This document shows, in pieces, positions 1 through 36,546 of a DNA stretch of 36,546 bases. Origin of the DNA: an uncultured Bacillota bacterium. Lineage in GTDB: Bacteria > Bacillota > Clostridia > Christensenellales > Borkfalkiaceae. Position 1 is the stretch's first letter. Each line of letters starts with the position of its first letter. The stretch covers positions 1-36,546 of the forward strand of contig CASEHS010000014.1 in NCBI GenBank assembly GCA_949287815.1, read 5' to 3'. The position numbers and the translations under genes are program-made. The notes under the pieces are model-generated. The model was given only the letters and a program-made list of their open reading frames with translations, had not been told where the DNA came from and did not search any database.

Positions 1-191
1 TATCCTTTTTTCATCAACAAATCTCTTAGCCAAATTGAAGTACTTCCCTTTCCGTTTGTACCAGCTACCTGAATCTTTTTTAAGGCTGTATGATTTGGCA
101 TTGCATCCGTTAACCATTGTCTGAATTCTAATAGGTCATGGTTTTTTCCACGACAATTTTCCATTTTATTAATTTTCTCTTGTACATTCAT
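1..191 (-). CDS. folC: Folylpolyglutamate synthase FolC, N-terminal fragment (runs off the window)
   Basis: The reverse strand from an ATG at 191 stays open to the left edge and encodes the first ~63 residues of a protein. It carries the sequence VAGTNGKGSTS, the P-loop that opens the Mur-ligase-like domain of FolC. By family knowledge FolC adds glutamate to tetrahydrofolate (and dihydropteroate in bifunctional forms) in the cytoplasm. The leader before the P-loop has the usual length, so the start looks right. The gene is divergent from ung, with 36 bp between the two start codons. Only the N-terminus is visible, so bifunctionality cannot be judged. Confidence 0.85.
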   Translation of the reverse strand, partial: MNVQEKINKMENCRGKNHDLLEFRQWLTDAMPNHTALKKIQVAGTNGKGSTSIWLRDLLMKKG

Positions 192-227
192 GGTATTATT
201 ATATCACTAAAGAAAGAAGTGAATCAC

Positions 228-887
228 ATGATTATGCATAATGACTGGGATCAACTGTTTGATCAAGAAATACAAAAAGATTATTTACTAAATTTACGCT
301 ATTTTTTAGCTAAGGAATATAAGACAAAAAATATTTATCCTGCAAAAGAAAATATTTTTGCAGCCTTTAAAACAACTTCTTTAAAAGATACAAAAGTTGT
401 TATTTTAGGACAAGATCCATATCATGGTCCAGGACAAGCTCAAGGTTACTCATTCAGTGTACCAAGCAACTTTCCTTTACCTCCATCTTTACAAAACATG
501 TATAAAGAACTAGAAAATGAGTATCAAACTCCTGTACATCGCACGGGTGATTTGACCGACTGGGCTAAACAAGGAGTACTATTAATGAATACTATCCTTA
601 CAGTTGAAGAGCATAAACCTTTATCTCATCAAGATAAAGGATGGCAGAATTTTACAAATGAAGCTTTAAGATGGATCAATGAAAAGGATGGCCCTGTTGT
701 ATTTTTATTATGGGGATCTAAGGCTATCCAGGCCAAGAAATTACTAACAAATCCAAAACATTTAATTCTTACAAGTCCGCATCCAAGTCCTTTAAGTGCT
801 TATCGAGGTTTCTTTGGAAACAATCATTTTAAGCTTGCGAATGAATATCTAATTAAAAACAATGAAACGCCTATCCAATGGATATAG
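228..887 (+). CDS. ung: Uracil-DNA glycosylase (family 1)
   Basis: Family-1 uracil-DNA glycosylase, which removes uracil from DNA at the first step of base-excision repair. The 219-residue protein has the water-activating motif GQDPYHG (catalytic Asp about residue 63), the uracil-binding region near SFSVP, and the DNA-intercalation loop HPSPLSAYRGFFG (His about 185). Length is typical. I chose the ATG at 228 because a purine-rich AAGAAAGAAG sits just upstream and family members start near MxxNDW. The longer frame back to 138 would run into divergent folC and has no ribosome site. A second ATG at 234 is also possible. A/T-ending codon use matches the degV genes but not the DNA right of 2.35 kb. 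Confidence 0.95.
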   Translation: MIMHNDWDQLFDQEIQKDYLLNLRYFLAKEYKTKNIYPAKENIFAAFKTTSLKDTKVVILGQDPYHGPGQAQGYSFSVPSNFPLPPSLQNMYKELENEYQTPVHRTGDLTDWAKQGVLLMNTILTVEEHKPLSHQDKGWQNFTNEALRWINEKDGPVVFLLWGSKAIQAKKLLTNPKHLILTSPHPSPLSAYRGFFGNNHFKLANEYLIKNNETPIQWI

Positions 888-897
888 GCGTTTTTCT
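866..897 (+). terminator. Rho-independent terminator of ung
   Basis: AACGCCTAT pairs with ATAGGCGTT around a 9-nt loop and is followed by a T-run. The hairpin overlaps the ung stop codon. Confidence 0.8.
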
Positions 898-910
898 TAT
901 AGTGAAAAAG

Positions 911-939
911 AAAAAAGAAGCATCATTCTTGATACTTCT
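911..939 (-). terminator. Terminator of the degV pair
   Basis: On the reverse strand GAAGTATCA pairs with TGATGCTTC (one T-G wobble), followed by TTTTTTCTTTTT. It begins at the stop codon of the first degV. Confidence 0.7.
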
Positions 940-1792
940 AGTCTTTCATTTCATTGAACACTTGTAATGCTAAGCAGCCAAGTCCCGTATGGATTCCGAC
1001 TGCACTTACTAAATCAATGACTTTTACTTTAGCGCCTTCAATTTGGTTTTCAATCTTTTGTGCATATTCTTTTGCAGCTTCTAATGCATCAACGTGCGCA
1101 ACAATAAATGTATAATTAGAATCTACATTCAATTCTTTTAAATGTTTAATAACACGATCTTGAGCACGTTTCATTGTACGAACTTTATCTAATACATCTA
1201 CTTTTCCATTCGTACTTTTACCAATGTGTAAAACAGGTTTGATTTTCAATAAACCACCTAGTGCCGCAGCCATTGGTGTCAATCTTCCACCACGTTTCAT
1301 ATGATCTAAATCATCACACAACAACACAGTTTCACAACTATCCGCAATGCTTTGTAGTTTTTTAATAATTTCATCAATTGGAATGTTTGCTTCATACATC
1401 TTTTTAGCTGTCTCAATCATACATCCTTGTTCAACCGCTGTACAATAACAATCAACGCCTACAAATTTCATTTCTAATTGATTCGCAATCATTTCCATAG
1501 AATCCAATGTTCCGGATAATCCTCGACAAATAGGAACCGCAAAAATTGTGTCATATCCTTCATTTTTTAATTCTTCAAAACAATCTTGAATTTTGCCTAA
1601 ACTTGGTAAAGATGTTTTTAAAACCTTTTTCTCATGTAATTTTTGAATCACTTCTGAATATGTAATTTCGGTATATTCATCTTTTGATTCACCATCACAA
1701 GTAATTTGTAATGGAAGACAATAAATTCCTTTTTCTTTCCAATAGTCTGGATGCTGGCCTGTTCCGGTATCCGTCACAAATGCAATCTTCAT
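938..1792 (-). CDS. DegV family fatty-acid-binding protein
   Basis: DegV/FakB-type protein of 284 residues, the normal family length. It has the N-terminal VTDTGTG loop, the middle region with CRGLSGT, and the strongly conserved GGRLTPMAAALGGLLKIKP segment. It ends with a HTGLG motif close to the usual C-terminal HxGPG. By family knowledge these proteins bind a fatty acid and present it to a FakA-type kinase for phospholipid synthesis; no FakA is visible here. A strong AAGGGGG site precedes the ATG. It lies 2 bp downstream of a second, truncated degV copy, so the two were probably one transcript. Confidence 0.85.
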   Translation of the reverse strand: MKIAFVTDTGTGQHPDYWKEKGIYCLPLQITCDGESKDEYTEITYSEVIQKLHEKKVLKTSLPSLGKIQDCFEELKNEGYDTIFAVPICRGLSGTLDSMEMIANQLEMKFVGVDCYCTAVEQGCMIETAKKMYEANIPIDEIIKKLQSIADSCETVLLCDDLDHMKRGGRLTPMAAALGGLLKIKPVLHIGKSTNGKVDVLDKVRTMKRAQDRVIKHLKELNVDSNYTFIVAHVDALEAAKEYAQKIENQIEGAKVKVIDLVSAVGIHTGLGCLALQVFNEMKD

Positions 1793-1794
1793 GG

Positions 1795-2307
1795 CTAGGC
1801 CCCCTTTACTTTTTTCACAAATTGAACGCCTACAGCACCTAATCCTGTGTGTACTGCAATAACGGCATACATTGGATCTGTATGAATTTGAATATCTTCG
1901 CCAAACACATCGTGTAGCTCATCTATCGCAATTTGTGTACCTTCTTGATTTTCTCCATTTAATACATAAAATTCATAATCTTGTGCATTCGCATCTTTTG
2001 AAATCACTTTAACAGCTTTTTTAATAGCTTTGGACATTGTACGTACTTTATCAAAAACATCGACTTTTCCTTCAGTATTTTTAGATACTTCCAAGATTGG
2101 TTTAATTTTCAACATTCCTGCAAGCTTAGCTGCCATTGGAGTTAATCGTCCTCCCTTAGCTAGATGATCTAAATCTTCTGGAATTAAAAAACCACGTGAA
2201 TGATCTACGCTGTCTTTTAAACGTGAAATGATTTCTTCTGGGTGTATTTCTTGTTCAACTAATTTTTGATAACGATGTTCACGGACAGCACCTGTTGTTA
2301 TTTCCAT
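1795..2307 (-). CDS. Second DegV family protein, N-terminally truncated
   Basis: This is the C-terminal ~60% of a DegV protein (170 of the usual ~280 residues). It keeps GGRLTPMAAKLAGMLKIKP and the HTGLGAVG ending and aligns well with its neighbour from about residue 115 of that protein. The N-terminal fold with the conserved TDSxxD-type loop is missing. Upstream of the ATG the frame runs only about ten codons before an in-frame TAA, and GGAAAGGA abuts the ATG, too close to act as a ribosome site. The loss coincides with a change in base composition and codon use. It is probably cut by a chimeric assembly join, less likely by a real recombination event. Confidence 0.75.
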   Translation of the reverse strand: MEITTGAVREHRYQKLVEQEIHPEEIISRLKDSVDHSRGFLIPEDLDHLAKGGRLTPMAAKLAGMLKIKPILEVSKNTEGKVDVFDKVRTMSKAIKKAVKVISKDANAQDYEFYVLNGENQEGTQIAIDELHDVFGEDIQIHTDPMYAVIAVHTGLGAVGVQFVKKVKGA

Positions 2308-2351
2308 TCCTTTCCAATATAAATCATATCCTTTTTCTTATGGAGGCGGCT
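2308..2351. other. Composition boundary / probable chimeric junction
   Basis: Left of here genes are AT-rich with A/T-ending codons and resemble Erysipelotrichales. Right of here codons are richer in C/G at third positions and the gene content is clostridial. degV is cut at the same place. No integrase, transposase, tRNA or repeat is present that would explain an insertion. Confidence 0.6.
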
Positions 2352-3230
2352 ATGACGTTAAGACATCTGAAAATATTCAAAGAAGTCTGCGACCATGGTT
2401 CGATCACAAAAGCAGCAGAAGCACTGTTTATCGCTCAACCGTCGGTCAGTGTCGCTATAAGCGAACTTGAAAAACATTATAATGTCACATTGTTTCAGCG
2501 GATCAGCAACAGACTGATTATTACCGAAGAAGGAAAATCCGTTTATGAACGCGCCTGCAATGTTCTCAATGCTTTTGATGATTTTGAATCGACCGCTTAT
2601 AACGGTGATATTCCTAAAATAAAAATAGGCACATCTCTCACAGTCGGAACCTATATTCTGCCTGATCTTATGTGCCAAATCAAAAAGCTGTTTCCGCAAG
2701 TTCAGGTATCTGTTAAAATTTTCCAAACGAAAATCATCGAAGATCTTGTCGCCAAAGGAGAGCTTGATATCGGGCTTATAGAATCATCAACAAGTTTGCC
2801 AGTCCTTCAAGCTGAAAAATTTTCCGAAGATGAACTCGTGGTGGTTTGTTCTCAAAACTTCCCTGCCCCTGATAATATTTCAAAAAATGAAATCGCTTCT
2901 TATCCGTTCATCCTGCGGGAACAAGGCAGTGCTTCGCGCGATCTTTTTGACATGTATCTTAAACAAAATGATATTCACTTCACCCCGAGCGTGGAAACGG
3001 TTATTCCCCAAGCCGCAATAGAATTAGCAAAATTAGGGCTTGGCATTGCGGTTCTGCCCTTTGGTATGGTAAAAGAACTTATCTCTTCCAAAGTGCTTAA
3101 AAGAATAAATTTGGAAGGCGCGAAATTTCAAAGAACTTATTTTATTATTGCGCACCGGCAGAGAAATCTCTCCGCTCTGCAAAAACAAATTTATGATCTT
3201 TGCTTGAACTACAAAAACCTAACCGAGTAA
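2352..3230 (+). CDS. LysR family transcriptional regulator
   Basis: A 292-residue LysR-type regulator. The N-terminal winged helix-turn-helix covers about residues 1-60 (MTLRHLKIF, SITKAAEALFIAQPSVS, LFQR). The periplasmic-binding-like effector domain follows from about residue 90, with the typical phrases GELDIGLIES and LAKLGLGIAVLPFGMV. The start is the ATG at 2352, 5 bp after GGAGGCGGCT-type Shine-Dalgarno sequence; the longer frame from 2295 crosses the composition boundary. Length and layout resemble the CysL/YwfM group, but the effector cannot be told from sequence. LysR genes often control a divergent neighbour; here that neighbour is the truncated degV, which probably belongs to another genome, so the true target may be missing. 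Confidence 0.9.
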   Translation: MTLRHLKIFKEVCDHGSITKAAEALFIAQPSVSVAISELEKHYNVTLFQRISNRLIITEEGKSVYERACNVLNAFDDFESTAYNGDIPKIKIGTSLTVGTYILPDLMCQIKKLFPQVQVSVKIFQTKIIEDLVAKGELDIGLIESSTSLPVLQAEKFSEDELVVVCSQNFPAPDNISKNEIASYPFILREQGSASRDLFDMYLKQNDIHFTPSVETVIPQAAIELAKLGLGIAVLPFGMVKELISSKVLKRINLEGAKFQRTYFIIAHRQRNLSALQKQIYDLCLNYKNLTE

Positions 3231-3257
3231 TAATGTTTGATTTTTTTGAAAACCTTT

Positions 3258-3307
3258 AATCACACAAAGCCCCTGCCGCGAAATCGCGGCAGGGGCTTTG
3301 TGTGATT
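3258..3307. terminator. Bidirectional terminator between lysR and lipoprotein gene
   Basis: A very long near-perfect hairpin: AATCACACAAAGCCCC... pairs with ...GGGGCTTTGTGTGATT around a GAAATC-type loop. It lies between converging genes and can serve both strands. Confidence 0.8.
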
Positions 3308-3333
3308 ATGCAAAATATATTACTTTCTCGCTA

Positions 3334-4287
3334 TTAAGTCAAATAAAAATTATTATAAGAACTCAGGTCGTCGGGAAGCTCCGCCTTTTCGCTTGTATAT
3401 TGCATGAACACTTCCGATGTCATTGAAAGTTTATTATCCATCGCTAACCCCGATTCATAAAGAGAAAAATTCAAAGACAGTTTCATCTGTGTTCCCAAAT
3501 TAACCATAAACCCGGTTTCTTTATCTACAACAAGGAAAATATTCAGATAAGAAAGATCGACCACAACATCCGTGCTTCCCAATGAATCCTCAAAACCCGC
3601 CTGTAAATTTGTAGTATCCGTCACACTGAATTTATATTTATCAACTGTTTCGTCTGACGTATCGACAAAGACTTTTGTACTTCCGTCATCCAGCAATTCC
3701 AATAATGTTTCCACTTCTACTATCGAGCCGAACAGATCATCCGGATCGATCGTCTGCCCCACTCCCGCGCCCTGAGAGAATATGTAGTTCATTGACAATT
3801 TGTATTTTCCGGACACTGACTGATCATTTACATTTATTTTACCGTCCAAGTAGAAATAATCGTTATCGTTATAGCAAGATGTATCGATCAGCATTTGTGA
3901 GCCCAAATTGCTTACATTGTAATACATCTCACCGCTACCAACGGCATCTTCTTTATATTCTCCGTTAGTAAACGTAAACAAATAGTCCATATTTGATTTT
4001 AATTTCGTAGTAAATGAAGCCGATTCTCCCTGCACCTGTACAGAAGTCTTCATGTCGACGTCTATCTTTTCAGAATAATCCACACTGTAATACCAATCAC
4101 TTGCAGATTTATCGCCAACCATTCCGCTATTTATGTCCGCGCGAAGCGCAACAATTTGCTCATCCGTTGCCTCCTCCGAATAATCGCCCTCTACAAGATC
4201 TTTCACTTTTTCATCAGAACAGGCAGTAAAAGAAACTACCGTCATCAACATTATCATGCCAAGTAAACCAGCTAAAACTTTTTTCAT
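3334..4287 (-). CDS. Hypothetical lipoprotein
   Basis: A 317-residue exported lipoprotein of unknown function. The start at 4287 follows a good AGGAGGG site and gives a signal peptide MKKVLAGLLGMIMLMTVVS with lipobox SFTAC, so the mature protein should be lipid-anchored outside the membrane. A short acidic linker follows, then a serine/threonine- and aspartate-rich region with alternating hydrophobic residues, suggesting a mostly beta-strand domain to the C-terminus. This recalls the one-domain beta folds of LppX/LprG-like lipoproteins, but I see no diagnostic motif. The gene has its own consensus promoter and stands between two strong terminators, so it is monocistronic. Confidence 0.75.
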   Translation of the reverse strand: MKKVLAGLLGMIMLMTVVSFTACSDEKVKDLVEGDYSEEATDEQIVALRADINSGMVGDKSASDWYYSVDYSEKIDVDMKTSVQVQGESASFTTKLKSNMDYLFTFTNGEYKEDAVGSGEMYYNVSNLGSQMLIDTSCYNDNDYFYLDGKINVNDQSVSGKYKLSMNYIFSQGAGVGQTIDPDDLFGSIVEVETLLELLDDGSTKVFVDTSDETVDKYKFSVTDTTNLQAGFEDSLGSTDVVVDLSYLNIFLVVDKETGFMVNLGTQMKLSLNFSLYESGLAMDNKLSMTSEVFMQYTSEKAELPDDLSSYNNFYLT

Positions 4288-4309
4288 ATCATCCCTCCTA
4301 TATATACTT

Positions 4310-4338
4310 ATTATAACAAAATAACATATTTTTGTCAA
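4310..4338 (-). promoter_or_regulatory. Sigma-A-type promoter of the 3334-4287 lipoprotein gene
   Basis: On the reverse strand TTGACA, a 17-nt spacer and TATAAT are all perfect. The predicted start site lies about 16 nt before the ATG. Confidence 0.85.
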
Positions 4339-4432
4339 TATATTAACTTAAATTTATATTTGATACTGAATATATTTACTTACAACCTTTTTGCACGAAA
4401 TAAAAATATTTCGTTTTATTTGCGTACAGCAA

Positions 4433-4464
4433 ACCACCCCGCCGCAATTTTGCGGCGGGGTGGT
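4433..4464 (-). terminator. Terminator downstream of the YjzC-like gene
   Basis: ACCACCCCGCCGCAA pairs perfectly with TTGCGGCGGGGTGGT around a 2-nt loop. It follows the small gene at 4528-4677. The T-tract is weak on both strands. Confidence 0.7.
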
Positions 4465-4527
4465 CTTATTCCTCTTAGTTTTCAGTTACCTGAAATATTT
4501 TATCCTTTGTCTTTCTGATTACGGATT

Positions 4528-4677
4528 TTACTCCATTTCATAATGGCAGTCGGACATCTGCGTAGGAGGAAGTGTTTCTCCCTCGTTCATATACACATGC
4601 CCTACCGTTTCACCCTTTTCCGTAACGACCTTATAAGAACAGGTCTTGGGTGCGGTATCTCCTGATTTAAGCATCAT
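4528..4677 (-). CDS. Small YjzC-like protein (49 aa)
   Basis: A 49-residue frame beginning MMLKSGDTAPKTCSYKVV, with GETLPPTQ near the C-terminus. This is the pattern of the YjzC family: an N-terminal PGxxAPxxGxY-type segment and a GETFPPT-type ending. YjzC-like proteins are conserved small proteins of unknown function in Firmicutes. A perfect AAGGAGGT site sits 6 bp before the ATG at 4677, and a strong terminator follows, so this looks like a complete monocistronic gene. Two cysteines (about residues 13 and 44) could bind a metal or form a disulfide, but that is only inference. Confidence 0.7.
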   Translation of the reverse strand: MMLKSGDTAPKTCSYKVVTEKGETVGHVYMNEGETLPPTQMSDCHYEME

Positions 4678-4751
4678 TGAACTTTACCTCCTTGTTGAGA
4701 TATTCTCAGTATGCGCCCATTTACAAAGATTATTCACCCAGTATAAAGTTA

Positions 4752-5531
4752 TTAAAATATATATAAAAATTCATTTGCAAAAAGAAATGCCGCCAATATC
4801 AAAAGGTATACTCCAAACCCCATAAATCCGCCTTTTTTTGCAAGTGCAGAGACCCAACGCACTGCGATCAAACCGAATATTACAGAAAAGCCCATACCTA
4901 CGGCAAGCGCCTGCCATGATATTTCACTCACATATCCCTCATAAGCAAAAACTTTGAAAATTTCCACCAGCAACGCTCCGCCGATCACGGGTATACTCAT
5001 CAAAAACGAAAAATCCACAGCTTCTTCCTTTTCCATTCCTGTAAAAACACAAGCCGTAAGAGTTGTCCCGCTTCTGGATAATCCGGGCAGCACTGCCACT
5101 GCCTGTGCAAGACCCACTGCCGTTGCACGCTTTGCATTAAGCGGTTTAATCGGATACGTTTTTTTCAGCCTTGCGGAAAGGAAGAACAGTAAAATAGCCG
5201 TCAATGCAAAAAACAACCACAAAAAATCTCCGCCGAAAAAGATCCTGTCTATCGCGTCACCAAAGGCTATTCCGACTACACCAGCCGGAATCGTTGCCAG
5301 TATGAGATACCAAAATTTTTTTCTTTCCTGTTTGAACAGGTTACATATTTTCGAAAAATATAATACAACCACTGCTATCAATGTTCCTGCATGCAACATG
5401 ATACCCAAAAACATGCCTGTTTCTATTTTGAAAATTCGTTCAAACAACAGAATATGCCCACTCGAAGAAACCGGCAGAAACTCGGTAAGACCTTGTACTA
5501 TTCCTAAAATGGCCGCCTGCCATACCTGCAT
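4752..5531 (-). CDS. uppP: Undecaprenyl-diphosphatase UppP (BacA)
   Basis: Integral-membrane phosphatase that converts undecaprenyl diphosphate to the monophosphate, recycling the lipid carrier for peptidoglycan and other wall polymers; overproduction gives bacitracin resistance in many bacteria. The 259-residue protein has both family signatures: EFLPVSSSGH with the catalytic Glu and Ser near residue 20, and LPGLSRSG with the essential Arg near the middle. About seven to eight hydrophobic segments follow the BacA pattern. The ATG at 5531 follows AGGGAGGG. It appears to be a single-gene unit, divergent from the esterase lipoprotein. Confidence 0.95.
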   Translation of the reverse strand: MQVWQAAILGIVQGLTEFLPVSSSGHILLFERIFKIETGMFLGIMLHAGTLIAVVVLYFSKICNLFKQERKKFWYLILATIPAGVVGIAFGDAIDRIFFGGDFLWLFFALTAILLFFLSARLKKTYPIKPLNAKRATAVGLAQAVAVLPGLSRSGTTLTACVFTGMEKEEAVDFSFLMSIPVIGGALLVEIFKVFAYEGYVSEISWQALAVGMGFSVIFGLIAVRWVSALAKKGGFMGFGVYLLILAAFLFANEFLYIF

Positions 5532-5648
5532 TTTTATACCCTCCCTTTACTCCCTATTAATATATTCGATATCTGCAAATTTTATGGCTGTTTATTTTAG
5601 TTCTAAGAAATGCAATTAATTCTTCTATACGTTTACAATTATGATCAA

Positions 5649-5664
5649 GTTACAAATATGTAAC
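5649..5664. promoter_or_regulatory. Inverted repeat between uppP and the esterase gene
   Basis: GTTACA-AATA-TGTAAC has two perfect 6-bp arms. It lies in the ~200-bp divergent region, about 75 bp before the esterase ATG, where only a weak TTGACG -35-like element is seen downstream. An operator is possible but the binding protein is unknown. Nothing else stands out in 5532-5739. Confidence 0.35.
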
Positions 5665-5739
5665 CACTATCTACAAATAGAGATTGATTGACGCAACTTG
5701 AAATGTTAAACTTAGTCTGAAAATATTTGGGAGGTTTAT

Positions 5740-8151
5740 ATGAAAAAGTTAAAAAATATTGTTTTTTCTTTTTTTCTTGCAATAGTTTTTATCTTTTCTG
5801 CTTGCAATGCCACGGAAAAAAATAACAACGATTCTTTTACTTTACAGATTAATAACGGAGATCTGAAACTGTCTGTTCCTCAAACGTATCAGATCGAGGC
5901 GTCTGTTACAAATTTGGAGAATGCGAAAATCCGTTATATCACTTCCTCTGCAAAAATCGCTTCCGTAAATTATGAGGGACTGATCGCTGCAAACGCTGAG
6001 GGCAGCGCTACCATTACCGTCACAGCAGAAACCCCGAACGGAATGCAAGAAAAAAAATTTAAAGTCAATGTAATTGACGAACGAATCAAAATTTCTTTTG
6101 ATACCGACAAAATATCAGTAAAACAAAACGGTACTACCATAGCCGACGGGCAATACCTTAATTCTTCCGAACCGCTGTCCATTTCTGTAAATGTTCCTCT
6201 AAACCAGACCATCCAGAAACTTTCAGTTACACAAGGAGAAGAAGAAATACAGACCTCACAAATTTCCGAAAACGAATTTTCATTTACCCCGAAAACCAAA
6301 GGAGCAATTAATATAAGCGTTTCCTTTGTTGAAGATAACCGTCTCGCTACTCTAAGCGGCAAAGTTATCCCCGCCACTTTCAGCGTAAACGGAGTATCCG
6401 TTCCCCTATATGATGACATTTTCATAAGTCAAAGCACAATTACTCTGACGGACAGCAACGGAATTTCCTCAAATATTGAACTCTCCCCCGAAGGCTCTTT
6501 CAGTCTGCAACTTCCTAAAGGAAATTATTCTCTTCGAACTGTTTATGAGAATAACGTATTTGAAAAAGATTTCACCCTATATGCAAATCAACAGTATGAC
6601 ATCACTGCGCAGTTATCCACGGCATACCTAGGCGGATATGTAACGTATGCGGGATCGACTCACAAAAGTTATAATAATGCTGACAGAAACGCAACTTCCG
6701 GCCAGGCTTGGTCACTGATCGACGGATACAGAAATCAGGCTGAAATCACAAATTACACATACCTTTTCCAAGATGAAGCAGTTGGCTTATCCTATTATCT
6801 GGAAGGATGTTTTGATACTGCTAATTCCGTTTTGGGCGGACAGCTCGGTGACAGCGCGGGCGGACTTCTGATCTCTCACGGTCCCGACGACCTTGCCGAT
6901 TCAGGCGGACAAAAATATAAAGTTATTGCGGGAATTTACGAAAAATGGCTCGTTCTTACCTTTACAGGAACAGGTTGGGATTCCTATGATTATCGAGCTA
7001 TTGCAAATCTTTCCGAACTCATCAGCGACACCGAAAATGTAAAACTCGGTGTTCTGAGAGAAGGCACTGAATATTTCTTTTTTGTAAACGACCAATATGT
7101 AACAAGATACTCCTACCCGACCATTACAACGGAAAGCGCATTTGGTCTTGCGAACACAACAACACGGCAGACAATAAAAAACTTTAATTATACCACAGAC
7201 CCTGCAAAACTGGCGCAAATAAAATCAGCAATTCCCGCAACAGACCTTGCTCAACAGCGGAATATTGATATCTACATCATTGCTGGCCAATCTAACGGCA
7301 CCGGATATTCTTTCTTCGATGCAAGCACTCTGAAAACAACTCAGCCGGACCTTTATTACGGGTTTGATCACGTATATTATGCCGGAAATTCCCGTTCTTC
7401 CGATTATTCCGTCAGCTCTTTACCTGCCATTCAAAGAGAAATACCGATAATGATCGCAAGACTTGGATTTGGCCGAACGAGCCAACATTTCGGTGTGGAA
7501 GCAGGTGCTGCAAAAGTTTTATCCTCTTACTATAACAACGAAACAGGCAAATATGCAGGATTTATCAAATATGCAGCTGGAGGCACTTCCCTCACAAACA
7601 GTTTAAGCGGAGAAAATGCAAGCGAAGGAAACTGGGTATCCCCCTCTTATGAAAATACCTTATCTAATGCGACCGAAAAAACAGGCGGTCTTTACAGAAA
7701 CCTTCTTGCACAAACAGAAAAACGTATCGCTGAATACAAGTTGCTTGGTTTCAAAGTAAATATAAAAGGTCTGTTCTGGATGCAGGGAGAAAATGATATC
7801 GGGCAAGAAAGTGAATACAAAAAAGCCTTTACGTTTTTTGCTCAGGACATCAGAAAAGATCTCGGTGAAACTTCAGGCGAAGACCTTACCGAGATGCCTA
7901 TTTTCATCGGAGAAATTTCCGAAACATTTTCAAGCTACAACAATATATCCGCAAATAGAAATTTTATTGCTATGCAGAATGAACTTGCATCCCTGATAGA
8001 CAATGTTTACATTGTAAAGTCTTCCGTTTTCAATATCAACGGACCTTCCGGCGTACTCGGCACCGATCAGTGTCACTGGAATTCCACCGATATGATTGCA
8101 ATAGGTCAATTACTCGGAGAAAAAATCCTTTCTGTTTGCGTAGAAAAGTAA
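5740..8151 (+). CDS. Lipoprotein with Ig-like repeat and sialate-O-acetylesterase-type domain
   Basis: An 803-residue secreted lipoprotein. A signal peptide with lipobox FSAC puts the lipidated Cys at 22. Residues ~35-110 form a bacterial Ig-like (Big_2) domain, recognisable by the SSAKIASVNYEGLIAANAEG phrase. Further beta-sandwich modules follow, including a carboxypeptidase-regulatory-like segment (~205-295) and a concanavalin-like region (~300-490). From ~505 comes an SGNH esterase of the sialate 9-O-acetylesterase/acetylxylan esterase type (PF03629-like): nucleophile block IIAGQSNG, the middle block FWMQGENDIGQ, and a C-terminal DQCHW supplying the Asp/His pair. It probably removes acetyl groups from glycans (mucin or plant) at the cell surface. 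A GGGAGG site precedes the ATG and a strong terminator follows, so it is monocistronic. Exact substrate unknown. Confidence 0.85.
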   Translation: MKKLKNIVFSFFLAIVFIFSACNATEKNNNDSFTLQINNGDLKLSVPQTYQIEASVTNLENAKIRYITSSAKIASVNYEGLIAANAEGSATITVTAETPNGMQEKKFKVNVIDERIKISFDTDKISVKQNGTTIADGQYLNSSEPLSISVNVPLNQTIQKLSVTQGEEEIQTSQISENEFSFTPKTKGAINISVSFVEDNRLATLSGKVIPATFSVNGVSVPLYDDIFISQSTITLTDSNGISSNIELSPEGSFSLQLPKGNYSLRTVYENNVFEKDFTLYANQQYDITAQLSTAYLGGYVTYAGSTHKSYNNADRNATSGQAWSLIDGYRNQAEITNYTYLFQDEAVGLSYYLEGCFDTANSVLGGQLGDSAGGLLISHGPDDLADSGGQKYKVIAGIYEKWLVLTFTGTGWDSYDYRAIANLSELISDTENVKLGVLREGTEYFFFVNDQYVTRYSYPTITTESAFGLANTTTRQTIKNFNYTTDPAKLAQIKSAIPATDLAQQRNIDIYIIAGQSNGTGYSFFDASTLKTTQPDLYYGFDHVYYAGNSRSSDYSVSSLPAIQREIPIMIARLGFGRTSQHFGVEAGAAKVLSSYYNNETGKYAGFIKYAAGGTSLTNSLSGENASEGNWVSPSYENTLSNATEKTGGLYRNLLAQTEKRIAEYKLLGFKVNIKGLFWMQGENDIGQESEYKKAFTFFAQDIRKDLGETSGEDLTEMPIFIGEISETFSSYNNISANRNFIAMQNELASLIDNVYIVKSSVFNINGPSGVLGTDQCHWNSTDMIAIGQLLGEKILSVCVEK

Positions 8152-8167
8152 ATTTATTAACTGTAAC

Positions 8168-8207
8168 AAAAGCCCGCGAAGCAAACCAACTTGCTTCGCG
8201 GGCTTTT
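8168..8207 (+). terminator. Terminator of the esterase lipoprotein gene
   Basis: AAAAGCCCGCGAAGCAA pairs with TTGCTTCGCGGGCTTTT around a 6-nt loop; the 3' arm ends in TTTT. It can also act on the reverse strand after 8229. Confidence 0.85.
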
Positions 8208-8228
8208 ATAAATGTATATCTTAATATT

Positions 8229-9386
8229 TTATGAAAACATATTTTCTTTAAATAATGTTGAAATCAGTGTTTTTAATTCTTGATCGCAGATCAGAAATTT
8301 TCCTTCGGTATGGTTAAAAGAGCTGCTTTTTTCCATAAGATTTAACAAAAAGAAACTGTCTTCCGTACCTATCTCGATACTTGCAAACAACTGACTGCTG
8401 ACTACAAGACTTGCATCGGCACGGACTTCCATTATCTTCATTTTACAAACAGCATCAAGAATTTCAGTCTTTACTTCTTCGGCTGCCACAAACTCATAAC
8501 CTTGGTAATGGATTCGCACAGGCTTTCATACAAATTATCTGTTTCGGTAAAATGAGCAATATTATATACTTTATCGTATGTAATCCCATTTCCCTTTTCA
8601 ACATCGTTCGCAAGAGTTGTTATTTTTTCCTCTAAATCCGCAGTGTCGAGAATATACTCCGTTCTGTCACTCGTTATAACGTCAAAATCAATGCTGTATC
8701 CCATATTTTCCTGGCAAATAGTAACACACCCGACATAGGGAGCATAATAGTTTCCCTCGGATTTCTTTTTTGCCGTCATTGATATCACTATATCCATTAT
8801 TTCGTTTATCGTATCTCTGTCATCTACTGTAAAAGCCTTATCCCTACCGCTTATAATATTTATTTTCCAAACCTTTTCCTTGCTTATACCTGCAAAGACG
8901 TTTAATTCCGTAATGGAACAAGGAGCGCCTTCCGTCGGCGGTATTTGGGTAGGTTGCGGCTTTTCGCCTTTGATATATATGCTCATCACATTTCCGTAAG
9001 GATAATGAAAAAACAGACCTGCCACAGATTCTTCTATCATTTCATCTGAAAACTCATCTTGATATCCGATACAGACCGCTACAAAATTTTCATATTCTCC
9101 TGCATAGCCTTTAATTTCCACATCTTGTCAACTTTTGTTCTTCCTTGAATTTTCTCTTGCATATTCTTTTTTCAACTCTGTGGATAATTCTTCACCGATC
9201 ATTCCACCTATAACTTAAAAACTATAAACAGACTGCACATCTGCTTTGGTAATATAACTGTTTTTATATGCCTCTGACAAAGTATAAAATTTTTTATCAG
9301 TTGTTTCGTTGTTACATCCCCCAAAAACAAAAAATAAACTGATGCTAATGATTACTACCGACAAAAATGCCAAAATTTTTTTTCAT
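8229..9386 (-). pseudogene. Broken lipoprotein gene (several frameshifts and stops)
   Basis: Joined frames on the reverse strand give one lipoprotein-like sequence of about 380 residues. The ATG at 9386 follows AGAGGGA. A run of eight A's at once breaks the frame; with seven, it would read MKK-LAFLSVV... with a GGC lipobox, then FYTLSEAYKNSYITKADVQS, a phrase typical of a clostridial lipoprotein family. A TAA (9217-9215) and a TGA (9130-9128) interrupt it. The next open stretch to 8471 starts GYAGEYENFVAVCIGY, matching the YYGTYNGCVAV core of that family. Finally a frame change near 8510 continues into a 90-residue tail. Neither internal stretch has a ribosome site. The promoter is intact. 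A recently decayed gene is more likely than so many sequencing errors. Confidence 0.75.
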
Positions 9387-9427
9387 ATTCTTCCCTCTCA
9401 TCTTTATAGCGCTCACGCCTTTTCTAG

Positions 9428-9456
9428 ATTATAACATAACTTATTCCTATAAACAA
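9428..9456 (-). promoter_or_regulatory. Promoter of the broken lipoprotein gene
   Basis: Reverse strand TTGTTT, 17-nt spacer, perfect TATAAT, about 40 bp before the ATG at 9386. Confidence 0.65.
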
Positions 9457-9475
9457 TAGGCTTTTTAAATTTATA

Positions 9476-9519
9476 ATAAAAAAGTACTTTTCGCCCTCAT
9501 TTTCAGAGCAAAAAGCACT
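9476..9519 (-). terminator. Terminator of the RlmD-like gene
   Basis: Reverse strand AGTGCTTTTTGCTCT pairs (with wobbles) with GGGCGAAAAGTACT and is followed by a T-run. It lies just after the stop codon at 9533. Confidence 0.65.
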
Positions 9520-9532
9520 ATCCTTTTAAAAA

Positions 9533-10951
9533 CTATTTCTTTTCAAGACAAACCAAAGTTTCAACGTGTTTGGTCTGCGGGAACATATCAAAAGGCTGAA
9601 CTGTTTCTATTTGATAAAAACCTTCTTCCCCGTAATCTCCGCACTTTTTCAACTCACCGTTTTGTTCGATCAAAGCCCCCGTAAGTATTCCTACATCCCT
9701 CGCCATTGTAGCAGGATTACACGAGATCATCGCTATCTTTTTGATACCCGACTTTAACACCGCATTCAGAGTTTCACGGTCTACTCCCTTTCTCGGCGGA
9801 TCCATCGTAAGAAAAATATCTTCACCACTGACATCTTTAAGTATTCGCGGAAGCACATCTTCTACTTTTCCGCAGATGTTTACCATCTTTTCTTCCAGTT
9901 TATTGAAATACTTCAATTTGTCGGCACAATCACACGCTTCTTTTACCAGTTCGATACCATACGCCTTATCCATAACACGTGCAAGCATTGCGGTCAGAAG
10001 CCCGCCGCCGCTATAAGCGTCTACGGCGATTTTTGCACCGCTTCCCGACGCATAACGAACAGTCCTGTCGTATAATTTACGGCAAACGCCCGAGTTCACC
10101 TGTACAAATGTATTCGGGCCCGCTTCATAACGAATCCCGTATTCTGTTGCGGCGAACTTTCCTTCTCCGCTCAGAAGGTAAAATTTTTCTCCGAAAACGC
10201 CGTTTCCTTTTCCACTGTTGACGTTTTGCCACAACGTAAACGCGTGGAATTTTTCAGTCAAAAGCCCGATAAGTATTTCCTTTTTCGGAAGAATCTCTCC
10301 GTTCGTTACAGCCGTTACGATAAAACAGCCCTCTACTTCACGTACAACTATATGACGAAGTACGCCCTTTCCTGTGGTTTCGTCATAACCACGCACACCG
10401 CTTTGCTGTATGTAAGTGCGGAAAACAGTGATAATATCTTCTGCCCAATCGGGATGGATCGGACAAGATTCGACGGGTACGATCCTATGACTTCTTTCCG
10501 CGTAAAAACCGATCACAGTGTTTCCGTATTGATCAACGCCGACAGGCAACTGTAATTTATTTCTGTATTCGTATTGACGGTCGCTTTTTACCGTAAGCGG
10601 AACTTCGTAATCTATCCCTGCGATTTTCCTTAAAGCGTCTTTTACTGTTTTTGTTTTAAGTTTTAATTGTGCGCCGTATTTTATATGCTGGATCTGACAT
10701 CCGCCGCATTTTGTAAATACAGGGCAACGCGGGCGTACGCGCTCATCCGCCGGTGTGAAAACTTCAAGAACTTTTGCGTACCCTATATTATCCTTGACTT
10801 TCAATGCTTTGAACTTTGCTTTTTCTCCCACTACAGTGAAGGGTGCAAAAAATACGGTCTTTCCGCTATACACGATCCCTTCGCCGTTCGAACCAAACGA
10901 TTCTACCGTTCCCGTAAATTCGCTGTTCTTCTCGACAATAACTCTTTCCAT
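9533..10951 (-). CDS. rlmD: 23S rRNA (uracil-C5)-methyltransferase, RumA/RlmD family
   Basis: SAM-dependent m5U methyltransferase of the RumA/RlmCD/TrmA family, cytoplasmic, acting on rRNA. An N-terminal TRAM domain (~5-60) is followed by an iron-sulfur cysteine set (RCPVFTKCGGCQ, with another Cys upstream or downstream), an RNA-binding central domain, and a Rossmann methyltransferase domain with DAYSGGG for SAM, DPPRKG, and the catalytic SCNPAT cysteine motif. About 472 residues, normal size. I place the start at the ATG at 10951, 6 bp after GGAGGAG; alternatives are ATG 10972 and GTG 10984 with a weaker GGAAGGG. Which of RlmC, RlmD or RlmCD activity it has cannot be decided from sequence. 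Confidence 0.88.
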   Translation of the reverse strand: MERVIVEKNSEFTGTVESFGSNGEGIVYSGKTVFFAPFTVVGEKAKFKALKVKDNIGYAKVLEVFTPADERVRPRCPVFTKCGGCQIQHIKYGAQLKLKTKTVKDALRKIAGIDYEVPLTVKSDRQYEYRNKLQLPVGVDQYGNTVIGFYAERSHRIVPVESCPIHPDWAEDIITVFRTYIQQSGVRGYDETTGKGVLRHIVVREVEGCFIVTAVTNGEILPKKEILIGLLTEKFHAFTLWQNVNSGKGNGVFGEKFYLLSGEGKFAATEYGIRYEAGPNTFVQVNSGVCRKLYDRTVRYASGSGAKIAVDAYSGGGLLTAMLARVMDKAYGIELVKEACDCADKLKYFNKLEEKMVNICGKVEDVLPRILKDVSGEDIFLTMDPPRKGVDRETLNAVLKSGIKKIAMISCNPATMARDVGILTGALIEQNGELKKCGDYGEEGFYQIETVQPFDMFPQTKHVETLVCLEKK

Positions 10952-11042
10952 CGGTCTCTCCTCCGAAGTCATTTTCCCTTCCACGGAATATACAATTTTT
11001 TATCCCTGTTTCTTCTGCTGCAATTTTACGTTTAAAACCTTT

Positions 11043-11789
11043 TCAAACTTTGCGTTCTTTATCCGATTTTTCATCGGAATTATCCTTTGTCTCTTTATCC
11101 TTGCCTGCCTGCGCATTTTCGTCATTCACGCCTTTTAGAGCCGGATCAGTTTTTTGACAAGCTTGTCCATCCTTTTCCTTATCCTGCGCATTATCCGCAA
11201 GATCGGGAAAAATGTCCTCAGCTTTATTCTCCTTTACCTCATGCCGTACCGCAGAAGTTTTTCCGCTTTTGTCAATTTTTGCCACATAAAAACAGATCAG
11301 TTTCTGACAGCGAAACATCAGCCAATCGTAAAACACAAAAAATGCAGAGCCTACAACCGCTATGATCAGCACTATGTATTTATCTACCCACGCTATTTCT
11401 ACTGTGAGCAGTTGTGAGAACTCCCAGAACAACCACATACATACGTCAAACCAGACCGTTTTGACAGCAAGCGCGATCCATTTATTTACGCGATATTTCT
11501 GCTGTAAAGAATTAACAAGCGGATGTAAGCCGAAAAATGCAATAAATAAAAACAAGCGCCAGATCTGACCGAATCCTCCGCCGATCAATAAAGAAAGCAA
11601 ACAAGTCGCTATGTACGCCAAAAAACCGCCCGACCTGAAATCTTTGGCGAGCGGTAACATCAGCGCTATTGCTGCAAACATATAGCCCGTAGCTGTTAAT
11701 ACTGAAACATACATTCCTATTGTAAGGAATATCGTTGCCGCCGCACAAGACAATGCGGACAAGGCAATACGAAAAGAATTTTTCTTCAT
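11043..11789 (-). CDS. Hypothetical multi-pass membrane protein with charged tail
   Basis: A 248-residue protein I do not recognise. The first ~170 residues hold about five or six hydrophobic helices. The last ~70 residues are a lysine-, aspartate- and glutamate-rich low-complexity tail (KDKETKDN, DEKSDKE) that should lie in the cytoplasm. The ATG at 11789 has only a weak ribosome site. The gene has its own promoter upstream and is followed, after about 90 bp, by the RlmD-like gene on the same strand, so they may share a transcript. Confidence 0.65.
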   Translation of the reverse strand: MKKNSFRIALSALSCAAATIFLTIGMYVSVLTATGYMFAAIALMLPLAKDFRSGGFLAYIATCLLSLLIGGGFGQIWRLFLFIAFFGLHPLVNSLQQKYRVNKWIALAVKTVWFDVCMWLFWEFSQLLTVEIAWVDKYIVLIIAVVGSAFFVFYDWLMFRCQKLICFYVAKIDKSGKTSAVRHEVKENKAEDIFPDLADNAQDKEKDGQACQKTDPALKGVNDENAQAGKDKETKDNSDEKSDKERKV

Positions 11790-11817
11790 GAAAATTTATT
11801 CCGGCAAAAAATCAACA

Positions 11818-11870
11818 AACAGATAGCAACTTATCTGTTTTATTATAAGCAGATTATTTTGAAAAATCAA
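11818..11870 (-). promoter_or_regulatory. Promoter plus inverted repeat before the 11043-11789 gene
   Basis: Reverse strand TTGATT (11870-11865), 17-nt spacer, TATAAT (11847-11842). Just downstream, AACAGATA-GCAACT-TATCTGTT (11818-11839) forms an 8-bp-arm inverted repeat around the predicted start site. It could be an operator or a 5' stem-loop. Confidence 0.55.
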
Positions 11871-11874
11871 ATAC

Positions 11875-12513
11875 TTATCTGCAACCGCAGCACGAATTCA
11901 GACAGCAGTTGAATGCCACATTACAAGCACAGCAAGTTGCGCACTGCTCGCACAATCCGCCGCCGCCCATCTGCTGCTGTTCCTGATAATCAGGCGGAAC
12001 ATTGCCGCCCTGCGACGCATTGTAACCGCCCGCAGGAGTTTCCGCATTCTTCTTATCGAAATCTATTTTTTCTTTCAGTTTATTATAAGCTATTCTGTAT
12101 TTCTCGTTAGAAGAATCCATCTGAATAGCAATTTCAAGCTGTTTTTTGCTTTCGTTCATCCAGTTTTTCTTATAAAAAACAACTGATTGAAGATAATGCC
12201 ATTCAGCAGAGCGCTCGTTAAACGCATCCAAAGCTGCCTGAGCCTTGGCAAGATCTCCTTCACGGATAAACTTATCTACATCCGTAAACGAAGACGCTTC
12301 ATTGCCCGTAGAGCGGCTTTCCCTGCGTTCAGACATGATTTCATTATATGCCACGTCAATTTTATTCAGCATTTTTGCTGCTTCGTTGCCCGCTTCCCCT
12401 TCAAGAAACCTGTCTTCCGAATATTTTTTCTTGAGCGCCTCATATTTTTGCAAAATCTGCTCGTCGGTATCTGTTTCATCCGCACCGAGTATTTCGTAGT
12501 ACTTTTTATTCAT
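11875..12513 (-). CDS. J-domain-like protein with cysteine-rich C-terminus
   Basis: A 212-residue protein. Residues 1-65 look like a DnaJ J-domain (KKYYEILGADETDTDEQILQKY, AYNEIM), but the HPD tripeptide that stimulates DnaK is replaced by SED in KYSEDRF. A short helical-repeat region (~75-140: AQAALDAFNERSAEWHYLQS) resembles tetratricopeptide helices. After a Gly/Gln/Pro linker the last ~25 residues contain ten cysteines, many as CC or CxC. The tail could bind a metal or cluster, or be lipidated or disulfide-linked. The gene is 15 bp downstream of the DUF5685 gene with an AAAGGA site, so they should be cotranscribed. Because HPD is missing, canonical Hsp70 co-chaperone activity is doubtful. 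Confidence 0.75.
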   Translation of the reverse strand: MNKKYYEILGADETDTDEQILQKYEALKKKYSEDRFLEGEAGNEAAKMLNKIDVAYNEIMSERRESRSTGNEASSFTDVDKFIREGDLAKAQAALDAFNERSAEWHYLQSVVFYKKNWMNESKKQLEIAIQMDSSNEKYRIAYNKLKEKIDFDKKNAETPAGGYNASQGGNVPPDYQEQQQMGGGGLCEQCATCCACNVAFNCCLNSCCGCR

Positions 12514-12528
12514 AAAATTTCCTTTGGC

Positions 12529-13410
12529 TTACGCCTGATTGATTTTTATTTTTTCAGGTTTGTTCTTTTTATGACATCCGCATAAAACACGTTTTGTTGC
12601 GGCAGGCAAACCGCGCAGCACGATATTGTCCGTAAGATCGTGATTAAAATAGAAACGTATTTTTTTCAGATTTTCGGCATTGGAAGAAAATACACTCTTA
12701 AAAATAAAGTCAATTTCTTCCCCCTTTTCTTTCAGCATTTCTGCCCGCGACTGCATGCCGTATGCTCTGACAAACGGATTATATGTTTTCTTTTTTACGT
12801 CTTTATCGTAATCGTCCAGAGCATCTATAAGATACACCCATTTCCCGATCCCGTAAAACAAATTGCGTGTATATTCCGTCGCAAATCCTTTAAGCACAAA
12901 GTCGGATAGATCTGCCACCATAAGTCCGAACGGATCAGCCGCCATATCAGGGCTTTCACACCCCGCCTTTTCCAAATCAAAAAGATCTTTTATATGCGTT
13001 TTAACTATCCGATCCGTTTCGGGATACAACTTTTTCGCGCGCTTATATCCTTTTTTAAACAACGCGCGAGTCGTTTTTCCCTTCTTTTCATCTTCAACGT
13101 CATCCGATAACTTGTAATACGTCAAAATCGTATTGACGCACGCCACAATGCGCGTAATTTCATCGTCACCTGCAATTTGCCGCTTCACGATCGGGTGAAG
13201 TATGCAATGCTTCTTTTCGACCGTAACGTCTTTATTCATTATATTGTGCAGAATTGCAGATAAAAATGTCATATCGTAAGAAAGTGCAAACCTCGATCTT
13301 AAACCGCAGGATGCTCCGATACTCTTACATAATCCGCAATACATCGCACGATACAACATCCCGTCCTTGACATATAAATACGGGATGTCCGGCTGTATAT
13401 ACCCGAACAT
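12529..13410 (-). CDS. DUF5685 family protein
   Basis: A 293-residue protein recognisable as DUF5685 from its start MFGYIQPDIPYL and the YRAMYCGLCKSIG phrase. The function of the family is unknown. The sequence is mostly alpha-helical and contains two aspartate-rich motifs, SDDVEDE at ~102-108 and DALDDYDKD at ~196-204, the second followed by KKKTYNP. Their type and ~95-residue spacing recall the two metal-binding motifs of squalene/phytoene-synthase-like helical prenyl synthases; this is a structural guess, not an assignment. Cysteines at 25, 28 and near the C-terminus (CGCH) could bind metal. It lies 3 bp after trpS (its GGAGAG site is within trpS) and 15 bp before the J-like gene. Confidence 0.8.
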   Translation of the reverse strand: MFGYIQPDIPYLYVKDGMLYRAMYCGLCKSIGASCGLRSRFALSYDMTFLSAILHNIMNKDVTVEKKHCILHPIVKRQIAGDDEITRIVACVNTILTYYKLSDDVEDEKKGKTTRALFKKGYKRAKKLYPETDRIVKTHIKDLFDLEKAGCESPDMAADPFGLMVADLSDFVLKGFATEYTRNLFYGIGKWVYLIDALDDYDKDVKKKTYNPFVRAYGMQSRAEMLKEKGEEIDFIFKSVFSSNAENLKKIRFYFNHDLTDNIVLRGLPAATKRVLCGCHKKNKPEKIKINQA

Positions 13411-13413
13411 TCT

Positions 13414-14421
13414 TTACTCTCCGGAATAAAAACCAACTTTTCTGTAAACTTTTGAAAGTGTACGGCGAGCCGCCCTGAATGCTTTGCCTGCTCCCTCTTT
13501 CATCACCGAATCAAGATACGCTTTATCTTTCAGCAACCGAGCCTGTTCACTCTGAATGGGTGCAAGTGCATCCGCCACCGCTTCTCCTACCGCAAGTTTG
13601 AAATCGCCGTAGCCTTTTCCTTCAAATTCCCGTTCTGTCTGTTCGTTTGTATTGCCCGTAAAAGCGTTGTAGATCGCTATCAGGTTAGACACCCCGGGTT
13701 TATCCTCCGAACAGCGGACTTCATTACCACTGTCGGTCACCGCACGCTTACACTTACGAATGATCGTATCTCTGTCATCAGTCATAGTGATAAATGCGTT
13801 CGGATTCTCATCTGACTTACTCATCTTTCTGGAAGGATCGGCAAGGCTCATGATGCGCGCTCCGTTACCTTTAAGAATATACGGTTCGGGGACTTCAAAA
13901 GTCTGACCGTAACGGTTGTTGAACCTCATGGCAAGATCTCTCGAAAGTTCAAGATGCTGCTTCTGATCCGCCCCAACGGGTACCAAAGCCGTCTGATAAA
14001 GAAGAATATCCGAAGCCATTAACACGGGATAATCCATAAGACCCATATTCACGTTTTCCGCATGTTTCGCACTTTTATCCTTGAATTGTGTCATTCGAGA
14101 AAGTTCGCCCGGATATGTAATTGTATTGAGTACCCACGTCAATTCACAGTGCGCGGGAACGTGTGATTGAACAAACAATATGCTCTTGGCAGGATCGATG
14201 CCGCAGGCAATAAACAAAGCCATCAATGAAAGAGTATTCTTCCTTAAAACGGCGGCCTCCTGCTTGACTGTAATCGCGTGCAGATCGGCAACGGCATAAA
14301 AACAGTTATAATCTTCCTGTAAGCCTACAAAATTGCGGATAGCCCCTATATAATTCCCGATCGTCACTGCGCCGCTGGGCTGAACAGCAGAAAACAAAAT
14401 CTTTTTTTCCGTGCCTTCCAT
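13414..14421 (-). CDS. trpS: Tryptophanyl-tRNA synthetase
   Basis: Class Ic aminoacyl-tRNA synthetase that charges tRNA-Trp in the cytoplasm. The 335-residue length is normal. The class I signatures are visible: the HIGH-equivalent TIGNYIG at ~20-26 and KMSKS near residue 205, as well as the specificity stretch GADQKQHLE. The ATG at 14421 follows TAGGAG. A TATACT -10 element lies at 14450-14455, but the -35 is poor. The gene heads a compact trpS - DUF5685 - J-like operon. No T-box leader is seen. Confidence 0.97.
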   Translation of the reverse strand: MEGTEKKILFSAVQPSGAVTIGNYIGAIRNFVGLQEDYNCFYAVADLHAITVKQEAAVLRKNTLSLMALFIACGIDPAKSILFVQSHVPAHCELTWVLNTITYPGELSRMTQFKDKSAKHAENVNMGLMDYPVLMASDILLYQTALVPVGADQKQHLELSRDLAMRFNNRYGQTFEVPEPYILKGNGARIMSLADPSRKMSKSDENPNAFITMTDDRDTIIRKCKRAVTDSGNEVRCSEDKPGVSNLIAIYNAFTGNTNEQTEREFEGKGYGDFKLAVGEAVADALAPIQSEQARLLKDKAYLDSVMKEGAGKAFRAARRTLSKVYRKVGFYSGE

Positions 14422-14736
14422 TTTTTTACTCCTATTTGTATTCTGAATCAGTATAACATAACCTTACAAAAAAAGCAAACGACTTATCGCCCCGCAAGCT
14501 TCGTTTTCATCGAAAATCCTTTTCTTTTCACAAAATATTGATTTTTCTTTCAAAATATTTTGTTTTTTTCTTTGCTTTGCTGTCCATTCCTATAAAATGC
14601 CCTCGTTAATAACTCTAAGTTAAATAACTATAACAGCTTCTTAATTGTTATGAACTTCTAAATCATAAACGACATGTGCCGCGCGAAAAAATTTCGCGCG
14701 GCACACCTCACTACCCTTACCTTTCCCTATAAACGA
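14422..14736. other. Intergenic region upstream of trpS
   Basis: About 315 bp without a gene. It holds the trpS -10 element (14450-14455), AT-rich sequence with runs of T, and the hairpin at 14675-14705. I found no T-box specifier or TGGNACCGCG-like element, and no open frame with a ribosome site. Confidence 0.5.
14675..14705 (-). terminator. Hairpin downstream of the 14737-15219 gene
   Basis: TGTGCCGCGCGAAA pairs perfectly with TTTCGCGCGGCACA around a 3-nt loop. It is 30 bp after the stop codon. There is no good T-tract, so termination is inferred from position and stability. Confidence 0.55.
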
Positions 14737-15219
14737 TTATAAGTTGTTTTCAAAGTTTCGTTCAGCCACATTTAATCCGTTGAGATTCGAGAGCGCCGAT
14801 ATCATTTCATCCAAAACATCATATGCGCGCTCTTGCTTCTTTTTGTCAAAACCGCGATTTTCAGAAATTCCCATAGAGGCAAGCGTACGCATAACATGAT
14901 TATCTTTTTTGCACATTGAAAATGATTCTCTTTTTTCAATATTAGATCGCACATCTGTATCCCTTACCGACATTGCCGATTTTTTTAATAACCAACTTGT
15001 CAAAACAAGAACGTCCTGACTGACCGTTTGCTCTCTCCCAGGATTTATTAAAAGGTTTTCTTCCTTTTGTTTATCGCAAAAAGCATCTTTACGAATTACG
15101 CGAGGCAGAGCAGTAATGCACTTTTTTTCAGATTCCATAACAAAGTTTTTTTCTTTGCGGCAAGCATTGCCTGTCCTTTCCTTTATAAAAAAGTTGAATA
15201 TTGCAGATACAAGTCCCAT
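14737..15219 (-). CDS. Hypothetical protein divergent from a WYL regulator
   Basis: A 160-residue soluble protein I do not recognise. It begins MGLVSAIFNFFIKE after an ideal AGGAGG site; a longer frame to 15282 lacks a ribosome site and would run through the promoter. The middle is rich in charged residues with scattered cysteines, and the C-terminal third (KKQERAYDVLDEMISALS) looks like an amphipathic helix. It shares a ~110-bp control region with the WYL regulator and is the likely regulatory target. No enzyme motif is visible. Confidence 0.6.
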   Translation of the reverse strand: MGLVSAIFNFFIKERTGNACRKEKNFVMESEKKCITALPRVIRKDAFCDKQKEENLLINPGREQTVSQDVLVLTSWLLKKSAMSVRDTDVRSNIEKRESFSMCKKDNHVMRTLASMGISENRGFDKKKQERAYDVLDEMISALSNLNGLNVAERNFENNL

Positions 15220-15241
15220 TTTTTTGCCTCCTGTTTGTTTA

Positions 15242-15294
15242 CGTTTACAGTATACTAAATAAAACTTGACAAATATTGTCATATTTATTAAAAT
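15242..15294. promoter_or_regulatory. Divergent promoters overlapping a palindrome
   Basis: Plus strand, toward the WYL gene: TTGACA (15266-15271), exactly 17 nt, TAAAAT (15289-15294). Minus strand, toward 15219: TATACT (15254-15249) with a weak -35. The palindrome TGACAA-ATA-TTGTCA (15267-15281) covers the -35 of the WYL promoter and sits about -32 of the other, as an operator for mutual control would. Confidence 0.65.
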
Positions 15295-15330
15295 AATTCT
15301 GTAAAAATTAAAAAAAGGAGATACCGCATT

Positions 15331-16254
15331 TTGAAATTTCAGATCATGCTGCGAATTCTGTTTACTCTTTTACGTAGCAGGAAGACAACGGCAGCGCAAC
15401 TCGCCAAAGACAATGAAGTATCCGAACGAAGCATACACAGATATCTTGAAGAACTGATCATAAGCGGTGTTCCGATAGATATTATACGCGGCCGAAACGG
15501 AGGAATATTCCTGCCGGACACCTACAAATTACCCGAAAACTTTTTTACACAGCAAGAATATGCCGCAGCGGTAAATGCGCTTGCCGCTCTTTACGAACAA
15601 CTGCGCGATAATTCCGCCGCAAGCGCACTTGAAAAACTGCAATCGCAACAAAAATCAGACAGAAAAAATCTGACGCTGTCGGGGAATATTCTTGTAGACA
15701 GCGGAACATGGGGCGACGTTTATGATTTTTCCGAAAAACTGAAAGTATGTGAACGCGCAACAGAAGACTGTGACTGTCTTGATATTTTATACATCGACCG
15801 CGGCGGACAGGAAAGCCGCAGAACGGTTGAGCCTCACCTGCTTGTTTATAAACAAAACGTGTGGTACGTTTACGCATACTGCCATACGCGTAAAGCATTC
15901 CGCCTTTTTAAGACAGGCAGGATAAAAAGTGCAAGACTTACAGGTGAAAAATTCACAAGAAGAGAATTTCGCAGGGAAGATGTACCTTTGAAATTTAATT
16001 TTGAAAAAACCGAACTTATCCACGTACGTTTTGCAGTAACAAAAAAAGCCCTCCCCGATATGGAAGAGTGGCTGGGTATAGACAATATCAGACCAAGCGG
16101 AGATACGCTCATCGCAGAAGCGACTTTGCCTTACGGAGAACCCCTGCTTTCTAAAATTCTTTCTTTCGGCGAAGGAATTAAAATTCTTTCCCCCGAATCG
16201 CTTGCCCGTCAAATAGAAACAACGGCAAAGAAACTTTGCGAACTCTATAATTAA
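15331..16254 (+). CDS. HTH and WYL-domain transcriptional regulator
   Basis: A 307-residue regulator. The N-terminal helix-turn-helix (~1-60; TTAAQLAKDNEVSERSIHRYLEEL) is of the DeoR/HTH_11 type. The WYL domain follows (~140-215, with ILYIDRGGQESRRTVEPHLLVY and NVWYVYAYC), and a WCX-type C-terminal region ends the protein. WYL domains are ligand-sensing modules, often for nucleic acids or nucleotides. The start is a TTG at 15331, 10 bp after AAAAAAGGAG; the next ATG (15346) is too far from that site. The consensus promoter overlaps a palindrome, suggesting autoregulation and control of the divergent 14737-15219 gene. Confidence 0.9.
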   Translation: MKFQIMLRILFTLLRSRKTTAAQLAKDNEVSERSIHRYLEELIISGVPIDIIRGRNGGIFLPDTYKLPENFFTQQEYAAAVNALAALYEQLRDNSAASALEKLQSQQKSDRKNLTLSGNILVDSGTWGDVYDFSEKLKVCERATEDCDCLDILYIDRGGQESRRTVEPHLLVYKQNVWYVYAYCHTRKAFRLFKTGRIKSARLTGEKFTRREFRREDVPLKFNFEKTELIHVRFAVTKKALPDMEEWLGIDNIRPSGDTLIAEATLPYGEPLLSKILSFGEGIKILSPESLARQIETTAKKLCELYN

Positions 16255-16337
16255 ATACCTGCGTTTTTTCATTCAACAATTAGCATTCAGCAATGACTAA
16301 GTTGCGAATTTATTTATAATAATTTTAACGGTAAGAC

Positions 16338-16380
16338 ATAAGAAACCCCGCCCGCTTTTTAAGCGGGCGGGATTTCTTAT
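16338..16380. terminator. Bidirectional terminator between the WYL gene and the redox operon
   Basis: ATAAGAAA-CCCCGCCCGCTT pairs with AAGCGGGCGGG-ATTTCTTAT. The plus strand continues into TTTTTTC. It overlaps the stop codon of the 57-aa gene arriving from the right. Confidence 0.85.
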
Positions 16381-16550
16381 TTTTTCTCATCTGCCTTCGG
16401 AGAACGGCAACCATTTTCTTTACTGCAATGTTTTAACGTTTTTTCCTCTTCATTGACACTTTGTGCAATTTTAATCAGTTTTTCCTCTGAAAACTCCTCA
16501 TTTACCGAGTTCAATTTACCATAAACGGATTTATCGTGATGAACAGTCAT
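16377..16550 (-). CDS. Small hypothetical protein (57 aa) at the end of the redox operon
   Basis: A 57-residue frame beginning MTVHHDKSVYGKLNSVNEEF with a perfect AGGAGGT site 6 bp before the ATG at 16550. It lies 10 bp after the CoA-disulfide-reductase stop codon and ends in the operon terminator, so translation is very likely. The protein is charged and helical, with a HCSKENGC motif (two cysteines six residues apart) near the end, which could be a redox or metal site. I do not recognise a family. Confidence 0.7.
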   Translation of the reverse strand: MTVHHDKSVYGKLNSVNEEFSEEKLIKIAQSVNEEEKTLKHCSKENGCRSPKADEKK

Positions 16551-16560
16551 TGTTTACCTC

Positions 16561-18258
16561 CTACTCTTCACGAACGGGGATCCCGCAAGGATGGCACGCA
16601 ATGCCTTCCGCCTTTGCTTCTCCCGCCACGATCGCGTAAAACCGATAACCGCCCGAAAAATTATAACAATCAAAACCGTTACCGCTCAAAATACGGCAGG
16701 CGATATAACTTCTCAATCCGCTCTGACAGTTCACATATATTTTTTTCTTTTTATCGAGTTCACCCAGTCTTTCGCGCAACTCGTCTACGGGGATATGCAA
16801 CGCGCCCTTAAAATGCCCTGCGGCAAACTCCTCGTTTGTTCTGACATCTAAAAGAACAACATTCTTATCCGCACTCGCCGCAGGAAGATCTGTCCAGTGA
16901 AATTGTTTGCAGCCTTCCAACACATTCGCAATAACATACCCTGCCATGTTTACAGGATCCTTTGCGGAAGAGAACGGCGGAGCATAACAAAGATCCAGTT
17001 CTTGCAGATCATACGCCGTCATTTTTGCGCGGATCGCCGCGGATAATACGTCGATCCTTTTTTCCACGCCTTCGTAGCCGACCGCCTGCGCACCCAGAAT
17101 CCTGCCGCTTTTCTTTTCAAAGATAACTTTGAGCGTCATATTCTTTGCGCCAGGATAATAAGTCGCGTGATTGGGTGAAAACAGAACAACTTTATCCGCT
17201 TCCAACCCTAAATTCTTTGCCGCCTTTTCGGAAAGCCCCGTAAATGCCGCCGTCATTTCAAACACTTTCAATACAGAAGAACCAGCGGCGCCCTTATAAC
17301 GACTTCCTATTCCGCAAATATTATCCGCTGCGATCCTGCCCTGCTTATTCGCCGGTCCCGCGAGGGCAATCAGCGCATCCTTTCCGCTCACGGAATTTTT
17401 TATCTGTACGGCATCTCCAACGGCATAGATACTTTCATCGGAAGTGCGCATATGTTCATCCGTTACGATCGCACCTTTCAACCCAAGAGTAAGTCCTGCC
17501 TGTTTTGCAAGCGCAGTATCAGGCACGACGCCCACAGACATCAATGCCATATCCGCTTCGATGTCACCTTTATCGGTGTGAGCAATCAATTTACCTTCTT
17601 TTTCCGAAAAGGCAGTCAGCCGCGTTCCCAAACGAAGCGTCACGCCCTGCGCGCGCAAATGTGCGTTCAGAATACACGCCATATCGTAATCCATCTGCGG
17701 CATGACCTGATCCGCCCACTCCACAAGCGTGACCTCTATACCGCGATTGCGAAGATTTTCCGCCGCTTCGATCCCGATAAAACCGCCGCCGATCACAGCG
17801 GCCTGCGAAGGTAATTTTTCTTTGATAAAATCATCGATTTTAAAAGTGTCTTCCACCGTGCGCAAAGTAAAGATTTTGTCGCTATCTACCCCCGCAACAG
17901 GCGGAATGACCGCCTTTGCTCCGGGCGAGAGAATGAGTTTATCATAATTTTCCAGATACTCCGTTCCGTCTTCCAAACGGCGCACGCGAACTTGTTTACT
18001 CTCACGCAGAATTTCCACAACTTCATTTTTCACCCGAACATCGATATTGAAACGTGTACGGAAACTTTCAGGCGTCTGCAAAGTCAACGCACCGCGGCGG
18101 GAGATAACGCCGCCGACATAATAAGGCAAACCGCAATTCGCATATGAGACGAAACCGCTTCGCTCCAATACAATGATTTCCGCCTTTTCATCCAGTCTTC
18201 TGAGTCTTGCCGCAGCTGTCGCACCGCCTGCAACACCGCCTACAATGACAACTTTCAT
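16561..18258 (-). CDS. CoA-disulfide reductase / FAD-dependent oxidoreductase fused to rhodanese
   Basis: A 565-residue flavoprotein of the CoA-disulfide reductase family with a C-terminal rhodanese domain (CoADR-RHD type). It starts with a dinucleotide fold (VVIVGGVAGGATAA), has the single redox cysteine in SYANCGLPYYVGG (Cys42), a second NAD(P)H fold (AAVIGGGFIGIEAAENL), the FAD site YAVGDAV, a dimerisation domain, and a rhodanese domain from ~465 with active Cys ~511 in VNCQSGLRS. By family knowledge such fusions reduce CoA disulfides or persulfides and polysulfides using NAD(P)H. After the rhodanese comes HPCGIP, perhaps an extra thiol. AAAGGAG precedes the ATG. It is third in the thioredoxin operon. 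Confidence 0.88.
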   Translation of the reverse strand: MKVVIVGGVAGGATAAARLRRLDEKAEIIVLERSGFVSYANCGLPYYVGGVISRRGALTLQTPESFRTRFNIDVRVKNEVVEILRESKQVRVRRLEDGTEYLENYDKLILSPGAKAVIPPVAGVDSDKIFTLRTVEDTFKIDDFIKEKLPSQAAVIGGGFIGIEAAENLRNRGIEVTLVEWADQVMPQMDYDMACILNAHLRAQGVTLRLGTRLTAFSEKEGKLIAHTDKGDIEADMALMSVGVVPDTALAKQAGLTLGLKGAIVTDEHMRTSDESIYAVGDAVQIKNSVSGKDALIALAGPANKQGRIAADNICGIGSRYKGAAGSSVLKVFEMTAAFTGLSEKAAKNLGLEADKVVLFSPNHATYYPGAKNMTLKVIFEKKSGRILGAQAVGYEGVEKRIDVLSAAIRAKMTAYDLQELDLCYAPPFSSAKDPVNMAGYVIANVLEGCKQFHWTDLPAASADKNVVLLDVRTNEEFAAGHFKGALHIPVDELRERLGELDKKKKIYVNCQSGLRSYIACRILSGNGFDCYNFSGGYRFYAIVAGEAKAEGIACHPCGIPVREE

Positions 18259-18321
18259 ACACCGCTCTCCTTTTTATGATTTCAAACCGCTTTTGTATGC
18301 CGATTACACGAAATCCGCAAG

Positions 18322-18627
18322 TCAACGGATTTTTTCTCCCCGATAACCGCCGATCCCGCCTATATTTTCCGCCTGATAGCCCTGACTTTGAAGATACGCC
18401 ACCGCTCTGCCGCTTCTGGCACCGCTGTGACAATATACGAACAGTTTCTTGTTCTTTGCTAGTTCAGTTTCTGCAAGCCGATCGAGCGGAATATTTATCG
18501 CACCGCGAATATGACCTTCTGAAAACTCCTCTTCTGTCCTTACATCCAAAAGAATTCCGTTTTCTTCTTTTGCTCGCGCTATGCCTTCCTCAAACCCGGA
18601 AGTACGCAAAAATGAAAACAATCCCAT
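18322..18627 (-). CDS. Rhodanese-like sulfurtransferase
   Basis: A single-domain rhodanese of 101 residues, with LLDVRTEEEFSEGHIRGAINIPL and the active-site loop CHSGARS (Cys66). It should carry sulfane sulfur as a persulfide in the cytoplasm. The start codon lies 1 bp after the thioredoxin stop, with GAGGGG inside the trx coding end, so the pair is translationally coupled. Its neighbours (thioredoxin and CoA-disulfide reductase-rhodanese) suggest a shared role in sulfide/polysulfide or thiol redox balance. The short N-terminal helix MGLFSFLRTS is common in clostridial homologues and is not a signal peptide. Confidence 0.9.
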   Translation of the reverse strand: MGLFSFLRTSGFEEGIARAKEENGILLDVRTEEEFSEGHIRGAINIPLDRLAETELAKNKKLFVYCHSGARSGRAVAYLQSQGYQAENIGGIGGYRGEKIR

Positions 18628-18628
18628 T

Positions 18629-18931
18629 TTACAGTAACCCCTCGAGCGCAGATTTCGGGCGCGCTCCCGATGTGATCGTTTGCACCTTTCCGTCTTTGGT
18701 TACCGCAAAGGTCGGAATAGACATTACGTTGAACCGCATAGCAAGCGCAGGTTCTTCATCAACATTGATTTTACCGACAATAATATCTTCCCTTTCTTTT
18801 GCAATTTCTTCGAGCACGGGTCCCATCATGCGGCAAGGGCCGCACCAAGGCGCCCAGAAGTCCAAAAGTACCGTTTTTTCCGAAGACAAAACTTCCGCAA
18901 AATTATTTTCCGTTATATTTTTTACATTCAT
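18629..18931 (-). CDS. trxA: Thioredoxin
   Basis: A 100-residue classical thioredoxin with the WCGPC active site (Cys30 and Cys33), DFWAPWCGPCRM upstream and the cis-Pro loop SIPTF. It is a general protein-disulfide reductant. A strong AAGGAGG site precedes the ATG at 18931. It is the first gene of the operon trxA - rhodanese - CoA-disulfide reductase - 57-aa protein and lies directly behind a promoter with an FNR-family-like operator, so its expression probably responds to redox or nitrosative signals through the adjacent Crp/Fnr protein. No thioredoxin reductase is seen in the window; the flavoprotein downstream is a different class. Confidence 0.95.
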   Translation of the reverse strand: MNVKNITENNFAEVLSSEKTVLLDFWAPWCGPCRMMGPVLEEIAKEREDIIVGKINVDEEPALAMRFNVMSIPTFAVTKDGKVQTITSGARPKSALEGLL

Positions 18932-18956
18932 GATTTTTTCCTCCTTGGGTTTTATC

Positions 18957-19004
18957 TGCTTACAGTATACGCCAAAGAGAAAATTCTTTCCGTAACATTG
19001 TTAC
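18957..19004 (-). promoter_or_regulatory. trxA operon promoter with Crp/Fnr-type palindrome
   Basis: Reverse strand TATACT (18969-18964) gives a predicted start near 18957. No -35 match is present at the right spacing. Instead GTAACA-T-TGTTAC (18992-19004) is centred about 41 bp upstream, where class II activators of the Crp/Fnr family bind. The Crp/Fnr gene itself ends only ~50 bp away. Confidence 0.65.
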
Positions 19005-19033
19005 ATATAAAATAAAAAATTAAAATTTTTTTA

Positions 19034-19063
19034 AATAAAAAAGGACGAATCTATTATTCGTCC
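19034..19063 (-). terminator. Terminator of the NifX-like - ZIP - Crp operon
   Basis: Reverse strand GGACGAAT pairs with ATTCGTCC around a 5-nt loop, followed by TTTTTTA. It overlaps the stop codon of the Crp/Fnr gene. Confidence 0.85.
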
Positions 19064-19707
19064 GCAAGAGAACGAAGAGCGTCAAGATCAGTCAACTCCA
19101 CCGTACCTCGTGAAAGGCTGACGATCCCCTCTTCTTCAAAATATTTCAGCATTCTGGAAACCGCTTCACGTACCGTTCCAAGATGCGATGCTAATTGTTC
19201 ATGTGTGATTTTCAGAAGTTTATTGCCACTGTATTCCGCCTCTTCCAGTAAAAGAGAAGCAAGCCTTGCGTCAAACTTTTTATTGAGCACTTCGTCAAGC
19301 ACCCACATGACCGAAGAAAATCTTTTACCCATAAGTACGGACGTAAAAGAGGCTACGGCGATCGAAGATTGCGAAAGGGATTTATAAACTTCCGAAGGGA
19401 GCAAAATAATTTCTGTATCCGTTTCCGCACGGATAAATACATCAAAAGAAATACCTGTAAGCATACAGGATGCGCTCAGAAGACAGATATCTCCTTGCAT
19501 CAGACGATAAAGAGTGATCTCTCTTCCTTCTTTGGAAAGGGTAAAGACTCGAAGTCTTCCTTTCTTTACCAGTATAAGCCCCGCGCAGTCCCCGCGATAA
19601 ACTTCCTTTCCCGCTGAAAAAGAATGAATACGAACGGCAGAGCGAACTTGTTCCTGCTGCTGTGAAGTCAATTTTGAAAAAAAGGCGGCGTCTTCAAATC
19701 CCGTCAT
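19054..19707 (-). CDS. Crp/Fnr family transcriptional regulator
   Basis: A 217-residue regulator with a cyclic-nucleotide-binding-like beta-roll (~1-120), a long dimer helix, and a C-terminal winged helix-turn-helix (ITHEQLASHLGTVREAVSRMLKYFEEEG). The roll contains GDICLLSASCML, a phrase common in clostridial Fnr-like proteins. There is no N-terminal four-cysteine cluster as in E. coli Fnr, and the cAMP-contact residues are not obvious, so the signal may be heme/NO, redox or another ligand. I use ATG 19707, 8 bp after AAGGAG; the frame to 19740 overlaps the ZIP gene. It is last in the operon with the NifX-like and ZIP genes and next to the trxA operon, which it probably controls. Confidence 0.88.
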   Translation of the reverse strand: MTGFEDAAFFSKLTSQQQEQVRSAVRIHSFSAGKEVYRGDCAGLILVKKGRLRVFTLSKEGREITLYRLMQGDICLLSASCMLTGISFDVFIRAETDTEIILLPSEVYKSLSQSSIAVASFTSVLMGKRFSSVMWVLDEVLNKKFDARLASLLLEEAEYSGNKLLKITHEQLASHLGTVREAVSRMLKYFEEEGIVSLSRGTVELTDLDALRSLADE

Positions 19708-19726
19708 ATTCCCACTCCTTATCCGT

Positions 19727-20533
19727 TCAGCCCAAAGCAACGTCCAAAACCATCATGATCACAAATCCGATCAGTACGCTCAATGTCCCCACGTGTGAAT
19801 GCTCACCGAGGTGCGCTTCGGGAATAAGTTCTTCTACAACGACATAGATCATCGCACCTGCCGCAAAAGACAATATCCAAGGCATAATGCCTGTGACAAA
19901 CCCTGCGATCAATACAGTTATAACGCCAAAGATCGGTTCAACCACACCCGAAAGAGAACCGCAAAGAAAAGCCTTACCTTTACTTACCCCGTGAGAACGC
20001 AACGGCAAAGACACGGCCGCTCCTTCGGGAAAATTCTGCAAGCCCATTCCGATCGCAAGCGCGATCGCACCTGCAAGAGCACCCGTTATCGTACCTGCGC
20101 TCGCCGTTTGTGCCGCTACCGAAAAAGCAAGTCCGACCGCCATTCCCTCAGGAACATTATGCAAGGTAACAGCAAGAACGAGCATGGTCGATCGGTGAAA
20201 ATTCGCATGCAGACCTTCCGCCGACTCATCGTCAAGATGTTGATGCGGCAAAACTTTATCCAGCAAAAACAAAAAGAGAGCGCCTGCCGTAAAGCCGATA
20301 CCTGCGGGAAGTACCGCATTTATATTTTGTTCTTCTGCCATCTCCATAGCAGGCAAAAGCAATGACCACACCGAAGCGGCAATCATGACTCCAGCCGCAA
20401 ACCCTAAAAATATTTTCTGTAAAATCGGCGACATATCTTTACGGAAAAAGAAAACCGTAGCCGCCCCGAGAACGGTTGCAAGGCAAGTTGCGCCCGTTCC
20501 GATAATCGCAAAAATTAATTCACGTCCCAACAT
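19727..20533 (-). CDS. ZIP family divalent metal transporter
   Basis: An integral-membrane ZIP (ZupT/GufA-type) importer of 268 residues with about eight helices. The metal-site helices are clear: HNVPEGMAVG in helix IV and QNFPEGAAVS in helix V, plus EELIPEA near the C-terminus. The histidine-rich loop before helix IV (HQHLDDE, HANFH) probably gathers metal. Substrates of this group are zinc, iron or manganese; the sequence does not decide. It lies 36 bp after the NifX-like gene and 19 bp before the Crp/Fnr gene. Confidence 0.9.
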   Translation of the reverse strand: MLGRELIFAIIGTGATCLATVLGAATVFFFRKDMSPILQKIFLGFAAGVMIAASVWSLLLPAMEMAEEQNINAVLPAGIGFTAGALFLFLLDKVLPHQHLDDESAEGLHANFHRSTMLVLAVTLHNVPEGMAVGLAFSVAAQTASAGTITGALAGAIALAIGMGLQNFPEGAAVSLPLRSHGVSKGKAFLCGSLSGVVEPIFGVITVLIAGFVTGIMPWILSFAAGAMIYVVVEELIPEAHLGEHSHVGTLSVLIGFVIMMVLDVALG

Positions 20534-20569
20534 TTGTATATCCTATCCGAAAGTTTACGGAAAGCCCCC

Positions 20570-20971
20570 TCAGTGTTTGCAACCGTGCGAAGCGCAATCT
20601 CCGCCATGGGCACCGCAAGAATGTCCTTCGCCATGATCATGGTGAGAACACCTTGCATTCGGATCATATGAAAGGTTTCCGTTAAGGAACGCATTGACAC
20701 ATTCATCGGCTGCGCCCCGTGCTCCGCCGTAAACAGCAATACCCGCTTCACCAAGCGCAGCAATCGCACCGCCGCCGATCCCGCCGCAAATCAATACGTT
20801 TACGCCGCGCAGAGAAAGAAACCCCGCCAACGCACCGTGACCGCTTCCGTTTGTATCCACAACTTCCGAAGATACGATTTTTCCGTTCTCCGCATCATAA
20901 ATTTTGAACTGTTCACTATGCCCGAAATGCTGAAAAACCTGTCCGTTTTCATAAGGGACTGCAATTTTCAT
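20570..20971 (-). CDS. NifX/NifB-associated (dinitrogenase iron-molybdenum cofactor) family protein with His/Cys tail
   Basis: A 133-residue protein. Residues 1-105 match the NifX/NafY-like fold (Nitro_FeMo-Co family): MKIAVPYENGQVFQHFGHSE, the VLICGGIGGGAIAAL phrase and a short C-terminal helix. After that comes a 25-residue tail with about eight histidines and four cysteines (CSHHDHGEGHSCG...), a clear metal-binding region. Members outside nitrogen fixers are common in anaerobes and are thought to bind iron-sulfur or metal cofactors; no nif genes are here, so nitrogen fixation is not implied. A consensus promoter (21007-21035) lies upstream. Being cotranscribed with a ZIP importer and a Crp/Fnr regulator points to metal handling. 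Confidence 0.85.
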   Translation of the reverse strand: MKIAVPYENGQVFQHFGHSEQFKIYDAENGKIVSSEVVDTNGSGHGALAGFLSLRGVNVLICGGIGGGAIAALGEAGIAVYGGARGAADECVNAFLNGNLSYDPNARCSHHDHGEGHSCGAHGGDCASHGCKH

Positions 20972-21006
20972 ATCAAACGCACCTCTTAAAAATTTTAACC
21001 TTATTT

Positions 21007-21035
21007 ATTTTACAGCGCACGAATAAGAATGTCAA
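21007..21035 (-). promoter_or_regulatory. Promoter of the NifX-like - ZIP - Crp operon
   Basis: Reverse strand TTGACA, 17-nt spacer, TAAAAT, about 36 bp before the ATG at 20971. Confidence 0.8.
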
Positions 21036-21064
21036 CAATTCACCCAGCCGGGAAAAAAGAAAAT

Positions 21065-21116
21065 GCGGTTTTACAAATTTTCCGCAAACTTATTGCAAAA
21101 AAATCCGTAAAACCGC
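21065..21116 (-). terminator. Terminator of the DUF6512 gene
   Basis: Reverse strand GCGGTTTTAC pairs with GTAAAACCGC around a long loop that contains a second small stem; TTTTC/TTTTTT follows. It lies just after the stop at 21125. Confidence 0.65.
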
Positions 21117-21124
21117 TTATTCCT

Positions 21125-21655
21125 CTATACCCCAAATCCGTATAAACCGGTAAGTTCGTCGCGAAAAAGAAAAATCTTCGGAGGGAAAATCGTAAAAGTC
21201 ATATAACAGATCGCGATCAAAAAAATCCCCACAACTGCAGTGATCGTATACGCACAACCAAACGGTGGCCGAAGCAATATAAACGCACAGAGCAAGATTG
21301 CAACCGCAACCGCTACAAAATATGTGATGATATCAACAGCCAGTATCGGCTCACCCGTAATCGCCGTATAAGAATAAAAAATCACGGGAATTAACACCAT
21401 CGGTGTCAACAGAGTTATAAAAAACGCAAAGAAGTAGTTATCATTCTTTACAAAAAACGCTCCGACAATAAAAAACACGAACGTCGGAAACAGTGCAAGT
21501 TTTAAATGTTCCCAAGTACTTTCGTTTACAGGGAAAAATATTCCTGCGATTTTATTGTTCCCGCTCCATTCATAGAAAAAATGAGAAAGTGCTCCGAAAA
21601 TCGAAACAAATAGGAAACCGACAACACAAAATATAATAACCTGTTTACGCATCAT
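21125..21655 (-). CDS. DUF6512 family membrane protein
   Basis: A 176-residue integral-membrane protein with about six helices. The conserved phrase FFPVNESTWEHLKL after the first helix places it in the DUF6512 family of clostridial membrane proteins, whose function is unknown. No ribosome site precedes the ATGATG start. A TATAAT (21667-21662) lies so close that the predicted transcription start falls on the first ATG itself, so the message could be leaderless. The gene follows the glycyl-radical activase by 75 bp on the same strand but seems to have its own promoter. Confidence 0.75.
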   Translation of the reverse strand: MMRKQVIIFCVVGFLFVSIFGALSHFFYEWSGNNKIAGIFFPVNESTWEHLKLALFPTFVFFIVGAFFVKNDNYFFAFFITLLTPMVLIPVIFYSYTAITGEPILAVDIITYFVAVAVAILLCAFILLRPPFGCAYTITAVVGIFLIAICYMTFTIFPPKIFLFRDELTGLYGFGV

Positions 21656-21730
21656 AATTTAATTATATACGCAAAATATATATTTTATGACTTATGTTTT
21701 ACTAAATAATTTCAAAACTTAAAAAAATTT

Positions 21731-22642
21731 TTACCGATTTATACTGCATTGAACATCCAAAGCAAGAAAACGTTTGCGGATATCTTTAAGATGATCCAAA
21801 GTTACCGACCAATTTTTATTTCCGCTATAAGGAACGCCAAGTGCAGCATACTTTGATTCCCCGTACTGCCTGTAAGAGAAAATTTCCACACCTCTGCAAT
21901 TTTTAAGCGTATGATAAATTTCCGCAATCTTTTGAATATGTTTTTCGTCGGTATTCAGCCCGTTTAGAAAAATGCAACGTATCAGAGTTTTTCCTCCAAA
22001 TCTATCCACAGCGAACAGATTTTCAATTATTTTCCGATTGGAAACGCCTGTATACTTTCTGTGTCTTTGCTTATCCGTATCTTTAATATCCCATAAAAAA
22101 AGATCTGTATACTTTACAAGGGAAAGAATAAACTTTTCATCAAAATACCCGCACGTTTCCATTGCGGTATGCAATCCATGCTCTTTTGCACTTTTGAGCA
22201 ATAAAATTGTATTTTCACCCTGAAAGGTCGGCTCTCCACCGGAAAGGGTAAGTCCACCCGTCTTACCATAAAACGCCCTGTCCTTTTCTACTTCCTCAAG
22301 TATTTTCGGAATGCTCATGCGAACACCTTGCATTTCCAGCGCGCCCGCAGGGCAACTTTTAGCGCATTGCATACACCCCGAACATAAATCTCTCTTTATT
22401 TCATGTTTCGCTTTAAATTCATGCGCCTCATTCGGACATACTTTTTCACAGATCCTGCAATCGATACACAAGGAAGGCGTATAAAAAAATTCCGATCTTA
22501 AACTTTGCGATTCGGGATTATGACACCATTTGCATCGAAGCGGACAGCCTTTAAGAAAAACGGTTGTGCGAAGCCCTGGTCCGTCATGCGTACAAAATCT
22601 CTGAATTTTCAGTACGGAAAGCCCTTCGCTCTGATTAAACAT
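21731..22642 (-). CDS. Glycyl-radical enzyme activating enzyme (radical SAM)
   Basis: A 303-residue radical-SAM activase that would use S-adenosylmethionine to make the glycyl radical on its partner enzyme. The CxxxCxxC cluster is CPLRCKWC (Cys33, 37, 40). It carries an inserted pair of ferredoxin-type 4Fe-4S sets, Cys59/62/65/69 (CIDCRICEKVC) and Cys87/90/93/97 (CSGCMQCAKSC), as in activases of dehydratase/decarboxylase-type glycyl-radical enzymes rather than PflA. LTLSGGEPTFQ is the SAM-binding GGE motif. The gene overlaps the end of the enzyme gene by 8 bp (22635-22642), so the two are coupled. It should act in the anaerobic cytoplasm. Confidence 0.93.
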   Translation of the reverse strand: MFNQSEGLSVLKIQRFCTHDGPGLRTTVFLKGCPLRCKWCHNPESQSLRSEFFYTPSLCIDCRICEKVCPNEAHEFKAKHEIKRDLCSGCMQCAKSCPAGALEMQGVRMSIPKILEEVEKDRAFYGKTGGLTLSGGEPTFQGENTILLLKSAKEHGLHTAMETCGYFDEKFILSLVKYTDLFLWDIKDTDKQRHRKYTGVSNRKIIENLFAVDRFGGKTLIRCIFLNGLNTDEKHIQKIAEIYHTLKNCRGVEIFSYRQYGESKYAALGVPYSGNKNWSVTLDHLKDIRKRFLALDVQCSINR

Positions 22643-24761
22643 TTTGCTCCGTTCTCCCGATGATCATATCCTGCCACTCCCGAGTAAGAGTGATAAACCG
22701 TGCATTCCATCCGGAAACGCGCACGGAAAGCGTTTTATATTGTTTGGGATTTTGCTGCGCATTGCGCAATGTCTGTGCGCTGACGGTATCAATCTGCAAA
22801 AAATATCCGCCTAATTTCACAAAGCCGCGGAGCAAAGCTTTTAAAGCAGTAATCCCCCCTTCTCCACTCAATGCTTGCGGGGAAATTTTGAGATCAAGCG
22901 CGGCGCCCGTAACCATTTCGGAAAGATCCGCTTTGCAGTAAGATTTAATTATCGCTGTAACGCCCTCCGTATCCGTACCAGGAGACGGCGAAGTATTACT
23001 TGCAAGCACCTCGCCCCCTAAAGTACCCTCTGCCGCCGCAAGGCGGTTTTGCGCCCAGGCGATCTCCCTGCCAAACGTAGACACACCTGCAGGAAAGAAA
23101 CAGTTTCCCCGCTTATCCCACTTCCTGCACGCAAGAAAAAAGTCGTGCAACAATGAAACATAAATCTTGTCGACCTCTTCGTTATCCGTACCGTAATAAT
23201 GAAGAGAGTTTGCATAACTGCGCAAAATGTCATTGTCCTGCCAATTCTCGCGCAAAACGTCCATAAATTCTGCAAAAGTTATTTTCTTTTCGTCGAATAC
23301 CAACTTTTTGATCGCATACAGGCTGTTGACCGTATCGGCCACGCCGCCGATATGCGGAGAAAAGACGTTGTATTCGGGGCCGCCTTCATAATATGAACGC
23401 GCCTTTTCTATACACCCGCGTTCAAATAGCGATACGACGGAACAGGGCGTAGCCGTTTTCCATTCACTGCACGGCGCATCGATTTGCGGTCCGCCGAATG
23501 ATTGCGAAACAGAAGCATAAATCTCTTTTACCTGATCTTCAAGATCTGATACGTATGCTCCGTAAAGGCTTTCGAAGGAAGAAAAATCATTTTTACGGTA
23601 ACCGTCAAGCGTTTTCTTTTGCAATAAAGCAAGCGAATCGAATGGCACATATATAAAAAATGTCTTTCCGGGAACTTGCACTTCCCAACAACCGTCATTA
23701 GCAAAATTTTGCGCATCTTCTGCCGGATATCCATACGCCGTAAGTGCCTTCAATATCAATGTTTCGTTGTAGACAGCCACCACCCCGCCGCCGTGCCGCA
23801 TGACTTTGGAAATTTTACGCAACAACCTTTCAGGAGTATTTTCGTGCAGACGAACAGTGATCGGGAAATCAGAGATCCCCAGCTCCTCTACGATATCCAA
23901 AACAAGATAAGTAACTTCGTTCGCAACTTCTTTGCCTTGTTTATCGGTACCGGCAAGAACGATATTCTGATAATGCTGTGCGTCACCACTTGACGGAGGA
24001 GTATCTTTAAGGATCCATTCCGTACCCTTGATAAAGAACGATGCAAGTATCTCCCTCGCGCGATCGATGGTCAGCGTGCCATTTTCAAGATCTCGTTTCA
24101 AGTAATCGCCCAACATTACATCCAGCCTTCCGATCCCCGGCCAGTTTCCGCAGAGACGGACAAAAGAAAATATGAACCAAACACATTGTACCGCTTCATA
24201 AAAATTGCGTGCAGGTTGAAATGGAACTTGCTGTAAATTACGGTAAATATCGGGCTTTATATTTTTGACCTTTTCAAGATAACGCCGATGATAAATTCGC
24301 ATAGCCGAGATCACATTCGAAAGGCTTTTCAAAAAACGGATCTGACGCTTTGAAAGCCCTTTGTCTTCAAGCCTGTCGGCAACTTTTTGTTCATAAAAAT
24401 TCATTCCGAACCGAAGCGCGGTTTCATAATCGATGGTAAGGTGGCTCACGCTCGAAAAAATTTTCTCACCTTTATGATAAGCGGGAATAACGTGGCTGAT
24501 TGCCGCACCAAGCGTCGCCGAGCCCGAAATCAGTTCTTCCTCACATACGCGGATAGGAGCTTTTTTCGCAATCTCCGTTATCATGATATCGTATTTATCC
24601 AAATCATCTAACTTGTTAAAATTTTCCTCCTCGATTTCAATATAAGGCGTTTTCATTGCCTCATCGCCGTATTTCCCGTGCATGGATTCATATGCCCATC
24701 TGCGAATCTTTGCAGACAGACGAATCGGCCGTTTACTATCAGACGAAGTAAAAAATTCCAT
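22635..24761 (-). CDS. Glycyl-radical enzyme of unknown substrate (PFL-like superfamily)
   Basis: A 708-residue glycyl-radical enzyme. The radical glycine is Gly684 in RVSGWNARF close to the C-terminus. The active-site thiyl is Cys358 in NDGCWEVQVPGKT, with Glu360 two residues later. Pyruvate formate-lyase has a Cys-Cys pair here, whereas diol/glycerol dehydratases, choline lyase and related eliminases have Gly-Cys-x-Glu, so an elimination or C-C/C-N/C-S cleavage is likelier than PFL activity. Tryptophan at the x position is not the GCVE of the described dehydratases. The protein is shorter than PFL (~760) or choline lyase (~850). The ATG at 24761 follows AAGGGGAG. An AraC-type regulator is divergent and the activase follows; no microcompartment genes are present. 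Confidence 0.9.
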   Translation of the reverse strand: MEFFTSSDSKRPIRLSAKIRRWAYESMHGKYGDEAMKTPYIEIEEENFNKLDDLDKYDIMITEIAKKAPIRVCEEELISGSATLGAAISHVIPAYHKGEKIFSSVSHLTIDYETALRFGMNFYEQKVADRLEDKGLSKRQIRFLKSLSNVISAMRIYHRRYLEKVKNIKPDIYRNLQQVPFQPARNFYEAVQCVWFIFSFVRLCGNWPGIGRLDVMLGDYLKRDLENGTLTIDRAREILASFFIKGTEWILKDTPPSSGDAQHYQNIVLAGTDKQGKEVANEVTYLVLDIVEELGISDFPITVRLHENTPERLLRKISKVMRHGGGVVAVYNETLILKALTAYGYPAEDAQNFANDGCWEVQVPGKTFFIYVPFDSLALLQKKTLDGYRKNDFSSFESLYGAYVSDLEDQVKEIYASVSQSFGGPQIDAPCSEWKTATPCSVVSLFERGCIEKARSYYEGGPEYNVFSPHIGGVADTVNSLYAIKKLVFDEKKITFAEFMDVLRENWQDNDILRSYANSLHYYGTDNEEVDKIYVSLLHDFFLACRKWDKRGNCFFPAGVSTFGREIAWAQNRLAAAEGTLGGEVLASNTSPSPGTDTEGVTAIIKSYCKADLSEMVTGAALDLKISPQALSGEGGITALKALLRGFVKLGGYFLQIDTVSAQTLRNAQQNPKQYKTLSVRVSGWNARFITLTREWQDMIIGRTEQNV

Positions 24762-24805
24762 TTTGCTCCCCTTACATCCTAGATATTTTCTTTGATATTA
24801 TTTTA

Positions 24806-24856
24806 TTGATTATATCATCAATTTGCATTGACTATACCCTCAATTTTTTGTATTAT
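24806..24856. promoter_or_regulatory. Divergent control region of the glycyl-radical operon and araC-type gene
   Basis: Plus strand: TTGACT (24828-24833), 17 nt, TATTAT (24851-24856). Minus strand: TATAAT (24814-24809) with no good -35, as expected for an activator-dependent promoter. A near-perfect 16-bp palindrome, TTGATTATATCATCAA (24806-24821), covers the minus-strand -10. Confidence 0.6.
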
Positions 24857-24877
24857 ATTATCATAAAGGAGTATAGC

Positions 24878-25678
24878 ATGGTCATTTCGGAAATTAAAAT
24901 CGAAAGTCTTTCGGCAAACGGTTTTTCGCACAGCGCGGAAGGAGTGCATCACATAAAATTTTTACCCTGCCTTTCCGTAGTACAGGCAACAGAAGGAAGC
25001 TATGACATAAGGATCGGTAACTCATCCTTTTTTTCGACGGGAGAAAACGGCATTTTCATTGCTCCCGCAAATGCTTTGCAAGAAATCACTCATCATGACG
25101 GAAAAAACGGCAATATGAAAGCGCATTGGGTATTTATCGACGCCGTAGTGAACGGAGAATACCGATTCGATGAAATCTTCTCCTTTCCCGTGATTCTCGA
25201 TTCAGTTTATAACGAAGAAATTTCCATGCTCACCGAGAAAATCCGTTTTCCCGAAAACATCTTTCAGAAAAAACAAGCGGCATACAGGCTTTTGGAAATT
25301 CTTGCATCGGAAGGTAAAGAACGAAAAAAAGGGCTGCACCCCATTCATACGAAAATAGAATCTTACGTAAAATCTCATTTTGCTGAGAACATACGTGCCG
25401 AAGATATTGCCAAATATCTCTTTTGCTCCGTTCCGCAAGTATTCAGATATACGCACAAATATTTCGGGCTTTCCCCAGCCAATTACATCAACGGAATAAG
25501 ATTGCAACAAGCGGAAATCATGCTTCGCACTTCAAATAAACTTATTACGGAAATCGCTTTTACCTGCGGGTTTACCGACAGTGCCTATTTTTCTAAACGT
25601 TTCAAAAAAAACTATGCCCAATCCCCCTTGCAATACCGCAAAGAACATTTTGAAAAAATCGATTGGACTTTTAAATAA
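24878..25678 (+). CDS. AraC family transcriptional regulator
   Basis: A 266-residue AraC-type regulator with an N-terminal cupin-like sensing domain (~1-150) and a C-terminal pair of helix-turn-helix motifs (~165-265: IRAEDIAKYLFCSVPQVFRYTHKYFG and LITEIAFTCGFTDSAYFSKRFKKNYAQSP shortened to the key features). The ATG at 24878 follows AAAGGAG; the longer frame from 24806 runs through the promoter. It is divergent from the glycyl-radical enzyme and activase genes and is almost certainly their activator, with the enzyme's substrate or a related metabolite as ligand. A strong terminator follows. Confidence 0.9.
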   Translation: MVISEIKIESLSANGFSHSAEGVHHIKFLPCLSVVQATEGSYDIRIGNSSFFSTGENGIFIAPANALQEITHHDGKNGNMKAHWVFIDAVVNGEYRFDEIFSFPVILDSVYNEEISMLTEKIRFPENIFQKKQAAYRLLEILASEGKERKKGLHPIHTKIESYVKSHFAENIRAEDIAKYLFCSVPQVFRYTHKYFGLSPANYINGIRLQQAEIMLRTSNKLITEIAFTCGFTDSAYFSKRFKKNYAQSPLQYRKEHFEKIDWTFK

Positions 25679-25730
25679 ACTTTTCCTAAACACTCTGCAT
25701 TCATAAATCGATTTACTTTACAGTCAATCA

Positions 25731-25770
25731 AAGAGGAGCGGCGCCATTGAATGGCGCCGCTCCTCTTTTC
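25731..25770. terminator. Bidirectional terminator after the araC-type gene
   Basis: AAGAGGAGCGGCGCCATT pairs with AATGGCGCCGCTCCTCTT; TTTTCG follows on the plus strand. It also faces the TrpR-like gene coming from the right. Confidence 0.85.
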
Positions 25771-25848
25771 GTTTTTTCAAAAAATTTTCTCTGACAAAAA
25801 ATTACCACCTGAATTTTAAAATGTTTTTTTTCAGAGAAAATTAAAAAT

Positions 25849-26142
25849 TCAATTTTCTTTTTCTTCCGAAAAAGGCTTATCCGAAATAAATTTTCTGTAA
25901 CCGCCGCTGCCGTGATTCACTGCACGCGAAACCCTTGAAAGCGTCGCAGACGAAATATCCGTCCTTGCAATGATATCCGCGTAAGTTTTTCCTTCCAACA
26001 AAAGTTTCGCCGATTCCGCCCGCTGGGAAAGTTGCTCGATTTCCTGAAAAGTGCAAAGATCCTCTAAAAGCGCGCGAACGTCTTCTTCCGTCTGACACCG
26101 CAAAATTGCACGGCAAAGAATTTCCAGTCCCTCTTCTTTCAT
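25849..26142 (-). CDS. YerC/YecD family TrpR-related protein
   Basis: A 97-residue protein of the TrpR superfamily in its YerC/YecD form. It contains the helix-turn-helix TYADIIARTDISSATLSRVSRAV and the leading phrase FQEIEQLSQRAESAKLLLEGK. The ATG at 26142 is 6 bp after GAGG; the frame to 26154 begins with TTG and lacks a site. By family resemblance it is a DNA-binding regulator; the tryptophan ligand of E. coli TrpR is not proven for this group. It lies 8 bp downstream of an amino-acid ABC transporter ATPase gene and is the last gene of that operon, so it may sense the transported amino acid or repress the operon. Confidence 0.88.
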   Translation of the reverse strand: MKEEGLEILCRAILRCQTEEDVRALLEDLCTFQEIEQLSQRAESAKLLLEGKTYADIIARTDISSATLSRVSRAVNHGSGGYRKFISDKPFSEEKEN

Positions 26143-26150
26143 AATATGCC

Positions 26151-27026
26151 TCAAAAATTATCTTCCGTTGATTTTTTGAGAAATGCACGCGTCTTTTCGC
26201 TCCGGGGATTTTCGAAGATCTGTTCAGGCGTACCCTCTTCCTCAATATGCCCGTCCGCAATGAAAATCACATGATCCGCAACATTTCTTGCAAAATCCAT
26301 TTCATGCGTGACAACGATCATCGTGCTGTCCGAAGATTTGAGCCCTTTAATCACTTTAAGGACTTCTCCTGTAAGCTCAGGATCGAGCGCGCTGGTCGGT
26401 TCGTCAAAACAGAGTATATCCGGATTCAGCGCCAAAGCACGGGCGATCGCTACGCGCTGTTGCTGTCCACCCGAAAGCTGATAGGGATAGGAATCTTTTT
26501 TCTCTGAAAGCCCTACCCTTGAAAGCAATGAAAGAGTTTTTTCTGCAATTCGTTCTTTCTGACCGTTTTTATAATCAGCAAGTTTCGCTTTGATCTCTTT
26601 TTTCATTTCCGCCTTCTTCTCAGACGGAACATTTTTCAGTTGTGCTGCGTATTCCGCTTTTATCCGCTTTAATTCCCGTTTTGCAAGCAATTTTTGCGCA
26701 AGAACTATGTTTCCGTAAACGGTATATTGCGGAAAAAGATTGAACGACTGAAAAACAAGCCCGAAATGCAGACGCTTTTCACGTACACTCTTTTCTTTAT
26801 TCTGCTTTTTATCCGCGGCGTCAAAAAGCACTTCCCCGTCAAGCAATAATTTCCCTTCATCCGCGCGTTCCAGAAAATTCAGACAGCGCAAAAGCGTCGT
26901 TTTGCCACCGCCCGAAGATCCTATGATCGCCAGAACCTGTCCCTTTTCAAGGGAAAAGGAAATGCCTTTCAACACTTCATTATCGCCGAATTTCTTTTTA
27001 TAATCTACAACTTCGAGAAACGACAT
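26151..27026 (-). CDS. Polar amino acid ABC transporter ATPase with internal insertion
   Basis: ATP-binding subunit of a polar-amino-acid (GlnQ/HisP-type) importer. Walker A GSSGGGKT is at ~36-43, the Q-loop Gln at 93, the LSGGQQQR signature at ~184-191, Walker B ILCFDEP at ~204-210 and the switch histidine in VVTHEMDFA. At 291 residues it is ~45-50 longer than usual. The excess is a lysine- and glutamate-rich, coiled-coil-like insert at about 113-160, in the helical subdomain between the Q-loop and the signature, where it could contact the permease or a partner. It sits 3 bp after the permease gene. Confidence 0.92.
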   Translation of the reverse strand: MSFLEVVDYKKKFGDNEVLKGISFSLEKGQVLAIIGSSGGGKTTLLRCLNFLERADEGKLLLDGEVLFDAADKKQNKEKSVREKRLHFGLVFQSFNLFPQYTVYGNIVLAQKLLAKRELKRIKAEYAAQLKNVPSEKKAEMKKEIKAKLADYKNGQKERIAEKTLSLLSRVGLSEKKDSYPYQLSGGQQQRVAIARALALNPDILCFDEPTSALDPELTGEVLKVIKGLKSSDSTMIVVTHEMDFARNVADHVIFIADGHIEEEGTPEQIFENPRSEKTRAFLKKSTEDNF

Positions 27027-27029
27027 AAC

Positions 27030-27683
27030 TTAAATCCTGAAATAATTGAGTTTCTTTTCTAAAAGCCCGAAAAGAATTGTGAGTACCCCCACAAAAATGA
27101 GGAAAAATACGCCTGCACCGAGCAAAGGATAAATGAGCGGAACAGCATATGTGCCCGTCACTTCCTTTGCGGCGGCAATGATCTCAACGATACCACCGAG
27201 CGTATTTGCCAAAGAAGTATCTTTCACGAGCGTGATAACTTCGTTGGAAATAGGTGCAAGAATACGCTTTACTACCTGTAACAATACTACGCGGAAAAAA
27301 ACCTGTACACGATTCATTCCGAGCACCTGTCCTGCTTCGTATTGACCTTTGGATATGCTCTCTATCCCGCCGCGATAAATGACCGAAAAATAGCAGGCAT
27401 AATTGATGACGAAAGCGATCGTCGCCGCCAAAAAAGAATCCCTCATTGCATTGAGACCGAAAAGGCTCGGACCATAGCAAACGATAAACAACTGCAACAT
27501 TAGCGGTGTTCCGCGGATCACCCACACAATCACCTGAAATAACAATTTCAGCGGGTAAAATTTAGACATCGTGCACAGCGCGATCAAAAGTCCGAGCGGA
27601 AGAGAAAAAATAAGCGTCAACCCGAACAATTCAAGTGTGATCAAGAACCCTTCCGCTAATTGCTCAAAAATACCGACAAACAT
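27030..27683 (-). CDS. Amino acid ABC transporter permease (HisM/GlnP type)
   Basis: A 217-residue permease with five hydrophobic helices and the cytoplasmic EAA loop (QYEAGQVLGMNRVQVFF) that docks the ATPase. It is a single gene, so the channel should be a homodimer. I start it at ATG 27683, 8 bp after GGAG; the frame to 27725 overlaps the end of the binding-protein gene. Spacing is 13 bp to the binding protein and 3 bp to the ATPase. Polar amino acids are the usual substrates of this family. Confidence 0.92.
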   Translation of the reverse strand: MFVGIFEQLAEGFLITLELFGLTLIFSLPLGLLIALCTMSKFYPLKLLFQVIVWVIRGTPLMLQLFIVCYGPSLFGLNAMRDSFLAATIAFVINYACYFSVIYRGGIESISKGQYEAGQVLGMNRVQVFFRVVLLQVVKRILAPISNEVITLVKDTSLANTLGGIVEIIAAAKEVTGTYAVPLIYPLLGAGVFFLIFVGVLTILFGLLEKKLNYFRI

Positions 27684-27696
27684 TATATTGCTCCGC

Positions 27697-28542
27697 TTAT
27701 GCTTCGTTATATGCCATAGGCGCAAATACCGTATAGCCGAGAACTATTTTCCCTGAATCTTTTATTTCTTTATAATCCCCATCAGTCGGGAAAACATAGT
27801 TTTCATCGTACTTGCCGAATCCATTAAGAATTACATCCTGCAAACCGTACTTTGTCGCAATTTCTTTGATCGTACCGTCTTCCCAAAGTCCTGCAAGAAC
27901 ATGATTGAGCACTTCGTCAAAGTTGCTGTTTTTGCGGCAACCGATCGCATAATACTCCGAACTTACCGCATCGCCAAGATCTACAACAGCAAGAGAATTA
28001 TGATAACCGCCTTTTTCAGAGGTTATATAATAACCCGCCATTGTACTGTCAACTACACCCACATCGCTTGCACCCGTACTCACCTCTGTAAACACCATAA
28101 GCTGAGAATCAACCGACTTATTCTCTTTTTTAAGAACTTCCTGAATTACAGTTTCTCCTGCGGAAGTCCTTTCTGCTGTAAATACGGAAGCGGTTTTCAG
28201 GCTTTCAAGATCGGTATATTTGGACGCATCCTTTTTCTGTACAATCGCAACCTGCTTGTTTTCCATGTAATATCCCGTGAAATCGATATTTTCTGCACGA
28301 TCTTCCGAATAAGTAAATCCGTTCCAAATTGTATCGATCAGCTTTGTAGAAAGTTCCGTTTCCTTTGCTTCCCAGGAAATCTTACGACATTCCAATTTTA
28401 AATCAAGTTTTTCTGCTACTGCCTGCGCAAGTTCGATATCAAAACCGATCAATTTTTTATCTTTTTTATCGCAAGCCGTAAACATCATAACGCCGCCCAC
28501 ACCGAGCACCAGCGCAAAAATAAGTGCCAAAATCTTTTTCAT
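27697..28542 (-). CDS. Amino-acid ABC substrate-binding lipoprotein, apparently circularly permuted
   Basis: A 281-residue SBP_bac_3-type lipoprotein. The start at 28542 follows AAAGGAG and gives a signal peptide with lipobox FTAC (Cys24). The mature chain then begins at KKLIGFDIELAQAVAEKL (~30-47), which in ordinary homologues follows strand 1. Next come the expected core phrases: KISWEAKETEL, IWNGFTYSEDR with the carboxylate-binding Arg, GASDVGVVDSTMAGYY, and WEDGTIKEIATKYGL, which normally ends the protein. Here a linker follows and then YKEIKDSGKIVLGYTVFAPMAYNE, the normal N-terminal strand 1. The two ends complement exactly, with nothing missing or repeated, so this is a natural circular permutation. 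Operon: permease 13 bp on, then ATPase and TrpR-like gene. Confidence 0.88.
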   Translation of the reverse strand: MKKILALIFALVLGVGGVMMFTACDKKDKKLIGFDIELAQAVAEKLDLKLECRKISWEAKETELSTKLIDTIWNGFTYSEDRAENIDFTGYYMENKQVAIVQKKDASKYTDLESLKTASVFTAERTSAGETVIQEVLKKENKSVDSQLMVFTEVSTGASDVGVVDSTMAGYYITSEKGGYHNSLAVVDLGDAVSSEYYAIGCRKNSNFDEVLNHVLAGLWEDGTIKEIATKYGLQDVILNGFGKYDENYVFPTDGDYKEIKDSGKIVLGYTVFAPMAYNEA

Positions 28543-28591
28543 ACATTTCTCCTTTCTTGCCGCATTCATTGCAGCCAAACTTACGCGTCAT

Positions 28592-28620
28592 ATTATACTT
28601 TATTGCGCTAAATTAGTAAA
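28592..28620 (-). promoter_or_regulatory. Promoter of the amino-acid ABC operon
   Basis: Reverse strand TTTACT, 17-nt spacer, perfect TATAAT, about 50 bp before the ATG at 28542. Confidence 0.65.
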
Positions 28621-28701
28621 GTGTTTTTGCATGGTTTTTGACATAAAAAATATTTTCATAAAAATAATTTATTTTTTAAGTAAACAAGAAAATAAGTAAA
28701 A

Positions 28702-28741
28702 AAGGCTGCATAACCTGCTTGAATGCAAGTTTTGCAGCCTT
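28702..28741 (-). terminator. Terminator of the aminotransferase - phosphatase operon
   Basis: Reverse strand AAGGCTGCA pairs with TGCAGCCTT, with a second small stem in the loop, followed by TTTTTT. It lies ~35 bp after the stop at 28775. Confidence 0.8.
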
Positions 28742-28774
28742 AAAAATTAAAAGCATACATCAAATCGTTTTCAA

Positions 28775-29500
28775 TTACTCGTGTCGCTCGTCCGAATCGT
28801 ATGTCTCACAGAATCTTCCCATAAAAGAGGGTTCTTCCGCTCCTGCAAACAGATGCGAAACATCGCCATAGGAAGAACAACGGAAATGCACGATCCCCTT
28901 TTCTCTTTCCTCCGTATAAACGACGGTAACAGATGAAGGCGGTGCGGCAAAATGTTGTAAAAGCGCAACGGGTGATTGATTGAAAAGATGCGAAAGTAAA
29001 ACCCCCGTAATTCCGAGATGACAGAAAAAAACCAAAGTATCTCTGTTGGAATTTTCCGCACTGTAAAACGCCCCGTTTCGCCTGTAACCATGACTTGCCA
29101 AAAGCGCATCAAAAGCCTCAACGGTTTCGTCATACGCTTTCAAAGCTTCGCTTTGGGAAATAAAAGGCACTTTGCGCCAATTTTCCGACGACATGAGCAT
29201 AGGATATTTTTCCACGAAGGCAGGCAAAAAGTCCCATAGCAAGTGCTTTTGTCCCGAATCGGGCATAATAATAGGATAGACGAACTCCTGCAACCACGGA
29301 AGAATTTTTCCTTCTCTTCCTGTTTTTGATAAAGTTGCTTCCGCTGTCTTTTTGGCTCTGCCGAGCGGAGATATATAGATGGCTGTCATATCTTCTTTCG
29401 CCAGTCTCTCCGCGAGCAGTCGGATCTCCCGCTCTCCTTTTTCCGTTACGGTATCGTGTTCATAATCGGGATCACCGTGTCTGACAAACAGCAATCTCAT
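28775..29500 (-). CDS. Histidine phosphatase family protein (phosphoglycerate-mutase-like)
   Basis: A 241-residue member of the histidine phosphatase (branch 1) superfamily. The catalytic RHG motif is at residues 7-9 (LFVRHGDPDY), the second acid and arginine lie in SPLGRAKKTAEAT, and the second histidine is in FFCHLGI. Substrates in this family range from phosphosugars to cobalamin precursors, and nothing here fixes one. The ATG at 29500 lies 9 bp downstream of an aminotransferase gene, so they should be cotranscribed. The protein is cytoplasmic, with no signal peptide. Confidence 0.88.
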   Translation of the reverse strand: MRLLFVRHGDPDYEHDTVTEKGEREIRLLAERLAKEDMTAIYISPLGRAKKTAEATLSKTGREGKILPWLQEFVYPIIMPDSGQKHLLWDFLPAFVEKYPMLMSSENWRKVPFISQSEALKAYDETVEAFDALLASHGYRRNGAFYSAENSNRDTLVFFCHLGITGVLLSHLFNQSPVALLQHFAAPPSSVTVVYTEEREKGIVHFRCSSYGDVSHLFAGAEEPSFMGRFCETYDSDERHE

Positions 29501-29509
29501 AGTCTTTCC

Positions 29510-30706
29510 TCATTTTATAAGTTCATATTCAGCCGCAAGTTTTTCAAACGAGGGCAATGAGCGGCGTATCATATCCGGAGAAACGCAATAAGCTATACGA
29601 ACAAAACCGGGACTTCCGAAATCGTCGCCGGGCACGAGCAACAGATCGTATTTTTTTGCGCGTTCGCAAAATTTATTCGCATCTGCCTCGGGCGATTTCA
29701 CAAACAGATAAAACGCTCCGTCAGGCTGAACACAGAAGAACCCGTCTTTACGCAAAGCGCCTGCAAGAAGATCTCTGTTCTTTTCATAAACCGAAACGTC
29801 GGACACAGCCCCTACGCAACGAGCAATGAGTTTCTGAAACAAAACAGGCGCACAGACATAACCGAGCGCTCTGCCTGCCCCGCATACGGCAAGATAAAGT
29901 TGACGCGCGTTTTCCATTTCGGGATTTACAAAAATATATCCGATACGTTCTCCCGGAAGAGAAAGAGATTTGGAATAAGAATAACAAACAAAAGTATTCT
30001 TATAATAAGCTGTAAGATACGGTACTTTCACGCCGCCGTAAACAAGTTCACGGTAAGGTTCATCCGTAATGATATAAATAGGCTTTCCCCTCTCTTTGGA
30101 AACTTTTTCAAGAAATGCAGAAAGCTTTTTGATCGTTTCTTCCGTATAAACGACGCCGCTCGGATTATTCGGAGAATTGACGAGAACTGCCGCGGTTTTG
30201 GGAGTTATCGCTTTTTCAAGTTCGTCGAAATCGATCTGGAACGTCTTTTCGTCCGATTTCACAGCTACAAGTTTAGCCCCTGCCGTCTCTGTAAACACTC
30301 TGTACTCGGTAAAAAACGGCGTGAACGCAATTACTTCGTCCCCTGCGTTGCAGAGCGCACTGAGCGTGATCGTCAAAGACGCCGCCGCGCCGCACGTCAT
30401 ATAAATATAATCGGGATCCGTCTTTACATTCTGCGTTTTGGCTATATAATCTGCGATCGCCTTTCTTACGGACAGATCGCCCTGCGCAGATGAATACCCG
30501 TGCAACGCAGCCCCTTCAACAGTAGAAAGGAGTTCGCTGAGCGTATCTTTCACGATCTCAGGCGGATTGACACTGGGATTGCCCAAACTGAAATCATATA
30601 CGTTTTCCGCCCCGACTTCTGCCGCGCGTTTTTTCCCGAACTCAAAAATTTCCCTGATCACCGAGCGTTTGCTGCCCAGTTCATACATTCTCTGATTCAT
30701 ATCCAT
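29510..30706 (-). CDS. Pyridoxal-phosphate aminotransferase, class I (aspartate aminotransferase-like)
   Basis: A PLP-dependent fold-type I aminotransferase of ~398 residues. It shows the N-terminal YDFSLGNPSVNPP, the substrate-loop phrase NSPNNPSGVVY, the TDEPYRELVYGG region and the Schiff-base lysine in YSYSKSLSLPGERIGY. By homology it converts aspartate or a related amino acid and 2-oxoglutarate. The start is uncertain: the ATG at 30706 gives the usual N-terminus, but AAAGGAGA lies 17 bp away with a perfect hairpin in between; an in-frame TTG at 30715 is at normal spacing. It is the first gene of a two-gene operon with the phosphatase. Confidence 0.9.
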   Translation of the reverse strand: MDMNQRMYELGSKRSVIREIFEFGKKRAAEVGAENVYDFSLGNPSVNPPEIVKDTLSELLSTVEGAALHGYSSAQGDLSVRKAIADYIAKTQNVKTDPDYIYMTCGAAASLTITLSALCNAGDEVIAFTPFFTEYRVFTETAGAKLVAVKSDEKTFQIDFDELEKAITPKTAAVLVNSPNNPSGVVYTEETIKKLSAFLEKVSKERGKPIYIITDEPYRELVYGGVKVPYLTAYYKNTFVCYSYSKSLSLPGERIGYIFVNPEMENARQLYLAVCGAGRALGYVCAPVLFQKLIARCVGAVSDVSVYEKNRDLLAGALRKDGFFCVQPDGAFYLFVKSPEADANKFCERAKKYDLLLVPGDDFGSPGFVRIAYCVSPDMIRRSLPSFEKLAAEYELIK

Positions 30707-30708
30707 TC

Positions 30709-30722
30709 GCCGCAAATGCGGC
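30709..30722 (-). promoter_or_regulatory. Hairpin between ribosome site and start of the aminotransferase
   Basis: GCCGCA-TT-TGCGGC on the reverse strand separates AAAGGAGA (30730-30723) from ATG 30706. Folding would bring the ribosome site close to the ATG and hide the alternative TTG. Confidence 0.4.
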
Positions 30723-30833
30723 TCTCCTTTTAAATTTCGCATAGATTATAGCACAAAACCGTTCTGTATACAAGTTAATCTTTATAATCATAAAAAAATA
30801 TTCCCCGTTATCGCGGCGTGAATTGCTCATCGC

Positions 30834-30862
30834 TTGACAAAAAAGCCGAAAAACTTTATACT
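30834..30862 (+). promoter_or_regulatory. mgtE promoter
   Basis: TTGACA, 17-nt spacer, TATACT; predicted start near 30869, leaving a leader of only ~27 nt. There is therefore no room for an M-box riboswitch. Confidence 0.85.
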
Positions 30863-30895
30863 TTGTCGTGAATAATCAAGGAGGGTGCTATCGAA

Positions 30896-32590
30896 TTGAA
30901 AGATAAAATTATTCAGTTGCTCGAAGAAAACAGAACCGAAGATATCGGGATCTTGATCGAAGAGATGTCCAACGAAGAACTTGCCCGCATCCTTGAAGAA
31001 CTGGACGGAGAACAGCTGATCGAATTTTTTGACTGTCTGGATAAAGAAAAGGCGGCGGATGTATTTGTTTTGCTGAACAAATCAACACAGCAAAAACTTC
31101 TCGAAGACTTTTCCGACGTTAAACTGCAAAGCGTTTCCGATGAGATCCTTGACGATAACGTGGAAGATATTCTCGAAAGTATGCCTACGGAAGTCGTACA
31201 TCAAGTCCTTCTGAAAGCGCCTGCCGAAACCCGAAACGACAAAATCGTAGAAATTCTCGATTTCTTGGAACAAAAGAAATTCGCACAGCTCAAACCTCTG
31301 CTCTCCGCACTTGAACCTGCCGACCTTGCAGAAATTTTTTCGGAACTGAGCGAAGTCGACCTTCCCGTAGTGTTCCGACTTCTTCCCAAAGAACTTGCGG
31401 CGGAAGCATTCGTTGAAATGAATAGTTCTCAACAGGAACTTCTTATCCGCTCTTTCTCAGATAAAGAACTTAAACTCATCCTTGACGAACTTTTTGTCGA
31501 CGATACGGTGGATATCATTGAAGAAATGCCTGCAAATGTCGTAAGGCGTATCCTGTTACAGGCAGACAGTGAAACACGAAAAGAGATCAACGAAATATTA
31601 AAATATCCCAAAGACAGCGCAGGCAGTATTATGACGACGGAATGTATTTCACTTCGTGAAAACATGACCGTTGCTCAATGTTTTGAAAAGATCCGCAAAC
31701 AAGCAATAGACAAAGAAACAATTTACACTTGCTACGTCACCGACGAATCCAAAAAAATGCTCGGTACGGTAACAGTGAAAGACCTTCTCCTGCACGATTA
31801 TGAAGAAAAAGTCGGATCGATCATGAACGAGAATTTTATCTTCGTGGATACCCTTGCAGATAAAGAAGAAGCGGCAAATATTTTATCCAAATACGACCTT
31901 CTGTCCGTTCCCGTTGTCGATCAGGAAAACAGACTGGTGGGTATTGTTACTGTCGACGATGCTCTCGACGTCATCACCGAAGAAGCGACAGAAGATATTT
32001 CCTTTATCAATTCGGTCACACCTTCCGATAAGCCCTATCTGGAAACAAGTGTAACGCGTATTTATCTGCACAGGATCCCTTGGCTTCTGATACTGATGAT
32101 CAGTGCCTCTTTTACGGGACTTATACTCAACACGTATCAGCATATGCTCGGGACACTTCTCGTGGCGTGCGTGCCGATGGTGATGGGAACAGGCGGAAAT
32201 GCAGGCAGTCAGGCATCGGTAACTGTTATCCGCGGTATGGCACTGGACGAAATCCGACCGCGAGATATTCTCAAAGTCATTTGGAAAGAAGTTCGCGTAG
32301 CACTTCTCGTTGCAATTTCCGTAGGCATTGCCTGCTACCTGAAACTGCAACTCATCGACGGATTAATTTTCGGTGATTATTATCCGTGGAAAGACTCTCT
32401 GGCAGTATCGCTCTCGATTGCCTGCGCGATCGTTATGGCGAAAATAGTAGGCTGTTGCATTCCTATCTTTGCAAAAACGATCCATATCGACCCTGCCGTT
32501 TTTGCAAACCCTTTTATCACCACTATTACCGATGTATTATCTCTTCTTATCTTTTGCGGTGTTTCTTTCGGTATTGCAGGAATCTTCTAA
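30896..32590 (+). CDS. mgtE: Magnesium transporter MgtE with duplicated N-domain
   Basis: A Mg2+ channel of the MgtE/SLC41 family, 564 residues against a usual ~450. It starts with TTG at 30896 after AAGGAGGG. The helical MgtE_N domain appears twice: repeat units with DDNVEDILESMP at 86-97 and VDDTVDIIEEMP at 201-212 are ~115 residues apart, each with a following ETR turn. A CBS pair (~245-375, from SAGSIMTTE) and about five transmembrane helices follow, including the pore/metal motif PMVMGTGGNAGSQAS. In known MgtE the N and CBS domains bind Mg2+ and close the pore, so the extra copy may alter gating. The gene stands alone with its own promoter and terminator. Confidence 0.93.
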   Translation: MKDKIIQLLEENRTEDIGILIEEMSNEELARILEELDGEQLIEFFDCLDKEKAADVFVLLNKSTQQKLLEDFSDVKLQSVSDEILDDNVEDILESMPTEVVHQVLLKAPAETRNDKIVEILDFLEQKKFAQLKPLLSALEPADLAEIFSELSEVDLPVVFRLLPKELAAEAFVEMNSSQQELLIRSFSDKELKLILDELFVDDTVDIIEEMPANVVRRILLQADSETRKEINEILKYPKDSAGSIMTTECISLRENMTVAQCFEKIRKQAIDKETIYTCYVTDESKKMLGTVTVKDLLLHDYEEKVGSIMNENFIFVDTLADKEEAANILSKYDLLSVPVVDQENRLVGIVTVDDALDVITEEATEDISFINSVTPSDKPYLETSVTRIYLHRIPWLLILMISASFTGLILNTYQHMLGTLLVACVPMVMGTGGNAGSQASVTVIRGMALDEIRPRDILKVIWKEVRVALLVAISVGIACYLKLQLIDGLIFGDYYPWKDSLAVSLSIACAIVMAKIVGCCIPIFAKTIHIDPAVFANPFITTITDVLSLLIFCGVSFGIAGIF

Positions 32591-32685
32591 TTGTTACAAC
32601 TCTTTTTTACATTTTCTATTTAATTTTATTTTCCCTGTTTATTAATTAAAAATATTCGATAATTATAAACTTAACTTCTATCAAA

Positions 32686-32716
32686 ATTCCCCTGTAAGAA
32701 TAAAGGGGATTTTTTT
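32686..32716 (+). terminator. Probable terminator of mgtE
   Basis: A short stem, TCCCCT with AGGGGA around a 10-nt loop, followed by TTTTTTT, about 95 bp after the stop codon. Confidence 0.65.
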
Positions 32717-32803
32717 ATACCAGAACCCAAGTTTATTAATCTTAATTTAATAACAATTTTATTTTAAAAGTTTATGATAAATGTAAATTTTTAATAATTG
32801 GGC

Positions 32804-32832
32804 TTGACAAATATTTAAAATATTTATATAAT
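32804..32832 (+). promoter_or_regulatory. Promoter of the zinc-ribbon membrane protein gene
   Basis: TTGACA, 17-nt spacer and TATAAT are all perfect, ~34 bp before the ATG. The rest of 32591-32866 is AT-rich sequence with no gene. Confidence 0.85.
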
Positions 32833-32866
32833 AAAATGTAATTAATTATTAAATATGGGAGTAAAT

Positions 32867-34333
32867 ATGAAAGAAAACAACAAGATATTTAATTCAGATA
32901 ATCAAAAAAAGCAGATTAAATATTTTTACTGTCCGTTCTGCGGAAAGCAATTAACCGGTAGCTTCGTATATTGTCCCTTTTGCGGAAAACAACTTACCGA
33001 TGATAATTCTCCCTTTGATAAATTACAATCGACTTGCCAGATATCTTCAACACAGCTTACTAAAGCAGAATCCACCCCTTGTAAAGCAGATGTTTTTTTT
33101 GCTTCAAAAAAGGAAAAAGATAATCATAAACTTCTGCAAATTTTAACGCCCTTATTATTGTTAATACTTGTAGCTATAAATTTGACCCCTCTTTTCGTTA
33201 AATTCTTTCAATATTTCACAGAGCTGGGAGATTCAAAAATTGATATTATATCATATTCAGGCATTGGATTTTTTAAAGACTTTTTCTCGGAGTCATTTAC
33301 AATAGATGAAATGTTTGAAAAATACAGAATAGCAATCATCATTTTGATGTTTATCCCCGCTTTGCTCGCTTTAGCTTGCATTTATGGAATCTGCAAATTT
33401 ATCCTATACCTCGGTTCATATTCAAAAACTTTTCGAAAAAGCACAGCTTTTTATGCAGTTTTTTTCAGTATTGTTTCTTTGATTGGTGTAATTATTCTCT
33501 TTTATATCAAACAAGATTTGCAAAAAGAAATGATGGGGCTAGAAATAGGTACTTTCGGAATATATCCGTATGTTTTGTTCGGGCTGAATGTAGTTTTGAC
33601 AATCATTGCATTCTGGCTTGTCTCCAAAAATGTTAGTGAACAAGCTGCGAATACTACAGTTTGGGAAAAATGGGGAATTCTTGAGAATTACAAAAAATTT
33701 AAGACTTGCGTTCAAAAACATAAAATCCTTTCCCCGCTTATTATTATTCTTGCTCCTTCGCTCCTTTCCCTTATAATTTTCTTTTTTGCGCCTGTAATCG
33801 TTTACGATTCTACAAACGTGGAAGGAACAGTGCCGATTGAATTTTCTCATACTTCTTTCGAACTTCTTTTCAGTTCTCGCCAAAAACTTTTTTCAGGTTA
33901 CGGAAAACGGGTGCTCTCTGATGTCAATATATTTTACGTCATACTTTTCGGCACAATTTTCGCCGGTATTATAATAACTGTTTTAGGATGCATTATTTAC
34001 TTTTTTAGTTTTAAAAATAAAAAAGCTTCTGAAGTTCTAAAAATAATATTTTCCGTTTCCTCGTTTCTTATTTGGGGAGTAATCAGTATTTTCGGAACAA
34101 CTTTATTCATTGATATGAATCCCTATGAAATGATAAGATCTAGCAATAGTCTTCTGCAACCTATGCCATTTCCTAACGATGAAAAACTTTTTAATCAATG
34201 CTGTCCCGCTCCCAATGCCGCGATTATAGTTTTAGCTTTCATATGCGCTCTTTACTTTATTTCTTTTTTCTGTTACCTTAAATTATTTTATGTAAAGAAA
34301 AAAAATGAATCAAATTTATTTTTTAAAATATAA
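32867..34333 (+). CDS. Membrane protein with tandem zinc-ribbon motifs
   Basis: A 488-residue protein. Residues ~20-45 contain two CPFCGKQL units 17 residues apart, giving four CxxC cysteines of a double zinc ribbon on the cytoplasmic side. After a polar linker to ~85 come about eight hydrophobic helices arranged as two groups of four, with a large extracytoplasmic loop after the fifth helix (near SFELLFSSRQ). I do not recognise a family beyond zinc-ribbon membrane proteins, which are common in gut Clostridia. The ATG at 32867 follows GGGAG; the frame at 32855 is less likely. Base composition is AT-richer than that of its neighbours. Confidence 0.75.
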   Translation: MKENNKIFNSDNQKKQIKYFYCPFCGKQLTGSFVYCPFCGKQLTDDNSPFDKLQSTCQISSTQLTKAESTPCKADVFFASKKEKDNHKLLQILTPLLLLILVAINLTPLFVKFFQYFTELGDSKIDIISYSGIGFFKDFFSESFTIDEMFEKYRIAIIILMFIPALLALACIYGICKFILYLGSYSKTFRKSTAFYAVFFSIVSLIGVIILFYIKQDLQKEMMGLEIGTFGIYPYVLFGLNVVLTIIAFWLVSKNVSEQAANTTVWEKWGILENYKKFKTCVQKHKILSPLIIILAPSLLSLIIFFFAPVIVYDSTNVEGTVPIEFSHTSFELLFSSRQKLFSGYGKRVLSDVNIFYVILFGTIFAGIIITVLGCIIYFFSFKNKKASEVLKIIFSVSSFLIWGVISIFGTTLFIDMNPYEMIRSSNSLLQPMPFPNDEKLFNQCCPAPNAAIIVLAFICALYFISFFCYLKLFYVKKKNESNLFFKI

Positions 34334-34403
34334 AACCCAACACTTTTAAAAAATGTTAATAACCATAAATAATTTTTAAAACTTAAATATTATAATTACA
34401 TAA

Positions 34404-34432
34404 ATCAGCGGTGCAGATTCTGCGCCGCTGAT
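34404..34432. terminator. Hairpin between converging genes
   Basis: ATCAGCGGTGCAGA pairs with TCTGCGCCGCTGAT (one wobble) with almost no loop. It lies between the ends of the zinc-ribbon and esterase genes. The T-tract is weak on both strands. Confidence 0.6.
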
Positions 34433-34527
34433 ATCTTAAATTTTACAAATGAAAAACTTTTATTTTGTTTAACTTAAAAATATGAAAATTTTCTGATTAA
34501 TAAAATGTATAGCAAACATCTTATTTT

Positions 34528-35595
34528 TTAGCCTAAGATACTGCGCAAAACTTTCCCGACTGCGTTTGCCATGCGCATAAACCCGAGATCGGTAGGATGT
34601 ACCCCGTCGACTGTACATTCTCGCCAACCTTCTTTTCCGAGAATTGTTTTTCCGTCAACAAACCAAACATTTTTATCCCCGGCCTTAACTGCATGATCAT
34701 ATGTCTTTAAAACAATTTCTCGTCTTTTTAAAGAATCATCCTCTTCCTTATAATCCGGTCTTGAAAGAAAAACAACAGGCGTAAAAGGCTGCGCTTTACG
34801 AAACTGCAAAAATAGTCGCTCATGTGTCGCTGCCAAATATTCTGCATCAGGCGCGTTGTGATCATAATCATAAACAAAAACACTGCACAAAACAGATGCA
34901 AGATATTCGGAAATAGCTTCCTCCGCTTTAGCGTTGCCGCTAAATCCGAGGTTGATAAAATCGACATTAAATCTCTTTGAAATCAGCGCTGAATAACTGT
35001 GATCTGCACGCGAAGCACATCCTCCTTGCGTTATGGAAGAGCCATAATACAGAACAGGCAAAATTTTACGATATTCCGCCCCGTTTCCGACAAAAGCACC
35101 TTCTGCAAATTCCAGTGCCAGACTTTTTACATCATTGTAAAGAGGAAACCAAAGCGTATATGTACGAACTTTATCTTCTTTTTTTGCAGATAAACGAATC
35201 TCAGCATTAAACCCTTCATAAGAATTATGTTCCGAACGAAGAATCCCGACAAATTTTTCTTGTCCTTTTATAGTTTCCGTCAGTGTGAAACTGCTGCTGC
35301 CCGACAAAGGCATATGATTCATGTCATCCAAAGAATTCCATTTTACATAGATGCGTAAAAAAGATGAATCTGTGGAAAAACGAAGCCGACCTCCTGAAGT
35401 TTGGCGGTTAAGCTGAAAAACCCCGTCGCTTGTTTTTTTAGCAACTTCGTTGGGCATTCGTAAAAAACCTTCCGCTGCTTCATCATAAAACACACCGTAA
35501 AGACTGAATCTTTTGTCAGTTGCAGGAAATAAAACACCCTCACCTTCATTGACTTTTTCTGCCGCAAAATTTTTGTCCAGTTTTGAAATATCCAT
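34528..35595 (-). CDS. SGNH/GDSL hydrolase with N-terminal beta-sandwich domain
   Basis: A 355-residue esterase of the SGNH superfamily. Residues ~1-170 form a jelly-roll-like beta domain typical of the GxDLY-type SGNH esterases (PF14607/PF14606-like). The hydrolase domain starts with the nucleophile block YYGSSITQGGCAS, has the NLGFSGNAKAE block II Gly/Asn, and ends with the catalytic DGVHPTDLG. No signal peptide is seen, so it is probably cytoplasmic. Likely a carbohydrate deacetylase (acetyl-sugar esterase), but the substrate is unknown. The ATG at 35595 follows AGAGGGG. It forms a single-gene unit. Confidence 0.88.
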   Translation of the reverse strand: MDISKLDKNFAAEKVNEGEGVLFPATDKRFSLYGVFYDEAAEGFLRMPNEVAKKTSDGVFQLNRQTSGGRLRFSTDSSFLRIYVKWNSLDDMNHMPLSGSSSFTLTETIKGQEKFVGILRSEHNSYEGFNAEIRLSAKKEDKVRTYTLWFPLYNDVKSLALEFAEGAFVGNGAEYRKILPVLYYGSSITQGGCASRADHSYSALISKRFNVDFINLGFSGNAKAEEAISEYLASVLCSVFVYDYDHNAPDAEYLAATHERLFLQFRKAQPFTPVVFLSRPDYKEEDDSLKRREIVLKTYDHAVKAGDKNVWFVDGKTILGKEGWRECTVDGVHPTDLGFMRMANAVGKVLRSILG

Positions 35596-35729
35596 AATCC
35601 CCTCTTTATAATAATTAAAATGATTGTAATATTTTAACTTTTGTTATGTATTTGATTGTATTTATGCTGAACTTGATTTTAGGGTTCACCGAATAAAATT
35701 TTTTTCCAAAAACGTAGCGCTTAATAGCA

Positions 35730-35769
35730 TTATCTACATTATAATTTATTTATCTACATTATAATTTAT
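35730..35769. repeat. Perfect 20-bp tandem duplication
   Basis: The unit TTATCTACATTATAATTTAT occurs twice, end to end (35730-35749 and 35750-35769), directly before the terminator of the surface-protein gene. The rest of 35596-35780 is AT-rich with no visible gene. Confidence 0.85.
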
Positions 35770-35780
35770 CTTGTTAGATA

Positions 35781-35812
35781 AAGAGCCGAAGAATTTTTCA
35801 TCTTCGGCTCTT
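35781..35812 (-). terminator. Terminator of the surface-protein gene
   Basis: AAGAGCCGAAGA pairs perfectly with TCTTCGGCTCTT around an 8-nt loop. It is ~50 bp downstream of the restored stop codon of the surface-protein gene. Confidence 0.7.
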
Positions 35813-35862
35813 ATGTTTTCTTTTGTCTGTTTGTAAAACTAAAAGCAATGCTAAGATTTTAA

Positions 35863-36546
35863 TTACTTTCTGTTTTTACGCTTTTCTTTCAGGCTCTGCG
35901 TTTTATCTGTTCCTGAAACAACTGTTTCTTTCTTATCCTTCGGCTTGATGAGAAGCAATACAACGATACCGATCAAGCACGCGCCGCCAATGCAAAGGAA
36001 CACGACTGAAAGAATGTTATTCTGCAACCAATAGGTATCTCCATGGACTTTGTCCGCCTGCGAAGTTACGCTGATTACAATAGACTCTTTACAATAGACT
36101 CTTTTGCAACTTCCGAAACAATACCCTTGTCCCTTGCCGTTACAGTAATACCGTAATATCCTTTTTCCTGAGGGATAAACGAAAGTGAACTGTCAGGATT
36201 CCAAGCATATTTGTTATCTTTATAATCTTCATCTTCGTCCTTATCCTGCACTTCGATTTTGCGCCATGTGCCGTATGTGGTGGACATAGAATCCAAAGAT
36301 GCTTTCAAATCTGCTTTAGAAATAGTTTTTCCTTCGTATTCCGCATTTACTTCAAGATAATAAAGATTATATTCTGTCGAAACCGAATTGTAATCGCTTG
36401 TCAGGGAAATGATCTCAAAACCTTCGGGGGTATAGGTAACATCGATGTACCCGTCTTCCGTTTCTTCCGGCTCTTCTATCGCCACACCGTTATAATTAAC
36501 GCTGAACGTAAAGGTAGGAATTTCCTGAATTTCCCATATATTAGAA
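35863..36546 (-). pseudogene. Surface protein C-terminus, membrane anchor frameshifted off; 5' part outside the window
   Basis: The frame is open from the right edge and encodes Ig-like, aspartate-rich extracellular sequence (YTPEGFEIISL, GYYGITVTARDKG). It stops at 36075 after ESIVKSLL. That stop is produced by the second copy of a 14-bp tandem repeat (36075-36102). With one copy, the frame reads on through ESIVISVTSQADKVHGDTYWLQNN, a hydrophobic anchor (LSVVFLCIGGACLIGIVVLL) and a lysine-rich cytoplasmic tail, to a TAA at 35865-35863. The anchored form is a typical single-pass surface protein. As sequenced, the product would lose its anchor and be released. It could be decay, an assembly error, or a switch. 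Confidence 0.8.
36075..36102. repeat. 14-bp tandem duplication that shifts the reading frame
   Basis: TTACAATAGACTCT occurs twice without a gap (36075-36088 and 36089-36102). Since 14 is not a multiple of three, gain of one copy changes frame and creates the premature TAA. Confidence 0.9.

Follow-up and report, generated by a model that had tools for sequence, protein, structure and literature searches.

Circular permutation of an amino-acid-binding lipoprotein from a Borkfalkiaceae bacterium: one of at least four forms that appear to have arisen repeatedly in the SBP_bac_3 family

Introduction

The gene at positions 27697..28542 (minus strand) raises the question whether a substrate-binding protein (SBP) of the SBP_bac_3 family can carry its first strand at the C-terminus. 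The window analyzed here is the whole stretch of 36,546 nucleotides on contig CASEHS010000014.1 of an uncultured Bacillota bacterium (GenBank assembly GCA_949287815.1). A preliminary description of the sequence had proposed that the gene is an apparently functional lipoprotein gene in which the order of the fold is circularly permuted. We analyzed the gene, its relatives and their operons, and conclude that it very probably encodes the circularly permuted substrate-binding lipoprotein of a polar-amino-acid ABC importer. It belongs to a set of four or more permuted forms, which appear to have arisen repeatedly. Its ligand, lipidation, expression and transport function are inferred.

Results and discussion

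The lipoprotein gene and its operon

The gene was identified as a permuted SBP_bac_3 lipoprotein gene of 281 amino acids (type A, see below) by its open reading frame, the Pfam match and its full-length relatives. The reading frame and the signal peptide claimed before are both present in the sequence. The signal peptide ends at the lipobox Cys24 (residues 1-24, 28471..28542, minus strand), which is invariant in 9/9 proteins of the genus with this order, and a ribosome site AAAGGAGA was read 5 nt 5' of the ATG (28548..28555, minus strand). The gene had also been credited with its own promoter. A promoter-like site TTTACT-17-TATAAT is indeed found at 28592..28620 on the minus strand, but it is only a motif match, and such matches are not commoner in the window than in shuffled sequences (7 observed, 5.8 in shuffles, sd 2.6). 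Rfam and tRNA scans of the window gave no match.

The SBP gene is the first of an operon with the order SBP-permease-ATPase-Trp-repressor-like, all on the minus strand. An ABC permease gene (BPD_transp_1, 27030..27683) is followed by an ABC ATPase gene (26151..27026), both assigned by Pfam, and by a fourth gene encoding a Trp-repressor-like protein (PF01371, 25849..26154), which is kept in relatives. The distance of 13 bp between SBP and permease given in the preliminary description is correct, with the SBP stop codon at 27697-27699 and the permease ATG at 27681-27683. A perfect 19-bp inverted repeat (25730..25768, no strand), terminator-like in sequence, is located 3' of the operon. In the genus, permease and ATPase genes lie 3' of the SBP gene in 9/9 genomes with this SBP order, the window's included, and the Trp-repressor-like gene was found in 8/9 of these operons; the ninth contig stops before it.

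Segment order of the window protein

The window protein matches the Pfam profile PF00497 (SBP_bac_3) with 86.3 bits (cut-off 26.4). The match covers profile positions 16-130 of 132 and begins at position 16, which means that strand 1 is absent from the front of the protein. As described before, LIGFDIELAQAV is found at residue 31, after the lipobox Cys24, and the strand-1 phrase DSGKIVLGYTVFAPMAYNEA stands directly before the stop codon. For a comparison of the complete order, five segment HMMs were used: S1 represents strand 1, S2 the part that starts with helix 1 and ends with the first hinge strand, S3 and S4 lobe 2, and S5 the part from the return hinge to the last helix. The window protein shows the order S2-S3-S4-S5-S1 and does not meet the canonical order, in which S1 forms the mature N-terminus. 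Segment S2 (helix 1, the remainder of lobe 1 and the first hinge strand; residues 31-101, 28240..28452, minus strand like all following segments) opens the folded chain, while its normal place is after strand 1. It is followed by S3 (residues 103-135, 28138..28236), S4 (residues 143-174, 28021..28116) and S5 (residues 195-235, 27838..27960), which is internal here and the chain end in canonical proteins. According to sequence comparison, a joint linker (residues 236-255, 27778..27837) leads from the canonical end to the canonical start, and S1, consisting of strand 1 and the preceding helix (residues 256-278, 27709..27777), is C-terminal. An S5-S1 joint of comparable kind is also present in the other permuted types.

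S1 is a short segment and all types had contributed to the HMMs, so the S1 profile was rebuilt from canonical proteins alone. This profile matches residues 260-278 of the window protein with 22.9 bits, whereas the top score among 2100 shuffled permuted proteins was 6.1 bits. The canonical-only profile and the shuffles thus ruled out that the tail resembles strand 1 by chance.

Predicted structure

The mature chain was modelled by AF2 with seven rows, in which the distant relatives L196 and L197 were included as translated stretches without strand 1. The best model reached a pLDDT of 89.1 and a pTM of 0.84. Among the five models three were good (89.1, 84.6 and 83.6) and two poor (48.1 and 41.2); with the four close rows only, the pLDDT was 33.7. 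The chain of the best model ends with a helix (residues 232-240) and a strand (residues 242-247, corresponding to 265-270 of the precursor). Among the 50 Foldseek matches listed for the model were type II amino-acid-binding proteins and their relatives, with E values down to 1e-14 (2pvu, E 1e-14, TM by target 0.59). Among these listed matches, the target TM values were 0.76 to 1ggg_A and 0.79 to 8vi8_A, the highest, and many were near 0.6. A two-lobed type II fold is therefore predicted for the window protein. Foldseek aligns in sequence order, so that a moved strand cannot be credited in these values. The structure prediction that had been proposed as a check thus yielded a confident model in which the C-terminal tail forms a strand; that this segment fills the strand-1 place in the sheet of lobe 1 is inferred.

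Relatives in the genus and constraint on the displaced strand

SBP matches were obtained in 33/40 genomes of the genus. In nine of the 40, including the genome of the window, the match extends from residue 1 to the end (279-281), and each of these genomes has one SBP match. The eight other full-length relatives are 54-80% identical to the window protein, and three of the nine type A genomes are also represented by GenBank MAG contigs (L031-L033). In all nine proteins, GYTxFAPMAY, invariant apart from x, forms the C-terminus together with two or three further residues. The genomes G004, G025 and G032 contain a canonical SBP in a similar operon, with 41-43% identity in the region that can be compared. 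Both orders thus occur in one operon of a single genus, either by rotation of the SBP within the genus or by its replacement. The signal peptides of permuted (L005-L009) and several canonical SBPs of the genus (e.g., L012 and L019) look very similar. Judged by this likeness, it looks as if the signal peptide was kept or reused during rotation of the SBP body.

According to the alignment, R82, D165 and F273, the latter located in strand 1, are invariant in the nine proteins. By analogy with GlnBP structures, R82 and D165 would be the Arg and Asp which hold the backbone of the ligand amino acid. The pN/pS within the genus (36 pairs) was 0.222 for the displaced strand-1 segment and 0.293 for the core. 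Since synonymous sites are near saturation, these values are useful only for comparing tail and core. By this comparison, constraint on the C-terminal tail is at least as strong as on the core. Relatives, the canonical-only strand-1 profile, the constrained tail and the tail strand of the AF2 model support the earlier placement of the break in the turn between strand 1 and helix 1, without loss or duplication of a segment.

Can the unusual order be explained without a functional permuted protein, or without a permuted monomer? An assembly or binning error, in which mis-joining placed the start of a canonical gene behind its end, would be conceivable for a genome of 94 contigs that is 89.8% complete. 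However, full-length genes with this order in nine genomes at 54-80% identity to the window, three of them also present as GenBank MAG contigs, the matching operon around the gene and the recurrence of other permuted types over several families leave practically no room for it. The homologue search suggested in the preliminary description thus excludes an assembly rearrangement, and the artefact was rejected. More thought is required by a degenerate or truncated gene, which lost strand 1 from the front and keeps the C-terminal phrase as a remnant of a second copy without any role. The Pfam match lacks the first 15 positions, and permutation by duplication passes through such a state. A remnant is nevertheless very improbable in view of the lower pN/pS of the tail, the invariance of GYTxFAPMAY (apart from x) in all nine proteins, the presence of only this one SBP match in each of the nine genomes and the formation of a strand by the tail in the AF2 model. 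A truncated tandem pair, named before as a possible refutation, found no support and was rejected, as no doubled segments occur in the 151 ORFs described below save one double match of S3. The protein could also be functional as a domain-swapped dimer, with strand 1 exchanged between two molecules. The joint linker is long (about 20 residues), the end of the tail is free and none of the present results bears on the oligomeric state. We consider such a dimer improbable, although not excluded, as the best AF2 model predicts the monomer with high confidence and SBPs of this family with a lipid anchor generally work as monomers. A single-domain permuted protein remains the preferred reading; that the window gene is functional is inferred and not shown.

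Five cyclic orders of the segments

The five segment HMMs were run on all ORFs obtained, and ORFs with identical last 60 residues were merged, which gave 151 ORFs. All five segments were placed in 141 of the 151 ORFs. The canonical order S1-S2-S3-S4-S5 was found in 36 of them, type A (S2-S3-S4-S5-S1) in 39, type B (S4-S5-S1-S2-S3) in 42, type C (S5-S1-S2-S3-S4) in 16 and type D (S3-S4-S5-S1-S2) in eight, one of which has a double S3 match. All five cyclic orders, out of 120 possible orders, are present among the 141 ORFs, and no non-cyclic order was found in them. The ten ORFs with four segments placed show the same orders with one segment missing. The canonical-only S1 profile found strand 1 at the expected place in 103/105 permuted proteins, and 99/105 exceeded the best of 2100 shuffles. 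Curated NCBIfam profiles were tried on one B and one D protein and matched each in two stretches.

All five-segment ORFs end with a stop codon. A lipobox-like motif is present in 38/39 A, 41/42 B, 15/16 C, 8/8 D and 32/36 canonical proteins. The permuted proteins are single domains of about 260-330 amino acids. Judged by segment order, SBP_bac_3 has at least four permuted forms, and the window protein represents one of them.

Two groups deviate from the common picture. L193 (G346:C77, 12820-15831, minus strand) contains a tandem array of three adjacent B-like SBP ORFs 5' of one permease and ATPase; two ORFs have the full B order and one S4-S5-S2-S3, and at least two are divergent. L123 and L125 of family f61 and L164 of family f15 form a divergent type C group (f61 and f15 49% identical), which is close to ordinary amino-acid-binding proteins (AncQR, E 1e-39). 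For this group a separate origin of type C seems likely.

Distribution of the permuted forms and their operons

A profile of the nine genus proteins was searched against 398 genomes of the family and matched 155. The search yielded six more full-length matches in other genera as well as ORFs matched as two pieces in reversed order, which turned out on reading to be two further permutations. A joint probe of 82 positions, consisting of the last helix, the linker and strand 1, matched 86/396 genomes of the order and 59/391 of the class (E 1e-8), and 3/398 of the phylum, including the window's own (E 1e-10). The joint probe is covered completely (start at 1 or 2, end at 80 or later of 82) by 61 loci of the order sample, and all 61 are permuted: 27 of type A, 22 of type B, four each of types C and D, and four C-like. 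Four or five segments were placed in 57 of these loci and three in the remaining four; the C-like loci L160-L163 show only S5-S2-S4. The 21 class loci read that cover at least 74 probe positions comprise 11 of type C, four of type B, four of type D and two with one segment missing, and 8/8 partial-probe class loci that were read are canonical. From the 25 order genomes with a partial match only G752 was read, which is canonical; from the class search, G974 and the second match of G775, both covering the whole probe, as well as 28 partial matches stayed outside the counts. The two other phylum loci are of type D. Since the samples were chosen by profile and joint, the counts are not frequencies. 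Almost all surveyed genomes are fragmented assemblies. In total, permuted ORFs were found in loci of 110 genomes, 43 genera and 19 families.

A permease gene on the same strand is located less than 1.2 kb downstream of the SBP gene in 39/39 A, 42/42 B, 9/9 D and 18/19 C loci, the remaining C locus being cut off. The D count excludes L106, a contig-cut ORF with the order S4-S5-S1-S2 (probably type B). For canonical SBPs the permease was found in 34/38 cases; three have no match and one is cut off. The gap between SBP and permease is below 200 bp for A, C, D and canonical loci and exceeds 300 bp in two B loci only. An ATPase gene follows downstream in 39 A, 41 B, 16 C, 9 D and 34 canonical loci. 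The Trp-repressor-like gene was seen 3' of the ATPase gene in operons of A, B and canonical SBPs alike; it may be a pointer to ligand or regulation. At L177 the canonical SBP gene and its permease gene are separated by a gene (5284-6351) whose product, judged by eye, is similar to iron-containing alcohol/glycerol dehydrogenases.

Outside the class, L194 and L195 (f163, same phylum) are of type D and by eye resemble L119 of f58. Whether this likeness reflects long-distance transfer or a wider ancestry is undecided. A scan of viral contigs yielded the relatives L196, which is canonical, and L197, an IMG/VR contig whose SBP (1360-2268) reads as type C; whether this contig is viral or host DNA is undecided. 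Further scans of viral contigs revealed no relatives, save two matches without a visible SBP.

Evolutionary history

For phylogenetic analysis, 145 SBP sequences were rotated to a common order. Six ORFs (L026, L027, L106, one of L068 and two of L169) were omitted because they are cut, divergent or incomplete, and L120 was assigned to type D by eye. The resulting tree requires 19 changes of type, in contrast to 81.7 in shuffles. Its branches with support of at least 95 force at least two changes for A, two for B, four for C, four for D and five for canonical proteins. A reduced tree of 113 rows, which leaves out 32 of the 145 (long branches and near copies), requires 14 changes, and a separate permease tree of 135 rows 21. 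In AU tests a single clade was rejected for all permuted proteins (p 5e-73) as well as for A (2.5e-4), B (0.0074) and D (5e-48), with no value obtained for C. As these are quick trees with many weak forks, the number of events is approximate.

Several unlike pairs are very close after rotation. The closest is canonical L128 and type D L120 (80.5% identity), followed by A (L039) and B (L066) with 77.3% and canonical L126 and type D L119 with 74.2%. In the SBP tree, a canonical and a D protein form sisters at two different positions, each with support 100. The permease tree shows the same, as canonical L177 pairs with L176 (D) with support 100 and canonical L175 with L174 (D) with support 92 (L176, L177, L174 and L175 are larger stretches around L120, L128, L119 and L126, respectively). 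The type A proteins of g12 are nested inside type B in both trees, with support 83 in the permease tree. The agreement of both trees on unlike pairs means that operons with related permeases hold differently rotated SBPs. On the strength of these sequence trees, the ends of the SBP appear to have moved again and again in evolution.

This has to be weighed against the possibility that each permuted form arose once long ago, and that the patchy pattern is due to horizontal transfer of operons and tree error. Operons do move, as families can share close SBPs of one type (e.g., L065 in f1 and L078 in f6). The weak forks of both trees, the absence of an AU result for C and the fact that the well-supported branches of the larger SBP tree alone force only two changes for A and two for B leave this explanation some weight. 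Nevertheless, it is unlikely, since a single clade is ruled out by AU tests for types A, B and D, the canonical-D sister pairs stand at two places with agreeing permeases, type A of g12 lies within B, and the movement of an intact gene cannot alter its rotation. A more specific proposal within repeated permutation, for and against which we see about equal chances, is that the SBP of one kind of operon was rotated in place many times, each time at one of a small, recurring set of joints and including direct conversion of B to A. The anchor would thereby have shifted from lobe 1 (canonical and A) to lobe 2 (B, C and D) and in places back, caused either by an operon that favours duplication and trimming or by selection on relocation of the anchor.

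Comparison with known systems

The window protein is similar to canonical SBP_bac_3 (PF00497) proteins of type II / cluster F (GlnBP, ArtJ, 3hv1) in family, predicted fold, lipobox and operon with permease and ATPase. It differs from them by the order S2-S3-S4-S5-S1, the C-terminal strand 1 and the anchor at the turn between strand 1 and helix 1. Another rearranged order within the type II fold is known from the glycine-betaine binding proteins OpuAC and ProX, which form a different SBP family and in which large parts are exchanged and not one strand. Among the PDB chains matched by A, C and D proteins, no best-aligned stretch pointed to a permuted single domain in the best 60 of 70, 117 and 83, respectively, nor in 48/48 chains matched by a B protein.

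TpMglB-2 (Tp0684) of Treponema pallidum is a published example of an anchored substrate-binding protein of an ABC transporter that is circularly permuted in nature (PMC4990184). It has relatives in other treponemes and in Gram-positive bacteria, and ligand binding and conformational change were measured. Its authors proposed the designation 'type Ic / cluster Bc' and considered that anchoring might be the reason (PMC4990184). The window protein, whose anchor is inferred from the lipobox, shares with TpMglB-2 the natural circular permutation of an anchored SBP. However, TpMglB-2 has a type I sugar-binding fold in which three strands of the N-lobe are moved, whereas only one strand is moved in the window protein, and the available part of its description covers one rotation, compared to several forms in one family here. 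The window protein does not meet the type I sugar-binding fold, as it matched only PF00497 and the listed fold matches are type II.

A joint comparable to that of the permuted proteins, leading from the end of one domain over a linker to strand 1 of the next, occurs in the tandem SBPs GlnPQ SBD1-SBD2 (6h30) and BvgS (4q0c). A B protein aligns across the 4q0c joint and a D protein across the 6h30 joint. GlnPQ and BvgS contain two full domains, in contrast to the single domains of the permuted proteins, and illustrate the kind of ancestor needed by a duplication route. A literature search limited to open-licence papers found no natural permutation in SBP_bac_3, in agreement with the preliminary description. 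Natural permutation of an SBP is already known from the type I protein TpMglB-2, and the permutation of SBP_bac_3 is new as far as we found and of unusual breadth.

Possible mechanism and significance

The chain of the window protein leads, according to the segment order, from the linker of the lipid anchor into helix 1, through lobe 1 and lobe 2 and to the canonical last helix. From there a linker of about 20 residues would reach strand 1, which as the last element is predicted to be a strand and would close the sheet of lobe 1. With this arrangement, the conserved F273 of strand 1 is the ninth residue from the C-terminus, its function being inferred. Ligand binding, closure and docking on the permease encoded in the operon would proceed as in the canonical protein. 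The anchor of the window protein would be fixed at the turn between strand 1 and helix 1. Lobes were assigned to the anchors on the basis of GlnBP topology; by position, the anchor would be on lobe 1 in type A and on lobe 2 in types B, C and D.

The permuted forms appear to have arisen repeatedly beside related permeases. Most likely, as we infer, the SBP body was duplicated in tandem and in frame, after which both copies lost their ends under a signal peptide. Duplication and trimming is the usual model of circular permutation. The joint of L119 (type D) begins like a canonical C-terminal end (..VQEALVEQ, compared to ..VQDAVVAQ in L126) and continues with a canonical-type linker and strand 1, without a signal peptide in between. 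A linker pattern near NPxAxATDxSW is found in some A (L038 and L042), many B and some C proteins (L071-L073), and the linker of the window's own group differs from it. The L119 joint and the common linker pattern fit an in-frame tandem duplication with subsequent trimming at new places. The ORFs read included no tandem or redundant intermediate.

Linear-profile annotation conceals the permutation, since a part of the protein seems to be missing or split. Circular permutation is usually a rare single event in a protein family and is known from scattered structures. The SBP_bac_3 proteins analyzed here provide every rotation of five segments, repeated origins and close unlike pairs (up to 80.5% identity), together with an unrotated permease as partner gene for an independent tree. 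This combination makes open questions on permutation testable, namely how permutations originate in nature, which loops tolerate new ends and whether the anchoring point affects docking on an ABC importer.
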